64,000 nt of DNA from Actinorugispora endophytica (GCF_004363075.1 NZ_SNYN01000004.1:186001-250000), one strand, 5' to 3'; positions 1-64,000 are shown, counted from the stretch's first letter. Numbers and translations are program-made. The notes: generated by a model not told the origin, from the sequence alone.

Positions 1-705
1 GATGACCCGTCCCGGCCGCAGGTAGCGCAGGTAGCAACCCATGAACAGCGCGATCGGGATCGTCATGATCAGGGAGAACGATCCCCAGGGGGAGTCGGCC
101 AGCGCGTTGACCACCACCATGGCCAGGACCGCCAGCAGGATGATCATGATGGCCAGGACGGCGACCAGCGCGGCCACGCCGCCGACGGGGCCGATCTCCT
201 CGCGCGCCATCTGGCCCAGGCTCCTGCCGTTGCGGCGCATGGAGAAGAACAGCACCACCATGTCCTGCACGGCCCCGGCGAAGATCACGCCGATGATGAT
301 CCACAGGGTCCCGGGGAGGTAGCCCATCTGGGCGGCCAGCACCGGGCCCACGAGCGGTCCGGCCCCGGCGATGGCCGCGAAGTGGTGGCCGTAGAGCACG
401 CGGCGGTCGGTGGGGTGGAAGTCGGTGCCGTTGTTGATCCGTTCGGCCGGCGTGGCCCGGGTGTCGTCCACGCGCAGGACGCGGTAGCTGATGAAGCGCG
501 CGTAGAAGCGGTACCCGATCGCGTACGAGGCGAGCGCGGCGAAGATCAGCCACGCCGCCGAGATCTCCTCGCCCCTGGACAGGGCCACGACGCCCCACGC
601 GGCGGCCCCGACCACGGCCACGGCCGCCCAGACGGCGATGCGTGCGGGAGTCCAGCGCGGTGGCGGCGCCGCTTCCCGTTCGACCGTGCGGTTGGTACTC
701 GACAC
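1..705 (-). CDS. cstA: Carbon starvation protein A (CstA), C-terminus cut by window edge
   Basis: Peptide transporter CstA family, induced at carbon starvation and also implicated in pyruvate uptake. The 235 visible residues start at a GTG (705) with AGAGGGGG seven bases upstream. After a short polar N-terminus come hydrophobic segments at about residues 21-40 and 48-65, then the family signature around residues 105-130: THE motif NGTDFHPTDRRVLYGHHFAAI region followed by GAGPLVGPVLAA and a VQDM motif. Further membrane helices follow. The rest of the roughly 600-700 residue protein lies outside the window. It is transcribed away from the amidotransferase-like gene, so the 360 bp between them hold two divergent promoters. 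Identification is firm; substrate is inferred from the family. Confidence 0.92.
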   Translation of the reverse strand, partial: MSSTNRTVEREAAPPPRWTPARIAVWAAVAVVGAAAWGVVALSRGEEISAAWLIFAALASYAIGYRFYARFISYRVLRVDDTRATPAERINNGTDFHPTDRRVLYGHHFAAIAGAGPLVGPVLAAQMGYLPGTLWIIIGVIFAGAVQDMVVLFFSMRRNGRSLGQMAREEIGPVGGVAALVAVLAIMIILLAVLAMVVVNALADSPWGSFSLIMTIPIALFMGCYLRYLRPGRVI

Positions 706-783
706 GTTGGTCCCCCTCTGTCTTCTGGGAGCGTCTGTGATCAACCGGGTGATTGAAACATATTCTCACTCGGCGTGTCACCG

Positions 784-801
784 ATCACTACTGGAAGTGA
801 T
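784..801. promoter_or_regulatory. Inverted repeat in the cstA divergent promoter region
   Basis: The 706-1065 gap holds no gene. It includes an AT-richer stretch (about 738-806) with the inverted repeat ATCACT (784-789), six-base spacer, AGTGAT (796-801), and a nearby GTGATC...GTGATT pair. It lies about 80 bp upstream of cstA. This may be an operator, possibly of a CRP/FNR-type regulator, but the match to TGTGA-N6-TCACA is poor, so the binding protein is unknown. Confidence 0.3.
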
Positions 802-1065
802 TGCATTCGGGGGGGTTGGAGACAGAGAGTAGACCGTTTCGGAGCCGCGTACGGTCCGCGCCGCCGGAGGGCCCCGGCCCCTGGCCGGCGGGTCCGCTCC
901 GGGACGCGAACCGGCGGAAACCCCCGCGCGGGCGCGGACGGGATCGTAGGATCGCGGCAAACCGATAAACCGGTGCCAACAGTGCTATTGGTTCAATCGG
1001 GACGGATCCGGCAATAGGATTCTGGCGCCGTCACCACCCCCACCTCAGGAGCCTCAGGAGGACGC

Positions 1066-1740
1066 ATGGCCCGTCCGCTCATCGGGATCACGAGTCACCT
1101 CGAACCGGCGCGCTGGGGGGACTGGGTCAGGGAGGCCTCGATCGTGGCAACCCCGTTCCTGCGAGAGGTCGACCGCGCCGGGGGCCTGCCCGTCGTGCTG
1201 GCCCCCGTCCACCCGCGCGGGATCGCCGACCTCGCCGAGCGCTTCGACGGGTTCGTGTTCACCACCGGCGCGCCCGTGGGCGCCGGGGCGGGCGGCCCCG
1301 AGTCCCCCTCCGGCGACCCCGACCCGGACCCGCGGCGCGACCGGTTCGAGATCGCGCTGGTCCGCGCGGCCATGGCCGCGGGACGGCCGTTCCTGGCGAT
1401 CGAGCGCGGAGTCCAGGTCCTGAACATCGCGGCGGGCGGCACCCTGCTGCCCGACCAGGAGCACGGCGCCCCCTCCCGCCTGGCCGACACGGACGTGACG
1501 ATCAGCGCGACCAGCGCCCTGGGCCGGGTCCTGGGCGACCACGCCTCGGTGCGCCGCGCGCACGGCCCCGGTGTCAACCGGGTCGGCGCCGGACTGGCGC
1601 CGGTCGCCTGGGACGGGTCCCAGGCGGTGGAGGCGCTGGAGGTGGCGGGCCACCCCTTCGGAGTCGGGGTGCGCTGGCGGCCCGAGGAGGGCGGCGACCG
1701 CCGCCTGTTCGAGACGCTGGTGGCCCGGGCCGGGTCCTGA
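1066..1740 (+). CDS. Class I glutamine amidotransferase-like protein (peptidase C26 family) lacking the catalytic Cys
   Basis: 224 residues, close to the usual length of the gamma-glutamyl-GABA hydrolase (PuuD) family. The N-terminus RPLIGITSHLE is typical, and the helix after the nucleophile elbow is recognisable as AIERGVQVLN. In active members this reads GICRGMQLLN, so the nucleophilic Cys is Glu113 here. The usual GGGDV-type loop is also degenerate (FTTGAPV, residues 65-71). A candidate active-site His remains at 166. The start has AGGAGG six bases upstream. The fold is well supported, but hydrolase activity is unlikely without the Cys, so this may be a binding or regulatory paralogue. 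No pathway partner is adjacent. Confidence 0.75.
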   Translation: MARPLIGITSHLEPARWGDWVREASIVATPFLREVDRAGGLPVVLAPVHPRGIADLAERFDGFVFTTGAPVGAGAGGPESPSGDPDPDPRRDRFEIALVRAAMAAGRPFLAIERGVQVLNIAAGGTLLPDQEHGAPSRLADTDVTISATSALGRVLGDHASVRRAHGPGVNRVGAGLAPVAWDGSQAVEALEVAGHPFGVGVRWRPEEGGDRRLFETLVARAGS

Positions 1741-1826
1741 GCCGCGGGACGGCGTCCGGGCAGGCAGCGGCCTCTCCCGTATCGTTGCCCCGGTAGGCTC
1801 GGGACAGGGGAAACGGGGAGGTGAAC

Positions 1827-2516
1827 ATGGCGGTCTCGACGGACGTCGGGGACTCCGCGGCGGACCGGGTATGGACGGTCCCGAACGTGATCAGCATGGT
1901 GCGGCTGCTCGGAGTACCGCTGTTCCTGTGGTTGGTCCTCGGCCCCCGGGCCGACCTGTGGGCTCTGGCGGTACTCGCCCTGGCCGGGCTGTCGGACTGG
2001 CTCGACGGCAAGATCGCCCGGGCCTGGAACCAGACCAGCCGCCTGGGCACGCTGCTGGACCCGATGGCGGACCGGCTCTACATCTTCGCCGCGCTGCTGG
2101 GTCTGGTCGTGCGGGACGTCGTCCCGTGGTGGCTGATGGCGATCCTGGTCCTGCGCGACGCGCTCATCGTCGGCGCGCTGCCGATCCTCCGGCACTACGG
2201 TTACGGACCACTCCCGGTCAACTTCGCGGGCAAGGCCGCCACGTTGTGCCTGCTCTACTCCTTTCCGCTGCTGTTCCTGGCGGGCTATTCGGGAACTGTC
2301 GGTTATGTGGCGCAAATCGTGGGTTGGGCTTTCGCGATCTGGGGAACGGCTATCTACTGGTGGGCCGGATTGCTGTACACGGTCCAGGGGCTCCGGCTGA
2401 TCGCAGAAAGCCGGACCCTTGACCACGCCCCCGCGGCCGGGACCCGGCCCGGGGCGCGGACGGAAGAAGAGCCGGTCGGTGATCCCGACGCGATCGAACG
2501 CGGTGCACAGGCGTGA
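1827..2516 (+). CDS. CDP-alcohol phosphatidyltransferase family membrane protein
   Basis: Integral membrane enzyme that transfers a phosphatidyl group from CDP-diacylglycerol to an alcohol. The full signature is present at residues 53-79: D-x2-DG-x2-AR, then x8-G-x3-D-x3-D (SDWLDGKIAR ... GTLLDPMAD), which supplies the metal and CDP ligands. About five to six hydrophobic helices follow, and the C-terminal tail is charged. ATG 1827 has GGGAG six bases upstream; an in-frame GTG at 1821 touches that site and is less likely. The acceptor alcohol (glycerol phosphate, inositol phosphate or other) cannot be read from sequence. The next gene is the nucleotidyltransferase-mutase fusion, a neighbour order also known in Streptomyces. 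Confidence 0.88.
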   Translation: MAVSTDVGDSAADRVWTVPNVISMVRLLGVPLFLWLVLGPRADLWALAVLALAGLSDWLDGKIARAWNQTSRLGTLLDPMADRLYIFAALLGLVVRDVVPWWLMAILVLRDALIVGALPILRHYGYGPLPVNFAGKAATLCLLYSFPLLFLAGYSGTVGYVAQIVGWAFAIWGTAIYWWAGLLYTVQGLRLIAESRTLDHAPAAGTRPGARTEEEPVGDPDAIERGAQA

Positions 2517-2647
2517 GGGCACGCCCGCCGCGCGGCCGGTGACTCCGGGCCACCGCCTCGCGACTATGAAGGGAGCGACATCCCCACCATGAGACCCCGC
2601 GCCATGGCGGTTCGCCGAACATCCCCCGGGGCTTGGAGGTGGCCGCG

Positions 2648-5146
2648 ATGAAGGCCGTCGTGATGGCCGGCGGAGAGGGCACCCGTCTTCGCCCTATGAC
2701 CGCCAACCAGCCCAAACCACTGCTGCCGGTCGTCAACCGGCCGATCATGGAGCACGTGCTCCGCCTGCTGAAACGGCACGGCTTCGATGACACGGTCGTC
2801 ACCGTCCAGTTCCTCGCCACCCTGATCCGGAACTACTTCGGGGACGGCGAGGAGCTCGGGATGAACCTGCGCTACGTCGCCGAAGAGGTGCCGCTCGGCA
2901 CCGCCGGAAGCGTCAAGAACGCCGAGGAGCACCTCAAGGGAGAGCCGTTCATCGTCATCTCCGGCGACGCGCTCACCGACATCGACCTCTCGGACATGGT
3001 GCGTTTCCACCGGGAGAACGGCGCGATGGTCACCATCGGGCTCAAGCGGGTCGCCAACCCGCTGGAGTTCGGGATCATCATCGTCGACGACGACGGCCGC
3101 GTGCAGCGGTTCCTGGAGAAGCCGACCTGGGGCCAGGTCTTCTCCGACACCGTCAACACCGGCATCTACATCATGGAGCCCGAGGTCCTGGACCAGGTCG
3201 CCGCGGGCGAGAACGTCGACTGGTCCAGCGACGTCTTCCCCAGGCTCCTGGAGGCGGGCGCGCCTCTGTACGGCTACATCGCCGACGGCTACTGGGAGGA
3301 CGTGGGCACCCACGAGAGCTACCTGAGCGCCCAGGCCGACGTGCTCTCGGGCAAGGTCGACGTGGAGATCGACGGCTTCGAGGTGTCCCCGGGGATCTGG
3401 ATCGCCGAGGGCGCCGAGGTCGACGTGGACGCGGTCCTCAAGGGCCCGCTCTACATCGGCGACTACGCCAAGGTCGAGGCGGGCGCGGAACTGCGCGAGT
3501 ACACCGTGCTGGGCAGCAACGTGGTGGTGCGCTCCGAGGCGTTCCTGCACCGGGCCGTGGTGCACGACAACGTGTACGTGGGCACCGGCACCAACCTGCG
3601 CGGCTGCGTCATCGGCAAGAACACCGACATCATGACCGGCGCCCGGGTCGAGGAGGGCACGGTCGTCGGTGAAGAGTGCGTCATCGAGTCCGAGGCCTAC
3701 CTCGCCAACGGGATCAAGGTCTACCCGTTCAAGACGATCGAGGCGGGCGCGGTCGTCAACACCAACGTCATCTGGGAGTCCAAGGGGCAGCGCTCGCTGT
3801 TCGGACCCCGCGGCGTGTCCGGGCTGATCAACGTCGAGATCACCCCCGAACTCGCCGTGCGCCTGGCCAGCGCGTACGCCACCACCCTCAAGAAGGGCGC
3901 GGTGGTCACCACCTCCCGGGACGTGTCCCGGGCCGCGCGGGCGCTCAAGCGCGCGGTCATCAGCGCGCTCACGGCGGGGGCCATCAACGTGCTGGACCTG
4001 GAGGCCGCGCCGCTGCCGATGGCGCGCTTCCACACCTCCCAGTCGGGGGTGAGCGGCGGGATCGCGCTGCGCACCACACCGGGCGACCCGCAGTCGGTGG
4101 ACATCGTCTTCCTCGACTCCAGCGGAGCGGACCTGTCCCCGGCCGCCCAGCGCAAACTGGAGCGGGTGTTCTCCCGGCAGGAGTACCGCAGGGCCTTCCC
4201 CGGCGAGATCGCCGAGCTCTCCTTCCCCTCCAGGGACGTCGAGGTCTACGCGCACGAGATCCTGCGGCGCGTCGACGTCTCGGGGGTGGACGAGGCCGGT
4301 CTCAAGGTCGTGGTGGACTGCGCGGGCGGCACCGGATCGTTGATCCTGCCGTCGCTGCTGGGCCGGATCGGCGCGGAGGTGCTCACCGTCAACAACCGGC
4401 TCGACGAGGCGTCGCCCACCGACACCCTGGCCAGGCAGATGCGCGACCTGCAGCGCCTGGGCGAGCTGGTGGCGTCGTCCCGGGCCGACTTCGGGGTCCG
4501 GTTCGACCCCGTGGCCGAGCGGCTGCAGCTGGTCGACGGCAACGGCGAGCTGGTCGACAACGAGCGGGCGCTGCTGGTGGTCCTGGACCTGGTGGCGGCC
4601 GAGCGGCGCGGCGGCAGGGTGGCGCTGCCGGTCACCACGACCCGGGTCGCCGAGCAGGTCGCCAACTTCCACGGCGTCCAGGTGCAGTGGACGCCCACGG
4701 CCACGGACGAGCTCACCAAGGCCGCGCTGGCGGACGACATCGTGTTCGCCGCCGACGGCCGGGGCGGGTTCATCCTGCCGGAGTTCTCCCGCACCAGCGA
4801 CGGAATCGCCGCATTCGTACGCCTGGTCGGACTGGTGGCACGCACTAAGCTGTCGCTCAGCCAGATCGACCAGAGGATCCCTCAGGCGCACCTGCTGCGC
4901 CGTTCGGTTCCCACCCCTTGGGCGGTCAAGGGCAGCGTCATGCGCGAGGTCGTCGAGGCCGCACAGGGCCGCGAGATCGACACCACCGACGGGGTCAGGG
5001 TGATCGAGCCCGACGGGTCCTGGGCGCTGGTGCTGCCCGACACCGCCGAGGCGGTCACCCACCTGTGGGCCGAGGGCCCCGACGGGGACACCGCCCAGCG
5101 GTTGCTCGAGGAGTGGGCGGCCGTGGTCGAACGGGCGGAGGGCTGA
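2648..5146 (+). CDS. Sugar-phosphate nucleotidyltransferase / phosphomannomutase-like fusion (mannose-1-phosphate guanylyltransferase type)
   Basis: 832 residues with three parts. Residues 1-235 form an NTP-transferase domain with the pyrophosphorylase motif GGEGTRLRPMT (7-17) and QPKPLLPVVN. Residues about 250-360 are left-handed beta-helix hexapeptide repeats. Residues about 375-830 resemble the phosphomannomutase/phosphoglucomutase fold. It probably makes GDP-mannose or a related nucleotide sugar for cell-envelope glycans. The mutase part lacks the TASHNP phosphoserine loop; the equivalent region reads SQSGVSGGIALR. That loop is also altered in cyanobacterial and actinobacterial relatives, so mutase activity is doubtful. 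ATG 2648 has GGAGG eight bases upstream. The cytosolic role is inferred from the family. Confidence 0.85.
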   Translation: MKAVVMAGGEGTRLRPMTANQPKPLLPVVNRPIMEHVLRLLKRHGFDDTVVTVQFLATLIRNYFGDGEELGMNLRYVAEEVPLGTAGSVKNAEEHLKGEPFIVISGDALTDIDLSDMVRFHRENGAMVTIGLKRVANPLEFGIIIVDDDGRVQRFLEKPTWGQVFSDTVNTGIYIMEPEVLDQVAAGENVDWSSDVFPRLLEAGAPLYGYIADGYWEDVGTHESYLSAQADVLSGKVDVEIDGFEVSPGIWIAEGAEVDVDAVLKGPLYIGDYAKVEAGAELREYTVLGSNVVVRSEAFLHRAVVHDNVYVGTGTNLRGCVIGKNTDIMTGARVEEGTVVGEECVIESEAYLANGIKVYPFKTIEAGAVVNTNVIWESKGQRSLFGPRGVSGLINVEITPELAVRLASAYATTLKKGAVVTTSRDVSRAARALKRAVISALTAGAINVLDLEAAPLPMARFHTSQSGVSGGIALRTTPGDPQSVDIVFLDSSGADLSPAAQRKLERVFSRQEYRRAFPGEIAELSFPSRDVEVYAHEILRRVDVSGVDEAGLKVVVDCAGGTGSLILPSLLGRIGAEVLTVNNRLDEASPTDTLARQMRDLQRLGELVASSRADFGVRFDPVAERLQLVDGNGELVDNERALLVVLDLVAAERRGGRVALPVTTTRVAEQVANFHGVQVQWTPTATDELTKAALADDIVFAADGRGGFILPEFSRTSDGIAAFVRLVGLVARTKLSLSQIDQRIPQAHLLRRSVPTPWAVKGSVMREVVEAAQGREIDTTDGVRVIEPDGSWALVLPDTAEAVTHLWAEGPDGDTAQRLLEEWAAVVERAEG

Positions 5147-5150
5147 CCTG

Positions 5151-5196
5151 AGCGGGAGCGCGGGGCGGCGGAGCTGCGCCGACCCGCGCTCCCGCT
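5151..5196 (+). terminator. Hairpin after the nucleotidyltransferase fusion
   Basis: A 14-bp perfect stem (5151-5164 with 5183-5196; AGCGGGAGCGCGGG) begins four bases after the stop codon. It has no T-run, as is usual in high-GC actinomycetes. The rest of the 303-bp gap contains only an AT-richer stretch with TAGAGT near 5277, a possible -10 for the FHA gene. Confidence 0.6.
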
Positions 5197-5449
5197 GTCC
5201 GCGGCGTCCGATCCCGGACGGAAACGGGAGAGGACTTCCAGCACGGCGTAGGTGCGGATGCCGTGCGGATATGGTTTAGAGTCGAGTGCTCCTGGTGTAA
5301 GAGATGGTGAAAAAGGGGCGATTACGGGGGATGGGAAGGTGTAGGGTGCCCGACCTGACGCGGAGGTCGGACAACGCAGTTTCCAAAGACCCGTGACTCA
5401 CCGAACCGAAACAAGGACCGCCCCGTGCGGTAGGAGGCCGAGCCGACCT

Positions 5450-5995
5450 ATGTCGAGCGTTTACTGCACGCAGTGCGGTCACGCCGTTGCGGATGATGCC
5501 CGCTTCTGCTCCAACTGCGGTGCCCCCGTCAGCAAGTCCGGAGGGGACGCGCCGCAGCCGCGCGAGCGCCGCGATCACGTCGGCGAGACGACGTCCACGA
5601 TCTCCATCAGCGGTATCCAGGCCCTGGAGGCCGAGGCCGACGGCACCGACGAGGTGGGCCCTGACGCGGCCGCCGTGGACGCGCTCCCCGCGGGCACCGC
5701 GCTGCTGGTGGTCAAGCGCGGCCCCAACGCGGGCAGCCGCTTCCTGCTTGACAAGGACGTCACCACCGCGGGGCGCCACCCCAACAGCGACATCTTCCTG
5801 GACGACGTGACGGTCTCCCGTCGGCACGTGGAGTTCTACCGGCGCGGCGGATCCTTCGGGGTCCGCGACGTGGGCAGCCTGAACGGAACCTACGTCAACC
5901 GGGAGCGGATAGACGAGGCCGAGCTCGGCGGCGGCGACGAGGTCCAGATCGGCAAGTTCCGCCTGGTGCTGCTGACCAACCCGCGGCGGGGCTGA
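5450..5995 (+). CDS. Zinc-ribbon FHA-domain protein, GarA/OdhI-like
   Basis: 181 residues. The N-terminus has a zinc ribbon, CTQCG at residues 6-10 and CSNCG about 14 residues later. A Ser/Thr-rich linker follows with ETTSTIS near residue 46. The C-terminal FHA domain (about residues 85-175) shows GRHPNSD, SRRH and NGTYVN, the phosphothreonine-binding residues. The ETTS segment resembles the N-terminal ETTS motif of GarA and OdhI, which is phosphorylated by PknB/PknG-type kinases and switches control of 2-oxoglutarate metabolism. Orthology is likely but inferred, and the zinc ribbon differs from the Corynebacterium protein. ATG 5450 is chosen because it begins the zinc ribbon and has AGGAGG 12 bases upstream. 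Confidence 0.88.
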   Translation: MSSVYCTQCGHAVADDARFCSNCGAPVSKSGGDAPQPRERRDHVGETTSTISISGIQALEAEADGTDEVGPDAAAVDALPAGTALLVVKRGPNAGSRFLLDKDVTTAGRHPNSDIFLDDVTVSRRHVEFYRRGGSFGVRDVGSLNGTYVNRERIDEAELGGGDEVQIGKFRLVLLTNPRRG

Positions 5996-6045
5996 CCCCG
6001 CCGCCGACGCCGTCGGGGCGCCCGGCCCGTGGGGAGCGTCCCCGC

Positions 6046-6097
6046 CGGTCCCGGCGCCGGTGCCGTGTCCGTTCGGACGGCGCCGGCGCCGGGACCG
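6046..6097 (+). terminator. Long hairpin after the FHA gene
   Basis: A 15-bp perfect outer stem (6046-6060 with 6083-6097) carries an inner hairpin pairing GTCC with GGAC around a GTTC loop. It lies 50 bp past the FHA stop. The remainder of the 305-bp gap up to the nuclease gene shows nothing coding. Confidence 0.6.
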
Positions 6098-6300
6098 CCG
6101 CAGGGCCGGGACCGGTCCGAGAGCGCCCCCGCCCCAGGTTTGCGCGGTCCCCAAGCCGGAGAGCCTTGTTAGGGAGGACCGCTGGCGGTCATGCCCTGGA
6201 CAGGTGTGGGCGAGTCCCGGCGGTGTACCGTGAAGAACGGAGCAGAGCGCACTCTGGCGTGTGCCCCTCCGAACGCGACGAGTCGTGGGACGGAGCCGCA

Positions 6301-6771
6301 GTGAAGCACATGGAGGTCGTCGGCGTCCGAGTCGAGATGCCCGCCAACCAACCAATTGTCCTGCTCAAGGAGACGGACGGGGAACGCTACCTCCCCATCT
6401 GGATCGGCGCGGTGGAGGCCACGGCGATCGCTCTGGCGCAGCAGGGCGTCAAACCCGCACGCCCACTCACCCATGACCTCTTCCGCGACGTGCTGGAGGC
6501 CCTGGACACCACCCTGGCCACGGTGAACATCACCGCGCTGGAGAACGGCATCTTCTACGCCGAGCTGGTGTTCTCCAACGGCGTGGAGGTCAGCGCCCGG
6601 CCGTCGGACTCGATCGCCCTGGCGCTGCGCACCGGCACGCCCATCTACGCGCGCGAGGACGTGATCGAGGAGGCCGGGGTGCCGATCCCGGACGAGCAGG
6701 AGGACGAAGTGGAGCGTTTTCGCGCGTTCCTGGACAACATCACCCCTGAGGACTTCGGCCGGACGACCTGA
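6301..6771 (+). CDS. Bifunctional nuclease (BFN) domain protein, DUF151
   Basis: 156-residue small acidic protein of the bifunctional nuclease family. The signature is clear: the start MEVVGVRVEMP, then VLLKE followed by YLPIWIGAVEATAIA (residues about 17-42), HDLFRDVLEAL, and RPSDSIALALRTGTPIYA. Members have been reported with DNase/RNase activity in plants; the bacterial role is poorly known. In actinomycetes the gene sits between the FHA and MerR genes, as here. GTG 6301 has GGAG five bases upstream, whereas ATG 6310 would be 14 bases away. The acidic C-terminal extension (EQEDEVERF) is typical of actinobacterial members. Confidence 0.88.
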   Translation: MKHMEVVGVRVEMPANQPIVLLKETDGERYLPIWIGAVEATAIALAQQGVKPARPLTHDLFRDVLEALDTTLATVNITALENGIFYAELVFSNGVEVSARPSDSIALALRTGTPIYAREDVIEEAGVPIPDEQEDEVERFRAFLDNITPEDFGRTT

Positions 6772-6972
6772 TCCCGTGCGCCGGGCCGGCCGTCCGCGCC
6801 GCGCGGAGCCGGGCGGGCGGGCCAACCCGGCAAACACCGTGCGCGACGCGCCGGGGGCTGTCGTTGACGCTGTCCATGCCACCGGCTTACCGTCATTGGT
6901 GAAGCAACCTGCGGTGTCACGCGTTATCTCCCCTTGTCAAACCGCCGCAGGCCAAGGAGCCGGAGGTTCGGC

Positions 6973-7584
6973 GTGGCGGTTATCAGCGGCAAGCAGCAAG
7001 CCTCCGACCACAGGAGGTCAGCCGTTCGGTTGGCCGGTGAGCAGGGCCTGCTGTGCGAAGAGGACGTAGTGGGGCTGCCGATGGACGTCGGTTACCGAGG
7101 TCCCGCGGCCTGCGCGGCCGCGGGGATCACGTATCGCCAGCTCGATTACTGGGCGAGGACCAAGCTGGTCGAACCGAGCGTCGGCGTGTCCGCGGAGAAG
7201 GGCGACGCGCAGCGCCTGTACAGCTTCCGCGACATCCTCGTCCTCAAGGTCGTCAAACGGCTGCTGGACACCGGTATCTCCCTCCAGCAGATCCGCACGG
7301 CGGTCGACCACCTGCGTCGGCGGGGGACCGCGGACCTGGCCCAGATCACCCTGATGAGCGACGGCGTGAGCGTGTACGAGTGCACCTCGCCGGACGAGGT
7401 CGTGGACCTGCTGCAGGGCGGCCAAGGAGTGTTCGGGATCGCGTTGGGGCGCGTCTGGCGCGAGCTGGAGGGCAGCCTGGGTGAACTGCGCGGCGAGGCC
7501 CTGTCCGAGGACGAGGCGCGCTCGGCGGACCCGCACCCGGGAGACGAGCTCGCCCGGCGCCGCCGCCAGCGCCGCACGGGGTGA
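6973..7584 (+). CDS. MerR-family transcriptional regulator
   Basis: 203 residues with a MerR winged-helix domain at about residues 36-105 (YRGPAACAAAGITYRQLDYW ... RLYSFRDILVLKVVKRLL). The C-terminal part lacks metal-binding cysteines. The conserved segments SDGVSVYECTSPDEVVDLL and GGQGVFGIALG mark the actinobacterial subgroup encoded beside FHA and BFN genes. GTG 6973 is preferred, with GGAGG six bases upstream; longer in-frame reading upstream is not supported. It lies just upstream of the glycine-riboswitch-controlled gcvP, but nothing in the sequence ties it to glycine metabolism. Its target is unknown. Confidence 0.85.
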   Translation: MAVISGKQQASDHRRSAVRLAGEQGLLCEEDVVGLPMDVGYRGPAACAAAGITYRQLDYWARTKLVEPSVGVSAEKGDAQRLYSFRDILVLKVVKRLLDTGISLQQIRTAVDHLRRRGTADLAQITLMSDGVSVYECTSPDEVVDLLQGGQGVFGIALGRVWRELEGSLGELRGEALSEDEARSADPHPGDELARRRRQRRTG

Positions 7585-7701
7585 ACGGGTGAACGGGGCG
7601 GAGCGCGCGGCGTGTGACCCGTGTCTCGTATAGGTCGTCGAGTACCGAAAAGCGCAGTTCAGTACGATGGGGCTGCGGGCCCGGCCCGCAGCCGTTTGAC
7701 A

Positions 7702-7812
7702 CCGCACGGGAGAGACCCCGCAGCCGAGGCTGCACAGGGCGCCGACGGGGCAAGACTCCCCAGTAACCTCTCAGGCACCAAGGACCGTGTGGATAGGCAC
7801 TCTGGAACACGA
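7702..7812 (+). promoter_or_regulatory. Glycine riboswitch aptamer upstream of gcvP
   Basis: The conserved glycine aptamer blocks appear in order: CGGGAGAGACC (7705-7715), GCGCCGACGGGGCAA (7739-7753), ACCTCTCAGGCACCAAGGACCG (7766-7787, conserved CTCTCAGGCA core) and GGCACTCTGGAA (7796-7807). Only one clear aptamer is present; the purine-rich ACAGAGGGGGAGA downstream (7840-7852) may be a remnant of a second. It lies 90 bp upstream of gcvP on the same strand. It should switch on glycine cleavage when glycine is abundant. Confidence 0.9.
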
Positions 7813-7847
7813 CGGAGCGCGTGGGCGCAGCCGTGAGTGACAGAGGG

Positions 7848-7895
7848 GGAGACCAGGAGCAAGCCGCTCGTCGGCCCAGCGACCAGGAGGTCTCC
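7848..7895 (+). promoter_or_regulatory. Probable riboswitch expression platform at the gcvP ribosome-binding site
   Basis: GGAGACC (7848-7854) can pair with GGTCTCC (7889-7895). That stem would cover the end of the gcvP Shine-Dalgarno AGGAGG (7885-7890), two bases before the ATG. The nine-base word GACCAGGAG occurs at 7851-7859 and again at 7881-7889, so one copy could compete with the other for pairing. This is inferred; it suggests translational rather than terminator control. Confidence 0.5.
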
Positions 7896-7897
7896 GA

Positions 7898-10777
<2,880 letters not shown>

Positions 10778-10787
10778 CCGGACACGG

Positions 10788-10819
10788 CGGCGCCGCCCCT
10801 TCGCGGACGGGCGGCGCCG
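10788..10819 (+). terminator. Hairpin after gcvP
   Basis: An 11-bp stem CGGCGCCGCCC (10788-10798) pairs with 10809-10819 around a ten-base loop, ten bases after the gcvP stop. Confidence 0.55.
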
Positions 10820-10894
10820 CGTGTGCCCGTGAACGGGGTAGGAAGAAGAGCGGTTGGGAAAGTGTCGTCGTGATGTGACAGGGTGTGATGGTCG

Positions 10895-11510
10895 ATGTCC
10901 GACCCGGAGGAGCCGCAGATGCCGACGCTCGCACCCGAAGCCGCCAGGACGGCGAACATCACGGGCTCGGGTTCGCCTGGCCTCTTCACGAGGCTCGACA
11001 GTCTGCCCGAGACCAAACTCTGGCAGGCCGAGAGCTTGGACGGGGAAACCATCACCTTGTCGCCCACACCTGTCGGACGCCACGGCCGCAACGTCCGCGA
11101 ACCGGAGCGCCGGCTCGCGCCGCACCTTCCGGAGGAAGCGACTACGAGACGTACCTTGAGATCCGGATGCACGGTCTGCAGCGCAGTGTGATCCCCGATC
11201 TCTTCGTCGCCCCCGAGAAGGTACCGGACACCCCAAGCACTGGATCGGCCCCGAGAACGTGCTGCTGGTCGCGGAGGTGACGTCCAGGAGCAACGCCGGT
11301 GCCGACCGCGAGGACAAGCGCGAGATCTACGCCCGGGCGGGGATTGAGTTCTACCTGTTGATCGATCCGTTGCTCAACCGGGTCACCCTGCACACCAACC
11401 CTGAGGGCGTCGACTACAAGGACCGGGTGATCCGCAATTTCGGGGAGGGGTTGGCCATCCCCAAGCCGTTCGACTTCACCCTGGACACGTCCGGGTTCCG
11501 CGCGTACTGA
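10895..11510 (+). pseudogene. Uma2-family (DUF820) endonuclease, broken by two frameshifts
   Basis: The family sequence can be followed across three reading frames. Frame one gives LPETKLWQAESLDGETITLSP and GRHGRNV (10895 to about 11130). Frame two gives YETYLEIRMHGL, SVIPDLFVAPEKV (about 11140-11232). Frame three gives KHWIGPENVLLVAEVTS, YARAGIEFYLLIDP and ends at 11510. Together these rebuild one Uma2 protein of about 200 residues, with the PD...EVTS elements of its restriction-endonuclease-like fold. Two separate shifts, near 11130 and 11235, make one sequencing error unlikely, and the N-terminal half is also worn. Uma2 genes are numerous in filamentous actinomycetes; their role is unknown. 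Confidence 0.75.
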
Positions 11511-11645
11511 CCAGGCCCCGCGAAGGGGAGCGGTCCTTCCCGGCCGTGCTCCTCCCCGGAACGGACCGGCCCCGTGCCCCCCGGGAGGAGCGGTAGCGGC
11601 TAGTCTCCGAGACGAGCCTTCGCCCCCTCGGCCAGAAAGCAGCGT

Positions 11646-12818
11646 ATGACCGCGACGCCCGGAACCCCCGTATCCGATTCCGCAGCCGGTGACGCGGAGG
11701 CCGCGAGCCTGTGCGACCAGGCCAGGGACCTGGCCGAGGCAGGGCATCTCGAACGCGCGGCGGCCGTCTACGAACGCGTCGTGGCCGGGACCGCCCCGCG
11801 CCACCGGGCGCGGGCCGCGCTGGGGCTGGCGGTGGTGCGCGAGCGGGCCGGGGACGCCGAGGGGGCGCGGCGCGCCGACGAGACGGCGGTCGCCACGGGC
11901 CACCCCGAGTTCGCGCCGCGCGCCGCCTACCACCTGGCGCTCCTGCACGAGAGCGCGGGGCGGGCGGCCGACGCCGCCGACGCCTGGAGCGCGGTGCTGG
12001 ACTTCGGCAACGAGCGCTACCTGGGCGCGGCCCACCACGGGCTGGCCCGCCTGGCCGAGGAGCGCGGCGACCCTGACGCCGCGCGCGGGCACTGGCAGCA
12101 GGCCCTGGACGCGGCCGCCGACCCGGCCGCGGTGGCCGAGACGGCCCGGGACTACGCCGAGCGCCTGCTGGCGCGCGGCGCGGCCGCCGAGGCGGCGGAC
12201 GTCATCGCCCAGGGGCTGCGCGCCCGGGAGAGCCCCGCGCTGCGGGTGCTGCTCGGCGCGGTCCACGTGGAGAGCGCCATCGCCGAGTTCGGCGCGGCCG
12301 CCGACGGGGCGGACGGGCTCGACGCGGGCACGGCCGCGGTCGCCCACGAGCTGCTGGCCCGGCTGCTCGCCCTGCGCGGCGACCCCGGCGCGGCCGAGCG
12401 GGTGTGGCGCGACGGGGTGGCGCACCGCGACGCCGAGGTGGCGGCCGGGGTCCGCTCCCGGTTGCGGCGCGGGTTCCTCGAACCCGACGCGGAGGCCGTG
12501 GAGCAGGCCGGCGGGGCCGCGGAGGCGCCGTGGTGGGATCCCTACCTGGAGGCGGCGGTGGCCCAGGACAGCGCTCCGATGCTCACGGGGGAGCTTTTCG
12601 TGGCGCTCAGCCGGATCCACGGCCGCCTGGCGGTGCCGTACGCGAACGGGCGCGTTTCGGCCGCGGAGCTGCGCGCCGCCGTGGAGGAGGCGCTGCTGAC
12701 CCCGAGCGAGTACGTGTGGGGGCGCGCGCTGCACGACGACTTCCGCGAGCGCCTGCGCCGCGCCTCGGGCGGCGGCGCCGACGTGCTGCCCGAGGGCTGG
12801 CCCGACCGGGAGCGCTGA
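11646..12818 (+). CDS. Tetratricopeptide-repeat protein of unknown function
   Basis: 390 residues, alanine- and arginine-rich, with no signal peptide or membrane segment. Helical TPR-like units run from about residue 15 to 270: ARDLAEAGHLERAAAVYERVV, then AYHLALLHESAGRAADAADAW, then GLARLAEERGDPDAARGHWQQAL and further weaker copies. The last 100 residues (from about WWDPYLEA) are not repeat-like. It is probably a cytosolic scaffold or protein-interaction module. The ribosome-binding site is weak (GAAAGCAG). It converges on endonuclease V across the long palindrome at 12833-12906. No specific function can be assigned. Confidence 0.7.
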   Translation: MTATPGTPVSDSAAGDAEAASLCDQARDLAEAGHLERAAAVYERVVAGTAPRHRARAALGLAVVRERAGDAEGARRADETAVATGHPEFAPRAAYHLALLHESAGRAADAADAWSAVLDFGNERYLGAAHHGLARLAEERGDPDAARGHWQQALDAAADPAAVAETARDYAERLLARGAAAEAADVIAQGLRARESPALRVLLGAVHVESAIAEFGAAADGADGLDAGTAAVAHELLARLLALRGDPGAAERVWRDGVAHRDAEVAAGVRSRLRRGFLEPDAEAVEQAGGAAEAPWWDPYLEAAVAQDSAPMLTGELFVALSRIHGRLAVPYANGRVSAAELRAAVEEALLTPSEYVWGRALHDDFRERLRRASGGGADVLPEGWPDRER

Positions 12819-12832
12819 GCACACCCCGGATC

Positions 12833-12906
12833 CTCCCCGCCGATCGTGGCCTTTCCGGGGTCTCGACCACCTCCGAGACCCCGGAAAGGCCACGATCGGC
12901 GGGGAG
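12833..12906. repeat. Type A convergent-junction palindrome, copy 1
   Basis: Perfect 33-bp arms (12833-12865 and 12874-12906) flank an eight-base loop ACCACCTC. The arm contains CCGATCGTGGCCTTTCCGGGG. It lies between the TPR gene (+) and endonuclease V (-). It probably terminates both transcripts. The same architecture recurs at 17875, 26209, 46327 and 50404. Confidence 0.85.
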
Positions 12907-12915
12907 ACCACCGCG

Positions 12916-13599
12916 TCAACGCCCCAGCACGTCCCGGGAGAGCCGGTCCGCGCGGCGCACCGGTTCGCAGATCCGGTACCGGGGGGAGGCGCGCAGCACC
13001 AGTTCGCAGGCGGCGTCCAGGTCCACCCGGTGGCCGACGGAGACGTACACCGGCTTGACCCCGTCCTGCACGCGCAGGCAGCGGCCGACGACCTCGCCGT
13101 CCGCGCGCAGTTCGGTGACGGACCCCCGTTCGGGGGCCGGCGGCGCGGCCTCTCCCACGAACGCGGTCTTGGCCGCGCCCAGGACCGGCCGGTCCAGCAG
13201 CACGCCCAGGTGGCAGGCGAGCCCGAAGCGGCGCGGGTGCGCCAGGCCGAAGCCGTCGCAGACGTAGACGTCGGGTTCGGAGGCGAGCCGGCCCAGCGCC
13301 GCCAGCAGCGGGGGCAGCTCCCGGAACGCGAACAGCCCGGGAACGTACGGGAACGCCGGCTCGGCCCGCTCCGTGGCCGTCTCCACGACCTCCAGCGTCC
13401 GGGCGTCCAGCACGACCGCGGCGGCCACCACCGCCGACTCGGTGTAGCTGACGTCCAGCCCCGCCACCAGGCGGACCCCGTCGGGGTCGAGCGGCTCCAC
13501 CCGCACCCGCGGGGCCAGGCGGTCCTGCAGGGCGCGCGCCTCGGCGGGGTCGTCGGGCCAGAGCCGCTCGGCGGCCAGTTCCGCGATGACGTGCGGCAT
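12916..13599 (-). CDS. nfi: Endonuclease V (deoxyinosine 3' endonuclease)
   Basis: 227 residues, the normal length. It nicks DNA one base 3' of deoxyinosine to start alternative excision repair. The three metal-binding acidic residues are in place: Asp49 in AGLDVSY, Glu94 in AFRELP, and Asp115 in CDGFGLAHPRRFGLACHLG, the hallmark motif. A conserved AAKT segment follows. ATG 13599 is the first good in-frame start; no strong Shine-Dalgarno is visible. The membrane-protein gene upstream on the same strand ends 32 bp away, so the two may form an operon. The gene ends nine bases from a type A palindrome. Confidence 0.92.
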   Translation of the reverse strand: MPHVIAELAAERLWPDDPAEARALQDRLAPRVRVEPLDPDGVRLVAGLDVSYTESAVVAAAVVLDARTLEVVETATERAEPAFPYVPGLFAFRELPPLLAALGRLASEPDVYVCDGFGLAHPRRFGLACHLGVLLDRPVLGAAKTAFVGEAAPPAPERGSVTELRADGEVVGRCLRVQDGVKPVYVSVGHRVDLDAACELVLRASPRYRICEPVRRADRLSRDVLGR

Positions 13600-13631
13600 G
13601 AGGGTCCAATCGGGTCGGTGGCACGGCCCGA

Positions 13632-14198
13632 TCAGGTTCCCACGCGCTCGGCGTCCTTCGCCCGCCGGGACGGGGACGACGCCTCCAGGACACCCCAGAC
13701 GGCGACAACGGTGTTGATCACCGTGAACACCGCCAGCGGCTGGTAGAAGCCCAGCAGCGCCCCGGTGCGCTCGGCGTCGCCGACGTACCAGACCAGCGCG
13801 GTGAGCACGGCGGCGCCGATCGCGGCGGCCAGGACGCCGCGCAGCCAGGCCACCGCCTCGTACCGGACCTTCAGCGGGCCCGAGGCGGGGGCCTTGGGCG
13901 GAGGGGGGCCGCCCGCGAACCGGTGGGCGAAGCGCGCGTCGGCCCAGCGGACGAGGCTGTGCCCGTACGCCACCGTGAAGCCCAGGTACAGCACGCCGAT
14001 CCCGTGGCCGAGGTCGGCGTGCCCGCCCGAGCGCAGGTGCAGGGCGATGATCGCGAGCAGCGCCACGTCCAGCACGGGGACCAGCAGGAGCAGCAGGGTG
14101 CTCAGACGCCGGGCGCGCAGCAGGTAGCGGGAGGCCAGACCACCCAGCAGCAGCACCCAGAACAGCACCTCGCAGGCCAGGATCGCGGTCACGATCAT
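13632..14198 (-). CDS. Integral membrane protein of unknown function
   Basis: 188 residues with about five hydrophobic helices, at roughly residues 3-24, 33-53, 66-86, 118-138 and 148-168. The loop between helices three and four is proline- and lysine-rich (GGPPPPKAPASGP). I recognise no catalytic motif. ATG 14198 has AAGGGGA about seven bases upstream. It reads in the same direction as endonuclease V, 32 bp downstream, and is divergent from the histidine kinase, sharing a 108-bp intergenic region with it. Homologues are common in Streptomyces and relatives as unnamed membrane proteins, from memory. Confidence 0.75.
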   Translation of the reverse strand: MIVTAILACEVLFWVLLLGGLASRYLLRARRLSTLLLLLVPVLDVALLAIIALHLRSGGHADLGHGIGVLYLGFTVAYGHSLVRWADARFAHRFAGGPPPPKAPASGPLKVRYEAVAWLRGVLAAAIGAAVLTALVWYVGDAERTGALLGFYQPLAVFTVINTVVAVWGVLEASSPSRRAKDAERVGT

Positions 14199-14306
14199 CG
14201 TTCGTCCCCTTCCCGTCGTCGGACCCTCCCACTGTGTCGCGCGGGCCCGCCGCGGCGCGTCGGCGCAAGGGACGACCCGGTCGTACTTCCTTGGAGGGAC
14301 GAACCC

Positions 14307-15599
14307 GTGTCGCGGCCGTGCTGTGATGGAGCCGTGCGACTAGCGTGGTTGAAGCCGTTGGACCGGGAGGTCCTGGGCGGTTGGTCCCGTCTGGGCAGTC
14401 TCCTGTGGGCGTTGGCCCACCTGGCGTTGGGCGTGCCGCTGCTGATGGCGGGCGCGTACGTCCACCGGCCCGGTGTGGAACCGATCTGGCTGATGGGAGG
14501 GCTCGCCCTGGTCTGCGCGGGGGTGACGCTGCGGCGGACCCTCCCGGGCACCGGGCTGGTGGTGGGCACGCTGGGGCTGGCCGTGGACACGGTCCTGCTG
14601 GGACCCACGTCGGCGGCGTTCATCACCTACGGCGACCTGCTGTACGCGGTGGCCGTGTGGGGCCGGGGCCGGATCGCGTACGGCGTTTTCGCCCTGGTCG
14701 CCGTCCTCGGCGTGGTGGTGTGCGTGGTCGGCGGCTACCTCCTGTACACGGGGGCCCTGTCCGGGGGGATGCTGAACCTCATGCAGCTCGCGGGGCTGTA
14801 CGTGCTGGTGTTCGTCACGCCGATGACCACCGGGTTGAGCGTCCGCGAGCACCGCAGCCGCGCCGAGCTGGAGCGCGAGCGGGCCCACCAGATCATCCGG
14901 ATGGCCGAGCTCGACCGCGGCAGCGCCGTCGCGGAGGAACGCGGCCGGATGGCCCGCGAGCTGCACGACGTCATCGCCAACCACCTGAGCGCGGTGGCGG
15001 TGCAGTCCACGGCGGCGCTGTCCATGCGCGAGTTCGACGCCGAGCGGGTCCGGGACGTGCTGCGGGTGGTGCGCGACAGCAGTGTGCAGGGCCTGGCCGA
15101 GATGCGCCGGATGATCGGGGTGCTGCGCGCCGACGACCACCCCGAGCTGGAGCGGGTCACCCCCCGTCTGCGCGAGGTGGAGCGGCTGGTCGACGGCGCC
15201 CGCGCGGCCGGACTGGAGGTGGCGGCCGACGGCGTGGCCGAGGTCGGGGAGCTGCCCGCCCAGGTCGACGCGGCCGCCTACCGGATCGTGCAGGAGTGCC
15301 TGACCAACGCGCTGAGGTACGCCGAACCCCGGCGGGTCCGGATCGCGGCGCGGTGCCTGCCGGTGGGCGCCGACGGTGCGGGAACGCTCGTCATCGAGGT
15401 GGAGAACCCCGTCGAGCCGAGGCGCGTCGCGGCGGACGGGGAGGGCCTGGGCGCCGGGTGGGGCCTGACCGGGATGCGTGAGCGCGTCGGCCTGCTGGGG
15501 GGCGTGCTCGACGCGGGCCCCGACGGTGCGGGCCGCTGGCGGGTGCGCGCCGAACTGCCGTTGGAACGTTCACGAACGGAAGAGGGGACGACCGCGTGA
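14307..15599 (+). CDS. NarL-type sensor histidine kinase (HisKA_3)
   Basis: 430 residues. The N-terminal half holds five or six membrane helices (about residues 30-175) with little extracytoplasmic loop, so it probably senses a membrane signal. A coiled region then leads into the H-box ERGRMARELHDVIANHLS, with phospho-acceptor His220. The HATPase_c domain follows, with the N-box QECLTNALRYA and GLTGMRERV at the end. GTG 14307 has GGAGG nine bases upstream; GTG 14334 also fits the frame but its GGAG is only two bases away. The stop codon overlaps the start of the response regulator. This is the two-component arrangement common in actinomycetes; the stimulus is unknown. Confidence 0.9.
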   Translation: MSRPCCDGAVRLAWLKPLDREVLGGWSRLGSLLWALAHLALGVPLLMAGAYVHRPGVEPIWLMGGLALVCAGVTLRRTLPGTGLVVGTLGLAVDTVLLGPTSAAFITYGDLLYAVAVWGRGRIAYGVFALVAVLGVVVCVVGGYLLYTGALSGGMLNLMQLAGLYVLVFVTPMTTGLSVREHRSRAELERERAHQIIRMAELDRGSAVAEERGRMARELHDVIANHLSAVAVQSTAALSMREFDAERVRDVLRVVRDSSVQGLAEMRRMIGVLRADDHPELERVTPRLREVERLVDGARAAGLEVAADGVAEVGELPAQVDAAAYRIVQECLTNALRYAEPRRVRIAARCLPVGADGAGTLVIEVENPVEPRRVAADGEGLGAGWGLTGMRERVGLLGGVLDAGPDGAGRWRVRAELPLERSRTEEGTTA

Positions 15600-16237
15600 T
15601 CAGGGTCGTGGTGGCCGAGGACCAGGGGGCCGTGCGCTCGGGCCTGGTGATGATCCTGGAGTCCGCGTCGGACATCGAGGTGGTGGCCGAGGCCGCGGAC
15701 GGGCAGGAGGCGGTGGCGCACGCCCGGCGGCTGCTGCCCGACGTCGTCCTGATGGACGTGCGCATGCCCCGCAAGGACGGCATCACCGCGACCCGGGAGC
15801 TGGCCGGGACCGGGGTGGACGTGCTCATCCTGACCACCTTCGACCTGGACGAGTACGTGTTCGGCGCGCTGCGCGCCGGCGCGGCGGGCTTCCTGCTGAA
15901 GAACATCGAGGCCGGGGAGCTGGTCGAGGCGGTGCGCACGGTCGCCCGGGGGGAGGGCATGATCGCCCCCGCGGTCACCCGCATGCTCATCAACGAGTTC
16001 GCCGCGACCGGGCCGGGCCCGGGGGCGGCGGACTCCGGGGTGATCGACGCGCTGACCCCGCGCGAGCGCGAGGTGCTCGCCTGCGTCGGCGAGGGGCTGT
16101 CCAACCAGCAGATCGCGCGCCGCCTGCATATCACCGAGACCACCACCAAGACCCACGTCAGCCGCATCCTGGCGAAACTCGACCTGCGCAGCCGGGTGCA
16201 GGCGGCCATCCTCGCCCAGGAACTGGGCGTGCGCTGA
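15596..16237 (+). CDS. NarL/FixJ-family response regulator
   Basis: 213 residues. The receiver domain (1-120) has the acidic pair at Glu8/Asp9, phospho-acceptor Asp54 in VLMDVRMP, Thr in LTTF and Lys in LLKN. The C-terminal LuxR-type helix-turn-helix is LTPREREVLACVGEGLSNQQIA followed by TTKTHVSRILAKL. The GTG start overlaps the kinase stop by four bases (GTGA), so the two are translationally coupled and are certainly partners. It is followed by a hairpin and the convergent TetR gene. The regulon is unknown. Confidence 0.94.
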   Translation: MIRVVVAEDQGAVRSGLVMILESASDIEVVAEAADGQEAVAHARRLLPDVVLMDVRMPRKDGITATRELAGTGVDVLILTTFDLDEYVFGALRAGAAGFLLKNIEAGELVEAVRTVARGEGMIAPAVTRMLINEFAATGPGPGAADSGVIDALTPREREVLACVGEGLSNQQIARRLHITETTTKTHVSRILAKLDLRSRVQAAILAQELGVR

Positions 16238-16250
16238 CACCCCGGTCGTG

Positions 16251-16272
16251 GCCGCCGCAGGGGTGCGGCGGC
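16251..16272. terminator. Hairpin between the response regulator and tetR-family gene
   Basis: GCCGCCGCA (16251-16259), loop GGGG, TGCGGCGGC (16264-16272) form a nine-bp stem between convergent genes. The stem is perfect but short compared with other junctions in the window. Confidence 0.5.
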
Positions 16273-16310
16273 GGGCGGGAGGATCCCCGGTCCCGGTGGA
16301 GGGGCGGTCC

Positions 16311-16973
16311 TCAGCCCGGTCCGCCGCACAGGCCGCGGAGCAGGGCGTCGAGGCCCGTGGTGAAGGCGTGGTCGGGACCGGGGCCGGTGCCGCGCAGGGC
16401 CGCGACGGTGGGGAAGCGCCGGTCGATGGCCGCGGGTTCGCGGCTGGGCAGCCCCTCGGAGCGGACCTGGTGCACGACCGCGCCGACCACGTAGGAGTCC
16501 AGGGCGGCGGCCGCGGCGGGCACCGAGGCCGGGGCGAGTCCGGCTTCGGCGAACGCCGCGTAGTGGAGTTCGGTGGAGCGCAGCGCCGTGGCGGTGTCGG
16601 GCCGGCGGTGGATCATCAGCGGCAGCGCGCCCGAGTGCCGGAGCAGCGCGGCGCGGTAGTCGTGCGCCCAGTCGCGCAGCCGCTCGTCCCAGGGGCGGGC
16701 GTCCGCCTCGGGCTCCTCGGCGGCGCCGTCGTCCTCCCCGTCCGGCGGGGCGGCCTCGCCGGCGGCCCGCCCGGGGTCGCTGATGTACTCCACGATCGCG
16801 CCGAACAGCTGCTCCTTGCCGAGCGGGAAGTGGTGGTAGATCGCCATGGCCTCGACCTGGAGGGCGTCGCCCAGGCGGCGCATGGTGAGGCTGCGCAGGC
16901 CCATGCCGTCGATGATGCGGAGGGCTTCGGCGATGATGCGCTCGGCGCTGAGTCCGGCGTTGTTTCGGCTCAC
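16311..16973 (-). CDS. TetR-family transcriptional regulator
   Basis: 220 residues. The N-terminal TetR helix-turn-helix spans about residues 8-55 (AERIIAEALRIIDGMGLRSLTMRRLGDAL, then MAIYHHFPLGKEQL). The C-terminal ligand-binding half resembles the TetR_C tetracycline-repressor-type domain, with DYRAALLRHSGALPLMIHRRP. A low-complexity acidic insert sits at about residues 73-93 (PPDGEDDGAAEEPEAD). GTG 16973 is the start. It is divergent from the 131-residue protein at 17086. TetR regulators often control a divergent neighbour, but I see no clear operator in the 112-bp gap, and the small protein is not a transporter. Confidence 0.88.
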   Translation of the reverse strand: MSRNNAGLSAERIIAEALRIIDGMGLRSLTMRRLGDALQVEAMAIYHHFPLGKEQLFGAIVEYISDPGRAAGEAAPPDGEDDGAAEEPEADARPWDERLRDWAHDYRAALLRHSGALPLMIHRRPDTATALRSTELHYAAFAEAGLAPASVPAAAAALDSYVVGAVVHQVRSEGLPSREPAAIDRRFPTVAALRGTGPGPDHAFTTGLDALLRGLCGGPG

Positions 16974-17085
16974 GCCCCCATCCTAGACTTACCGTGTAAA
17001 GCCGGTGGATGATAACGGACGGATGCCAAGCGCGGATCCCGTTGCTCTAGAGTTGTGCCAATCGACCAGACGCTGAGGAGCGAGC

Positions 17086-17481
17086 ATGGTGCTGGGAGCC
17101 CGCAAGGCCGGAGCGGAAGCGCGTGCGCGGCACGCCGAGGACGTGGAGAAGGCGCGGCGGCTACCCGATCTGCTCGACGCGGCGCAGCGGGCCGGGCAGG
17201 AGCTGGCGGAGGCGCACCGGACCGACGCCGACGTGGTCGAACTGCACCGGTTGGGCGTGGCCTACGACGCCGCGCTCACCGACGCGATGCGCGCGGCCTA
17301 CGCCCGCGAGCGCGAACTCGTCGGAGCGCGCGGCTACGACGACCGCATCCACCGCCGCCGCAGGATGGCCCGGCCCGAGATCAAGGCCGCCACCGAACTG
17401 GCCGAGCGCCTGCTGACCATGCGCGAGCGGCACCGGCTGCACGGGATCGAGCGGGTGCCCCGCAGCCCCGCGGCGGCCTGA
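17086..17481 (+). CDS. Small Arg/Ala-rich helical protein of unknown function
   Basis: 131 residues, almost entirely predicted helix, rich in Arg, Ala and Glu (RKAGAEARARHAEDVEKARR). There is no signal or membrane segment. A GTTGCTCTAGAGTTG promoter-like sequence, with TAGAGT as -10, lies about 35 bp upstream, and GAGGAGCGAGC precedes the ATG. It is followed 13 bp later by a small GntR regulator, so the pair is probably an operon. YtrA-type GntR genes usually sit with ABC transporters; here the partner is this unknown protein instead. No function can be assigned. Confidence 0.65.
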   Translation: MVLGARKAGAEARARHAEDVEKARRLPDLLDAAQRAGQELAEAHRTDADVVELHRLGVAYDAALTDAMRAAYARERELVGARGYDDRIHRRRRMARPEIKAATELAERLLTMRERHRLHGIERVPRSPAAA

Positions 17482-17494
17482 GGCGGGGACCGCC

Positions 17495-17857
17495 ATGACG
17501 GAGTTCGTACGCATCGATCCCGCGTCGAAGGTCCCGCCGTACGAGCAGATCCGCACTGCCGTGGCCCACGCGGCCGCCAGCGGTGAACTCCCGGTCGGCT
17601 ACAAGCTGCCCACGGTGCGCGCCCTGGCCGGCGAGCTGTCGGTGGCGGTCAACACCGCCGCGCGCGCCTACCGGGAGTTGGAGCAGGCGGGGGTGGTCGA
17701 GACGCGCGGCCGCTCGGGCACCTTCGTGGCGGCGGGCGGCGACCGTCAGCGCGAGGAGGCGCTCGCGGCCGCGCGCCGCTACGCCGACGTCGTCTCCCGC
17801 CTGGGCATCGATCCGGAGGAGGCCCTGGACATCGTCCGGGCCGCACTGGACCGCTAG
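17495..17857 (+). CDS. GntR-family regulator, YtrA subfamily
   Basis: 120 residues, the short YtrA form. The winged helix-turn-helix fills residues 10-78: PPYEQIRTAVAHAAASGEL, KLPTVRALAGELSVAVNTAARAYREL, then GVVETRGRSGTFVA. The C-terminal 40 residues form a short helical dimerisation tail (EEALAAARRYADVVSRLG) in place of a ligand-binding domain. GGGGACCGCC precedes the ATG. It lies 13 bp after the helical protein and likely autoregulates that operon. It ends 17 bp before a type A palindrome. Confidence 0.88.
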   Translation: MTEFVRIDPASKVPPYEQIRTAVAHAAASGELPVGYKLPTVRALAGELSVAVNTAARAYRELEQAGVVETRGRSGTFVAAGGDRQREEALAAARRYADVVSRLGIDPEEALDIVRAALDR

Positions 17858-17874
17858 TGTCCCGCGTCCGGAGT

Positions 17875-17938
17875 CGCTGATCTTGACCTTTCCGGGGCCT
17901 CGAAGACGGTCGAGGCCCCGGAAAGGTCAAGATCAGCG
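17875..17938. repeat. Type A convergent-junction palindrome, copy 2
   Basis: Perfect 28-bp arms (17875-17902 and 17911-17938) with an eight-base loop AAGACGGT. The arm reads CGCTGATCTTGACCTTTCC and on. It lies between the GntR gene (+) and the small membrane protein (-). Confidence 0.85.
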
Positions 17939-17950
17939 GGAAGAGTGGGG

Positions 17951-18313
17951 TCAGTCGGCGCTGCGGGCCACGACGAAGTAGACCATGAGGATGCCGATCC
18001 AGGCGATCAGCAGCCCCGGAGCGCCGCCCATGCCGCCCGCGATGGCCGAGAGCGGTATGGCCACGCCCAGCGAGACGATGCCCATGACCAGGCGCAGGGT
18101 GTTGCCGCTCACCCCTTTGGCGGGTCGCGCGGGGGGCAGCGAGCCCGACGCGGCCCTGGCGTCGAGTTGGCTCCGGACCTGTTCGGCGATGGACTGGTCG
18201 AGGCGTTCGGCGAGGCTCGCCGCGATGGCGTCGTCGTACTCGGGACCGAGCTCTCGGCCGGCCTGAAGCGACGCGGCGATCTCGTTCCGGGGATCGGGGG
18301 ATTGCGCGGACAT
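17951..18313 (-). CDS. Small two-helix membrane protein
   Basis: 120 residues. The N-terminal two thirds are charged and helical (residues 1-70, with LAERLDQSIAEQVRSQLDAR). Two membrane helices follow at about residues 73-91 and 96-115, joined by GGMGG. No signal peptide or catalytic motif is visible. The cytosolic segment may oligomerise or bind a partner. It converges on the GntR operon and precedes the sigma factor gene on the same strand as that gene. Function unknown. Confidence 0.7.
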   Translation of the reverse strand: MSAQSPDPRNEIAASLQAGRELGPEYDDAIAASLAERLDQSIAEQVRSQLDARAASGSLPPARPAKGVSGNTLRLVMGIVSLGVAIPLSAIAGGMGGAPGLLIAWIGILMVYFVVARSAD

Positions 18314-18427
18314 GCCCCCAGTATCCGCCGGTGCGGACTTTCACGGATACCCCGAGCGGTGATCTCGGGGATAACTCAGGGGGACCCTGAGCCGTCCCGA
18401 GACGGATGTCCGCCGCGGACGAACGTC

Positions 18428-18463
18428 GGCCCCGCCGAGCCGCAGAAGCGGTTCGGCGGGGCC
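18428..18463 (-). terminator. Terminator of the sigma factor gene
   Basis: A perfect 16-bp stem closed by an AGAA tetraloop (18444-18447) lies 25 bp past the sigma factor stop on the minus strand. Stem arms are 18428-18443 and 18448-18463, including one GU pair. Confidence 0.7.
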
Positions 18464-18487
18464 GAAGGAGAGGGCGCGGGGCGCCGG

Positions 18488-19807
18488 TCAGCTCGCGAAG
18501 TCCAGCAGCTGCTTGGCGCGGCTGGGATGCCGGAGCTTGGACAGCGACTGCTTCTCCAGCTGGCGGATGCGCTCGCGGGTCAGGCCCAGGTGCTTGCCGA
18601 TCTCGTCCAGGGTGCGCGGACGCCCGTCCATCAGGCCGAAGCGCAACGACATGATCGTGGCCTCGCGGGGCTCCAGGTCCTCCAGGGCGTGGCGCAGCTG
18701 GTCCGCCATGAGCTGGCGGTCCACCACCTCGGACGCCTCGGAGGCGTCGACGTCCTCGATGAGGTCGCCGATGCGGGTCTCGCCGTCCTCGCCGATGGTG
18801 GAGTCCAGGCTGATGGGCTGCCGGGTGACCCGCAGCAGCTCCTCGATCTGGGTGGGGGTCTTGTCGAGCTCGCGCGCCAGTTCCTCGGGGGTGGGCTCGC
18901 GTCCCAGGGTCTGGTGCATGTCGCGCTCAAGACGGCTGACCTTGCTCAGCAGTTCGAGCACGTGCACGGGCAGCCGGATGGTGCGCGCGGAGTCGGCGAA
19001 GCCGCGCTGGATGGCCTGGCGGATCCACCACATCGCGTAGGTGGAGAACTTGTAGCCCTTGGCGTAGTCGAACTTCTCCACGGCGCGGATGAGTCCGAGG
19101 TTGCCCTCCTGCACGACGTCGAGCAGGGACATGCCGCGGTCGCTGTACTTCTTGGCGACCGACACCACCAGCCGGAGGTTGGCCTCCAGCATGTGCGACT
19201 TGGCGTGGCGGCCGTCCTCGGCGACCCGCTCCAGGTCCTCGCGGTCGGTGTCGCTCAGTCCGCGCGGCTGGGGAGCGCCGTCGAGGAGCCCCAGCTTGTA
19301 CTCGGCGAACAGACCGGCCTCGATCCGCTTGGCCAGGTCGACCTCCTGCTCGGCGGTGAGCAGCTGGCGGCGTCCGATCGCCTTGAGGTAGGTGTGCACC
19401 GAGTCGCCCATCGCCGGGGACTGGTCGTCCAGGTCGGCTTCGGGGGTGTCGGTCTCGACCCGTGCGGGGGTCTTGCCCTTGCGTGAGCGGCTGGTGGCCT
19501 TCTCGACGACCGGTGGCGCGGTCTCGAGCGCCTCTTCCAGGGCGTCGTCGTCGCTGGTGTCCACGGATTCCAGCGCGGCGTCCTCCCCGTTGGCGAGCCT
19601 GACCCCGGCGTCGGAGAGCTCCCGCAGGATGGAGCGGCCTTCGGCCGGGCTGATACCGACCGCGGAGAACGTGGTGCGAAGCTCCGCCAGGGACACGTGT
19701 CCCTGGGAGCGTCCCCGCGTGATCAGCTCGTCGAGCGCCGTCGAGGCGGCTCTGTCGATCTGGACCTCCGCCGTCGTGGGAGAGGCGGCTAGGGCAGTGC
19801 GCGACAT
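18488..19807 (-). CDS. RNA polymerase primary-type sigma factor (SigA/HrdB/RpoD family)
   Basis: 439 residues. Region 1.1-like sequence lies at the N-terminus (LDELITRGRSQGHVSLAEL), followed by an acidic linker. Region 1.2 is DSVHTYLKAIGRRQLL. Region 2 contains NLRLVVSVAKKYSDRGM and the -10-recognition helix YKFSTYAMWWIRQAI. Region 3 follows, and region 4.2 is LDEIGKHLGLTRERIRQLE. All regions are complete, so it can direct housekeeping-type promoters. It could be the essential primary sigma or a close group 2 paralogue; the window does not decide. GGGAGGTG precedes the ATG. It is transcribed alone and ends in a strong hairpin. Confidence 0.93.
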   Translation of the reverse strand: MSRTALAASPTTAEVQIDRAASTALDELITRGRSQGHVSLAELRTTFSAVGISPAEGRSILRELSDAGVRLANGEDAALESVDTSDDDALEEALETAPPVVEKATSRSRKGKTPARVETDTPEADLDDQSPAMGDSVHTYLKAIGRRQLLTAEQEVDLAKRIEAGLFAEYKLGLLDGAPQPRGLSDTDREDLERVAEDGRHAKSHMLEANLRLVVSVAKKYSDRGMSLLDVVQEGNLGLIRAVEKFDYAKGYKFSTYAMWWIRQAIQRGFADSARTIRLPVHVLELLSKVSRLERDMHQTLGREPTPEELARELDKTPTQIEELLRVTRQPISLDSTIGEDGETRIGDLIEDVDASEASEVVDRQLMADQLRHALEDLEPREATIMSLRFGLMDGRPRTLDEIGKHLGLTRERIRQLEKQSLSKLRHPSRAKQLLDFAS

Positions 19808-19873
19808 GAGGGCACCTCCCTCCCTTCAAGACGTCAGGCGCGGGGCGGAAAGGTGAACCGCCGTCTTGGCGCG

Positions 19874-19902
19874 CCATTATGTCCAACGTGTGGAAGAGTC
19901 AA
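19874..19902 (-). promoter_or_regulatory. Candidate promoter of the sigma factor gene
   Basis: On the minus strand TTGACT (19902-19897) is followed 17 bases later by TAATGG within ACATAATGG (about 19881-19874), about 70 bp upstream of the start codon. This fits a housekeeping promoter. The rest of 19808-20088 holds no gene. A GTGAC-AGTG-GTCAC inverted repeat lies at 19936-19949. Confidence 0.45.
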
Positions 19903-20088
19903 ATGTTCCCGAATCTCGATTGGATATCGGCCGAAGTGACAGTGGTCACGGTTCTCTTTGGCGCCGGGCGCTTCGCGCAGCGGGTAAAGAGGCACAGGCG
20001 CGATCCGGGGTCGTCGGGGTGTGGTGTGAGCGCTCGAACAGGTAGACGCTCGAGTGGGCCGGGAAGTTCCCGCACCCCGTGCGGTGGC

Positions 20089-21261
20089 TCAGGCCAGGGC
20101 GCGCAGGTCGGGTTTGCCCGAGGCCAGCATGGGGATCGCGGGGCGCAGGTCGAGTTCGCGGGGCGCGGCGTAGCGCGGCAGGTGCGCGCCCACCCAGTCG
20201 CGCAGCTCGGCGAGGGTCGGGGGCGCGGCCGGGTCGGAGGGGACGACGACGGCGCTGACCCGCTGGCCCCACTCGGGGTCGGCGCGGCCCACCACCACCG
20301 CCTCGGCGACCGAGTCCAGCCGGTTCAGCAGCGCCGCGACCTCCCCGGCCACCACCTTGTGCCCGCCGGTGTTGACGACGTCGTCGACCCGCCCGCGCAC
20401 CCGCAGGAGCCCGCGGCCGTCCACCGTCCCCAGGTCGCCGGTGCGGAACCAGGGGCGGCCGCCCCTGGCGGCCAGCTGCTCCCGGGTCAGGTCGGGACGC
20501 AGCCGGTAGCCGCTGAACAGCACCGGCCCGGCCAGGTGGATCCTGCCGTCGTCGGCCACGTCGACGTCGACCCCGTCCAGCGGGACGCCGTCGTACACGC
20601 AGCCGCCGCTGGTCTCGCTCATGCCGTAGGTGGTGACCACGCGCGCCCCGGCGGCGCGGGCCGCGTCCAGCAGTCCGGCCTCCGCGGCGGCTCCGCCCAG
20701 GAGGACGGTGCGGAACAGCGAGAGGTCGGCGCCGGCGGCGAGCAGGCGGCGCAGCTGCGTGGGGACCAGCGACACGTGCGGGCGGTGCTCGGCGGCCGCG
20801 GCCATGACGGTCCCGGTGTCGAAGGGACGGTGCAGGACGCGGCCACCCGTGACGAGGGCGCGCAGCACCACCTGGAGACCCGATATGTGCGCGGTGGGCA
20901 GCACGCACAGCCACGCCTGGCCCGCCGCGGCGCCGATCCGGGCGGTGGAGGCGCGCGCGGAGTGCTCCAGTGCCGCGGAGGCCAGTTCGACGCCCTTGGG
21001 GGCGCCGGTGGAGCCCGAGGTGGCGATGGTCAGCGCGGTGTCCTCGGCGGCGCCCTGGTCGTAGCCGGTGGACTCGACCCCGTCGGGGGTGCGCACGCTG
21101 GCCGGGCGCATCGCCTCGACCAGGGCGCGCGTACGGGGGGCGGGGGTGTCCGGCGCGATCGGCAGGATCGCCGGACCGCGCCCTTCGAGGGCGTCGGCCA
21201 CGAGATCGGTGAGGTGCTCGGGGTCCAGCCCCACCGCGGCCTGCAAGGGTCGGTTCGACAT
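20089..21261 (-). CDS. menE: o-Succinylbenzoate-CoA ligase
   Basis: 390 residues of the AMP-binding (ANL) family, short as MenE proteins are. It activates o-succinylbenzoate with CoA in menaquinone synthesis. The P-loop-like motif is TIATSGSTGAPKG. The adenylate motif TYGMSETSGG, the hinge WFRTGDLG and the C-terminal lysine motif LASGKPD are all present. It stands divergent from menB, 86 bp apart, inside a menaquinone cluster, which supports MenE over other acyl-CoA ligases. ATG 21261 with GGAG five to six bases upstream is preferred to TTG 21270. Confidence 0.92.
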   Translation of the reverse strand: MSNRPLQAAVGLDPEHLTDLVADALEGRGPAILPIAPDTPAPRTRALVEAMRPASVRTPDGVESTGYDQGAAEDTALTIATSGSTGAPKGVELASAALEHSARASTARIGAAAGQAWLCVLPTAHISGLQVVLRALVTGGRVLHRPFDTGTVMAAAAEHRPHVSLVPTQLRRLLAAGADLSLFRTVLLGGAAAEAGLLDAARAAGARVVTTYGMSETSGGCVYDGVPLDGVDVDVADDGRIHLAGPVLFSGYRLRPDLTREQLAARGGRPWFRTGDLGTVDGRGLLRVRGRVDDVVNTGGHKVVAGEVAALLNRLDSVAEAVVVGRADPEWGQRVSAVVVPSDPAAPPTLAELRDWVGAHLPRYAAPRELDLRPAIPMLASGKPDLRALA

Positions 21262-21347
21262 GAACTCCAAGGGTAGTGCGCGGTGAGAGGGCGGGGAGGG
21301 CTAGGGTTGCCCCGAAACTGCAGGGCTGTGCGAGGAGAGGCGAGAGC

Positions 21348-22187
21348 GTGAGCACCGTGGTGGACTGGAAGCGGTCCGGCGACTACAGCGACATCATCTA
21401 CGAGACCGCTGAGGGAATCGCCAAGATCACGATCAACCGCCCGGAGCGGCACAACGCCTTCCGGCCGCAGACCCTGTTCGAACTGCAGCACGCGTTCAAC
21501 GAGGCCCGGGACGACTCCGAGGTCGGCGTCATCATCTTCACCGGTGCGGGCGACCAGGCGTTCTGCTCGGGCGGCGACCAGAAGATCCGCGGCGACGACG
21601 GCTACATCGGCGACGACCGGGTGGCCCGCCAGGGCATCGGGCGGCTCAACGTGCTCGACCTCCAGGTGCAGATCCGGCGCCTGCCCAAGCCGGTCGTGTG
21701 CATGGTCGCGGGCTACTCGATCGGCGGCGGCAACGTCCTGCAGGTCTGCTGCGACCTGACGATCGCCGCGGACAACGCCAGGTTCGGCCAGACCGGCCCC
21801 AAGGTCGGCTCCTTCGACGGCGGGTACGGCTCCTGGCTGCTCGCCGAGACCGTGGGGCTGAAGAAGGCCCGCGAGATCTGGTACCTGTGCCGCCAGTACA
21901 GCGCGCAGGAGGCGCTGGACATGGGCATGGTCAACACGGTGGTCCCGCTGGAGCGGCTGGAGGAGGAGACCGTCGCCTGGGCGCGCGAGCTCCTGGAGAA
22001 GTCGCCGCTGGCGCTGCGCATGGTCAAGGGCGCGCTCAACGCGGTCAGCGACGGCGCGGCCGGGATGCAGCAGTTCGCGGGGGACGCCACCATGCTCTAC
22101 TACATGAGCGAAGAGGCGCAGGAAGGGCGCGACGCCTTCAAGGAGAAGCGCCGTCCGGAGTTCGACAAGTTCCCGCGCCGCCCGTGA
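21348..22187 (+). CDS. menB: 1,4-Dihydroxy-2-naphthoyl-CoA synthase
   Basis: 279 residues of the crotonase fold. It cyclises o-succinylbenzoyl-CoA to dihydroxynaphthoyl-CoA. Clear MenB signatures are [32 protein letters not shown] (oxyanion hole and active site) and the C-terminal [16 protein letters not shown] tail that MenB carries. GTG 21348 has GAGGAGAGG upstream. Its stop codon overlaps the menC start (GTGA), so they are coupled. Together with menE, menD and menF it defines the classical o-succinylbenzoate menaquinone pathway. Confidence 0.96.
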
Positions 22188-23134
22188 CCTGGCGGGCGTT
22201 CGCGATCCCCATGCGCACGCGCTTCCGCGGGGTGACGGTGCGCGAGGGCGTGCTGGTGCGGGGCGCGGCGGGATGGGGCGAGTTCTCCCCGTTCCCCGAG
22301 TACGGGGCGGCCGAGTGCGCCCGCTGGTGGGCGGCGTGCCGTGAGGCGGCCGAGGACGGCTGGCCGGAGCCGGTGCGCGACGCCGTCCCGGTCAACGCCA
22401 CGGTCCCGGCCGTGGGCCCCGAGGAGGCGGCGCGCGTCGTCGCGGGGTCCGGCTGCGGCACGGCCAAGGTCAAGGTCGCCGAGAAGGGCCAGGTCGAGGC
22501 CGACGACCTGGCCCGGGTCGAAGCGGTGCGCGACGCCATCGGCCCCGGCGGCAGGGTGCGGGTCGACGCCAACGGCGCCTGGGACGTGGACACCGCGGTG
22601 CGCGTGATCGGCGCGCTGGACCGCTTCGACCTGGAGTACGTGGAGCAGCCGTGCGCCACGTTGGACGAGTTGGCGCTGGTGCGGCGGCGGGTGGCGGTCC
22701 CGATCGCGGCCGACGAGTCGATCCGCAGGGCCGAGGACCCGCTGCGGGTCCGCGCGGCCGACGCCGCCGACATCGTGGTGCTCAAGGTCCAGCCGCTGGG
22801 CGGGGTGCGCGCCGCGCTGGAGGTCGCCGAGGCGTGCGGACTGCCCGTGGTGGTGTCCAGCGCGGTGGAGACCTCGGTCGGCCTCGCCGCGGGGGTGGCG
22901 CTGGCCGCGGCCCTGCCCGAGCTTCCGTACGCCTGCGGGCTGGCCACGATGCGGCTGCTGGAGACGGACGTGTGCGCCGACCCGCTGCTGCCGGTGGACG
23001 GCTTCGTGCCGGTGCGCAGGCCCGATGTCGACGAGGACCTGCTGGCCGCGGTGGAGGTCGGGGACGACACCGCCTGGCGCGCCCGCACGGCCGAGGCGCG
23101 CGCGGCCTGGCAGGTCCGGACCGGGCGTCCCTGA
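22184..23134 (+). CDS. menC: o-Succinylbenzoate synthase
   Basis: 316 residues of the enolase superfamily, muconate-lactonising subgroup. It dehydrates SHCHC to o-succinylbenzoate. Catalytic features are all visible: the KxK pair in AKVKVAEKG, metal ligands Asp in RVDANGAW, Glu in EYVEQP, Asp in AADES, and the second-half Lys in VLKVQPLGG. The N-terminal capping domain (about residues 1-80) is short, as in actinobacterial MenC. It starts at the GTG that overlaps the menB stop and ends 20 bp before a long terminator hairpin. Confidence 0.93.
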
Positions 23135-23154
23135 CGGAGCCGGGCGCGGGGTCT

Positions 23155-23194
23155 CCGCCGGTGGTCCCGACGTAGGCGTCGGGACCACCGGCGG
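23155..23194 (+). terminator. Terminator of the menBC operon
   Basis: A perfect 18-bp stem (23155-23172 with 23177-23194) has a four-base loop TAGG. The rest of the 379-bp gap before menD has no gene. An AT-richer stretch GCGGATATAACAGGCAGG followed by GGTATCGCTA at about 23471-23500 probably contains the menD promoter. Confidence 0.7.
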
Positions 23195-23513
23195 GTCCCG
23201 GCCCCCGCCGTGAGGGCTGCCGGCGGGACGGGTCCCGGCCTCCGCGCGTTTTGTTGGAATCCCGTGACTTTTCCTGGTCCGGGCGGGTCCGGCCGGACCT
23301 TCGGGGCGGCCCCGGGAGAGGGCGGGCGGGCCGTCCCGACGCAGGCGGGGCCGGTTTCCGCGGCGGATCCCGCGCGCGATACCGTCGAATCGGGGCGAAC
23401 CGGTCCCCGGCGCGGGGACGTCGGCCGAGGTCCATCACACACCCTGGAGCGGACGGTCTACCTGATCCCAGCGGATATAACAGGCAGGTAGGTATCGCTA
23501 CAAGAAAGTGCGC

Positions 23514-25187
23514 ATGAATTCGTCTACCGCCTTGGCGCGTGTCCTGGTCGACGAGCTGGCCCGGCTGGGGCTGGCCGAGGCCGTCATCGCGCCGGGGTCC
23601 CGTTCGACCCCACTGGCGCTGGCCCTGGTGGCCCATCCGCGGATCCGCGTCCACGTCCGCATCGACGAGCGCTCGGCGTCCTTTCTCGCCCTGGGTCTGG
23701 CCCGCGCCTCGCGCGGGGCGGTGGCGCTGGTGTGCACCTCGGGCACTGCCGCGGCGAACTTCCACCCCGCCGTGCTGGAGGCCGACCAGAGCGGGATCGG
23801 CCTGCTGGTCCTGACCGCGGACCGGCCGCCGGAGCTGCGCGGCACGGGCGCCAACCAGGCGGTGGACCAGATCGGCCTGTTCGGGTCGGCGGTGCGCTCC
23901 TTCACCGAGGTGGGGGTGCCCGAACCGGTGCCGGGCATGGTCGCCTACTGGCGGTCGCTGGCGTGCCGGGCCTGGACGGCGGCCTGCGGCTCCCACCCCG
24001 GGCCGGTCCACCTCAACCTGGCCTTCCGCGACCCCCTGGTCCCCGAGGAGGACGGGCGGGGCGCGGTGTGGCCCGAACCGCTGGACGGGCGCGCCGAGGG
24101 GCGGCCCTGGATCGGCGTCGCCCCCCGTCTGGGCGAACCCGAACCGGTGGAGCTTCCGCCGGTGGAGCGCGGCGTCATCGTGTGCGGCGACGGCGACTAC
24201 GACCCGGTGCCGTTCCTGGCGCTGGCCGCCGAGACCGGGTGGCCGCTGCTGGCCGAACCCACGTCCAACACCCGCCGCGTCGGCGCGGTCTCGGCCTACC
24301 GCCAACTGCTGGCGGCACCGGGGTTCACGGCCGCGCACGAGCCGGAACTGGTGGTGAGCGCGGGACGCCCCGGGCTGTCCCGGCAGCTTCTGGGCTACCT
24401 GCGGCGCGCCCCCCGGCACGTGGTCGTGGGAGAGCCGCCGTCCTTCGCCGATCCGGTGCGCACCGCCACCGACCTGGTCGGCGCGGTCCGCGCCGCGCGC
24501 ACGGCCGACCCCGACACCGCCTGGGCCGCGTCCTGGGCCGCGGCCGAGGCCGCGGCCCGCGACGCCACCGACCGCCTCCTGGACTCCGACGAGTCCCTGA
24601 GCGAGCTGCGCCTGGCCCGCGACATCGCCTCCCACCTGCCGGTCGGATCGCTGCTGTTCGCCGGGTCGAGCATGCCCATCCGCGACCTGGACGCGGTGAT
24701 GCGGCCCCGCTGCGGCGCCCGCGTCATCGGCAACCGCGGGGCGAGCGGGATCGACGGCACCGTTTCCAGCGCGGTCGGCGCGGCGCTGGCCCACCAGGCC
24801 GACGGGGGCGGCGGAGGGTTCGCCCTGCTGGGGGACCTGGCGATGCTGCACGACCAGAACGGGCTGCTGATCGGGCCGGGGGAGCCGCGCCCGGACCTGG
24901 CGGTCGTGGTGGTCAACAACGACGGCGGCGGGATCTTCTCCGGCCTGGAACAGGCCGGGCACCCCGACTTCGAACGCGTCTTCGGCACACCGCACGGTGT
25001 CTCGATGGAACGCGTCGCCGCCCTCGCGGACCTTCCCTACACCCGGCTGGAGTGGGCCACCGACCTGCCCAAGGCGCTGCTGGGGGAGGGGCTGCGGATC
25101 GTGGAGGTGCAGACCGACCGCACCGCCTCGTCGCTGCTGCGCCGCCGCCTCCAGGAAGAGGTCGCGGCCGCGGTCGCGGCCCTCTGA
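23514..25187 (+). CDS. menD: SEPHCHC synthase (MenD)
   Basis: 557 residues, the normal length of this thiamine-diphosphate enzyme. It joins isochorismate and 2-oxoglutarate at the first committed step of the pathway. The N-terminus has APGSRSTPLALAL and the catalytic-glutamate region RIDERSASFLALG. The C-terminal ThDP/metal motif is GDLAMLHDQNG ... NNDGGGIFSGL. ATG 23514 is chosen; an in-frame GTG at 23508 is possible, and the ribosome-binding site is weak for both. It has its own promoter region after the menBC terminator. Confidence 0.95.
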   Translation: MNSSTALARVLVDELARLGLAEAVIAPGSRSTPLALALVAHPRIRVHVRIDERSASFLALGLARASRGAVALVCTSGTAAANFHPAVLEADQSGIGLLVLTADRPPELRGTGANQAVDQIGLFGSAVRSFTEVGVPEPVPGMVAYWRSLACRAWTAACGSHPGPVHLNLAFRDPLVPEEDGRGAVWPEPLDGRAEGRPWIGVAPRLGEPEPVELPPVERGVIVCGDGDYDPVPFLALAAETGWPLLAEPTSNTRRVGAVSAYRQLLAAPGFTAAHEPELVVSAGRPGLSRQLLGYLRRAPRHVVVGEPPSFADPVRTATDLVGAVRAARTADPDTAWAASWAAAEAAARDATDRLLDSDESLSELRLARDIASHLPVGSLLFAGSSMPIRDLDAVMRPRCGARVIGNRGASGIDGTVSSAVGAALAHQADGGGGGFALLGDLAMLHDQNGLLIGPGEPRPDLAVVVVNNDGGGIFSGLEQAGHPDFERVFGTPHGVSMERVAALADLPYTRLEWATDLPKALLGEGLRIVEVQTDRTASSLLRRRLQEEVAAAVAAL

Positions 25188-25285
25188 CCGGGGTCTCCGT
25201 CCCGGCGCTCCGGGTCCCTTCCGTTCGGCGCGGGCGAGCGGGGTAGTAAGAGGGGGCACGGGGAAGCCGGGACGGGGGAGCGCGC

Positions 25286-26194
25286 ATGTCGGGTCCGGGG
25301 AACGGGACGGGTGCGGTCGTGGTGGGCGTGGACGGGTCGGCGGGCAGTGCGCGGGCCCTCGACTGGGCGGTCACGGCGGCCCTGGCACGCGGGACGGGAC
25401 TGCGCCTGGTGTACGCGCTGGGCCTGCCGCTGGTGACCCTCCCGTTGGGCGGCCCGGTCCGGATGGCGCCCTCGCAGGAGACCTCCGCCGCCGCCGCCGC
25501 GATGCTGGCCCAGGCACTGGAGCGGGTGCACGCGGCGGCGCCCGGCCTGCCGGTCACCAGCGAGGTGTCCCGGGTGGAGGCGCACCACGCGCTGCTCAAG
25601 GCGGCCGAGGGGGCCTCGCTGGTGGTCGTGGGCTCGCGCGGGCTCGGCGGCGTGGGGTCGCTCTTCCTCGGCTCGGTCAGTTTCCGGGTCGCCGCCCACG
25701 CCCGATGCCCGGTCGTGGTGGTGCCCCCGGGCGAGGGCGCGCCGACCGTGGGGAGGGGCCGCGTCGTGGTGGGCGTGGACGGCTCGGAGCACGCGTCGGC
25801 CGCGCTGCGCTTCGCCCTCGCCGAGGCCGCGCACACCCGCTCCGAGGTGGTGGCCCTGCACGCCTGGACGGCGCCTCCCGCCCCCGTGGACCCGTTCGTG
25901 GTGGTCGGAGCTGACGTCGGCGCGGACCGCGAACGCCAGGACGCCAGGACCCGCGCGTGGGTGTCCGAGGACGTGGAGAGGGCCCGCACGCCCGAGACCC
26001 GCGAGGTGCCCGTGCGGGTGGAGGCGTCCGAGGGCCACCACGCCCGCGCCCTGCTGGAGGCGGGGGCCGACGCGGACCTCGTCGTGGTGGGCTCGCGCGG
26101 CCGCGGCGGCTTCGCCGGGCTCCTGCTGGGCTCGGTCAGCCAGGCCGTCCTCCACCACGCCCCGGTCCCCGTCGCGGTCGTCCACTTGCCCTAG
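25286..26194 (+). CDS. Tandem universal stress protein (UspA family)
   Basis: 302 residues with two Usp domains. Each begins with a nucleotide-site start (VVVGVDGSAGS at about 11, VVVGVDGSEHA at about 160) and ends with the ATP-binding motif GSRGLGG-x5-LGSVS (about 119-134) or GSRGRGG-x5-LGSVS. Two-domain proteins of this kind bind ATP and are induced by stationary phase, hypoxia or other stress in actinobacteria. GGGGGAG lies five bases upstream of the ATG. It is inserted between menD and menF with no functional link visible. A type A palindrome separates it from convergent menF. Confidence 0.93.
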   Translation: MSGPGNGTGAVVVGVDGSAGSARALDWAVTAALARGTGLRLVYALGLPLVTLPLGGPVRMAPSQETSAAAAAMLAQALERVHAAAPGLPVTSEVSRVEAHHALLKAAEGASLVVVGSRGLGGVGSLFLGSVSFRVAAHARCPVVVVPPGEGAPTVGRGRVVVGVDGSEHASAALRFALAEAAHTRSEVVALHAWTAPPAPVDPFVVVGADVGADRERQDARTRAWVSEDVERARTPETREVPVRVEASEGHHARALLEAGADADLVVVGSRGRGGFAGLLLGSVSQAVLHHAPVPVAVVHLP

Positions 26195-26208
26195 AGCCCC
26201 GTTCTCCC

Positions 26209-26278
26209 CCCCGCTGATCTTGACCTTTTCGGGGTCTCGACCGCCTCCGAGACCCCGAAAAGGTCAAGATCAGCGGGG
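26209..26278. repeat. Type A convergent-junction palindrome, copy 3
   Basis: Perfect 31-bp arms (26209-26239 and 26248-26278) with loop ACCGCCTC. The arm contains CGCTGATCTTGACCTTTTCG. It lies between the universal stress gene (+) and menF (-). Confidence 0.85.
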
Positions 26279-26298
26279 AGAGAGGGCGGGAGGCCGCC

Positions 26299-27549
26299 TC
26301 AGTCCAGCAGCGCCGCGCGCATCGCGCCGAACTTGGACTCGGACTCGGCCAGTTCCGCCTCGGGGTCGGAGCCGGCGACGATCCCGCACCCGGCGAACAG
26401 CCGGGCCCGGGCGCCGTCGATCTGGGCGCACCGCAGCGCGATGCCCCACTCGCCGTTGCCGTCCGCGTCCATCCACCCCACGGGGCCCGCGTAGCGCCCG
26501 CGCCGCATCCCCTCCAGTTCGCCGATGACGTCCATCGCCAGCGGGGTGGGGGTGCCGCCGACGGCCGCCGTCGGGTGCAGCGCCGCCACGGCGTCCAGCG
26601 TCGAGACGCCCGGCCGCAGGGTGGCCCGGACCGGGGAGGCCAGGTGCTGCACGTTGGCCAGGCGCAGCAGTTCGGGCCGCTCGGGCAGCACCAGCTCCCC
26701 GCACAGCGGGCCCAGCGCGGCCCGCAGCGACTCGGTCGCGTAGGCGTGCTCCTCGGTGTCCTTGACCGACGCCAGCAGCGTCGCGGCCAGTGCCGCGTCC
26801 TCCTCCGGGGTGCCGCCCCGGGGCCGTGTCCCCGCCAGGACCAGCGACTCCATCCGCTCCCCGGCGCGCCGCAGCAGCAGTTCGGGGGTGGCCCCGGTGA
26901 GTCCCGCCACCGAGTAGGTGTAGCAGTCCGGGTAGTCGCGGGCCAGCCGGGCCAGCGGGGTGCGGATGTCGATCGGGCCGGGGGCCTCGGCCACGGCGTC
27001 GCGGGCCAGCACCACCTTGGCCAGGTCCCCGGCGCGGATCCGGTCCACCGCCGCCGCCACGGCCCCCGTCCACTCGCCGGCGCCCAGGGCACCCGGGGAC
27101 CAGCGCAGACCGCCGACGGGGCGGGCGGGGCCGCCCGCCCCCACCGGCGCGGACGCGTCGTCCACCGTGGTCATCCAGGCCCGCCCGGCGCGCCGGCCCA
27201 CCACGACGCGCGGCAGGACCACCGTCGAGCCGGGGTCGCGGCCGTCGAAGGTGAACGAGCCGAACACCACGGGCCCGGTACCCGGCAGCTCCACCTCGTC
27301 GTGCGCCTCGACCCGGGAGAAGAGCGACCCCAGCCACTCGGCGGCGGCCGCGAACCGCCCGCCGCCGGAGCGCTCGTCCTCGGCGGGCAGCTCCAGCCGC
27401 GCGGCCCGCCCCCAGGCCACCAGCCCCTCACCGCGCCGGCTCCAGGCCAGCGGCGCGGAATCGGGCAGGCGGTCGAGCAGCGCGTGGTCGTCGGGCAGCT
27501 CGACGGTGCGTACGAGCAGGGGTTCACGGGAAGCAGCAGCGGGACTCAC
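26299..27549 (-). CDS. menF: Isochorismate synthase
   Basis: 416 residues of the chorismate-binding family. It converts chorismate to isochorismate at the head of the menaquinone branch. Family motifs include KVVLARDAV, AGLTGATPELLL, LAGTRPRGGT, LHPTAAVGGTPTPLAM and WGIALRCAQIDG, with the metal-binding glutamates in the final third. Its position with menE, B, C and D favours MenF over a siderophore EntC/DhbC, although the sequences are similar. GTG 27549 begins a sensible N-terminus; the upstream reading is compositionally unlike protein. It ends 20 bp from a type A palindrome. Confidence 0.9.
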   Translation of the reverse strand: MSPAAASREPLLVRTVELPDDHALLDRLPDSAPLAWSRRGEGLVAWGRAARLELPAEDERSGGGRFAAAAEWLGSLFSRVEAHDEVELPGTGPVVFGSFTFDGRDPGSTVVLPRVVVGRRAGRAWMTTVDDASAPVGAGGPARPVGGLRWSPGALGAGEWTGAVAAAVDRIRAGDLAKVVLARDAVAEAPGPIDIRTPLARLARDYPDCYTYSVAGLTGATPELLLRRAGERMESLVLAGTRPRGGTPEEDAALAATLLASVKDTEEHAYATESLRAALGPLCGELVLPERPELLRLANVQHLASPVRATLRPGVSTLDAVAALHPTAAVGGTPTPLAMDVIGELEGMRRGRYAGPVGWMDADGNGEWGIALRCAQIDGARARLFAGCGIVAGSDPEAELAESESKFGAMRAALLD

Positions 27550-27730
27550 GAGGCCGCAGTCTATGCGGCCGCCGCGGACCCTCTCACGCTGGTCCCGGCC
27601 CTGGAGCGGGGACCGTGTCCCCGCCGGGGCGGATCCCGAAACTCCGCGATGGCGCGCTCCGGTGCTTTCGGCCCCTATGCTGACCTTTCGTCGACATAGG
27701 TGACGGATTGTGCCCAACGGGGGATGCGCG

Positions 27731-29350
27731 ATGAGATGGTTCACTCGCTCGGCGGCCGCGTTCATGGCGGTGCCGCTGGTGGTGGCGTGCGCCACCGTCC
27801 CGGAGGGGGCCTCACCCAACGTGTCCGACCCCCTTCCCGACGCCGCGGGCGGCGCCGGCCCGCTCGCGCCGTCGTCCGGCGGCACGCCGATCCCCGAGGA
27901 CTGCGAGGTCGGCGCCGAGTACCCCAAGCGGCAGCTGCGCGGCGTGTGGATCACCACCGTGCGCAACATCGACTGGCCCTCCACGACCGGCCTGAGCGCC
28001 GAGCAGCAGCAGGCCGAACTCGTCGAGCAGCTGGACCGTGCCGCGGAGCTGGGTCTGAACGCCGTCTTCTTCCACGTCCGCCCCACCGCCGACGCCCTCT
28101 ACGCCTCCGACAAGGAGCCGTGGGCGCGCTACCTCACCGGTCGGCAGGGCGGGGACCCGGGGTACGACCCGCTGGAGTTCGCCACCGCCGAGGCGCACCG
28201 GCGCGGTATCGAACTGCACGCCTGGTTCAACCCCTACCGGGTGGGCTGGCAGAAGGAGGACATCGACGAGCTCGTCGATGACCACCCGATCAGGCAGAAC
28301 CCCGAATGGCTGGTCACCTACGACGACCAGGGCTACTTCGACCCGGGCAACCCCGACGCCCGCGCGTGGGTCACCGACGTCGTGCTGGACGTGGTCGAGC
28401 GCTACGACATCGACGGGGTGCACTTCGACGACTACTTCTACCCCTACCCGGCCGAAGGCGAGACCTTCGACGACGACGCCAGCTGGGAGGCCGGGGGCGG
28501 CGGCTTCGACGACCGCGGCGACTGGCGGCGCGACAACGTCAACCAGCTCATCAGGGGGATCGACGAGCGGATCGAGGAGACCAAGCCGTGGGTGCGGTTC
28601 GGGGTGAGCCCGTTCGGCATCTGGCGCAACGAGGCGACCGACCCGTCGGGATCGGCCAGCAGCGGCCTGCAGTCCTACGACGCCCTCAACGCCGACACCC
28701 GCACCTGGATCCGGGAGGGCTGGATCGACTACGTCGTCCCGCAGCTGTACTGGCCGCAGGGCTTCGGGACCGCGGACTACGCCGAACTCGCGCCGTGGTG
28801 GGCCGAGGAGGTGGCCGGGACCGACGTCGACCTGTACATCGGCCAGGCCGCCTACATGGTGGGCGAGGACGGGTGGAAGGGCGACGGCGCGCTGTCGACC
28901 CAGCTGGACTTCAACGCCGCCCACCCCGAGATCGGCGGCGACGTCTTCTTCTCCATGAAGGACCTCGACGGCAGGGCCCGCTCCGCCGTCGAGCGGGTCG
29001 CGGAGGAGCACTACGCGCGTCCCGCACTGCCGCCGCCGGCCAACGGCGCCGGGGACGGGCCCGCGCCGGTGATCGGCCTGGCCGCCGAATCCTCGGACGA
29101 CGGCGTGGCCCTGACCTGGGGCGGCGAGGAGGAGGACCGGATGTACGCGGTGTACCGGGTGCCGGGGGAGGACACCGACCTGTGCGCCCTCGCCGGCGGC
29201 GAGAACCTGGTGGCCGTGCTGGGCGCCGGTGAGCGGTCCTATCTGGACGAGGCCGCGCCCGACGGGCCCGCGCGGTACTACGTGACCGCCCTGGACGTCT
29301 TCCGCGCCGAGAGCGCGCCGGGAGACGGCGTCCAGGTGAACCAGAGGTGA
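27731..29350 (+). CDS. Lipoprotein glycosyl hydrolase-like protein (GHL10/DUF187, YngK-like)
   Basis: 539 residues. A short signal with lipobox LVVAC puts the acylated Cys at about residue 20, so the protein is anchored outside the membrane. A Pro/Gly linker leads to a TIM-barrel hydrolase domain (about residues 68-420). It begins QLRGVWITTVRNIDWPS and includes FFHVRPTADALY, LHAWFNPYRVG, DIDGVHFDDYFYPYP and YVVPQLYWPQG. These are hallmarks of the family often called family 10 glycosylhydrolase or DUF187. The acidic pair in HFDDYFYP is the likely active site. A small beta-rich domain ends the protein. The substrate is probably a cell-wall or exopolysaccharide glycan. ATG 27731 is preferred to GTG 27710. 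Confidence 0.88.
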   Translation: MRWFTRSAAAFMAVPLVVACATVPEGASPNVSDPLPDAAGGAGPLAPSSGGTPIPEDCEVGAEYPKRQLRGVWITTVRNIDWPSTTGLSAEQQQAELVEQLDRAAELGLNAVFFHVRPTADALYASDKEPWARYLTGRQGGDPGYDPLEFATAEAHRRGIELHAWFNPYRVGWQKEDIDELVDDHPIRQNPEWLVTYDDQGYFDPGNPDARAWVTDVVLDVVERYDIDGVHFDDYFYPYPAEGETFDDDASWEAGGGGFDDRGDWRRDNVNQLIRGIDERIEETKPWVRFGVSPFGIWRNEATDPSGSASSGLQSYDALNADTRTWIREGWIDYVVPQLYWPQGFGTADYAELAPWWAEEVAGTDVDLYIGQAAYMVGEDGWKGDGALSTQLDFNAAHPEIGGDVFFSMKDLDGRARSAVERVAEEHYARPALPPPANGAGDGPAPVIGLAAESSDDGVALTWGGEEEDRMYAVYRVPGEDTDLCALAGGENLVAVLGAGERSYLDEAAPDGPARYYVTALDVFRAESAPGDGVQVNQR

Positions 29351-29493
29351 GCGGCGACCGGCCTTGAGGTCGGAGGGGTTGTGCGCGACTATGTGAATGG
29401 CCCCTCGCGAAACGGATAGGAATCCGTACGTCGGGGCGGATCCGGAACACGCACCGGTGCCGGAGATCCCCGTTCGCGTGCAAGGAGGGTGCT

Positions 29494-29778
29494 ATGGCTC
29501 TGCGAGAGAACGAGCGACGGATCCTGGCCGAGATCGAGCACCGTCTCAGCGCGGACGACCCCGAACTCGCCGGTCACCTCACCTCGTTCGGCGAGGACGA
29601 CCCCACCTTCGCCGCGGAGAGGGGCGCCGGGGGCGGCTGGAGGCCCTGGCTGGTGTGCGGCGCCATCGCGCTGGTGATGGCGGGCCTGCTCGTGGTGCTG
29701 TTCCTGGCGACCCCGGACGGCGCTCCCGAACCCGCGGCCACCCAGCCCCCGCCGGCCCCCGTCACCCTCTCCCCGTGA
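29494..29778 (+). CDS. DUF3040 small membrane protein
   Basis: 94 residues. The N-terminus LRENERRILAEIEHRLSADDPELA is the DUF3040 signature of actinobacteria. A membrane helix follows at about residues 49-71, and a proline-rich tail ends the protein. AAGGAGGG lies about six bases upstream of the ATG. The function of the family is unknown; it is commonly transcribed alone. A strong hairpin follows within three bases of the stop. Confidence 0.85.
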   Translation: MALRENERRILAEIEHRLSADDPELAGHLTSFGEDDPTFAAERGAGGGWRPWLVCGAIALVMAGLLVVLFLATPDGAPEPAATQPPPAPVTLSP

Positions 29779-29780
29779 CT

Positions 29781-29816
29781 CGGTGGCTCCCCCGGGGCCT
29801 CCCGGGGGAGCCACCG
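29781..29816. terminator. Perfect hairpin between convergent DUF3040 and PBP genes
   Basis: A 16-bp perfect stem (29781-29796 with 29801-29816) has loop GCCT. It sits directly after the DUF3040 stop; the penicillin-binding protein gene ends at 29915 on the other strand. Confidence 0.7.
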
Positions 29817-29914
29817 GACCGCGGCGGGCGCGGTCCGGTGGCAGCCGGCCCACAGGCAGCCGGCCCGCCCCGGCGGCCGTGTCCCCACGACCGGCGGAGC
29901 GGGCCGGATCCCAC

Positions 29915-31672
29915 TCAGATGCCGTCCAGGAACCTCTTGGCCAGCGGTGCGGCCGCGCCCGAGCCGCTGTTGCCGTCCTCGACGAGCACGGCGAAGGCCA
30001 CGTCGCCCTCGTAGCCCACGAACCAGCCGTGGGCGGGCAGGTCCTCACCCTCCTCGGCGGTGCCGTACTCGGCGGTGCCGCTCTTGCCGTACACCTCGCC
30101 GGCGAAGCCGACGTCCTTGGCGGTGCCCTCGGTGACGACCGCGCGCATCATGGGGCGCAGCGCCTCGGCGTTGTCGATCGGGGTGGGCTCGGGCCGGTCG
30201 GGCAGGGCGGGGTCGGTGACCAGCACGGGCGAGCGCCACGAGCCGTCGGCGACGGCCGCGGGGACGGTGGCCATGTGCAGCGGGGAGGTCAGCATCTGCC
30301 CCTGGCCGATGCTCATGGCGGCCAGCAGGGTGGTGCTGTCGGGAGCGGGGAAGGACGGCGAGAGGCTGGGGACGCCGATGTCCAGGTCGCTGTTGAAGCC
30401 GTAGCTCTCGGCCGTGGAGACGAGCGAGTCGGCGTCCAGCCGGTCGGCGACCTCCTGGACCAGGGCGGTGTTGCAGGAGGTGGCGAACGCCTCGGTCATG
30501 CTCTGGGCGCCGTACTCGGCGTCGCCCGCGTTCTTGAACGGCCAGCCGCCGACGTCGGCGGTCTTGGGGCAGTTCATGGGGTCTCCGGTGGTCATGCCGG
30601 AGCGGAGCAGGGCGTCGTAGGAGACGATCTTGAAGGTGGAGCCGGCCGGGTACTGTCCTTCGACCGCGCGGTTGAAGCCGCCGGGCACGTTCGCCGCGGC
30701 CAGGATCTCACCGGTGGAGGGGCGGATCGCCACCAGCGCGGTGGGCTTGTCCTGGCTGATGATGGCGTTGGAGGCGGCCTGCTGCACGGCCGGGTCGATG
30801 GACAGGGTGACGTCCTGGCCGGGGCTGCCCTCGATGCTGCCGACGACGGCGGACTCGTCCGCCTCGGCGGTGGCCTCCTCGCCCTCGTCCACCACCTGGA
30901 TCCGGGTGGTGGGGGTGCCGGCCAGGCGCTCCTCCTGGGCCTGCTGGACGCCGCCCTTGCCGGTGGGGTCGCCCTCGGCGTAGGCCGGGCCCAGGACCGA
31001 GAGGTCCTCGGCGGTGACGGTGCCGACCGTGCCGGTGAGCATCTGGATCGAGCCGCTGGCGTCCTCGGTGTCCAGCCGGGTGCCGTCGGCGGCCAGGATC
31101 CGGCCGCGCTCGCCCCAGGCGTTGACGCGCGCCAGGGTCTGCCCCTCGCCGAGCCGGGGGTGGACGACCGCGGGGGTGAAGGCGATCTTCCACTCGCCTT
31201 CGACGCGCTCCAGCGGAAGCTCGCCCTCGTATCCCCACTCGACCCCGTTGCCGAGGGAGAGGGCGGCGGTGAACGGGGCGGTCGCGGTGTCGCCGTCCTC
31301 GACCACCTCGCCGACGGTCACCTCGGTGCTCTCGACGCCGAGGTTCTCGGCCACGGCGGTGTGGGCGTCGCCCGCCCCGCCGTCGGTGGTGATCTCGTCC
31401 AGCCCCGCGTAGTTGCCCGCGTTCCAGGCGGCCGTGTAGAGGGCCGCGGTGGCCTCGGCCCTGGGCCGCGACATCACGTACCAGGACGCGCCGCCGCCGA
31501 CCAGGGCCAGGACCACCACCCCGGCCAGGAGCCCGATGACCAGGCCCCTGCGCGAGCGGCGGGGCGGGCGGTCACCGGGGGGTGGGACCGGAGTGCCGGA
31601 GGGCTGCCGACCGTCGTCGGTCGGGGGTGGGAACTGGTCGTCGGAGGGCGTCCGTCTGTCGTCCACACTCAA
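29915..31672 (-). CDS. Class B penicillin-binding protein with MecA-like N-terminal domain
   Basis: 585 residues. A proline-rich cytosolic tail (1-40) and one membrane helix (about 43-62) anchor it outside the cell. Residues about 68-180 form an NTF2-like MecA_N domain (TAALYTAAWNAGNY). The transpeptidase domain has the three active motifs: Ser345-x-x-Lys348 in YPAGSTFKIV, SCN at 399-401 and KSGT at 530-533. It cross-links peptidoglycan; MecA_N-type proteins are often low-affinity beta-lactam targets, which is inference here. The start is TTG 31672, with AAAGGA eight bases upstream, or GTG 31666. The gene is preceded by a terminator hairpin and a structured RNA candidate that may control it. 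Confidence 0.9.
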   Translation of the reverse strand: MSVDDRRTPSDDQFPPPTDDGRQPSGTPVPPPGDRPPRRSRRGLVIGLLAGVVVLALVGGGASWYVMSRPRAEATAALYTAAWNAGNYAGLDEITTDGGAGDAHTAVAENLGVESTEVTVGEVVEDGDTATAPFTAALSLGNGVEWGYEGELPLERVEGEWKIAFTPAVVHPRLGEGQTLARVNAWGERGRILAADGTRLDTEDASGSIQMLTGTVGTVTAEDLSVLGPAYAEGDPTGKGGVQQAQEERLAGTPTTRIQVVDEGEEATAEADESAVVGSIEGSPGQDVTLSIDPAVQQAASNAIISQDKPTALVAIRPSTGEILAAANVPGGFNRAVEGQYPAGSTFKIVSYDALLRSGMTTGDPMNCPKTADVGGWPFKNAGDAEYGAQSMTEAFATSCNTALVQEVADRLDADSLVSTAESYGFNSDLDIGVPSLSPSFPAPDSTTLLAAMSIGQGQMLTSPLHMATVPAAVADGSWRSPVLVTDPALPDRPEPTPIDNAEALRPMMRAVVTEGTAKDVGFAGEVYGKSGTAEYGTAEEGEDLPAHGWFVGYEGDVAFAVLVEDGNSGSGAAAPLAKRFLDGI

Positions 31673-31710
31673 GGGGGGCGTCCTTTGTGGTCGGCCTTAT
31701 ATGAACAAAG

Positions 31711-31736
31711 CCCCACACCGCGACCGCGGTGTGGGG
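31711..31736 (-). terminator. Intrinsic terminator upstream of the PBP gene
   Basis: On the minus strand an 11-bp stem CCCCACACCGC / GCGGTGTGGGG has a four-base loop and is followed by CTTTGTTC. This T-containing tail is unusual for this genome. It lies 38 bp upstream of the PBP start and ends the RNA candidate at 31711-31898. TATAAG just downstream (about 31697-31702) could be a -10 for the PBP gene. Confidence 0.65.
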
Positions 31737-31898
31737 CGAGGAGCATGTGTGGCCGGTGTGGCGGTCGCCTCTCGGCGTGGTGCACAACGCGGCTCCATGG
31801 GACCGTGCGGAGCACCCCGCCTGAGCGGGGGCCGCACGCGGTATTCCGCGAAGGCTTGGGTTAGAGCCCGGGGGACACTTGCTACCACACCGGCCAAC
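31711..31898 (-). ncRNA. Candidate structured RNA (6S-like RNA or regulatory leader) upstream of the PBP gene
   Basis: No convincing protein is encoded between fprA and the PBP gene, yet the minus strand shows strong pairing. Eleven bases GGCCGGTGTGG (31895-31885) pair perfectly with CCACACCGGCC (31760-31750). Inside are a hairpin GCGG-AATA-CCGC (near 31846) and a long apical stem CGTGCGG-CCCCCGC-TCAG-GCGGGG-CCGCACG (about 31840-31803). TAGAGT (31909-31904), a good -10 for the primary sigma factor, would start transcription near 31898. The RNA would be about 190 bases and end at the terminator above. Length and the closed rod shape resemble 6S RNA. A PBP riboswitch or attenuator is the alternative, since GGTGTGG can pair with more than one partner. 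Confidence 0.45.
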
Positions 31899-31965
31899 AG
31901 AGACTCTAACCCATCGAGAGGCCCCGATGTTCCCGGAAACCCCGCCGCGGGTGTGGGAAAGGGAA

Positions 31966-31994
31966 CGGGCCCCGGAGAGAACCTCCGGGGCCCG
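31966..31994 (-). terminator. Terminator of fprA
   Basis: A perfect 12-bp stem CGGGCCCCGGAG (31966-31977 with 31983-31994) has loop AGAAC. It lies 16 bp past the fprA stop and isolates fprA from the RNA and PBP units downstream. Confidence 0.7.
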
Positions 31995-32009
31995 TCCGAC
32001 GTCGTCCGC

Positions 32010-33377
32010 TCAGACCTCTTCGCGGCAGATGCGGGTCATCTCGTCGCGCGAGAGCACCTTGACGCGCTTGCGGCCGCGGGACTCGCCCAGGGACTCCTCG
32101 TGCGCCTCCAGGCGCTTCCAGCCGTCCCAGGTGGTGAAGGGGACGCCGCGCTCGTGCAGCAGCCGGGTGAAGGACTCGGGGTCCGGGTCGGCGGCGGGGG
32201 AGAAGGCGTCGCGGTCGGCCACCAGGTTGCCGACGGTCTCCAGCGCGTCGCCCTTGGTGTGGCCGATGAGGCCGACCGGGCCGCGCTTGATCCAGCCCGT
32301 GGCGTAGACGCCGGGCATCGGCTTGTCCTCGATGTCCAGGACGCGGCCGCCCTCGTTGGGGACGACGCCGCGGTCCTCGTCGAAGGGCAGGTCGGCCAGG
32401 GGGGAGCCGAGGTAGCCGATGGCGCGGTAGACGGCCTGCACCTCGTAGTCGAGGAACTCGCCGGTGCCGCGGGAGTTTCCGGTGCCGTCCAGCTCCATGC
32501 GCTCGGTGCGCAGCCCGGTGACGCGGTCCGGGCCCAGGACCTCCACCGGGCGCTGCAGGAAGTGCAGGTGCAGGCGGCGCGACTCGCCCCGGGGGTCGCG
32601 GATCGCCCAGTTCTGCAGGACCTTGACGTTGGTCTTGATCTGGTTGGAGTCCTCGATCGCGGCGAGGCTGGCCTCGTCGAGGTCGAACTCCTCGGGGTAG
32701 ACGATCACCTCGACGCCGGGCTGCTTGTCGAGTTCGCGCAGCTCCATCGGGGTGAACTTGCCCTGGGCGATGCCGCGGCGGGCGAACACGTGCACGTCGG
32801 TGATCCGCTTGTCGAGCAGGTCGCGGTGCACGTTGTCGGTGATGTCGGTCTCGAGCAGGTCGTCGGCGTGCTTGGCGAGGATGCGCGCCACGTCCACCGC
32901 GACGTTGCCCGCGCCCAGGACCGCGACGCTGGTGCCGTCGACCTTCCAGGAGTCGGGGACGTCGGGGTGGCTGTCGTACCAGAAGACGAAGTCCGCGGCG
33001 CCGTGGCTGCCGGGCAGGTCGATGCCGGGGATGTCCAGCGGCCGGTCGCGGTCGGAGCCGGTGGCGAAGATGACGGCGTCGTAGTGCCGGCGCAGGTCCT
33101 CCAGCTTCAGGTCGACGCCGTACTCGACGTTGCCGAGGAAGCGGATCTGGGGCTTGTCCAGGATCTTGTGCAGCGCGCCCTGGATCTGCTTGATGCGGGG
33201 GTGGTCGGGCGCGACCCCGTAGCGGACCAGTCCGTACGGCGCGGGCAGCTTGTCGAGAATGTCGATGCTGAGCGGCGTTCCGGCGGCGGCGAGGGTCTCG
33301 TCCTTGGTCAGCAGGTCTGCGGCGTAGATACCCGCGGGTCCCGACCCTACGATTCCGACTCGCAGTGGACGCGTCAT
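32010..33377 (-). CDS. fprA: Ferredoxin-NADP reductase, FprA (adrenodoxin-reductase type)
   Basis: 455 residues, matching FprA of mycobacteria and mitochondrial adrenodoxin reductase. It moves electrons between NADPH and ferredoxin through FAD. The FAD motif is VGIVGSGPAGIYAAD (residues 7-21), followed by LPAPYGLVRYGVAPDHP, which is diagnostic of this group. The NADP motif is VAVLGAGNVAVDVARIL, and the C-terminal FAD contact is GWIKRGPVGLIGHTKGD. ATG 33377 has GGAG about eight bases upstream. An iron box lies about 85 bp upstream, so it is probably under DtxR/IdeR-type iron control. It ends in its own terminator. Confidence 0.95.
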   Translation of the reverse strand: MTRPLRVGIVGSGPAGIYAADLLTKDETLAAAGTPLSIDILDKLPAPYGLVRYGVAPDHPRIKQIQGALHKILDKPQIRFLGNVEYGVDLKLEDLRRHYDAVIFATGSDRDRPLDIPGIDLPGSHGAADFVFWYDSHPDVPDSWKVDGTSVAVLGAGNVAVDVARILAKHADDLLETDITDNVHRDLLDKRITDVHVFARRGIAQGKFTPMELRELDKQPGVEVIVYPEEFDLDEASLAAIEDSNQIKTNVKVLQNWAIRDPRGESRRLHLHFLQRPVEVLGPDRVTGLRTERMELDGTGNSRGTGEFLDYEVQAVYRAIGYLGSPLADLPFDEDRGVVPNEGGRVLDIEDKPMPGVYATGWIKRGPVGLIGHTKGDALETVGNLVADRDAFSPAADPDPESFTRLLHERGVPFTTWDGWKRLEAHEESLGESRGRKRVKVLSRDEMTRICREEV

Positions 33378-33436
33378 CGGTTCTCCATCCTTCGCGTCTA
33401 CTCGGGCGGCACGGTCGGTGCGAGTCGTGCCGCGCA

Positions 33437-33452
33437 CCGTGGTCGACCACGG
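33437..33452. promoter_or_regulatory. Perfect 16-bp palindrome upstream of fprA
   Basis: CCGTGGTCGACCACGG reads identically on both strands and lies between the iron box and the fprA start. It could be a second operator or a leader hairpin. No regulator is assigned. Confidence 0.35.
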
Positions 33453-33462
33453 CACGATAAAA

Positions 33463-33481
33463 TAAGGCTAGGCTTACCTAA
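33463..33481 (-). promoter_or_regulatory. Iron box (DtxR/IdeR/DmdR-type operator) upstream of fprA
   Basis: TAAGGCTAGGCTTACCTAA matches the 19-bp iron-box consensus TTAGGTTAGGCTAACCTAA at 16 of 19 positions, including the central TAGGCT. It sits in an AT-rich island (33456-33515) about 86 bp upstream of fprA. The only other nearby gene, the acyltransferase, points away from it at its 3' end, so fprA is the likely target. Iron-replete repression of fprA is inferred. Confidence 0.75.
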
Positions 33482-33671
33482 TTATAGCGGAAGAAGATTT
33501 TATCCACTTAACCGACTACAAAGATAGACAACCCTTGGGGGCGTTCGACCGCCCGGGGCGCGTAATCACGGTCACACCCGGTTCGCGCACGTCACGCGCG
33601 TGAACCCGCCCTCACAGGGTGGACAACGCGGAGCGGAGCCGATTCCAGTCCGCGGGCGCGTGTGGCTTAAC

Positions 33672-34379
33672 TCACGCCGCGGTCCCGTGTGGAGGGCGGG
33701 GCGAGGTGGTCTCGGCCTTGACCGAGGAGGCGAACCGCGCCACCCGCTCCTGGCCGGACAGCCTCTGGATACCGACCATGATCGCCTCGGTGGCCTCGCG
33801 CCGGGCGCGCGCCCGGTCGGCCTGCCCCTCCCACGCGGACAGGTCCACCGGGGCGCCGAAGCGGACCCCGATCCTGCGCAGCGCGGGGATCCTGCGCCCG
33901 GCGGGCAGGATCTTCCGGGTGCCCGACAGCGCCGCCGGGACGACCGGGGCGCCCGAGCTGAGCGCCAGCCAGGCCAGGCCCGTCTGCCCCTTGTAGAGGC
34001 GGCCGTCGGGGGAGCGGGAGCCCTCGGGGAAGATCCCGAACACCCGCCCCTCGGCGAGCGCGGCGAGGCTGCTGTCCATCGACTCCTGCGCGCTCTGCCC
34101 CGGCCTGCGGTCCACCGGGACCTGGTCGATGGCGCGCAGCGCCCGCGTGAAGGCGCGCTGGGCCAGGGTGGCCTCGGCGAACAGCTCCTTCTTCGCGATG
34201 AAGACGATCGGCCGGGGGAGCACCACGCCGAGGAACAGCGGGTCGATGTTGGACAGGTGGTTGCAGGCGAGGATCACCGGTCCGCGCGCCGGGACGTGGT
34301 GCAGGCCCTCGGCCCGGATCGGCCACAGCGCGCGGGTCGTCGGTCCGATGATCGACCTCGCGGCCCCGTACAGCGACAC
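33672..34379 (-). CDS. 1-Acyl-sn-glycerol-3-phosphate acyltransferase family (PlsC)
   Basis: 235 residues. The acyltransferase block has the catalytic NHLSNID (HX4D motif), then FIAKKELF, and the substrate-binding FPEGSRSPDG. The enzyme adds the second acyl chain to lysophosphatidic acid, or acts on a related lysolipid. GTG 34379 is preferred, with GAGGAG nine bases upstream; ATG 34388 directly abuts that site. The C-terminus is disordered and proline-rich (SPRPPHG). It is divergent from the cyclase-family gene. The 33378-33671 gap upstream of fprA and downstream of this gene contains only the iron-box region. Confidence 0.9.
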   Translation of the reverse strand: MSLYGAARSIIGPTTRALWPIRAEGLHHVPARGPVILACNHLSNIDPLFLGVVLPRPIVFIAKKELFAEATLAQRAFTRALRAIDQVPVDRRPGQSAQESMDSSLAALAEGRVFGIFPEGSRSPDGRLYKGQTGLAWLALSSGAPVVPAALSGTRKILPAGRRIPALRRIGVRFGAPVDLSAWEGQADRARARREATEAIMVGIQRLSGQERVARFASSVKAETTSPRPPHGTAA

Positions 34380-34502
34380 TGCCCGCATCTCCTCGTATCG
34401 GTCCTCCGCGCGAACCGCTGTCGCACGCCGAACCGAAACTCTAGCGGTGTCTCGGAACCCTGTGGTCAGAAGGCGGCCGAAGGGCGGCCCGCGCTACAGT
34501 TT

Positions 34503-34512
34503 GGTCTAGACC
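34503..34512. promoter_or_regulatory. GGTCTAGACC palindrome, possible DasR-type (dre) operator
   Basis: The ten-base perfect palindrome GGTCTAGACC is the core of the GntR-family DasR operator. The flanks agree less: TTT before and TAT after, against A(C/G)T and A(C/G)T, giving about 12 of 16 matches. It lies 31 bp upstream of the cyclase-family gene and over its likely promoter. Confidence 0.35.
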
Positions 34513-34542
34513 TATTCGGGGCGAGAGACGAGGGCCGGCAAC

Positions 34543-35205
34543 ATGGGGCGTCTGATCGATGTCAGCCACCAGATCGTGGCGGGTATGACCACCTATCCCG
34601 GGCTGCCCGCCCCGGTCATCGAGGAGCACCTGTCGTTCGACGAGTCGCACGGGACCTACGCCCCGGGCACGGAGTTCACGATCGGGCGCATCTCGATGGT
34701 CGGCAACACCGGCACCTACCTGGACACCCCCGCGCACCGCTACCGCGACGGCTCGGACCTGGCGGACCTGCCCCTGGAGAAGGTCGCCGCGCTCCCCGGC
34801 GTGGTCGTGGACGTGGCGGGCCGCGAGGCCGGGCCCGAGGCGTTCGAGGGCGTGGACGTGGCGGGCCGGGCCGTGCTGATCCGCACCGGCTGGGACCGGC
34901 ACTGGCGCACCGGGGCCTACGGCGGTCCGGGGCACCCCTTCCTGACGGAGGAGGGCGCGCGGCTGCTGGTCGGTGCGGGCGCGGCGCTGGTCGGTATCGA
35001 CTCGGTCAACATCGACGACACCTCCTCGTACAGCGCGGGCGCCCGCCCGGCGCACTCGCTCCTGCTGGCCGCGGGCATCCCCGTGGTGGAGCACCTGTGC
35101 CTGCTGGGGGAACTGCCCGCCGAGGGCTTCGAGTTCTTCGCGGTCCCGGCGAAGGTGCGCGGCATGGCCACCCTGCCGGTGCGCGCGTTCGCGATCGTCC
35201 CGTAG
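34543..35205 (+). CDS. Cyclase-family protein (kynurenine formamidase fold) with altered metal motif
   Basis: 220 residues. The family motif H-x-G-T-H-x-D-x-P-x-H is recognisable at 55-65 but reads N-T-G-T-Y-L-D-T-P-A-H. Two of the metal-binding histidines are therefore Asn55 and Tyr59, while Asp61 and His65 stay. The fold elements DVSHQIVAGMTTYPG, VLIRTGW and GIDSVNIDD are typical. Canonical members hydrolyse N-formylkynurenine or cyclise polyketides with zinc or manganese. The variant may use a different metal site, or be a distinct subfamily; I believe NTGTYLDTP-type members are widespread. A dre-like site lies upstream. The substrate is unknown. Confidence 0.8.
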   Translation: MGRLIDVSHQIVAGMTTYPGLPAPVIEEHLSFDESHGTYAPGTEFTIGRISMVGNTGTYLDTPAHRYRDGSDLADLPLEKVAALPGVVVDVAGREAGPEAFEGVDVAGRAVLIRTGWDRHWRTGAYGGPGHPFLTEEGARLLVGAGAALVGIDSVNIDDTSSYSAGARPAHSLLLAAGIPVVEHLCLLGELPAEGFEFFAVPAKVRGMATLPVRAFAIVP

Positions 35206-35247
35206 GAGCGGTCCCCGCCGCTCCCGGCACCGGGACGGGAGCGGGGC

Positions 35248-37341
35248 TCAGAGGTCTCCCAGGATCTCCTCGCGGGCGCGGCGCTGCTCGCGCTGGACCC
35301 GCCGCTGCTCCTCGGCGGCGGCGTCGCGCTCGTCGGTGGCCATCGCGGTGCGCATCGCCGTGGCCAGGGCCCGCAGCTCCAGGTTGACGCGCGGGTAGTC
35401 CGCCAGGCGGGGCAGTGCTCCCAGGCGGGGGGCGCGGCGCTGCTCCAGGGCCGCGCCCAGCTCGCGGAACGCCAGGTCCAGGCGCTGAAGGGTGATGTGC
35501 GAGGCCGGCGGGGGGTCCTCCAGGGCGAGCGCGGACAGCGCCAGGTAGCCGGTGCGCTGGGTGGCGATGACCACCGGCCACAGCGGCCGGGTGTGCTCGG
35601 CGCGCGGCACGTCCCCCACGGCGCTGTCGTAGACGCCGCGCAGGCTCACCAGGTCGCGGCGCAGGTCCCGGCGCAGCCGGTAGCGCCGCTCGGGGGTGAT
35701 CCGCACGTCCGGGTCCAGCGCCTCCACCATCACCGAGCGGGACGTCTCCAGGGCGGTCGCGATGGTCTGCGGCAGCCGGGCGGCGGAGGCGCTGCGCCAC
35801 AGCAGCAGCGCGCCCAGCACGCCGACGAAGGAGCCGACGACGGTGTCCACCAGGCGGGCCTGGACCAGTTGGTCCACCGGGTAGGGCGCGGCGGTGTAGG
35901 CGACCATCAGCGCCATGGGGGTCAGCGCGATGCTCGCGTAGAAGAAGTTGCGGGCGATCACCATCTGGGCCAGCCCCTGCAGGAGCGAGGCGCCCACGAT
36001 CACCACGGCGAGCGGGGGGTCCAGCGTCAGGATCCCGGCGCCGATCACCACGCCGATCGCGGTGCCCAGCGCGCGCTGGGCGGACCGGTTGGCGGTGAGC
36101 ACCACGTTGCCGCCCTGCAGGACCGAGGCGGCGGTGATGGACACCCAGTAGAACCGGTCGAAGCCCAGCAGGATCGCCAGCATCCCCGCCGCGGTCACGG
36201 TGATGCCCATGCGCAGCGCGGTGGGGCGGGTCAGCGATTCGCGGCTCAGCCCCGAGCGCAGGGCGTCCAGGACCGGTGGGGTGCGGCGGTCGTGCAGTCC
36301 GGCGCCGCGCCCCTCCTCCTCGTGCTCGCGCTTGCGGGCGCTCTGGGCGGCGCGTGCGAGGTGGCTGTACAGGCGCGACTCGAAGGAGCGCGGGCGCAGG
36401 CCCTTGCGCGCCTCGTCGAGCGCGTCGGGGGAGGGCGCCAGGTCGGGGCGGCCCACCGCGCGGGCCAGCTCGTCGGCGAAGTCCGCGGCGGCGCCGGGCA
36501 GCGGCTCGGAGCGGGACAGCGCCACCTCGGTGGCGGTCAGGTGGATGTCGGAGACCCAGCGCAGCAGCGCGCGCAGCCGGGCGGCGCGGGCGGTGTCCCG
36601 GTAGCCGCGGGTCTGGGCCTGCAGCATGATCCGCCAGGCGGTGGAGACGGCCAGGGACGCCTGGTGCTGGACGTGGTCCAGACGGGGCGTTCCGATGGCC
36701 CGCAGCAGCGCGCCGAGCTGGCGGAACGCCGCGGCGACCGCGCGGTTCTCGGGGTTGCGGGCCCGGAACAGCGCGCCCGACATGGACACCAGCCAGCCGA
36801 TCCCCGCGCCGATCGCCGCGACCCCCGCGTGCTGGGGGACCGCGCCGATCCCGCTGGGCACGATGGTGGTGATGGCGCAGACCAGCACGAAGAAGAAGGG
36901 GCCGGGCGGATCCACCCGCAGCGACTGGCACGCCCAGGTGGCCACGCCCGCGACCAGGCCGATGGCGGCCGCCGCGGTCCACAGGGAGAACGAGCTGAGC
37001 GAGCCGAGCGCGACACTGACGACGAACCCGGCGGCGACCAGCGCGAGCGAGACGGCGCGGTGCGCGTAGGGGGTGTTCTTCTCGTACAGCGCCGTCATCG
37101 ACCCCAGGGCCGCCAGCGACCCGGCGGCGGGGTCGAACAGGAACGAGACCAGCGCGAACGAGGTGCTCATCGCGACGGCGGCCCTGAGCCCGGCGGTCCA
37201 CGCCCACCGGCCGGTGGCCAACCCGAAGAGGGCGTGCGGGTCGATCCGCTGCCGGGGCCACTCCGAGACCTTGGCCCGCACCCGCCCGGGCGGTCTCCAC
37301 TCGTAGCCGTTCCCGCCGCCGCTCGCCCCCTGATCATGCAC
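35248..37341 (-). CDS. FUSC-family membrane protein (aromatic acid exporter type)
   Basis: 697 residues. Two hydrophobic bundles of about six helices each (about residues 48-190 and 390-530) are separated by a 200-residue cytosolic helical region. The second bundle has the FUSC signature: SITAASVLQGGNVVLTANRSAQRALGTAIGVVIGA. The C-terminal 170 residues are cytosolic and arginine/glutamate-rich, ending in a coiled coil (RRVQREQRRAREEI). Family members are linked to efflux of aromatic acids and other organic acids. GTG 37341 is the only sensible start; the ribosome-binding site is weak. It converges on the cyclase gene; a GC-rich hairpin (about 35213-35246) lies between them. Confidence 0.85.
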   Translation of the reverse strand: MHDQGASGGGNGYEWRPPGRVRAKVSEWPRQRIDPHALFGLATGRWAWTAGLRAAVAMSTSFALVSFLFDPAAGSLAALGSMTALYEKNTPYAHRAVSLALVAAGFVVSVALGSLSSFSLWTAAAAIGLVAGVATWACQSLRVDPPGPFFFVLVCAITTIVPSGIGAVPQHAGVAAIGAGIGWLVSMSGALFRARNPENRAVAAAFRQLGALLRAIGTPRLDHVQHQASLAVSTAWRIMLQAQTRGYRDTARAARLRALLRWVSDIHLTATEVALSRSEPLPGAAADFADELARAVGRPDLAPSPDALDEARKGLRPRSFESRLYSHLARAAQSARKREHEEEGRGAGLHDRRTPPVLDALRSGLSRESLTRPTALRMGITVTAAGMLAILLGFDRFYWVSITAASVLQGGNVVLTANRSAQRALGTAIGVVIGAGILTLDPPLAVVIVGASLLQGLAQMVIARNFFYASIALTPMALMVAYTAAPYPVDQLVQARLVDTVVGSFVGVLGALLLWRSASAARLPQTIATALETSRSVMVEALDPDVRITPERRYRLRRDLRRDLVSLRGVYDSAVGDVPRAEHTRPLWPVVIATQRTGYLALSALALEDPPPASHITLQRLDLAFRELGAALEQRRAPRLGALPRLADYPRVNLELRALATAMRTAMATDERDAAAEEQRRVQREQRRAREEILGDL

Positions 37342-37447
37342 GGTCCCAATGGTAGGACGAAAGTCCCGTACCGCATCACTTCGGTCTCCCGGACCAGGAC
37401 CTCTCCGTGGAGTCCCCGGGGCGGGGCCGGGCCCGCCCTCCCGGAAC

Positions 37448-37545
37448 GATCACGGGCTTTCCGCCCTTCCCGGCCCCGAAACGGGCAGAAAGCCCACGAC
37501 CGTCAACGGAACCACCGGTGCCCGATTCACCCCCGCGCCGGACGC
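37448..37545. repeat. Type B dispersed repeat, copy 1
   Basis: The unit contains GGGCTTTC-C-GCCC, a loop with CCCGGCCCCGAAAC, then GGGC-A-GAAAGCCC (12 pairs, one mismatch), followed by conserved flank CACGACCGTCAACGGAACCACCGGTG. Copies recur at 41984 and 50283. The flank is shared with copy 3 beyond the hairpin, so the repeat is longer than the hairpin alone. Confidence 0.8.
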
Positions 37546-37570
37546 CCCGTACGGGGCGTCCGGCGCGGGG
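37531..37570 (-). terminator. Perfect 40-base palindrome after the coiled-coil gene
   Basis: Bases 37531-37550 and 37551-37570 are exact reverse complements, with CCCCGCGCCGGACGCCCCGT as the left half. It lies 22 bp past the coiled-coil gene stop on the minus strand and overlaps the end of the type B repeat. It probably acts as a terminator. Confidence 0.7.
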
Positions 37571-37592
37571 GGTGTGCGTGCTGGGTCGAAGG

Positions 37593-38765
37593 TCACTCCT
37601 TCGGGGCCGGAGCGGCCGCGCGCAGGTGCCTGAGTTCGGCCAGGGCCTCGTCGAGTTGGGCTTCGGCGCGCTCGGCGCGGTGCAGGGTCTGGGCGCGGGC
37701 GTCCTCCAGGGCGGACAGGCGCTGGGCGGCGGCCTCCTTGGCCTCGGCCAGGGTCGTGGCGAAGGCGTCGCGCTGCTCCCGCAGGTCGGCGGCGGCCCGC
37801 TCGCGGGTGCGGTCCAGCTCCGCGGCCAGGCGGTCGAGGTCCGCGCGGACCGCGGCGGCCAGGGCCTCGGCGCGCTCGGCGGCCGCTTCGGCGCGTTCGG
37901 CGCGTCCCCGGGCGTCGGCGCGTTCGGCGGTCAGCCCGGCGAGCCGGGTCCGGTTCTCGTCCAGCTGCCCGGTGAGCCGGGTCCGCTCCTCGGCCGCCCG
38001 CTTCTCGGTCTCCTCGACGAGCCGGTGCGCTCGGGTGCGCTCGTCTTCCACCTGCGCGGCGGCTTCGGCCCGGGCCTGCTCCACCCGCCGCGCGGCCTCG
38101 GCGAGGGCGGTGTCGCGTTCGAGCGCGGCGGCGTCGCGCTCGGCGGCGCGCTCCTCGGCCAGGGCGGAGGCCGCGTCCCGTTCGGCCAGGGCCTCCTGCC
38201 GCGCGGTGATCGCCTCGTCGGCCATCCGCTCCGCCGAACCCGCGGCGGAGATCGCCGTCGCGGCGGCCTCCGCGGCGCGCGCGGCCTCGGCCTCGGCGTC
38301 CCCGCGGGCCCGTTCGGCGGCGCGCCGCTTCTCGTCGGCGGCCAGCCGCGCCGCGTCGGCGTCCGCGATCCGGCGGGCGGCGGCCACGCGGGCCGCCTCC
38401 ACCTGGGCTTCGGCGGTGGCGGGGTCGGCCATGGTGGTGAAGGTCGCGGTGGCGGCCTCCAGGGTGGCGGCGAGTTGCTCGGCCTGCACGGCGAAGCGGG
38501 TCAGCAGCTCGTCGGCGCGGAGGCGCGCGGTGGTGACGGGGGCCGGGTCGCCGGAGGGGGCGTCGGCCGGCGCGGCCTCGGCCGCGCGCCGCTCCTCCTG
38601 GGCGGCGAGAGCCTCCTGCTGCAGGCGCTGGCGTTCACGCCAGGCGCGCCAGCGGGTGTGCTCGGGGAGGTCGCAGTACTCCGGCGGCCTTCCGGGGGAG
38701 GAGTCCCGCGGGACGGGGCGGGCGCATCCGGGGAAGTTGCAGGTGTTGGAGTCGCTGTCGGCCAC
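37593..38765 (-). CDS. Zinc-finger-like plus long coiled-coil protein
   Basis: 390 residues. Residues 9-40 hold a Cys/His cluster: CNFPGCARPV, then YCDLPEH, a likely zinc site followed by an Arg-rich helix (RWRAWRERQRL) that could bind nucleic acid. From about residue 100 to 375 the protein is one long Ala/Arg/Glu coiled coil with heptad-like AERAEAAAERAEA runs. This layout resembles plasmid KfrA-type and chromosome-organising proteins in shape, not in a specific motif. GTG 38765 is the start. It ends next to a perfect palindrome. The function is unknown; DNA binding or cytoskeletal scaffolding is inference. Confidence 0.75.
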   Translation of the reverse strand: MADSDSNTCNFPGCARPVPRDSSPGRPPEYCDLPEHTRWRAWRERQRLQQEALAAQEERRAAEAAPADAPSGDPAPVTTARLRADELLTRFAVQAEQLAATLEAATATFTTMADPATAEAQVEAARVAAARRIADADAARLAADEKRRAAERARGDAEAEAARAAEAAATAISAAGSAERMADEAITARQEALAERDAASALAEERAAERDAAALERDTALAEAARRVEQARAEAAAQVEDERTRAHRLVEETEKRAAEERTRLTGQLDENRTRLAGLTAERADARGRAERAEAAAERAEALAAAVRADLDRLAAELDRTRERAAADLREQRDAFATTLAEAKEAAAQRLSALEDARAQTLHRAERAEAQLDEALAELRHLRAAAPAPKE

Positions 38766-39079
38766 GCCGACGAGAGTAGCGGCTCGGTCGGTGGACGGCA
38801 CCGCCCGGCGCGTCGGATCCGCGCCGGGCATGGTGCCGACTGCGCCCACGCGCGAGCGGTCGGTACGCGCGGTGGGCTCGGAGCCGGTGGATCGACGCCG
38901 CCGGGTCGACGACGGCGGACCCCTTCCGGTCCGACCCAAACCTACCCGCGCCCGCGTCCGGCGCGGACGAGCCGAACGCGGAGGCGCTCCCAGAACCGTC
39001 GAATCGGCTATCGGAATCCGTCAGGAGCTGCGAATACCCGCGTCCTGTGGTGCTCGTCTCACAAAGGGGGAGAGACGCG

Positions 39080-39751
39080 TCAGGGGGCCGCCGCGCGCAG
39101 GTAGTCGGGGAGCGCGGTGCCCGGCGCCATGGCGGGGTCGGGCACGGGGGCCTGGCGGACCCGCGCCAGCGGGAGCAGCCCGGCCCAGTGCGCCAGTCCC
39201 ATGTCCTCGGGGTCGTCGTTGACCCCGCCGGAGCGGATCTTGGCCGACACCTCGCGCAGGTCCAGCCGCAGCACGGTGGTCATGGCCTGCTCCTTGGGGG
39301 TGGGCGGGCGGCAGTCCGCGGCGCGGCCCGGGAGCATGTGGTCGATCAGCGCGGCGAACGCGAGGGAGACCTCCTCGGGGTCGGTGACCTGCCTGGCGGT
39401 GCCGTGGGCGACGACGGAGCGGTAGTTCACCGAGTGGTGCAGGGCGGAGCGGGCCAGCACGATGCCCTGGGGCAGGGTGACGGTCAGACACACCGGGAGC
39501 CCGTCGCCCGCCGCGGTCCGCATCGGTCGGCTGCCGGTCGAGCCGTGCAGGTAGAGGCGGTCGTCGACCCGGGCGTAGATGGTCGGCAGCACGACGGGCG
39601 CGCCGTCGACGACGAAGCCCAGATGGCAGATGAAGTCCGCGTCCAGGACGGCGTGCACCGTCGCGGCGTCGTAGCGGGCGCGGTCGCGCTTGCGGGTGGG
39701 TGTCGTGCGCGGGGTCGGGGGGTAGTCGGAGACGGGTTGCGCGGCGTCCAC
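39080..39751 (-). CDS. Pyridoxamine 5'-phosphate oxidase-family flavoprotein
   Basis: 223 residues with a split-barrel FMN-binding fold. Recognisable segments are CHLGFVVDGAPVVLPTIYARVDDRLYLHGSTGSR, VCLTVTLPQGIVLARSALHHSVNYRSVV and KEQAMTTVLRLDL (described in parts; the family includes 5-nitroimidazole reductase-like proteins). It may bind FMN or F420; the actual reaction is unknown. GTG 39751 has AGGAG four bases upstream, which decides the start over an ATG inside the operator. The promoter carries an 18-bp palindrome. A 24-bp hairpin separates it from the GNAT gene upstream on the same strand. Confidence 0.85.
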   Translation of the reverse strand: MDAAQPVSDYPPTPRTTPTRKRDRARYDAATVHAVLDADFICHLGFVVDGAPVVLPTIYARVDDRLYLHGSTGSRPMRTAAGDGLPVCLTVTLPQGIVLARSALHHSVNYRSVVAHGTARQVTDPEEVSLAFAALIDHMLPGRAADCRPPTPKEQAMTTVLRLDLREVSAKIRSGGVNDDPEDMGLAHWAGLLPLARVRQAPVPDPAMAPGTALPDYLRAAAP

Positions 39752-39759
39752 GGCGCTCC

Positions 39760-39777
39760 TTTTGTATGGATACAAAA
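39760..39777 (-). promoter_or_regulatory. AT-rich operator-like palindrome at the PPOX gene promoter
   Basis: TTTTGTAT-GG-ATACAAAA is a perfect inverted repeat next to the Shine-Dalgarno of the gene at 39080-39751. The word TGTATGG is repeated at 39763-39769 and 39785-39791, 22 bp apart, two helical turns. The region is strikingly AT-rich for this genome. It resembles GntR-family operators (TTGTAT-N2-ATACAA). The regulator is not adjacent. Confidence 0.55.
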
Positions 39778-39855
39778 AGTATTATGTATGGGTATGTTAG
39801 CAGGAGGCCGCCGGCGGGGGAGCCGCCGTGTGGCCGGCGGGCGCGCGGCGGCCGC

Positions 39856-39906
39856 GCGAACGCCGGTGGGCCGGGGACGATCCGTCCCCGGCCCACCGGC
39901 GTTCGC
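39856..39906 (-). terminator. 24-bp perfect hairpin after the GNAT gene
   Basis: Arms 39856-39879 and 39883-39906 are perfect complements around a three-base loop ATC. It lies 11 bp past the GNAT stop and upstream of the PPOX promoter. It is among the longest stems in the window. Confidence 0.7.
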
Positions 39907-39917
39907 CTCTCGGTCCG

Positions 39918-40472
39918 TCAGTCGTGCGGGCCCGCTCCGATGCGCGACACCATGGTGGTCACGAACGGGCGGAAGCCCTGCTCCTCGTAGAAGCGGATGG
40001 CCTCGGCGTTGCCCGCCACCGCGGGCAGCTCCATGTCGCGGACCCCGATCGCGCCGAGCTGGCGGCGGACCTCGTCGAGCAGGCCCCCGCCGACCTGCGA
40101 GACCGAGTAGTCCGGGTGCACCGAAAGCGTCTGCACGACCGCGACCCGCTCGCCGCGGTCCCACGACCCCTGGTGGTCCGCGCGGACGGTCACCATCGCG
40201 TATCCGGCGTCCTCCCCGTCGTTCTCGGCGACCAGGGCGATCGTGTCCGGGTCGGACATCCACTCCAGGTACCGCTGCCGACGCCGCCGCCACGACTCGT
40301 CCACGCCCACCGAGCTGATGAGGTCGTCGAGGTGAGACGCGATCATCGTGTGATGCCGGTGCAGCGCGCCCCAGAGCTCTGCCAGTTCCTCCACCTCGAA
40401 AGGGCTCAGGTATCGGAAGCGCAGCACGCCCGAAATCTCGACGCGAGGTTTGGTATCCAACGAAGTTTGCAT
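39918..40472 (-). CDS. GNAT-family N-acetyltransferase
   Basis: 184 residues with the acetyl-CoA-binding core: AVVQTLSVHPDYSVSQVGGGLLDEVRRQL (motif A, atypical P-loop QVGGGL) and the motif B segment NAEAIRFYEEQGFRPF. An N-terminal extension (residues 1-50) precedes the domain. The acceptor substrate is unknown. ATG 40472 has AGGTGAG six bases upstream. It stands divergent from a LysR gene across an AT-rich gap. Confidence 0.85.
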   Translation of the reverse strand: MQTSLDTKPRVEISGVLRFRYLSPFEVEELAELWGALHRHHTMIASHLDDLISSVGVDESWRRRRQRYLEWMSDPDTIALVAENDGEDAGYAMVTVRADHQGSWDRGERVAVVQTLSVHPDYSVSQVGGGLLDEVRRQLGAIGVRDMELPAVAGNAEAIRFYEEQGFRPFVTTMVSRIGAGPHD

Positions 40473-40810
40473 CTTTTTCTCACCTGTTCCCCACCGTATG
40501 GCGCGTACCACCCAGTCGTACTGGTTCAGACCACTACAGGTACTGAGCTGTGCTGTGAGCCTACTTCCCGCAAACGGGCGGACTGCGCGGCAATTCGGGG
40601 AAAAGGAAGGGGCTCGTGCCGATTAAGAAAATTTTGAAGAATTTAACCCGCCCGATGTGGCGGGATGGGTGTGTCACCGTGGCGCGGCCCGGCCCTCCGG
40701 TCCGGTTTTCGGGGCGGGGTGCACGGTGAGTGCAATGAATCACGCCGGGGTTGTCGTTTTGTCGTGTTTTTTCGCTCTTGCGACTCATTTTTCTCACTTA
40801 GGGTGATCCC
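40473..40810. other. AT-richer divergent intergenic region, no gene seen
   Basis: The 338 bp between the GNAT gene (-) and the LysR gene (+) contain runs such as GATTAAGAAAATTTTGAAG (40621-40639) and TTTTTCGCTCTTGCGACTCATTTTTCTC (40767-40794, cited in parts). It must hold promoters for both genes. No coding sequence or RNA with convincing structure was found. Confidence 0.5.
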
Positions 40811-41740
40811 ATGATTGATGTGCGGCGGTTGCAGTTGTTGCAGGCGCTCGACGAGCACCACACCGTGGCGGCCACCGCCGAGGCGTTGCAGGTGACCCCG
40901 TCGGCGATCTCCCAGCAGTTGGCCGCACTGGCCAGGGACACGGGGGTCGCGCTGGTCGAGCGGAGCGGTCGCAGGTTCCTGCTCACCGGCGCGGCCCGGG
41001 TGCTGCTGGACCACGCCGAGGCGATCTTCGCGGAGATGGAGCGCGCGGAGGCCGACCTCGTCCGGTACTCCCAGGGGGAGATCGGGGTAGCCAAGGTCGG
41101 CTCCTTCGCCACCGGGATCTCCGACCTGATCGCCCCGGCGGTCGCCGCCCTGCGCCGGACCCAGCCGGGCTGGCGCTTCTCGATCGTGCAGGCCGAGCCC
41201 GAGGAGAGCACGGAGATGCTGCGCACGGGAGGGCTCGACATCGCCGTGACCATGTCGTCGGTGCACCTGCCCCCCACGGGCACCCCCGGCTACCAGATGC
41301 ACCCGATCATGGTCGAGCCGCTGGACGCGGTGCTGCCCTACGGGCACCCGCTCGCCGCGCGGGCCGAACTCGACCTGGCGCGCGACCTCATCGACGCGGA
41401 CTGGATCATGTCCGCCCCCGGAACCGCCTGGTTCGACTGCGTCGCGGCGGTCTGCAACCAGGCCGGGTTCCAGCCACGCGTCGTACACACCGTGGACGAG
41501 TTCAGCGCGGTCTTCTCCCTGGTCATGGCGGACCTGGGTATCGCGCTCATGCCGCGGCTGGCCTGGAGCGGGCTGACCGCGCGCAACGTGGTGGTGCGCG
41601 CGGTGCGCGGCGGCCCCCAGAGGCACATCGTCGCGCTCACCCGCAGCGGCGCCACCCCCGAACCGCTGCTCACCGCCATGCGCCAGGCCGCCAGCAAGGT
41701 CCCGGTCCCCTCGACCGGGAACCTGATCCTCGGCGTCTAG
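40811..41740 (+). CDS. LysR-family transcriptional regulator
   Basis: 309 residues. The N-terminal winged helix is VRRLQLLQALDEHHTVAATAEALQVTPSAISQQLAALARD (described; recognition helix SAISQQLA). The effector domain follows (about 90-300), with VGSFATGISDLIAPAV and GIALMPRLAW. It has an AGGGTGA ribosome-binding site five bases upstream. It is divergent from the GNAT gene, which could be its target, as LysR regulators often control the divergent neighbour. It converges on a second LysR gene across two repeats (41891-42049). Confidence 0.9.
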   Translation: MIDVRRLQLLQALDEHHTVAATAEALQVTPSAISQQLAALARDTGVALVERSGRRFLLTGAARVLLDHAEAIFAEMERAEADLVRYSQGEIGVAKVGSFATGISDLIAPAVAALRRTQPGWRFSIVQAEPEESTEMLRTGGLDIAVTMSSVHLPPTGTPGYQMHPIMVEPLDAVLPYGHPLAARAELDLARDLIDADWIMSAPGTAWFDCVAAVCNQAGFQPRVVHTVDEFSAVFSLVMADLGIALMPRLAWSGLTARNVVVRAVRGGPQRHIVALTRSGATPEPLLTAMRQAASKVPVPSTGNLILGV

Positions 41741-41890
41741 GGAAGCCCCGGCGCGGGGGTGTCCCGGGCATCGGTGCTTCGGGTGGGCCTTTCGGCCTCG
41801 CGCCACGCGGATCGCGGGGTCACGGCGGGCGGCGACGGCGGGGGCGGGTCGGGGCCGCGCCCACGACGTCCGTTTCGCGTGGTTTCCGTT

Positions 41891-41948
41891 GGTGATCTTG
41901 CTGTTTCCCCCGAGAACCTTGATTTCGGGGGGAAACGGCAAGATCACC
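41891..41948. repeat. Type C convergent-junction inverted repeat
   Basis: Arms 41891-41913 (GGTGATCTTGCTGTTTCCCC and on) and 41925-41948 pair with one mismatch and one bulge around an 11-base loop. It starts like type A (TGATCTTG) but then differs. It lies between convergent LysR genes. The 348-bp gap (41741-42088) contains no gene. Confidence 0.7.
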
Positions 41949-41983
41949 GGACATTCGAGGGCCGGTTCCGCCCCGCTCGGAAT

Positions 41984-42049
41984 GATCGTGGGCTTTCCGC
42001 CCTTCCCGGCCCCGAAACGGGCAGAAAGCCCACGACCGTCAACGGAACC
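41984..42049. repeat. Type B dispersed repeat, copy 2
   Basis: GATCGTGGGCTTTCCGCCC begins the unit, followed by CCCGGCCCCGAAACGGGC, AGAAAGCCCACG and ACCGTCAACGGAACC. It is nearly identical to copy 1 over 65 bases, apart from GTG/ACG near the start. It lies 40 bp from the 3' end of the second LysR gene. Confidence 0.85.
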
Positions 42050-42088
42050 CTCACGCAACGGACATTGCCCGGCGGGGGATGCCACGGG

Positions 42089-43021
42089 TCACAGGGCGTC
42101 GTCGGCGTCCGGCGGGTCGAGGACGCCGCGGGCGGTGCGGCGCAGGGAGTCCGCGAGGGTGCGCAGGGGGCGCCAGGCCCAGGCGCCGGTCCGGGCGGCC
42201 AGGTAGATCCGGCGCACCCCGGCCAGGTCGCCCAGCGGGGTGTGGGTCACGCCGCGCCGCCGGGGCGTGGCCGCGAGCTTGGGCAGCAGGCCGACCCCCC
42301 ACCCCGCGGCCGCGAGCGCGCTGACCGCCTCCAGATTGTCGATGCGGTGCCGGATGAGCGGCCGGAACCCCGCCGTGGCGCACATGCGGCGCACGAGCTC
42401 GTCCTCGTCGCTGCCGCGCGAGTTGGCGATCCAGAAGGCGTCCGAGAGGCCCCGCAGCCGTTCGCGGGTCATCGTCCGGCGCCCCGTGGCGTTCTCGGAG
42501 GACTGGACCAGCAGCAGCGGTTCGGAGCCGATCCGGTGCAGCGTGATGTCCTCGGGGACCTGGCGGGGGACCAGGCTGTACTCGTAGACCAGTCCCAGGT
42601 CCGCGCCGCCGCCGCGCAGTAGTTCCAGCGCCTGGTCGGGTTCGTGCTCGATCAGGCGCACCTCGATGCCCGGATGCTCCCGGCGCAGCCGGGTCAGCGT
42701 GGGCAGCACGACGGGGACGGCCATGCTGATGAACGTCACCAGGTCGACCCGGCCGGCCGGAGGCCCCTCGCCCGCCATCTCGGCCTGGGCCGCCTCCACC
42801 CTGGCCAGGATGCCCACCGCGTGCTCGGCCAGGCGGTGCCCGGCGGGGGTCAGCCGCACCCGGCGCCCCGAGGGGGTGAGCAGCCGCACCCCGGCCTCCC
42901 TCTCCAGCACGGCCAGGTGTTTGGAGATCGCCGAAGTGCCCATCCCGGTAGCCTCCGAGACCGCGCCCATCGTCCCCAGGCGCTCCAGCTCGACCAGCAG
43001 CCGAAGGCGTGTCAAATCCAT
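42089..43021 (-). CDS. LysR-family transcriptional regulator, likely controls the divergent EamA exporter
   Basis: 310 residues. The helix-turn-helix is at residues 5-60 (LRLLVELERLGTMGAVSEATGMGTSAISKHLAVLER; recognition helix SAISKHLA). The effector-binding domain contains RVDLVTFISMAVPVVLPTL and AAGWGVGLLPKLA. It starts 72 bp from the divergent EamA gene, the classic LysR-target layout, so regulation of that exporter is likely. The 3' end faces repeats B and C. Confidence 0.9.
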   Translation of the reverse strand: MDLTRLRLLVELERLGTMGAVSEATGMGTSAISKHLAVLEREAGVRLLTPSGRRVRLTPAGHRLAEHAVGILARVEAAQAEMAGEGPPAGRVDLVTFISMAVPVVLPTLTRLRREHPGIEVRLIEHEPDQALELLRGGGADLGLVYEYSLVPRQVPEDITLHRIGSEPLLLVQSSENATGRRTMTRERLRGLSDAFWIANSRGSDEDELVRRMCATAGFRPLIRHRIDNLEAVSALAAAGWGVGLLPKLAATPRRRGVTHTPLGDLAGVRRIYLAARTGAWAWRPLRTLADSLRRTARGVLDPPDADDAL

Positions 43022-43093
43022 CCGCCAAAACTACACGTTTCGTACGCCAACAGTGCCTGGACAGCAACAGACGGCGGGACGCACATTGGTCGG

Positions 43094-44092
43094 GTGATCA
43101 TCTCTCCCCACTCCCTGTTTCAGCGTGCCCGAACGCGGGTGCCCGCGCCGGTCCTGCTGCTCTTCGGCATGGTCGTGCTCCAGGCGGGCAGCGCCTTCGC
43201 CGTCCGGCTGTTCGACTCGGTGGGCCCCGGGGGCGTCACCTGGCTGCGCCTGTCGTGGGCCGCGCTCGTCCTGCTCGCCCTGGGCGGCCGCCCCCTGTGG
43301 CGGGCCGTGCGCGCGGCGCGGCGGCGCGAGCTGGGCGCGGTGGCGCTGCTGGGCGCGGTCAGCGCCGGGATGATGGTCGCCTACTCCGAGGCCGCGGCCC
43401 GGATCGACCTGGGGACGGCCACCGCGATCGAGTTCCTCGGCCCGCTGGCCGTGGCCGTACTGGCCATGCGCCGTCGCCGCGAACTCGCCTGGATCGCCGT
43501 CGCGGTCGCCGGGGTGCTGTGCCTGACCCGGCCGTGGACGGGCGAGGCCGACCTGGTCGGGGCGGGCTTCGCGCTGGCCGGGGCCGCCTGCGTGACGCTG
43601 TACATCACGCTCGCCCAGAGGGTCGGCTCCAGCTTCACGGCGGTGCACGGCCTGGCCCTGGCCATGACGGTGGCGGCGGTCGTCACCACGCCGCTCGGCC
43701 TGCCGGGCGTCGTCGCGGCCCGGGACGGCCGCGCCCTGGCGGCCGTCCTGGCCGCCACCCTGGTGATCGCGCTGCTGTACCCGCTGCTGCCGCTGCTGCT
43801 GGAGATGGTGGTCCTGCAGCGGATGAGCCGCACCGCCTTTAGTACCTTCGCCAGCGTGGAACCGGCGATCAGCCTGCTCATGGGGGTGCTCGTCATCGCC
43901 CAGACGCCGGCGCCGGTCCAGCTGGCGGGCATGGCGCTGGTGGTCGCCGCGGGGATCGGGTCGGCGCGCGGCGACGCCGCGGGCCGGCGGGTCGACCCGC
44001 CCCGGCCGGGCGGCGACGCCGACGCGCGGGCCCCCGAGGCGGGGAGGGACCAGGAGGAGGCGCGGTGGCGGCGGGACGCGGTCCCCGTGTGA
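43094..44092 (+). CDS. EamA-family (DMT superfamily) transporter, RhtA-like
   Basis: 332 residues with about ten membrane helices and two EamA repeats. Distinctive segments are GGVTWLRLSWAALVLLALG, AYSEAAARIDLGTATAIEFLGPL and LEMVVLQRMSRTAFSTFASVEPAISLLMG, close to the threonine/homoserine exporter RhtA. It probably exports amino acids or similar metabolites. GTG 43094 is the first in-frame start after the divergent LysR promoter; no good ribosome-binding site is visible, so it could be leaderless. The polar C-terminal tail (about 50 residues) is disordered. Confidence 0.88.
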   Translation: MIISPHSLFQRARTRVPAPVLLLFGMVVLQAGSAFAVRLFDSVGPGGVTWLRLSWAALVLLALGGRPLWRAVRAARRRELGAVALLGAVSAGMMVAYSEAAARIDLGTATAIEFLGPLAVAVLAMRRRRELAWIAVAVAGVLCLTRPWTGEADLVGAGFALAGAACVTLYITLAQRVGSSFTAVHGLALAMTVAAVVTTPLGLPGVVAARDGRALAAVLAATLVIALLYPLLPLLLEMVVLQRMSRTAFSTFASVEPAISLLMGVLVIAQTPAPVQLAGMALVVAAGIGSARGDAAGRRVDPPRPGGDADARAPEAGRDQEEARWRRDAVPV

Positions 44093-44123
44093 TCATCACA
44101 ACAGCCGCGGGCGCGTCCGTTTC

Positions 44124-44160
44124 GAGCGCCGAACGCCGACGATACGGCGGTTCGGCGCTC
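44124..44160. terminator. Hairpin between convergent EamA and HTH genes
   Basis: GAGCGCCGAAC (44124-44134) pairs with GTTCGGCGCTC (44150-44160), with an inner GCCG/CGGC extension around ACGATA. Confidence 0.65.
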
Positions 44161-44182
44161 CCCGCGTATCCGGGAGCGGCCG

Positions 44183-44410
44183 TCAGTCCTCCCTGCGGCG
44201 GCCCCCGTACTTCTTGTGCGCCGCCTGCTTGCTGACGCCCAGCGCCGCGGCGATCTCCGCCCAGGTCGCGCCCTGTACGCGGGCGCGCCGCACCTGCACC
44301 GCCTCCACGCGCTCCAGCTCGGCGCGCAGCCGCGCGGTCGCGTCGAGCGCCGCGAGCGGGGACTCCCCGCCCGCGGCCTCGGCAAGGGTGCTGATCCGCT
44401 CCGGCTCCAT
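44183..44410 (-). CDS. Small helix-turn-helix protein
   Basis: 75 residues. The C-terminal part RARVQGATWAEIAAALGVSKQAAHKKYGGRR is a clear helix-turn-helix with recognition helix SKQAAHKKY. The N-terminal half is a short helical region (ARLRAELERVEAVQ) suited to dimerisation. Proteins of this type are frequent in actinomycetes, often as orphan regulators; the target is unknown. It is divergent from the Vps62-like gene across 81 bp and may regulate it, which is inference from position. Confidence 0.75.
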   Translation of the reverse strand: MEPERISTLAEAAGGESPLAALDATARLRAELERVEAVQVRRARVQGATWAEIAAALGVSKQAAHKKYGGRRRED

Positions 44411-44491
44411 GCCCGAGAATCTACGCCCAGACCGGCCCCGACGACAGCGGGAGCGGGCGCGCCGGTCTCGGAGCGTCTGTTCTATCCGTTA

Positions 44492-46309
44492 ATGTCGGGC
44501 CCAATCATGGGCGCTAAAACTGATCTGGAACTTCTGCGCGCTTTCGAGCCGGTTCTGATGTACACCAAGGGCGAACTCTTCTTCCCCACCGATGTCGAGG
44601 CGTACCTGCGCTGCTGCAGCCTCTGGCTGGACCTTCCGGGGGGCGGGGAGAGCGAGGTCGTCCCCGCGGGCGAGCTCACCCTCGAACGCCTCGCGGGGGC
44701 CTCCGCCGAGTGGCCCGGCCAGTACCAGCACCTGCGGTTCGTGCAGAAGGCGTCACTGCGCGCGGAGGCGCGCCGCTTCCGCCGCACCACCCGCCTGGTC
44801 ATCCCCAAGAGCGGCCGCCTGGCCGCGGTCGGGGTGTTCGGCCGGGTCCTGGACGTGCTGATGAAGCTGTCGCTGCTGATCCGGGGCGCCGTGCCCGGGG
44901 GGCTGGCCGCCGCTGCCGCCACCCGGTACCGCGACCGCCTGGACACCGGCGACGCCACCTACTACGGCAGGGTCGTGCGCGAGGGCGGCTACACCGTCCT
45001 GCAGTACTGGTTCTTCTACGCGATGAACGACTGGCGCTCGGTCTACGGCGGCGTCAACGACCACGAGGCGGACTGGGAGAAGGTCACCGTCTACCTGGTG
45101 CAGACCCCCGAGGGCGGGTACCGCCCGGTCTGGGTGGGCGCCTCCTCCCACGAGTACCTGGGCGACGACCTGCGCCGCCGCTGGGACGACGCCGACCTGA
45201 GCCGCGACGGCGACCACCCGGTCGTCTTCGTCGGGGCCGGGTCGCACTCGCACCAGATGCTGCCCGGCGACTACCTGATCCAGGTGGACCCCGCCTTCCT
45301 GCGCGGGGCCCTGCGCGCGTGGCACCGGTTCACCGCCCGGCTGCTCCCCTCCTCCAGCCCCCTGGTCCGGCACGGCATCGGGGTCCCGTTCGTGGACTAC
45401 GCGCGCGGCGACGGCGTGCGCGTGGGACCGGGCGGGGAGCGCGAGTGGAACGCGGTCGTCATCGACGACGAGACGCCCTGGCTGCGGGGGTACCGCGGGC
45501 TGTGGGGGCGCGACACCCGCGACTGGTTCGACGGGGAGCGCGCGCCCAGCGGACCCCGCTACGAGCGGGACGGAACCGTCCGCCGCTCCTGGGCGGACCC
45601 CCTGTGGTGGGTGGGGCTGCACAAGGTGTCGCCGCACCCGGCGGCCGCCCGCGGGGAGCTGCTCGCGCACCTGGACGAGCTGGACACCAGGATCGCCGAG
45701 GCCGACACCGCGATCCTGGCGGGCCGCGACAGGCTTCGGCGCATGGCCTCGGCCGAGATCGTGCTGAGCCGCCACGCGCACACCGAGGCGCGCGCGAAGG
45801 ACTACCGCGCCAGGATCGCCGAGGCGGAGAACGACCTCGCCGCCCTCTACCGCGAGCGCACGTCCATGGTGGACGAGCGCGACATCCACCGCTCCGCGCT
45901 GGAGAGCGGGGAGCCGCTGATGCGCGCGCCCCAGGCGCACCTGAAGTCGCCGCACCTGCCGTACGCCTCGGGGCAGCAGCGCACCACCCGCTTCCTGCAC
46001 GTGTGGGCGGCGCTGAGCACGCCGCTGCTGATCATCGCGCTGGGGGCGATCCTGCTGACCCTGCGCGGCGGCCTGGCGCTGCCCGCGGTGGTCGGGATGG
46101 TGGTGGTGTTCGCGGCCTTCGACGCCTTCGCCCGGCGCAAGCTGATGCCCTTCCTCACCGCCCTGGCGGTCGTCGTCGTGGTGGTCGGAGTGGTGGCCGC
46201 GGTGATCGTGGCGTTCCTGGCGAACTGGCGGATCACCATCCTGGTCCCACTGGGCCTGATCGTGGTCCTGCTGCTGGTCGTGAACATCCGGGACCTGCTG
46301 CGCCGCTGA
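44492..46309 (+). CDS. Vps62-like domain membrane protein of unknown function
   Basis: 605 residues. The N-terminal 340 residues carry a Vps62-like signature: YWFFYAMNDWRS (about 170), NDHEADWEKVTVYL (about 187), GASSHEY and VFVGAGSHSHQMLPG. Residues about 385-480 form a coiled-coil hairpin (ARGELLAHLDELDTRIAEAD and ARIAEAENDLAALYRER). Three or four membrane helices follow at the C-terminus (about 510-600). No signal peptide is present, so the Vps62 and coiled-coil parts are presumably cytosolic. ATG 44492 is preferred by position; ATG 44507 is possible, and no ribosome-binding site is clear. The function of the bacterial family is unknown. Confidence 0.75.
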   Translation: MSGPIMGAKTDLELLRAFEPVLMYTKGELFFPTDVEAYLRCCSLWLDLPGGGESEVVPAGELTLERLAGASAEWPGQYQHLRFVQKASLRAEARRFRRTTRLVIPKSGRLAAVGVFGRVLDVLMKLSLLIRGAVPGGLAAAAATRYRDRLDTGDATYYGRVVREGGYTVLQYWFFYAMNDWRSVYGGVNDHEADWEKVTVYLVQTPEGGYRPVWVGASSHEYLGDDLRRRWDDADLSRDGDHPVVFVGAGSHSHQMLPGDYLIQVDPAFLRGALRAWHRFTARLLPSSSPLVRHGIGVPFVDYARGDGVRVGPGGEREWNAVVIDDETPWLRGYRGLWGRDTRDWFDGERAPSGPRYERDGTVRRSWADPLWWVGLHKVSPHPAAARGELLAHLDELDTRIAEADTAILAGRDRLRRMASAEIVLSRHAHTEARAKDYRARIAEAENDLAALYRERTSMVDERDIHRSALESGEPLMRAPQAHLKSPHLPYASGQQRTTRFLHVWAALSTPLLIIALGAILLTLRGGLALPAVVGMVVVFAAFDAFARRKLMPFLTALAVVVVVVGVVAAVIVAFLANWRITILVPLGLIVVLLLVVNIRDLLRR

Positions 46310-46326
46310 GCGGCCCGCGCCCGGCC

Positions 46327-46386
46327 CCCCGCTGGGTGTGCTCGGGGCCCCGACGACGGTCGGGGCCCCGAGCACACCCAGCGGGG
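46327..46386. repeat. Type A convergent-junction palindrome, copy 5 (variant stem)
   Basis: Perfect 26-bp arms (46327-46352 and 46361-46386) with loop ACGACGGT, nearly the copy 2 loop AAGACGGT. The arm starts CCCCGCTG like the others but continues GGTGTGCTCGGGGCCCCG. It lies between the Vps62-like gene (+) and the DUF6458 gene (-), seven bases from the latter. Confidence 0.8.
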
Positions 46387-46393
46387 AGACGGG

Positions 46394-46639
46394 TCAGGGC
46401 GGGGGGCCCGCGTCGCGGAAGCGCGGGCCGCGGTCGCCCTCCTCGGGCGGGAGGTCGGGGGCCAGCGTGGGGCGGCGGGGGCGCCAGGACACGAACTGCA
46501 GAGCCAGGGCGACCAGCCCGATCACCATCAGGATCCAGCCGATCATGTGGATGTCGAGCGCTCCGACGCTCTCGATCCGGATGGCGAACGCCAGTACCGC
46601 TCCAAGGGCGATGAACAGCAGACTTCCGGCTATACCCAT
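46394..46639 (-). CDS. Small two-helix membrane protein (DUF6458 type)
   Basis: 81 residues. Two membrane helices lie at about residues 5-21 and 30-49: GSLLFIALGAVLAFAI and IHMIGWILMVIGLVALAL. The segment RIESVGALDIHMIGWILM between and in them is typical of the actinobacterial DUF6458 family. The proline-rich tail is cytosolic or extracellular. Function unknown. It is divergent from the corA leader region and converges on the Vps62-like gene. Confidence 0.8.
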   Translation of the reverse strand: MGIAGSLLFIALGAVLAFAIRIESVGALDIHMIGWILMVIGLVALALQFVSWRPRRPTLAPDLPPEEGDRGPRFRDAGPPP

Positions 46640-46774
46640 GTGGGGGTCCCTTCACGTCTCGGCGTGTCGGGACCACTACCGATTACGAGGCCGTCCAAAC
46701 AACGCCCTTCCCGTACTAGGGTTGGGGCCGTAGTGCGAGATCGACGACCACGGACGCGGGAGGTGAGGCCGACC

Positions 46775-46801
46775 ATGGGCCAACCTCCTAGTACGCCCTA
46801 G
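46775..46801 (+). CDS. Candidate proline-rich leader peptide upstream of corA
   Basis: An eight-codon ORF encodes MGQPPSTP and stops at TAG. It has a strong Shine-Dalgarno (GGGAGGTGAGG, 46758-46767) and TAGGGT about 55 bp upstream as a possible -10. Three of eight residues are proline. It lies 199 bp upstream of corA on the same strand, inside a 361-bp gap that otherwise holds no gene. Proline-rich leader ORFs (mgtL, corL) control magnesium transporters in enterobacteria. A similar role here is speculative. Confidence 0.3.
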   Translation: MGQPPSTP

Positions 46802-47000
46802 GGCGCGTCGCGGAAGGACTTCCCGGGTAGCCGAGCGCCGCCCGGAGGCGCGGGCCGGGAACGGCTCCTCCGGACACGCCCGAGGCCCCTGTCCAGCGTC
46901 CCCGCGCCCTCCCGCGGAGCGCGCCCCCGACGGCCGCGGCCGGACGTGCGCGTTCTCCGCGGGGCCGCCTACGAACAACGAACTCGCCCTGGGAGCTCCC

Positions 47001-48152
47001 ATGTCGCACCGCCGTATGCGCTCGTGGCTGCCTAGCCTCCGCCCCACCGCCCCCGCCGCCGACCGGCACACCGACGCGCCCGAGTACTCCATGGACCCCC
47101 GCGCGGACGAGGACGTCTCGCCGCCGATGGAGGACAGCGTCATCGACGCGGGCGTCTACGTGGACGGCCGCCGCGAGCCCGGAAGACCCGGGATCGCCGA
47201 GCTGCGCCCCGCCGTGCCGGACCGGCCCGGCGCCATGGCCTGGATCGGGCTGTTCCAGCCGTCCGAGACGCAGCTGCTGGCGGTCGCCGACGAGTTCGGT
47301 CTGCACGAGCTGGCCGTGGAGGACGCCATCGTCGCCCACCAGCGGCCCAAGCTGGAGCGCTACGACGACACCCTGTTCGTGGTGCTGCGAGCCGCGCGCT
47401 ACCTGGACGACGTCGAGGAGGTGCGCTTCGGGGAGATCCACCTGTTCGCGGGCCAGGACTTCGTGCTGACCGTCCGGCACGGCCAGGCCCCCGACCTGGG
47501 GGGTGTGCGCCGACGCCTGGAGGGCGACCCCGACCTGCTGCGGCTGGGCCCCGAGGCGGTGCTGTACGCGGTCCTGGACGCCGTGGTGGACGGCTACGCC
47601 CCGGTCGTGGGGGGCCTGCAGAACGACATCGACGAGATCGAGACGCAGGTCTTCAACCGCGACCCCCAGGTGTCCAGGCGCATCTACGAGCTGTCCCGGG
47701 AGGTCATCGAGTTCCAGCGGGCGGCCCGGCCGCTGCTGGACATCCTGGCCGCGCTGGAGGCCGGGTTCGAGAAGTACGGCACCAGCGAGGAGCTCCAGCG
47801 CTACCTGCGCGACGTCGCCGACCACGCGACCACCGTCGCCGAGCGCGTCGACGCCTTCCGCCAGATGCTCGGCTCCATCCTCGCGGTCAACGCCACCCTG
47901 GTCAGCCAGGCGCAGAACGAGGAGATGCGGCTCCTCACCGAGGCCAGCTACGCGCAGAGCGAGGAGGTCAAGAAGATCTCCTCGTGGGCGGCGATCCTGT
48001 TCGCGCCCACCGTGGTCGGCGGCGTCTACGGGATGAACTTCGACATCATGCCCGAGACCCACTGGAAGTACGGCTACCCCATGGCGGTCGCCCTGATGTT
48101 CGCGGTCAGCGTGGTGCTGTACACGATCTTCAGGCGCCGCGGCTGGCTCTGA
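47001..48152 (+). CDS. corA: CorA-family magnesium/divalent cation transporter
   Basis: 383 residues. The cytosolic N-terminal domain (about 50-300) includes the long stalk helix ending in NEEMRLLTEASYAQSEEVKKISSWAAILFAPT. The first membrane helix is followed by the signature YGMNF, the GMN selectivity motif, then the second helix and the short basic C-terminus RRRGWL. It forms a pentameric magnesium channel in the membrane. The N-terminal 40 residues are polar and may be partly untranslated; ATG 47001 has GGGAG nearby. A possible leader ORF lies upstream. Confidence 0.93.
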   Translation: MSHRRMRSWLPSLRPTAPAADRHTDAPEYSMDPRADEDVSPPMEDSVIDAGVYVDGRREPGRPGIAELRPAVPDRPGAMAWIGLFQPSETQLLAVADEFGLHELAVEDAIVAHQRPKLERYDDTLFVVLRAARYLDDVEEVRFGEIHLFAGQDFVLTVRHGQAPDLGGVRRRLEGDPDLLRLGPEAVLYAVLDAVVDGYAPVVGGLQNDIDEIETQVFNRDPQVSRRIYELSREVIEFQRAARPLLDILAALEAGFEKYGTSEELQRYLRDVADHATTVAERVDAFRQMLGSILAVNATLVSQAQNEEMRLLTEASYAQSEEVKKISSWAAILFAPTVVGGVYGMNFDIMPETHWKYGYPMAVALMFAVSVVLYTIFRRRGWL

Positions 48153-48262
48153 GGAAGGCCCTCCGAGGGGCCCGCGCGGCCCCGAGAACCAGGCCGGAGG
48201 GCGGTTTCGCGGCATAGGGTCGGGGGACCGGGGCGCGGGCGGAGACGATTCTGGAGGCGACG

Positions 48263-49690
48263 ATGGCTGAGTACGATCTGGTGGTCGTGGGCGGTGGACC
48301 CACCGGCGAGAACGTGGCGGACCGGGCGGTGAGCGGGGGGCTGAGCGTCGCGCTGGTGGAGGCCGAACGGGTCGGCGGCGAGTGCTCGTACTGGGCGTGC
48401 ATGCCCAGCAAGGCCCTGCTGCGTCCGGCCGCGGTGCTGGCCCAGGCGCGCGCCGTGCCCGGGGCCGCCGAGGCCGTGACCGGCTCGCTCGACGCGGCCG
48501 CGGTGCTGGCGCGCCGCGACGAGGTCGTGTCGGGCTTCGACGACGCCGGGCAGGCGGAGTGGCTGAGCGGGGCGGGGGTCTCCCTGGTGCGCGGCCGCGC
48601 GCGCCTGGCGGGGCCGCGCGGGGTCGAGGTGACGGGGCCCGACGGGGGAACGAGTGAGCTCACCGCCCGGCACGCCGTCGCGGTGTGCACCGGGTCGGTG
48701 CCGTTCGTCCCCGGCGTACCGGGCCTGGCGGAGGCCGGGTTCTGGACCTCCCGGGAGGGCACCGCCGCGAAGGAGGTCCCCGAGAGCCTCGTCGTGATCG
48801 GCGGCGGGGTCGTGGCCTGCGAACTCGCCTGGGCGTGGCACTCGCTGGGCGCGCGCGTGCACATGCTGGCGCGGGGCGGCCGCCTGCTGTCCGGGAACGA
48901 GCCGTTCGCGGGGGAGCGGGTGGCGGAGGCGCTGCGCGCGGCGGGGGTCGAGGTGCGCACCGGCGCCGACGTGGTCGAGGTCGCGGGCGGGGCGGACGGG
49001 CGCACCGTGCGTTTCAGGGACGGCTCCGGCGAGCACCGGGTCACCGCCGCGGAGGTCCTCGTCGCCACCGGTCGGCGCCCCGCCACCGACGGGCTGGGGC
49101 TGGAGACCGTCGGCCTGGACGCGGCGGCGCTGGCCGACGTGGACGACAGCTGCCGGGTGCGCGGGGTCGAGGAGGGCTGGCTGTACGCCGTCGGCGACGT
49201 CAACGGCCGCGCCAACGTCACGCACATGGGCAAGTACCAGGGCCGGGCGGTGGGCGACGCGATCGCGGCGCGGGCGCGGGGCGGGGAGGCCGCCCCCGAG
49301 CCGTGGTCGCGCTGGGCCGCCACCGCCGACCACCACGCCGTGCCGCAGGTCGTCTTCACCGAGCCCGAGGTCGCGGCGGTGGGCCGGACCGAGGAGGCCG
49401 CGCGGGAGGCGGGACTGCGGGTGCGCGCGGTCGAGTACGACCTCGGGTGGGTCGCGGGCGCGGGCCTGTTCGCCCCGGGGTACGCCGGGCGCGCCAAGAT
49501 GGTCGTCGACGAGGACCGGCGGGTGGTGGTGGGATGCACCCTGGTCGGTCCGGGGGTGGGCGAGCTGGTCCACGCCGCCACCGTCGCCGTTGTGGGGGAG
49601 GTGCCCCTGGAGCGGCTGTGGCACGCGGTTCCGGCCTTCCCCACGGTGAGTGAGGTGTGGTTGCGGCTGCTGGAGGCGTACGGCCGCTGA
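48263..49690 (+). CDS. FAD-dependent pyridine nucleotide-disulfide oxidoreductase
   Basis: 475 residues, the dihydrolipoamide dehydrogenase/mercuric reductase fold. The FAD motif is VVVGGGPTGENVAD (7-20). The redox disulfide is Cys41-SYWA-Cys46 in GGECSYWACMPSKALLRP. The NAD(P) motif is VVIGGGVVACELAW, and the second FAD contact is YAVGDVNGRANVTHMGKYQGR. The C-terminal HPT-x-SE motif, whose His is the proton shuttle in lipoamide dehydrogenase and glutathione reductase, reads FPTVSE. Its substrate is therefore probably not lipoamide, and no dehydrogenase-complex genes are adjacent. ATG 48263 follows GGAGGCGACG. Confidence 0.88.
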   Translation: MAEYDLVVVGGGPTGENVADRAVSGGLSVALVEAERVGGECSYWACMPSKALLRPAAVLAQARAVPGAAEAVTGSLDAAAVLARRDEVVSGFDDAGQAEWLSGAGVSLVRGRARLAGPRGVEVTGPDGGTSELTARHAVAVCTGSVPFVPGVPGLAEAGFWTSREGTAAKEVPESLVVIGGGVVACELAWAWHSLGARVHMLARGGRLLSGNEPFAGERVAEALRAAGVEVRTGADVVEVAGGADGRTVRFRDGSGEHRVTAAEVLVATGRRPATDGLGLETVGLDAAALADVDDSCRVRGVEEGWLYAVGDVNGRANVTHMGKYQGRAVGDAIAARARGGEAAPEPWSRWAATADHHAVPQVVFTEPEVAAVGRTEEAAREAGLRVRAVEYDLGWVAGAGLFAPGYAGRAKMVVDEDRRVVVGCTLVGPGVGELVHAATVAVVGEVPLERLWHAVPAFPTVSEVWLRLLEAYGR

Positions 49691-49727
49691 GCCAAGGGAC
49701 ATCCGACGGGGCCCCGGCGGAATTTCC

Positions 49728-49757
49728 TGTGGACAACACTGTGTTTTCACAGTTTTT
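49728..49757 (+). other. Perfect DnaA box followed by a T-rich hairpin
   Basis: TGTGGACAA (49728-49736) is the reverse complement of the DnaA box TTGTCCACA. Directly after it, ACTGTG-TTTT-CACAGT-TTTT (49738-49757) forms a six-bp hairpin with T-rich loop and tail, a possible terminator for the flavoprotein gene. One box is not an origin; it could titrate DnaA or be chance. Confidence 0.4.
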
Positions 49758-49839
49758 CGCCGTATGACGGGAGCGCGGTCGATACGATCGCGAATGCACG
49801 GTGCGTATCCGAGCGTTGTCGAGAGGGAGGTGTGGCGGC

Positions 49840-50235
49840 GTGTCCGGACAGAGCCGGGAGTCCTTCCCGTGCCGTGAGGCCGTGGTCTTCGCCGTGCGCG
49901 GTGAGATCGACATCGCCAACGCCGCCCGGCTGTGCGCGGGGCTCCTGCAGGCCACCGACCGCCCCGAGTGCGGCTGCCTGGTGGTGGACCTCTCCAGGGT
50001 CGGGTTCATCGATCTCAGCGGCGTGCGCGCGCTGATGGAGTGCTACCGCATCCTGACCAGGGAGGGGCGGCACATGGTGCTGGCCGAGCCCTCGTCTCCG
50101 GCGGCCCGCATCCTCGACGCGCTCGACATGGGGCAGACCTTCGAGATCTATCCGATCGTGGAGACCGCCCTGGTCCACACCGGCCGCCAGCGTTACGAGG
50201 AGGGCCCCTTCACGGGGGTCTCCGGAGCGGACTAG
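49840..50235 (+). CDS. STAS-domain anti-sigma factor antagonist
   Basis: 131 residues with one STAS domain. Residues 15-115 show AVVFAVRGEIDIANAARL, CLVVDLSRVGFIDLSGVRALMECY and AEPSSPAARILDALDM. The Ser in FIDLSGV is the site phosphorylated by anti-sigma kinases in SpoIIAA/RsbV proteins. GTG 49840 has GGAGG nine bases upstream; an in-frame GTG at 49801 would add 13 residues. No anti-sigma kinase or sigma partner is adjacent. It converges on the conservon across two repeats. Confidence 0.87.
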   Translation: MSGQSRESFPCREAVVFAVRGEIDIANAARLCAGLLQATDRPECGCLVVDLSRVGFIDLSGVRALMECYRILTREGRHMVLAEPSSPAARILDALDMGQTFEIYPIVETALVHTGRQRYEEGPFTGVSGAD

Positions 50236-50282
50236 GGAGTCTCCGGAGCGGGGGTGGTCCTTGTACCGCCCCCACCCGGGAT

Positions 50283-50375
50283 GATCGTGGGCTTTCCGCC
50301 CTTACCGGCCCTGAAACGGGCAGAAAGCCCACGACCGTCAAAAACCACCGGTGCGCGAATCACCCCCGCGCTGGA
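50283..50375. repeat. Type B dispersed repeat, copy 3
   Basis: GATCGTGGGCTTTCCGCCC, then TTACCGGCCCTGAAACGGGC, AGAAAGCCCACGACCGTCAA, with flank AACCACCGGTGCGCGAATC and CCCCGCGCTGGA. It matches copy 1 through the flank, so these share about 90 bases. Confidence 0.8.
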
Positions 50376-50403
50376 GCTTCCCCAGCGTCCCGCGTCCGTT
50401 CCT

Positions 50404-50471
50404 CCCGCTGATCGTGGCCTTTCCGGGGGCTCGGACGCGTCCGAGCCCCCGGAAAGGCCACGATCAGCGGG
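50404..50471. repeat. Type A convergent-junction palindrome, copy 4 (68-base perfect palindrome)
   Basis: Bases 50404-50437 and 50438-50471 are exact reverse complements, so there is no unpaired spacer. The arm contains CCCGCTGATCGTGGCCTTTC. It lies between the STAS gene (+) and cvnD (-), six bases from the cvnD stop. Confidence 0.85.
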
Positions 50472-50477
50472 AAAACG

Positions 50478-51050
50478 CTAGGCTCCCGACAGCTCCAGTT
50501 CCAGGACGTGGGAGACCAGCTCGATCATCACCCGCTTGACCGACTCGCGGTCGCGGGCGTCGCACAGCATCACCGGGACGCCGGAGTCCACGTCCAGGGC
50601 GATCCGGACGTCACCGGGCATGTGCGAGCGGATCCCGTCGAAGCAGTTCACCGCGACGATGAAGGGAACCCCGCGGCGTTCGAAGAAGTCGATGGTCTCG
50701 AAGCAGTCCTCGAGCCTGCGGGTGTCGGCCAGGACGATCGCTCCCAGGGCGCCCTCGGCCAGTTCGTCCCACATGAAGGAGAAGCGACGCTGGCCGGGCG
50801 TGCCGAACATGTAGATGACGGTGCGCGCGTCCAGGGTGATCCGGCCGAAGTCGAGGGCGACGGTGGTGGTCGTCTTGGACTCGACCCCGTCGAGGTCGTC
50901 CACTCCGATGCTCTCGGCGGTGATCAGTTCCTCGGTGTGCAGCGACTCCACCTCGCTCAGCGCCGCCACCAGCGTGGTCTTCCCGGCGCCGAACCCACCG
51001 GCCACCAGGATCTTCAACGCGTCGGGAACGGTCCCGGCCGTGTCGGACAT
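50478..51050 (-). CDS. cvnD: Conservon GTPase CvnD
   Basis: 190 residues, small Ras-like GTPase of the conservon. The P-loop is GGFGAGKTTL (residues 18-27). Switch and G3 regions are TVALDFGRI and MFGTPGQRRF, and the G4-type motif is VNCFDG in place of NKxD, as is usual in CvnD. It acts at the membrane with CvnA, B and C in a complex likened to a eukaryotic G-protein system. ATG 51050 has AAAGGAG nine bases upstream. It is the last gene of the unit; no cytochrome P450 follows, unlike some conservons. Confidence 0.93.
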   Translation of the reverse strand: MSDTAGTVPDALKILVAGGFGAGKTTLVAALSEVESLHTEELITAESIGVDDLDGVESKTTTTVALDFGRITLDARTVIYMFGTPGQRRFSFMWDELAEGALGAIVLADTRRLEDCFETIDFFERRGVPFIVAVNCFDGIRSHMPGDVRIALDVDSGVPVMLCDARDRESVKRVMIELVSHVLELELSGA

Positions 51051-51064
51051 GAAGGGGTCTCCTT

Positions 51065-51433
51065 TCAGAGCGCACGGATGCGGTCGATGACCGAGCGCAG
51101 GGTCTGGACGTCCGGCCGCTGCCGTTGCCACAGTGATTCGTGCACCATGACATGCCCGTTGTCGAGGAGGTCGGACAGCAGGATACGCAGGACCCCCAAC
51201 GGCAGGCGAGTGCGGGAGGCCAGTTCCGCGACCGACACCGGGGCCGCGCACGAGCGCAGGATCGAGTGGTGCTCGGGTTCCAGTTCGCTGTCGGACTCCA
51301 TCATGGGGACCGCGACGACCTGGGAGGTCATGGCGAGGTCGGAGCGGGAGGGGCGGGTGCGGCCGCCGGTGAGCGAGTAGGGGCGGATGAGGCGGCCGCC
51401 GCCGTCGGGATGGCCGTCACCGGGTACCGCCAT
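51065..51433 (-). CDS. cvnC: Conservon protein CvnC (DUF742)
   Basis: 122 residues. The DUF742 signature is RLIRPYSLTGGRTRPS near the N-terminus, then the winged-helix-like LASRTRLPLGVLRILLSDLLDNGHVMVH. It is coupled to cvnB by overlap (the ATG at 51433 shares a base with the cvnB stop) and is 14 bp from cvnD. It interacts with CvnD in the known Streptomyces systems. Its biochemical role is unclear. Confidence 0.92.
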   Translation of the reverse strand: MAVPGDGHPDGGGRLIRPYSLTGGRTRPSRSDLAMTSQVVAVPMMESDSELEPEHHSILRSCAAPVSVAELASRTRLPLGVLRILLSDLLDNGHVMVHESLWQRQRPDVQTLRSVIDRIRAL

Positions 51434-51882
51434 CAGGCGCCTTCGGCGGGCCGCTCGCGCACCATCGGGCGCCTGTGCCGGGGCAGCGCGGACAGGTGCG
51501 GGCCCACCTGGCGGACCAGCCGGTTGATCTCGTAGGCCACCAGGCCGACGTCGCAGGTGGCGTCGGCCACCAGACTCAGGCAGGCGCCGTGCCCGGCGGC
51601 GAGCACGAACAGGAAGACGTTGTCCATCTCCACCACGGTCTGGCGGACCTGGGAGGCGCCCAGTTGGCGGCTCGCGCCGCGGGCCAGGCTGGAGAAGCCC
51701 GAGGCGATCGCGCTGACGCGCTCGGCGCGGTCGCGGTCCATCCCCTTGGAGGCCGACAGCAGCAGTCCGTCCGCGGACAGCAGTACGGCCTCGCGCGCGC
51801 CCGCGACCCGGGCCACCAGGTCGGTCAGCAGCCAGTCCAGCTCGGAGGAGGCGGACTGGGAAGTGGTCGTCGGCTCTGTCAT
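51433..51882 (-). CDS. cvnB: Conservon roadblock/LC7 protein CvnB
   Basis: 149 residues. The roadblock/LC7 fold shows LDWLLTDLVARVAGAREAVLLSADGLLLS and MDNVFLFVLAAGHGACLSLVAD, followed by a conserved C-terminus GLVAYEINRLVRQVGPHL. Roadblock proteins modulate small GTPases, here CvnD. It overlaps cvnA by four bases (ATGA-type), so the operon is translationally coupled. Confidence 0.93.
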   Translation of the reverse strand: MTEPTTTSQSASSELDWLLTDLVARVAGAREAVLLSADGLLLSASKGMDRDRAERVSAIASGFSSLARGASRQLGASQVRQTVVEMDNVFLFVLAAGHGACLSLVADATCDVGLVAYEINRLVRQVGPHLSALPRHRRPMVRERPAEGA

Positions 51883-54098
51883 CGGGCCTCCGTGTTCTCG
51901 TGGTCGCTACTGTCTTCGGCTCGTCCGTGTCTGCTGCCCTGCTGGAAGGCGCTCATCATGTGCCGGATCTCCTCCAGAGGCCGGTCGGAGGCGGCCGGTT
52001 CCGGCGGGGGCGGCGCGGGGGACACCGGTTCGGGGCGGCCCTGTCCGCGCGAGCGCCTGCGGCGCGGCAGGCCCTTGTAGGTCGACGCGGGTCCGGCGGG
52101 AGCGGTGTGGCTCGGGGCGGGTTCGGCGGGGACGGGAGCCTCCAGCTCGGCCCGGACCGCGGGGGCGGGCGCGACAGCGGGCACGGGTTCGGTGCTGACA
52201 GCCTCAGGGGGGAGCACCACGATCGCCTGCGTCCCGTTGTAGGGGGAGGGGCGCAGCGTCACCGTGAACCCGTGCCGCCGGGCGATGGTGGCGACCACGA
52301 TCAGGCCGAGCTGGGAGTCCTCGCGCATGTCGGCGAGGCTGAACCGGGGTGAGGAGCCCGTCAGCAGTTCGTTGGCCTCGGCGTAGTTCTCCGCGGGCAT
52401 GCCCAGGCCCCGGTCCTCGATCTCCAGGGAGTAGTGGCCGTGCGCCAGGGCCTCCCCGCGGACCGTCACCGTGGTGGTGGGCGCCGAGAAGGCGGTGGCG
52501 TTCTCCAGGAGCTCGGCGAGCAGCCGGACGGTGTCCCCGGAGGCCTGGCCGGTGATCCGCGTGTCGGGCATCGGCAGCAGCTTGACGCGGGAGTAGTCCT
52601 CGATCTCGCTGGAGGCCGCGCGGACCGCGTGGGCCAGGGTCAGCGGCTCGCCGGCCCGCCGGGCCGGACGGTCGTCGGTCAGCAGCATCAGGTTCTCGGC
52701 GTTGCGCCGCATCTGCGTGCTGAGGTGGTCGATCCGGAACAACGACTCCAGCGCGGCGGGATCGGTCTCGGACTGCTCCAGGGTGTCCAGCAGGCTGAGC
52801 TGGCGGTGCACGAGGGTCTGGGCGCGCCGCGCGATGTTGCGGAAGACGTTGCGCACGCCCTCGCGCAGCCGGGCCTCCTGCGCGGCCGAGTCCACGGCGG
52901 CCCGCTGGGCGATGTTGAACGCCTCGGCGACCTGGCCGATCTCGTCGCGCACGCTCACCGGGATCGGCGGCGCGGCGGTGTCGACGTCCACCCGTTCACC
53001 CGCCCGCAGCCGCGCGGTGACCGACGGCAGCCGGGTGTGCGCGTAGTCCAGGGTGGCCTCGCGCAGCGCGCCCAGGCGCCGGTCGAGTCCGCGCACCACC
53101 CGCGAGGTGAACACCATGGAGCCCACCACCACGGCCAGCGCGAGGGCGCTGATCGCGGTGACGCCGAGCCTCAGTTCGGTGACCGAGGCCCGGCTCTGGT
53201 CGAGGATCGCGGCGGTGCGGTTCTCCTCGACCTCCTGGAAGGCCAGGTCCAGGGACTCCTTGGCGGCCTCCCACGCGTCGCCGTCGATGGGGATCCCGGT
53301 GTCGGTGGCGCCGCTGCTGACCACGTCGTTCTCCATCGCCCGCACGGTGCGGAAGAACGTGGACTCGGTGGCCTCCTCGTAGACCGCGAGCTCGGCGTCG
53401 CCGAGCTCGGGCGCGATCTGGTCGTAGAGGTAGCGCTGGGCGCCGACCGCGTGGGTGAAGTCGATGTGGTCGGTGATGGAGAAGGCGCCCGCGACCGTGG
53501 AGTAGGCCAGCAGCGCGTCCTCCTGCGCCAGGAGCTCGCGCGCCCGGAACAGGGAGGTGAGGCTGCGCGCCTGGTGGGCCTGGTCGGGGGCGACCAGCTT
53601 CTCCTGCACGTCCCACAGCCGCAGCCCGGCCTCCACGGCCTCGTCGTAGGCGGCCGCCCCGCCGGAGCGGATGGGGATGGCGGAGTCCAGCGAGGCGCGG
53701 TGCAGCGGCAGGATCTCCAGCGTCGTGGTGAACCGCTCGACGCGGTCGCGCGTCTGCCGGGGCAGGTCGGACAGCTCGGCCTCGCCGAACCGGGCGGTGA
53801 ACGCCCCGGCCGTCACGTCGGTCCGGGCGCGGGACCGCTCCATCTCCGAGCGCGCGGCGGGGTCGTCGTCGTCCGCGATGTACTCCATCGTGGAGCGTCG
53901 CTCCGCCTGCAGGTCGGAGATGATCTCCAGGACCGGGACGCCGACGTCCTCGGTGAAGGAGGCGCCCTGGCGCAGGACCAGGATGTCGTTCCCCAGCACG
54001 CTGGTGATGGCGATCCACAGGGCGAGCAGGGCGCTGCTCGGGATGAGTGCCAGCGCCAGGAGGCGCGCGCGAATGGAGTGGCGCTGCTCTTTGGTCAT
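51879..54098 (-). CDS. cvnA: Conservon sensor kinase-like protein CvnA (NIT-HAMP-HATPase)
   Basis: 739 residues. A membrane helix at about 12-34 and another near 312-334 flank an extracytoplasmic nitrate/sulfonate-sensing-type (NIT) domain. A HAMP region follows, then a helical dimerisation segment (FRIDHLSTQMRRNAENLMLL) and an HATPase_c domain with N-box AELLENATAFSAP and EDRGLGMP. The proline-rich C-terminal 130 residues are disordered and end in SDHENTEAR. In characterised conservons CvnA senses a signal and acts on the CvnB/C/D module; classic phospho-transfer has no response regulator here. The signal is unknown. Confidence 0.92.
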   Translation of the reverse strand: MTKEQRHSIRARLLALALIPSSALLALWIAITSVLGNDILVLRQGASFTEDVGVPVLEIISDLQAERRSTMEYIADDDDPAARSEMERSRARTDVTAGAFTARFGEAELSDLPRQTRDRVERFTTTLEILPLHRASLDSAIPIRSGGAAAYDEAVEAGLRLWDVQEKLVAPDQAHQARSLTSLFRARELLAQEDALLAYSTVAGAFSITDHIDFTHAVGAQRYLYDQIAPELGDAELAVYEEATESTFFRTVRAMENDVVSSGATDTGIPIDGDAWEAAKESLDLAFQEVEENRTAAILDQSRASVTELRLGVTAISALALAVVVGSMVFTSRVVRGLDRRLGALREATLDYAHTRLPSVTARLRAGERVDVDTAAPPIPVSVRDEIGQVAEAFNIAQRAAVDSAAQEARLREGVRNVFRNIARRAQTLVHRQLSLLDTLEQSETDPAALESLFRIDHLSTQMRRNAENLMLLTDDRPARRAGEPLTLAHAVRAASSEIEDYSRVKLLPMPDTRITGQASGDTVRLLAELLENATAFSAPTTTVTVRGEALAHGHYSLEIEDRGLGMPAENYAEANELLTGSSPRFSLADMREDSQLGLIVVATIARRHGFTVTLRPSPYNGTQAIVVLPPEAVSTEPVPAVAPAPAVRAELEAPVPAEPAPSHTAPAGPASTYKGLPRRRRSRGQGRPEPVSPAPPPPEPAASDRPLEEIRHMMSAFQQGSRHGRAEDSSDHENTEAR

Positions 54099-54484
54099 GG
54101 ACTCGCTCTATGTGTCAGGCGCGGGGGGATGGGGGTGGAGGACGCGCGGGTGCGGCCGGTGCGTCCTCCCAGAACGGCTGGTGTCCGCCTGAGTTTCCTG
54201 AGCTAACCGCTCCTGGGCCGATATGGCAAGTCCGGAAAGGGAGGTGCGTCACTACTTCGTGTGACACGGGCGACTTCCCGGCTGCGATTTGGGGGCTTTC
54301 CTCGTCGGATGTCGTTTTCGTTCCGCCGGTCGTTCCGGGTTCCCCAAGCTGTTGCCAAAACGCGATCATGGTCGGTGGTGGTGAGGGAAACCGGCGGCGG
54401 TCAGTGGTTCTGTTCCGGTGTGGACTTCTGGCCGGGGAGGGGCCGCGGTCTCCGGCTGCGCGGAACGATGGAGTGGTGAGCGCC
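54099..54484. other. Divergent intergenic region, no gene seen
   Basis: The 386 bp between cvnA (-) and the binding-protein gene (+) must hold promoters for both. It has slightly lower GC, with GCGATTTGGGGGCTTTCC and GTTGCCAAAACGCGATC segments. A 72-codon open frame at 54261-54479 has poor codon bias and no ribosome-binding site, so I do not call it. Confidence 0.45.
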
Positions 54485-55636
54485 GTGCGAAACCGACCCG
54501 AACACCCTGACCGCCGCCGCGCGGCCTTCGCCGCCGTGCTCGGCGGCCTCCTCCTGCCCGCCGCGTGCGGGGCTCCCCCCGCGCCCCCGGGGGTCGACGC
54601 GGACCGCGGCGACGCCGCGACCGCGACCTCCGCCGAGGTCCTGGGCGGCATGGACGCGCTCATCGAGGCGGCCCAGGCCGAGGGCGAGCTCAACGTCGTC
54701 ACGCCGCAGCCCGACCGGGTCGACTACGGCGAGATGATCTCCGCCTTCGAGGACAAGTACGACATCAAGGTGAATCCGGCCTCGCCGGACGACTCCGGTC
54801 AGGAGGGGAGCGACGCCGTCGGGCAGGACGCCGGGGCCGACCGCGCCCCGGACGTCTTCGACCTCGGCCAGGCCGTCGCGCCGGCCGACGCCGACGAGCG
54901 CTTCGCCGCCTACAGGGTGGAGACCTGGGACGACATCGCCGACGACATCAAGCATCCTGACGGCAGGTACGTCGGCGGCTACACCGGCTTCATGTCCATC
55001 GGCTACGACGCCGGCGAGGTGCCCGCGCCCACCGGTGTCGGGGACCTGCTCGGCGGGGACTACCGGGGCAAGGTCGCCCTCAACGGCGACCCGACGCGGG
55101 CCGGGGCCGCTTTCTCGGGCGTGGTGATGGCGGCGCTGGGCAACGGCGGCGGCGCCGACGACGTCGAGCCCGGCGTGGACTTCTTCGCCGAGCTCGACGA
55201 CGCCGGGAACCTCCTGCCCGTGGACCCGACCCCGGCGACCATCGCCTCCGGCGAGACCCCCGTTGTCATCGACTGGGACCACGCCAACGCCCGGCAGGCC
55301 GCGGAACTGGAGGGCGAGGTCGACTGGCGGGTGGTCGTCCCCGAGGGCGCGGTCGTCAGCTCCTACTGCCATCAGGCGATCGACAAGGACGCCCCGCACC
55401 CGGCGGCGGCCCGGCTGTGGCAGGAGTTCGTGTTCTCCGACGAGGGGCAGGGGATCTACCTCGACGGCTTCGCCCGCCCGGCCCGCGCCCGCGCGATGGA
55501 GGCCGCGGGGACCATCGACGCCGAGGCGCTCGCGGCGCTGCCCGAGGCCGAGGGCGAGCCCGTCGCGCTGACCGGCGGGCAGCGCGCCGCCGCCGACAGG
55601 TACCTGGCCGAGAACTGGGCGGACGCCGTCTCCTGA
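54485..55636 (+). CDS. Orphan ABC-transporter substrate-binding lipoprotein
   Basis: 383 residues. A basic N-terminus with DRRRAAF and a hydrophobic stretch leads to the lipobox LLPAAC, so it is probably exported (possibly by Tat) and lipid-anchored. The mature part is a bacterial periplasmic-type solute-binding fold: GELNVVTPQPDRVDYGEMISAFEDKYDIKV, YVGGYTGFMSIGYD, and KVALNGDPTRAGAAFSGVV. This resembles the iron(III)/polyamine-binding group (SBP_bac type). The start is GTG 54485 (GGAG 11 bases upstream) or GTG 54476. No permease or ATPase of the matching import type is adjacent; the ABC genes after it are of export type and convergent. Confidence 0.85.
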   Translation: MRNRPEHPDRRRAAFAAVLGGLLLPAACGAPPAPPGVDADRGDAATATSAEVLGGMDALIEAAQAEGELNVVTPQPDRVDYGEMISAFEDKYDIKVNPASPDDSGQEGSDAVGQDAGADRAPDVFDLGQAVAPADADERFAAYRVETWDDIADDIKHPDGRYVGGYTGFMSIGYDAGEVPAPTGVGDLLGGDYRGKVALNGDPTRAGAAFSGVVMAALGNGGGADDVEPGVDFFAELDDAGNLLPVDPTPATIASGETPVVIDWDHANARQAAELEGEVDWRVVVPEGAVVSSYCHQAIDKDAPHPAAARLWQEFVFSDEGQGIYLDGFARPARARAMEAAGTIDAEALAALPEAEGEPVALTGGQRAAADRYLAENWADAVS

Positions 55637-55640
55637 CGAG

Positions 55641-55683
55641 GGGGCCCACCCGGTCGGTCCCCGCTCGCGACCGGGTGGGCCCC
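55641..55683. terminator. Hairpin between the binding protein and ABC exporter genes
   Basis: A perfect 16-bp stem GGGGCCCACCCGGTCG (55641-55656) pairs with 55668-55683 around an 11-base loop. It starts four bases after one stop and ends ten bases before the convergent stop. Confidence 0.7.
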
Positions 55684-55693
55684 GCTCCCGGGG

Positions 55694-56542
55694 TCAGGCG
55701 TCTCTGCGGGACAGGGACCACAGGGCGGCGCCGAGGGACAGCGCGAGCCAGGCGGCGACCACCGCGGCGGCGGGCCAGGGGTCCATGTGCGTGGGCGAGG
55801 CGGCGGCCGTCGTCCCCACGACGTTGCCCACCGCGGTCCCCGGCGTGTAGCGCACGACGTTCTCCCGGACCCAGTCCGGGAGCAGCGCGCCGATGATCGC
55901 CGGGAGCCACATCACCGCGATGGCGGTGGTGATCGCGGCGGCGGTGCCGCGCAGCAGGAAGCCCAGGGCCAGGGCCGTCAGCGGGAAGACCGGCAGGGTC
56001 GCGGCCTGGAGCAGGACCTTGCGCAGCACCCCGTCGTCGCCCAGGCCCACCGTCGCCATGCCGTACGCGTCCAGGACCGCCTGGGAGGCGAGGAAGGCCG
56101 CGAGGACGACCACGAGCCCCGCCGCCAGGACGACGCCGCTCAGAACCGCGGCCTTGGCCGCCAGCGGCCGCCAGCGGCGCGGTCCCACACCGAGGGTGAG
56201 GCGGATCAGGCCGGTCGCGTACTCTCCGGCGGAGAAGCCCCCGGCGAGCACGACGAACACGATCACGGCGAGGTCCGGACCGATCTGGGCCATGGCCAGG
56301 GCCTGCGCCGCCGGGTCGACGCCCGCGGGGATCTCCTCCTCGCCTCCCACGCCCACGGCCAGGCTGATCAGGGCGCTCATCCCCGCGCCGATCAGGACCG
56401 ACAGCGCGAGCACGACGTACGTCGAACGCAGTGACCAGAGCTTGGTCCACTCCGCGCGCAGGGCCGCGCCCAGGCCGGGCGCGGACGAGGAGGCGCGGGC
56501 GGCGCGCTCGCGGGGAGCGGCGGTGGCGGTGGCGGTGGTCAT
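55694..56542 (-). CDS. ABC-2 type transporter permease
   Basis: 282 residues with six membrane helices. The family feature is an N-terminal LRAEWTKLWSLRSTYVVL segment before helix one, then GGFSAGEYATGLIRLTLGVGPRR between helices two and three. It forms the membrane part of an exporter with the ATPase encoded just upstream. The ATG overlaps the ATPase stop (ATGA). Such pairs export antibiotics, lipids or peptides; the substrate is unknown. Confidence 0.9.
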   Translation of the reverse strand: MTTATATAAPRERAARASSSAPGLGAALRAEWTKLWSLRSTYVVLALSVLIGAGMSALISLAVGVGGEEEIPAGVDPAAQALAMAQIGPDLAVIVFVVLAGGFSAGEYATGLIRLTLGVGPRRWRPLAAKAAVLSGVVLAAGLVVVLAAFLASQAVLDAYGMATVGLGDDGVLRKVLLQAATLPVFPLTALALGFLLRGTAAAITTAIAVMWLPAIIGALLPDWVRENVVRYTPGTAVGNVVGTTAAASPTHMDPWPAAAVVAAWLALSLGAALWSLSRRDA

Positions 56543-57468
56543 GACGGGCTCCCCTGGGTGGCGTGCTGTCCGGATCGGTGTTCGACGCTGTCGGAGGTCA
56601 GCTCCATGAAGGCGGCCTCCAGGCTGGTGCGCCGGGGGGTGAGTTCGCGCAGCGGGATGCGGCGGGCGAGGGCGATCTCGCCGATGCGCGCGGCGTCCAG
56701 CCCGCCCACCAGGAGCGTCCCGTTCTCGGCGGCCCTGACGGAGGCGTGCTCGCCGGTCAGCGCCGAGGCCAGGGCCTCGATGTGCGGGGAGGCCACCAGC
56801 ACCTCGCCCGAGTCGCCGCGCGCGGTGAGCTCGGCCATGCCCACGTCCGCGATCAGCCGGCCGCGTCCGATGACGAGCACGTGGTCGGCGGTGGCCTGCA
56901 TCTCGTTCATCAGGTGGCTGGAGACGAGGACGGTGCGCCCCTGGGCCGCGAGGTCCCTCATCAGGCCGCGGATCCACAGGATGCCCTCGGGGTCCAGGCC
57001 GTTGACGGGCTCGTCCAGGAGCAGCACCCGCGGGTCGCCCAGCAGGGCCGCGGCGATGCCCAGGCGCTGGCGCATGCCGAGCGAGAAGCCGCCCACCCGC
57101 CTGCCCGCGACGGCGGAGAGGCCGACCAGGTCGAGCACCTCGTCCACGCGGCGCGGGCGCACCCCGCCGCCGTGCGCGAGCCAGAGCAGGTGGGAGCGGG
57201 CGGTGCGCCCCGGGTGCGCGGCCCCGGGGTCCAGCAGCGCGCCGATCTCCTGGATCGGCGCGGGCAGGTCGCGGTAGCGGCGGCCGTTCACCGTGGCCGT
57301 GCCGGAGGTGGGGGCGTCCAGGCCCAGGATCATGCGCATGGTCGTGCTCTTGCCCGCGCCGTTGGGACCGAGGAACCCCGTGACGACGCCGGGGGCGACG
57401 TCGAAGGAGAGCCGGTCCACGGCGAGGGTCCCGCCGTAGCTCTTGGTGAGTCCGCGTACTCGGATCAT
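56539..57468 (-). CDS. ABC transporter ATP-binding protein (exporter type)
   Basis: 309 residues of the DrrA/CcmA-like group. Walker A is GPNGAGKST, the signature is FSLGMRQRLGIA, and Walker B is LLLDEPVNGLDPEG, followed by the H-loop SSHLM. The C-terminal 90 residues form the extra domain of this group (LRELTPRRTSLEAAFMELT). It powers the permease at 55694. The promoter region is shared with the divergent SPFH gene and carries a conspicuous palindrome, so the two units may share control. Confidence 0.93.
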   Translation of the reverse strand: MIRVRGLTKSYGGTLAVDRLSFDVAPGVVTGFLGPNGAGKSTTMRMILGLDAPTSGTATVNGRRYRDLPAPIQEIGALLDPGAAHPGRTARSHLLWLAHGGGVRPRRVDEVLDLVGLSAVAGRRVGGFSLGMRQRLGIAAALLGDPRVLLLDEPVNGLDPEGILWIRGLMRDLAAQGRTVLVSSHLMNEMQATADHVLVIGRGRLIADVGMAELTARGDSGEVLVASPHIEALASALTGEHASVRAAENGTLLVGGLDAARIGEIALARRIPLRELTPRRTSLEAAFMELTSDSVEHRSGQHATQGSPS

Positions 57469-57496
57469 CGTTCCGCCTTCCGCTCGGGGTTTTAAA

Positions 57497-57533
57497 AAGT
57501 GATATCACAATGCTAGTGTCGAGTCATCACTTC
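57497..57533. promoter_or_regulatory. AAGTGATATCAC palindrome in the shared ABC/SPFH promoter
   Basis: The palindrome GTGATATCAC (57499-57508) lies in an AT-rich island next to a run of A. AAGTGAT (57497-57503) also has an inverted partner ATCACTT (57526-57532). Together they cover the short region between the divergent ABC ATPase (ends its start at 57468) and SPFH (start 57554) genes. The likely binder is the ribbon-helix-helix protein encoded in the SPFH operon, which is inference. Confidence 0.6.
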
Positions 57534-57553
57534 AAGAGCGAAGGGAACGACGG

Positions 57554-58486
57554 ATGAACGACAGGACCGCCACCGCGACCGGGGTCGAGATGCCCGCCCC
57601 CAAGGTGCGCGAGAGGACCGCCGACGGCCGGTCCGGGCTGGTGATGTTCGGCGTGGCAGTGGTGCTGGTGCTGGTCGGGGTCGCCCTGGCCGTGTGGGGG
57701 ATCTCCACCGGTGAGGGGGCGCTGCTCGCGGTCGGCCTCGTGGCGGGCGGGCTGATCGCCCTGCTGGGGCTCTTCCTCTGCCTCGGGCTGACGGTCGTGG
57801 CCCCCAACGAGGCGCGGGTGGTGCAGTTCCTGGGCCGCTACACCGGCACGGTCCGCACCGACGGCCTGCGCTGGGTCAACCCCATCAGCACCCGGAGCCC
57901 CGTCTCCACCCGCATCCGCAACCACGAGACCAGCGTCATGAAGGTCAACGACGCGGGCGGCAGCCCGATCGAGATCGCCGCCGTCGTGGTCTGGCAGGTC
58001 CAGGACACCGCCCGCGCGGTGTTCGAGGTGGACGACTTCGTGCAGTTCGTCAGCATCCAGACCGAGGCCGCCGTGCGGCACATCGCGAACAACTACCCGT
58101 ACGACAACCACGAGGCCGAGGGCGGGCTGTCGCTGCGCGACAACGCCGACGAGATCACCGAGAAGCTGTCCGCGGAGATCGCCGACCGCGTGGAGTCGGC
58201 GGGGGTCAGGATCATCGAGTCGCGGCTGACCCACCTGGCCTACGCCTCGGAGATCGCCCAGGCGATGCTGCAGCGCCAGCAGGCGGGCGCGATCGTCGCG
58301 GCGCGCCAGCGCATCGTCGAGGGCGCGGTGGGCATGGTGGACCTGGCGCTGAACCGGCTGGCGGAGGAGGACGTGGTGGAACTGGACGAGGAGCGGAAGG
58401 CCGCGATGGTGAGCAACCTGCTGGTCGTCCTGTGCGCCGACCGGGCCACCCAGCCGGTCGTCAACACGGGATCGCTCTACTCCTGA
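57554..58486 (+). CDS. SPFH/band 7 domain membrane protein (stomatin-like)
   Basis: 310 residues. Two adjacent membrane helices lie at about 28-49 and 56-79. An SPFH domain follows from about 80 to 250: [54 protein letters not shown] and [30 protein letters not shown] (each cited as parts). Such proteins organise membrane microdomains. The stop codon contains the ribosome-binding site of the next gene, so the two are an operon; SPFH plus a small ribbon-helix-helix protein is a recurring actinobacterial pair from memory. Confidence 0.92.
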
Positions 58487-58498
58487 GGTGTCCCCGGT

Positions 58499-58732
58499 TT
58501 GAGTGAGCGCAAGAAGATCCTGCTCCGTCTGGACCCGGCCGTGCACGACGCGCTCGCCCACTGGGCCGGCGACGAGCTGCGCAGCACCAACGCGCAGATC
58601 GAGTTCCTGCTGCGCAAAGCCCTGGCCGACGCCGGACGGATGCCGAAGAGGACCGGGGCCATTCCCCGGCGGGGCCGCCCGCGCAAGCGGCCCCCCGAGG
58701 AACCGGAGCCTCCCGACGAGAAGACCGACTGA
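58499..58732 (+). CDS. Arc-like ribbon-helix-helix DNA-binding protein
   Basis: 77 residues. The N-terminus RKKILLRLDPAVHDALAHWAGDELRSTNAQIEFLLRKAL fits the Arc/MetJ ribbon-helix-helix: a beta strand (KILLRLD) and two helices, with the NAQIEFLLR motif typical of Arc-type proteins. The basic tail (RRGRPRKRPP) may add DNA contacts, AT-hook-like. The start is TTG 58499, with GAGG about ten bases upstream at the SPFH stop. It probably regulates its own operon through the AAGTGATATCAC site. Confidence 0.82.
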   Translation: MSERKKILLRLDPAVHDALAHWAGDELRSTNAQIEFLLRKALADAGRMPKRTGAIPRRGRPRKRPPEEPEPPDEKTD

Positions 58733-58738
58733 CCACGA

Positions 58739-58764
58739 GGGGCCGCGGCGACCGCCGCGGCCCC
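58739..58764. terminator. Hairpin between the SPFH operon and acyl-CoA ligase
   Basis: GGGGCCGCGG (58739-58748) pairs with CCGCGGCCCC (58755-58764) around CGACCG, between convergent genes. Confidence 0.6.
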
Positions 58765-58801
58765 CACGCCGTGGCGCCCGCGTCCCCGCCCCGGAGGCCG
58801 C

Positions 58802-60550
58802 CTACCCGGCCGCCGTCCAGTCGACCTCGTCGCGGAGCCGCTTCTTCAGCAGCTTCCCGGCGGCGTTGCGCGGCAGCTCGGCGGCGGTGACCCGGATGCG
58901 GGCGGGGATCTTGAAGGAGGCCAGCCGGCCCGAGAGGAAGTCGCGCAGCTCGGGCGCCGTCACCGACGCGCCCGGGAGCGGCCGGACCACGGCGCCGACC
59001 TCCTCGCCCAGCACCTCGTGGGCCACGCCGACCACCGCGACGTCGGCGACAGCGGGGTGCTCGTGGACCGCGGCCTCGACCTCGGCGCAGTACACGTTCT
59101 CCCCGCCCCGCAGGATCATGTCCTTGACGCGGTCCACGATGTACAGGAAGCCCTCCTCGTCGAGGCGGCCCAGGTCTCCGGTGCGCAGCCAGCCGTCGGT
59201 GAAGGTCGCGGCGGTCGCCTCGGGGCGCCTCCAGTAGCCGTGCACGACCCCGGGGCCGCTGATCCAGATCTCGCCGACCCGGCCGGGCGGCAGTTCCGAG
59301 CCGTCCGGGCCGGCGATCCTGACGTCCACCACCGGGACGGGGACGCCGACGCTGTCGGGGCGGCTCAGATAGTCGGGGCCGTAGTTGACGGCCGCGATCG
59401 CCGAGCACTCGGTCAGCCCGTAGCCCGCGCCCAGAAGCGCCTGGTCCAGTTTGCGGCCGTCGCGCGCCCGCGCCACCAGGGCCGGGGCGGCGGGAGCGCC
59501 CCCGCTGCCCAGGGAGGCCAGGCTGGACAGGTCGCGCTCGGCGAAGCCGGGGGAGGCCAGCATCTGGGACAGCATCGTGGGCACGCCGGTCACCGCCGTG
59601 ACACGCTCGCGTTCGATCAGGTCCAAGGCGGCCTCGGCGTCCCAGCGGTGCATCAGGACCAGGGTGCCGCCCGAGTCCAGCGCGGGCAGCATCACGGTCT
59701 GCGCGCCGGTGGCGTGGAACAGCGGGACCACGCACAGCACCACCGGGGGCGGCGCGTCGAAGGTCAGGGCGAGGGAGTCCCCGAGGTCGAAGCCCACCCG
59801 CAGCAGGGTGCGCGCCTTCGTGAACGCCGTGGAGGTGATGTTGCTGATCAGGTTGCGGTGCGAGCCCAGCGCGCCCTTGGGCAGGCCGGTGGTGCCGGAT
59901 GTGTAGAAGAGTGTGGCGGGGTCGTCGGGGGCCGGGTCCGCCTCCGGCGGGACCGCGTCCGCCGCGACCTCGCCCAGCACCTCGTCCCAGGCGCGCGCGC
60001 CCTCGGGGAGCGCGCCCGTGTGCCGCACCGCGATCACGGAGGGCCGCACGTCCGTCAGGAGGCCGTCGAGCCGGTCCAGTCGTTCGCTGTCGGCCACCAG
60101 CACGGCCGCGCCGCTGTCGCGGATCACGAACTCCAGTTCGGGACCGGTGAACCAGGAGTTCAGGGGGACCGCGATCGCGCCGATGCCGGTGACGGCGAAG
60201 AACGCGATCACCCATTCGGGGTAGTTGCGCATGGCGAGGGCGACCCGGTCGCCCTCGGCCACGCCGTAGTCCTCGCGCAGACGGCGGGCCAGGGTGGCGG
60301 TCCGGCGGAAGTAGTCGGCGTGCGAGATCCGCTCGTCGCCGAAGACGATCGCGGGGTGGTCGCCGCGCTCGGCGCTGCCGAGCAGGAGCGCGCGCAGGCT
60401 GGGGCGGGCGTCGGCCCAGACGCGGGTCGGAACGCCGTTGACCTCGATCCGCGCCATTTCGAACCGGGACCCCGAGTACAGCAGTTGCGCGGTGGCCGCG
60501 GCCATCGACCGCAGCGGGGGAGGAGGCGTCGGGGACCCGCTGGCGCTCAT
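58802..60550 (-). CDS. Acyl-CoA synthetase/ligase (AMP-binding, FadD-type)
   Basis: 582 residues of the ANL superfamily. The P-loop motif is LFYTSGTTGLPKG, the adenylate motif GAGYGLTECSA, the hinge GWLRTGDLG followed by DRVKDMILRGGENVY, and the catalytic lysine motif RNAAGKLLKKRLRDEV. This is a fatty-acid-CoA ligase type; the chain length or aromatic preference cannot be read. ATG 60550 has GGAG seven bases upstream. A TetR-type palindrome about 75 bp upstream suggests repression relieved by an acyl-CoA. It lies downstream of the kinase gene, with a terminator between them. Confidence 0.92.
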   Translation of the reverse strand: MSASGSPTPPPPLRSMAAATAQLLYSGSRFEMARIEVNGVPTRVWADARPSLRALLLGSAERGDHPAIVFGDERISHADYFRRTATLARRLREDYGVAEGDRVALAMRNYPEWVIAFFAVTGIGAIAVPLNSWFTGPELEFVIRDSGAAVLVADSERLDRLDGLLTDVRPSVIAVRHTGALPEGARAWDEVLGEVAADAVPPEADPAPDDPATLFYTSGTTGLPKGALGSHRNLISNITSTAFTKARTLLRVGFDLGDSLALTFDAPPPVVLCVVPLFHATGAQTVMLPALDSGGTLVLMHRWDAEAALDLIERERVTAVTGVPTMLSQMLASPGFAERDLSSLASLGSGGAPAAPALVARARDGRKLDQALLGAGYGLTECSAIAAVNYGPDYLSRPDSVGVPVPVVDVRIAGPDGSELPPGRVGEIWISGPGVVHGYWRRPEATAATFTDGWLRTGDLGRLDEEGFLYIVDRVKDMILRGGENVYCAEVEAAVHEHPAVADVAVVGVAHEVLGEEVGAVVRPLPGASVTAPELRDFLSGRLASFKIPARIRVTAAELPRNAAGKLLKKRLRDEVDWTAAG

Positions 60551-60622
60551 CGGCAGCTCCGATTCTCTCGGGGCGGCCGGAACGCGGACGCCCTGCGATC
60601 GACGATGCCGCGACTGTACAAG

Positions 60623-60636
60623 ACCGACCGGTCGGT
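60623..60636 (-). promoter_or_regulatory. ACCGACCGGTCGGT operator-like palindrome upstream of the acyl-CoA ligase
   Basis: A perfect 14-bp palindrome lies 73 bp upstream of the ligase start. Sites built on ACCGACCGGTCGGT are familiar as TetR-family operators in front of fatty-acid genes in actinobacteria. No TetR gene is adjacent; the one at 16311 is too distant to assign. Confidence 0.6.
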
Positions 60637-60731
60637 AGACCAGGTTTCCAGTGACAATCGTCACAGGGGCGGGTGTCCGTGGCGCCGGTTCCCCGTCGAC
60701 GGACGACCACGCCCCGGCCCGCCCGCCGGCG

Positions 60732-60770
60732 GCGGTCCGGGGCCGCGCGGACGCCGCGCGGCCCCGGACC
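60732..60770 (-). terminator. Terminator of the receiver-flavoprotein/kinase operon
   Basis: An 18-bp perfect stem (60732-60749 with 60753-60770) has loop ACG, four bases after the kinase stop. It separates the signalling operon from the acyl-CoA ligase. Confidence 0.7.
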
Positions 60771-60774
60771 GTCA

Positions 60775-62187
60775 TCAGGGGGCGGGGGCGGTGAGGGGGA
60801 GCCGGACCTGGAAGCGGGTGTCGCCGGGTTCGGACACGACCCGCAGGTCGCCGCCGTGGCGGCCGGCCACGATGCGATAGGAGATGTCCAGTCCCAGGCC
60901 GGTCCCCCTGCCGACCTGCTTGGTGGTGAAGAACGGCTCGAAGATCCGGTCGCGCAGCTCCTCGGGGACCCCCGGACCGGTGTCGCCGATCTCGACCAGC
61001 GCGGTGTCGTGCTCGCGGGCCGTGCGCACGGTCAGCGTGCCGGAGCCGTCCATCGCGTCCAGGGCGTTGTGGACCAGGTTGGTCCACACCTGGTTGAGCT
61101 CCCCGCCGTAGGCGGGGAGCGGCGGCAGGTCCGGGTCGTACTCGGTGACCACGCCGACGTCCGGCGGGATCCTGCCCCGGAGCATGGCGAGTGTGCTGTC
61201 CAGCAGCTCCCGCACGTCCACGTTCCGGTTCGGGGCCCGGTCCATCTGCGAGTACTGCTTGGCGGAGGCCAGCAGCGAGGAGATCCGCTCGGTCGCGTCG
61301 GTCACCTCGTCCAGCATCTGCGCGATCTCCGTGGCCTCGGCGAACCAGCGCAGCGCCGCCCCCAGGTGCTCGTCGCCCACCGAGGCGCGGACGGTCTCCA
61401 GGGTGCCGAGCCCGAACCCGGCGCCCACCAGGGCCGGCGCGATCTCCCAGCCCTCCCCGACCCCGAGTCCGTCCAACGCGTCCGACAGCTCGTCCTCGGC
61501 GTCGGAGACCTCCAGCGGGGACCTGTGCGGGGCACCGCCCGTGTTCCGCGCGCAGCTCTCCTGGACCTCCACCAGGGCCGACACCCGGTCCGGGGGGATT
61601 CCCGCCGCCGCCAGCTCGGCCAGCCGCCGCCCGGAGGAGCCGACCCGCTCGCGCAGCTCGCCCACGGCCCGCACCGCCGCGGCGGCGGGGTTGTTGAGCT
61701 CGTGGGTGAGCCCGGCGGTGATCGTGCCGAACGCGGTCAGGCGCTGGCGCCGGTCGATCAGCTCGCGCTGCGCGATCCCGCCGATCCGCAGCCCGTCCAG
61801 CAGGTGCACCGCCATCGGGAACCACTCGGCCATGGTCCGGCCGAACTCCCGGGCGGGGAACGCGAGCAGCGTCGAGGGCCGGACCGCGCGCAGGGAGTGG
61901 GGGTAGCTGTCGGGGGCGCGTTCGCCCAGGTAGGCGGAGATCGCCCCGGCGTAGACGCCCGGCTGGGAGGTGGGCTCCATCGAGACCGTTCCGGTGGTGG
62001 TCTCGACCAGCAGCACGACCTCGCCCTCGACGAGCACGTAGAAGCGCTCGGCCGGGTCGCCCTGGCGGACCACGGTCTCGTCCGCGCCGAAGGAGAGCTC
62101 CTCGCCGTGGTGGGCCAGCCACTCCAGCCGGTCGTCGTCGAGCTTCTCGAAGAGGAACAGTCCGCGCAGGTCGTCCGCTGCGATCAC
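60775..62187 (-). CDS. Cyclic-nucleotide-domain histidine kinase
   Basis: 470 residues. Residues 1-135 form a cyclic-nucleotide-binding-type (CNB) domain: [38 protein letters not shown] and [17 protein letters not shown]. There is no DNA-binding helix-turn-helix. The kinase part follows: H-box [20 protein letters not shown] with His162, then the ATPase domain with [19 protein letters not shown] and [10 protein letters not shown]. No membrane helix is visible, so it is a cytosolic sensor. Its GTG overlaps the stop of the receiver-flavoprotein gene (GTGA), which makes these partners. What the CNB domain binds is not evident; the usual phosphate-cassette arginine motif is not clear. Confidence 0.9.
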
Positions 62188-63836
62188 GTCTTCTCCAGGT
62201 ACCGGTGGACCAGGGACACGGCCATCGCCCCCTCGCCGACGGCGGAGGCGACCCGCTTGATGGACTCGGCGCGCACGTCCCCGGCCGCGAAGACGCCGGG
62301 AACGCTCGTCTCCAGGAAGTACGGCTGGCGCCGCAGCGGCCAGTCGCGGGGGCGCTCCCCGGTGGCCAGCAGGTCGGGGCCGGTGACGACGAAGCCCCTC
62401 GCGTCGCGTTCGACCGCGTCGCCGAGCCAGTCGGTGCGGGGCTGGGCGCCGATGAAGACGAACAGCCACTCGGCGTCGACCGTGCGCGCGCCCTCGGGGC
62501 CTTCGAGCGTCAGCCGCTCCAGGTGGTCGCCGCCCTCCCCGGCGGTGACCCGGGTCCGCGTGTGCACCTCGATGTTCGCGATCCCGGCGATCTGCTCGAC
62601 CAGGTAGTGCGACATGGACTTGCCCAGGTCGTCGCCCCTGACCAGCAGGTGCACCCGGCTGGCGTAGCCGGACAGGTGCACCGCGGCCTGCCCCGCCGAG
62701 TTGGCCGCGCCGACGATGTAGACGTCGGTGCCCTTGCACGACGGCGCCTCGGTCAGGGCCGCGCCGTAGAAGACGCCGCGGCCGGTGAACTCGTCGAGGC
62801 CGGGGGCGTCGAGCCGCCGGTAGGTGACGCCGGTCGCCAGGATCACCGCGTGCGCCGCGATGCTCCCGCCGTCGGAGAACCCCACCACCCTGCCCTGCCC
62901 CCTGGCCTCCAGGCTCGTCACCGTCCGGGCGGTGAGCAGTTCCGCGCCGAACTTCAGCGCCTGCCTGCGCGCGCGGTCGGCGAGCTGGCCGCCGGAGACC
63001 CCGTCGGGGAAGCCCAGGTAGTTCTCGATGCGCGAGCTCTGGCCCGCCTGGCCGCCCGAGGCGTGCTGCTCCACCAGGACCGTGCGCAGCCCCTCGGAGG
63101 CGCCGTACACGGCGGCGCCCAGCCCGCCGGGGCCGCCGCCGATGACGACGAGGTCGTAGAAGTCGGTCGCGGGGGTGGTGGACAGGCCGACGGCGGTGGC
63201 GAGCTCGGCGTCGCCGGGCGCCGACAGCGTGGTGCCGTCGGCGGTGACCACCAGCGGCAGCGCGGGCCCGGGCCCGCCCAGGGCCGCGATCAGCTGCGCG
63301 CCCTCGGGCTCCTCGTCGAGCAGCCACCGGTACGGCACGTGGTTGCGGGCGAGGAAGTCGCGTACCCGGTAGGAGGGGGACGACCAGCGGGCGCCGACCA
63401 CCCGCAGCTCGGGACGCTCCAGCCGCTCGGCGCGCTGCCAGGAGTCCAGCTGCGCGTCGATCACCGGGTAGAACTTCTCCTCCGGCGGGTCCCACGGCTT
63501 GAGCAGGTAGTGGTCGAGGTCGATGACGTTGATCGCCCGGATGGCCGCGTCGGTGTCCGCGTAGGCGGTGAGGAGTATCCGCCGCGCGTACGGGTACAGG
63601 TCCATGGCCTGCTCGAGAAACTCCACGCCGTTCATCTGCGGCATGCGGTAGTCGGCGAGGACCGCCGCCACGTCGTCCCCGCGCAGCCGCATCTCGCGGA
63701 CCGCCTCGATACCCTGCGCCGGCGACTCGGCGCGCACGATCCGGTACGAGTGGCCGTACCGGCGTCGAAGGTCGCGCGCCACCCCGCGGGAGACCCCGGG
63801 GTCGTCGTCCACCGTCACGATGACAGGTTTGTCCAT
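62184..63836 (-). CDS. Response-regulator receiver / thioredoxin-reductase-like flavoprotein fusion
   Basis: 550 residues in three parts. Residues 1-125 are a CheY-like receiver with Asp10-12, phospho-acceptor Asp62 in LADYRMP, Thr90 and Lys113. Residues about 145-215 look like a thioredoxin/glutaredoxin-fold domain (SSPSYRVRDFLARNHVPYRWL) without a CxxC. Residues 225-550 are a thioredoxin-reductase-like FAD/NADPH module: GGGPGG at 233-238, GQSSRIENYLGFP, IVGAANSAGQAAVHLS, and AAGDVRAESIKRVASAVGEGAMA. The CxxC disulfide of true reductases is absent; only Cys367 remains (EAPSCKG). Phosphorylation may thus gate a flavin NADPH oxidase or redox switch. ATG 63836 has GGGGAAG upstream. The gene is first in the operon. 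Confidence 0.9.
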   Translation of the reverse strand: MDKPVIVTVDDDPGVSRGVARDLRRRYGHSYRIVRAESPAQGIEAVREMRLRGDDVAAVLADYRMPQMNGVEFLEQAMDLYPYARRILLTAYADTDAAIRAINVIDLDHYLLKPWDPPEEKFYPVIDAQLDSWQRAERLERPELRVVGARWSSPSYRVRDFLARNHVPYRWLLDEEPEGAQLIAALGGPGPALPLVVTADGTTLSAPGDAELATAVGLSTTPATDFYDLVVIGGGPGGLGAAVYGASEGLRTVLVEQHASGGQAGQSSRIENYLGFPDGVSGGQLADRARRQALKFGAELLTARTVTSLEARGQGRVVGFSDGGSIAAHAVILATGVTYRRLDAPGLDEFTGRGVFYGAALTEAPSCKGTDVYIVGAANSAGQAAVHLSGYASRVHLLVRGDDLGKSMSHYLVEQIAGIANIEVHTRTRVTAGEGGDHLERLTLEGPEGARTVDAEWLFVFIGAQPRTDWLGDAVERDARGFVVTGPDLLATGERPRDWPLRRQPYFLETSVPGVFAAGDVRAESIKRVASAVGEGAMAVSLVHRYLEKT

Positions 63837-64000
63837 GCCGTCGCTTCCCCGTCGTGTCCGCCGGGAGTCTTCCCCGGTTTGCCGCCCCAGCCTGTCATAC
63901 TTTGCCCTGGGGGAGAGTGGATCGCCGTCCCCGGCCCGGAAGGGCCGGCCCGATCCGCCCCGCCGCCCCGGACCGGTCGCCCCGGCCCGGGCCCGCACTC

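Follow-up and report, generated by a model that had tools for sequence, protein, structure and literature searches.

Architecture of the locus

The window, by which we mean the whole 64,000-nucleotide stretch of Actinorugispora endophytica DNA that was analyzed, harbors 2 overlapping genes on its minus strand, as do all features described below. The first (62184..63836, ATG at 63836 and stop at 62184) encodes a 550-aa fusion of a receiver, a glutaredoxin-like domain, and a thioredoxin reductase (TrxR)-like module, identified from the ORF and its translation, Pfam, and an AlphaFold model (pLDDT 88.4). The second (60775..62187, GTG start at 62187 and stop at 60775; ORF, Pfam) encodes a soluble histidine kinase of 470 aa with a cyclic nucleotide (cNMP)-type domain. 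The kinase start and the fusion stop share 4 bases, GTGA, and the ORFs thus verified both the gene positions and the four-base overlap given in an earlier note on this DNA. A perfect 18-bp hairpin lies 3 nt past the kinase stop (60733..60771; fold −59.9 kcal/mol over 71 nt, z −5.3) and is likely a terminator without a T-run; the consensus terminator scan found nothing at this hairpin because it has no T-run. The terminator placed directly after the kinase by the earlier note is therefore supported by the hairpin, but not by a T-run or by the consensus scan.

A sigma-70 promoter scan gave no match, and known stress promoters (SigB/SigH-type GNNT-GGGTA, SigR, HspR HAIR, and the AdpA box) showed no excess upstream of 69 relatives. 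A stretch, (C/T)ATGACATNCTTC, is conserved approximately 30–50 bases ahead of the fusion start in Streptosporangiaceae relatives (L008, L009, L010, L012, L013, L017, L020, L025, L027, L031, L035, and L036) and is a possible promoter element; the window carries only a weak form of it, TATGACAGGCTGG.

The receiver (REC) domain occupies residues 6–118 of the fusion (63483..63821; PF00072 Response_reg, E=9e-13). The acid residues, Asp62, Thr90, and Lys113 reported earlier were all found (D10, D11, D62, T90, and K113), so that the fusion has the acid pair, Asp, Thr/Ser, and Lys expected of a receiver in the TrxB class of response regulators. Asp62 (63651..63653), the predicted phospho-acceptor, was retained by every copy with an intact receiver in an alignment with 190 homologues.

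In the kinase, Pfam matched a cNMP_binding domain at residues 32–120 and HATPase_c at 364–466, in agreement with the CNB-type soluble histidine kinase described earlier. The catalytic domain (60790..61098; PF02518, E=1.4e-24) carries the N and G boxes, and DHp helix 1 (61606..61821; model and alignment) carries the H-box HELNNP with His162 (61702..61704), the predicted phospho-donor, together the marks of a histidine kinase. H162, N166, and P167 were invariant in an alignment of 37 kinases, and the alignments thus retain the phosphotransfer residues on both the kinase and the fusion. The kinase model places the DHp helices at residues 123–194 and 272–317, with a four-helix insertion between them (residues 199–270; 61378..61593) that is present throughout the kinase alignment. 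This modeled insertion, by splitting the DHp helices, would explain why Pfam HisKA left the window kinase unmatched and scored the Gloeothece kinase below threshold. The N-terminal sensor domain (61825..62169; PF00027, E=1.3e-11) has the cNMP-binding fold according to Pfam but not the canonical Glu and Arg of the phosphate-binding cassette, the Arg being absent from the window kinase in the alignment. The canonical cassette is missing in the window clade and kept by some relatives, e.g., L114, GEMSLIEQVPRNAS. Since the cassette is non-canonical, cAMP or another cyclic nucleotide is an unlikely ligand for the window kinase, judging by its sequence.

Cysteine centers and cofactor sites of the fusion

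The TrxR-like module spans residues 225–549 (62190..63164) and was identified by Pfam (PF07992, E=1.5e-34, with the Pyr_redox_2 match covering residues 227–536) and by structural fits, giving the fusion the C-terminal Pyr_redox module of the TrxB class. It is approximately 24–33% identical to solved thioredoxin reductase structures. At the site of the TrxR CxxC, however, it has the cysteine-free loop FYGAALTE (residues 356–363; 62748..62771; phmmer against 4zn0), and none of the 190 homologues had a CxxC there, with 3 of them harboring an unrelated CxxC a few residues beyond. The only cysteine in the 550 aa of the fusion is Cys367 (62736..62738).

Between the receiver and the reductase lies a degenerate glutaredoxin/mycoredoxin-like domain (residues ~143–222; 63171..63410). 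Its fold was recognized by profile, model, and Pfam: a profile of 23 relatives matched the mycobacterial mycoredoxin Rv3198.1 (2lqo) with E=3e-7, the AlphaFold model runs in the order strand-helix-strand-helix-strand-strand-helix, and PF00462 (glutaredoxin) touched the linker in 9 of the 23 members. The CxxC/CxxS active site is missing, with SSPS (residues 152–155; 63372..63383) at the glutaredoxin CxxC site, where WCGYC of 2lqo aligned to WSxxS. These 2 columns were Ser-Ser in 124 of 190 homologues and a cysteine pair in none. The earlier note had missed this second redox domain in the linker, which is likewise dead; the note's description of a TrxR module minus its CxxC stood in the alignment to 4zn0 and in the 190 homologues, but understated the loss, as the CxxC of the glutaredoxin-like domain is gone too. 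With 1 cysteine and no CxxC, the fusion is, on its sequence, excluded from acting as a thioredoxin reductase by dithiol exchange within one chain.

Known disulfide reductases were also searched for with family models and rejected. The fusion scored 208 bits against the TrxB equivalog TIGR01292 (cut-off 343), without the CxxC of a true thioredoxin reductase, and 163 bits for AhpF (cut-off 503), whose cysteine pair is absent from both parts. The score against TIGR04018, the model of the bacillithiol disulfide reductase YpdA, was 54 bits with a cut-off of 340.

The cofactor sites are retained. The FAD motif GxGxxG is present as GGGPGG at residue 233, and the nucleotide motif GxGxxA as GAANSAG, in which the first G and NSA are invariant and the third position is A or G. 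Both motifs rank among the most invariant columns of the homologue alignment. The HRRxxxR motif for the NADP 2'-phosphate is missing, the window having LVRGDDLGKS with R400 as the sole Arg kept, which makes NADPH use uncertain and NADH use possible. The reductase model fitted structures in the FR conformation (5mh4, TM 0.92; 3r9u, TM 0.91) far better than FO structures and most others (TM ~0.6). The FR conformation, with the nucleotide docked on the flavin, would suit an enzyme that no longer swings a disulfide to the flavin, and the preference may also reflect training bias of AlphaFold or a modeling preference. Because the FAD and pyridine-nucleotide folds are kept and the cysteine pair is gone, electrons would be expected to pass to a non-disulfide acceptor or a partner.

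These observations bear on 2 other readings of the module. It could be a pseudo-enzyme that binds FAD and NAD(P)H and reports redox state without turnover, the receiver and flavin state jointly governing how it binds a partner, for instance the UBP zinc-finger protein described below. Such a loss of catalysis agrees with disulfide centers gone from 2 domains, with an NADP 2'-phosphate Arg pair down to one, and with a small zinc-finger neighbor that recurs, but we consider it rather doubtful, given FAD and nucleotide motifs more invariant than binding alone would demand and a model that takes hydride-transfer geometry. A thiol reductase working through Cys367 alone, whether monothiol, of the YpdA type acting on bacillithiol or mycothiol disulfides, or by cross-dimer pairing, is unlikely. 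Of 190 homologues, 135 do have a cysteine in the Cys367 column, 118 of 132 intact-receiver copies have one within positions 364–369, and a mycothiol-dependent dehydrogenase gene lies near the Tsukamurella locus. SCO7298, the likely Streptomyces coelicolor counterpart of the fusion as matched by listed class and gene order, is moreover upregulated by polysulfide (PMC9952706, where it is named trxB3). Met or Tyr nevertheless takes the place of the cysteine in L119 and in kinase-paired copies such as L121 and L122, and the YpdA score falls far below its cut-off. The preferred reading is that of a cysteine-independent NAD(P)H flavoprotein.

Pairing with the kinase and proposed control in cis or in trans

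The kinase adjoins the fusion in all 80 of the nearest relatives from the genome_contigs collection, directly downstream in 78 of them, in line with the earlier description of a dedicated two-component pair whose output does not bind DNA; the pair is a real, conserved, and dedicated one. We surveyed 296 Actinomycetota genomes, each at least 90% complete. The flavoprotein family was identified in 79 of them, and each of the 43 genomes with the kinase also had the family (Fisher 3e-30, a value that overstates independence as the genomes are related). Among 80 receiver-type copies in the survey, 43 had an intact receiver and a kinase nearby, 34 had a degraded receiver and no kinase, 3 had an intact receiver without a kinase nearby, and none combined a degraded receiver with a kinase. 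Intact receivers were thus accompanied by a kinase in 43 of 46 copies. As for the 3 exceptions, the locus is ended by a contig edge in L119, and a second kinase lies 18–22 kb off on the same contig in L089, the window genome's own paralogue of the fusion, and in L120. On the tree, the loss of receiver and kinase is one split, comprising a single change and a single independent pair; hence the correlation between receiver integrity and kinase presence is a property of a clade and allows no sign test; repeated independent loss was considered and rejected for the same single change. The proposal that the kinase is always adjacent accordingly holds for the intact-receiver clade but not for the whole family, in which 34 of the 80 receiver-type copies are degraded and kinase-less. 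The N-terminal domains of the kinase-less clade (L123–L155) are pseudo-receivers, receiver-like and without the phosphorylation residues, above a TrxR-like core that is still conserved.

Plasmid records from Gloeothece, Deinococcus, Caballeronia, Tsukamurella, Streptomyces, Paraburkholderia, and Nocardia carry the pair as well, which adds Cyanobacteriota, Deinococcota, and Pseudomonadota to its hosts. It reaches beyond the actinobacteria and proteobacteria named earlier, as shown by its presence in Gloeothece and Deinococcus. The fusion and the kinase are separated by a transposase and a bestrophin gene in Nostoc edaphicum. Genes for GlgX and an AGE-epimerase precede the fusion in the Nostoc and Gloeothece plasmids.

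Fusions with 2 or 3 tandem kinases were found in G125, G174, G200, G208, G216, and G232, and 6 kinases in the Actinomycetota survey had no family copy within 6 kb. Both observations would fit a kinase whose true target lies elsewhere, with the fusion as a phosphate sink or feedback module on the kinase. We regard this as quite improbable, since the family is present in every kinase-bearing genome and the TrxR core is conserved at its cofactor sites, and retain the fusion as the output of the pair. Three tandem kinase copies stand behind one fusion in G125:C106, G174:C1, G200:C9, and G216:C69. The window genome has a second kinase of the same type (L156:6170-7654, G000 contig C23), within a few kb of glgX and of genes for a STAS protein, an RsbW-like ATPase, and a receiver-PP2C-type protein (region 48-3656); the genes around it are partner-switching stress regulators. 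On a Mycolicibacterium plasmid, an orphan kinase of the same type (L208:7016-8434) lies 4–6 kb from 2 genes for adenylate/guanylate cyclases and from another whose annotation reads Pycsar effector family.

A third clade matches the fusion only from residue ~140, with a cNMP-type domain at the N-terminus in 8 of 8 copies tested, and none of 27 such copies in the survey had the kinase next door. We infer that the phosphorelay puts in trans the cNMP-type control that these relatives have in cis.

A small UBP-type zinc-finger (zf-UBP) gene accompanies the family. zf-UBP sites lay within 8 kb of the family in 31 of 106 cases in the survey against ~0.5 expected, and the gene was identified in 60 of 79 family genomes compared with 16 of 217 others. 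In Streptomyces and Tsukamurella it comes directly after the kinase; it stands beside cis-type copies too, and lies upstream of the window genome's paralogue (L089). At the window locus itself, no zinc-finger gene is present in cis. No fusion of zinc finger and flavoprotein was seen in a few survey genomes for which match positions and frames were compared. The UBP-type zinc-finger protein is the best candidate for a partner of the flavoprotein. The second receiver-TrxR copy of the window genome is also convergent with a gene (L089:6104-7597, G000 contig C23) for a CPA2-type cation/proton antiporter that carries a UBP-type zinc finger at its C-terminus.

In Rhodococcus (L186:1-7236), the gene order is dnaK-grpE-dnaJ-cbpM-clpB-trxA-zinc finger-flavoprotein, and the order in L163 and L165 from the survey is identical to that of this chaperone operon, the flavoprotein at the end being of the cNMP type and CxxC-less in all 3. 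Together with the DJ-1-type genes near some family copies, the chaperone-operon context argues for a setting in stress and protein quality control.

Proposed function and comparison with known systems

We propose that the locus encodes a two-component pair of dedicated partners, with a cysteine-independent NAD(P)H flavoprotein, under phosphorelay control in stress, as the probable output. The kinase would sense a signal, probably not cAMP, through its cNMP-type domain, autophosphorylate at His162, and donate this phosphate to the fusion at Asp62. Once phosphorylated, the receiver may shift the domain arrangement or the docking of the TrxR-like module, with the glutaredoxin-like domain as an inert spacer between them. 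In that module, FAD would relay electrons from NAD(P)H to a partner protein or a non-disulfide acceptor and not to thioredoxin. The output of the pair would thus be an enzyme activity. In relatives, the same flavoprotein core would be controlled by a cNMP-type domain in cis, with kinase and receiver supplying that control in trans, and the UBP-type zinc-finger protein may serve as partner in a setting of stress and protein quality control. More tentatively, and as a possibility that we favor well below the general proposal, the protein may be a kinase-gated, cysteine-independent NAD(P)H flavoprotein derived from a disulfide-reductase scaffold that, during protein-damage stress, has a UBP-type zinc-finger protein as its target or intermediary, under cNMP-type control in cis or in trans. 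To our knowledge, a kinase-gated, cysteine-independent flavoprotein output would be a response-regulator chemistry without characterized precedent.

If this is true, redox catalysis would be the output of a two-component system. The class is annotated as thioredoxin reductases, although the family lacks both cysteine centers that the reaction requires, and at least 1 study counts a member, SCO7298, as a thioredoxin reductase (trxB3; PMC9952706). What is widely annotated as a "thioredoxin reductase" is therefore probably another kind of redox protein, under signal control and active in stress. If the pair works as proposed, the swap of domains between cis and trans would be a direct handle on the nature of the signal, and the zinc-finger neighbor is a concrete candidate partner.

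Bacterial thioredoxin reductases (TIGR01292) have the fold, FAD site, and nucleotide site in common with the fusion, the CxxC being found only in the TIGR01292 proteins. In AhpF, as in the fusion, a thioredoxin-fold domain precedes a TrxR module, whereas the fusion has no cysteine center in either part and an added receiver. The TrxR-like ferredoxin/flavodoxin-NADP reductases have a TrxR fold without CxxC and pass electrons to non-disulfide acceptors; they are free-standing, unlike the receiver-fused protein described here, which is less similar in sequence to them than to true TrxR. The database-named cyclic nucleotide-binding domain-containing "thioredoxin-disulfide reductase" shares the glutaredoxin-like domain and the TrxR-like core without CxxC, but its cNMP-type domain replaces the receiver and it has no adjoining kinase (27 copies).

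The pair belongs to the already catalogued, uncharacterized TrxB class. The earlier note knew of similar architectures only as unnamed database entries; TrxB is in fact a listed class of response regulators, with SCO7297/SCO7298 of S. coelicolor named as a kinase/TrxB pair (PMC9739842), a "Mycobacterium-like" REC-TrxR combination noted in archaea (PMC5847659), and the class counted in a cyanobacterial census (PMC9953108). We found expression data in the literature, including upregulation of SCO7298 by acid shock (PMC2631018), and no biochemical function for a TrxB-class pair. Like the fusion, the TrxB-class regulators (SCO7297/SCO7298) join REC to a TrxR-like module beside a neighboring kinase. 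In the catalogue entries, however, the output is taken as a thioredoxin reductase, whereas in the window fusion both CxxC centers are gone, a dead glutaredoxin-fold domain forms the linker, and the kinase has both a cNMP domain and an insertion between its DHp helices. To the catalogued class we add an output without disulfide chemistry, a second dead redox domain, a swap of control between cis and trans, and a zinc-finger gene that travels with the family.
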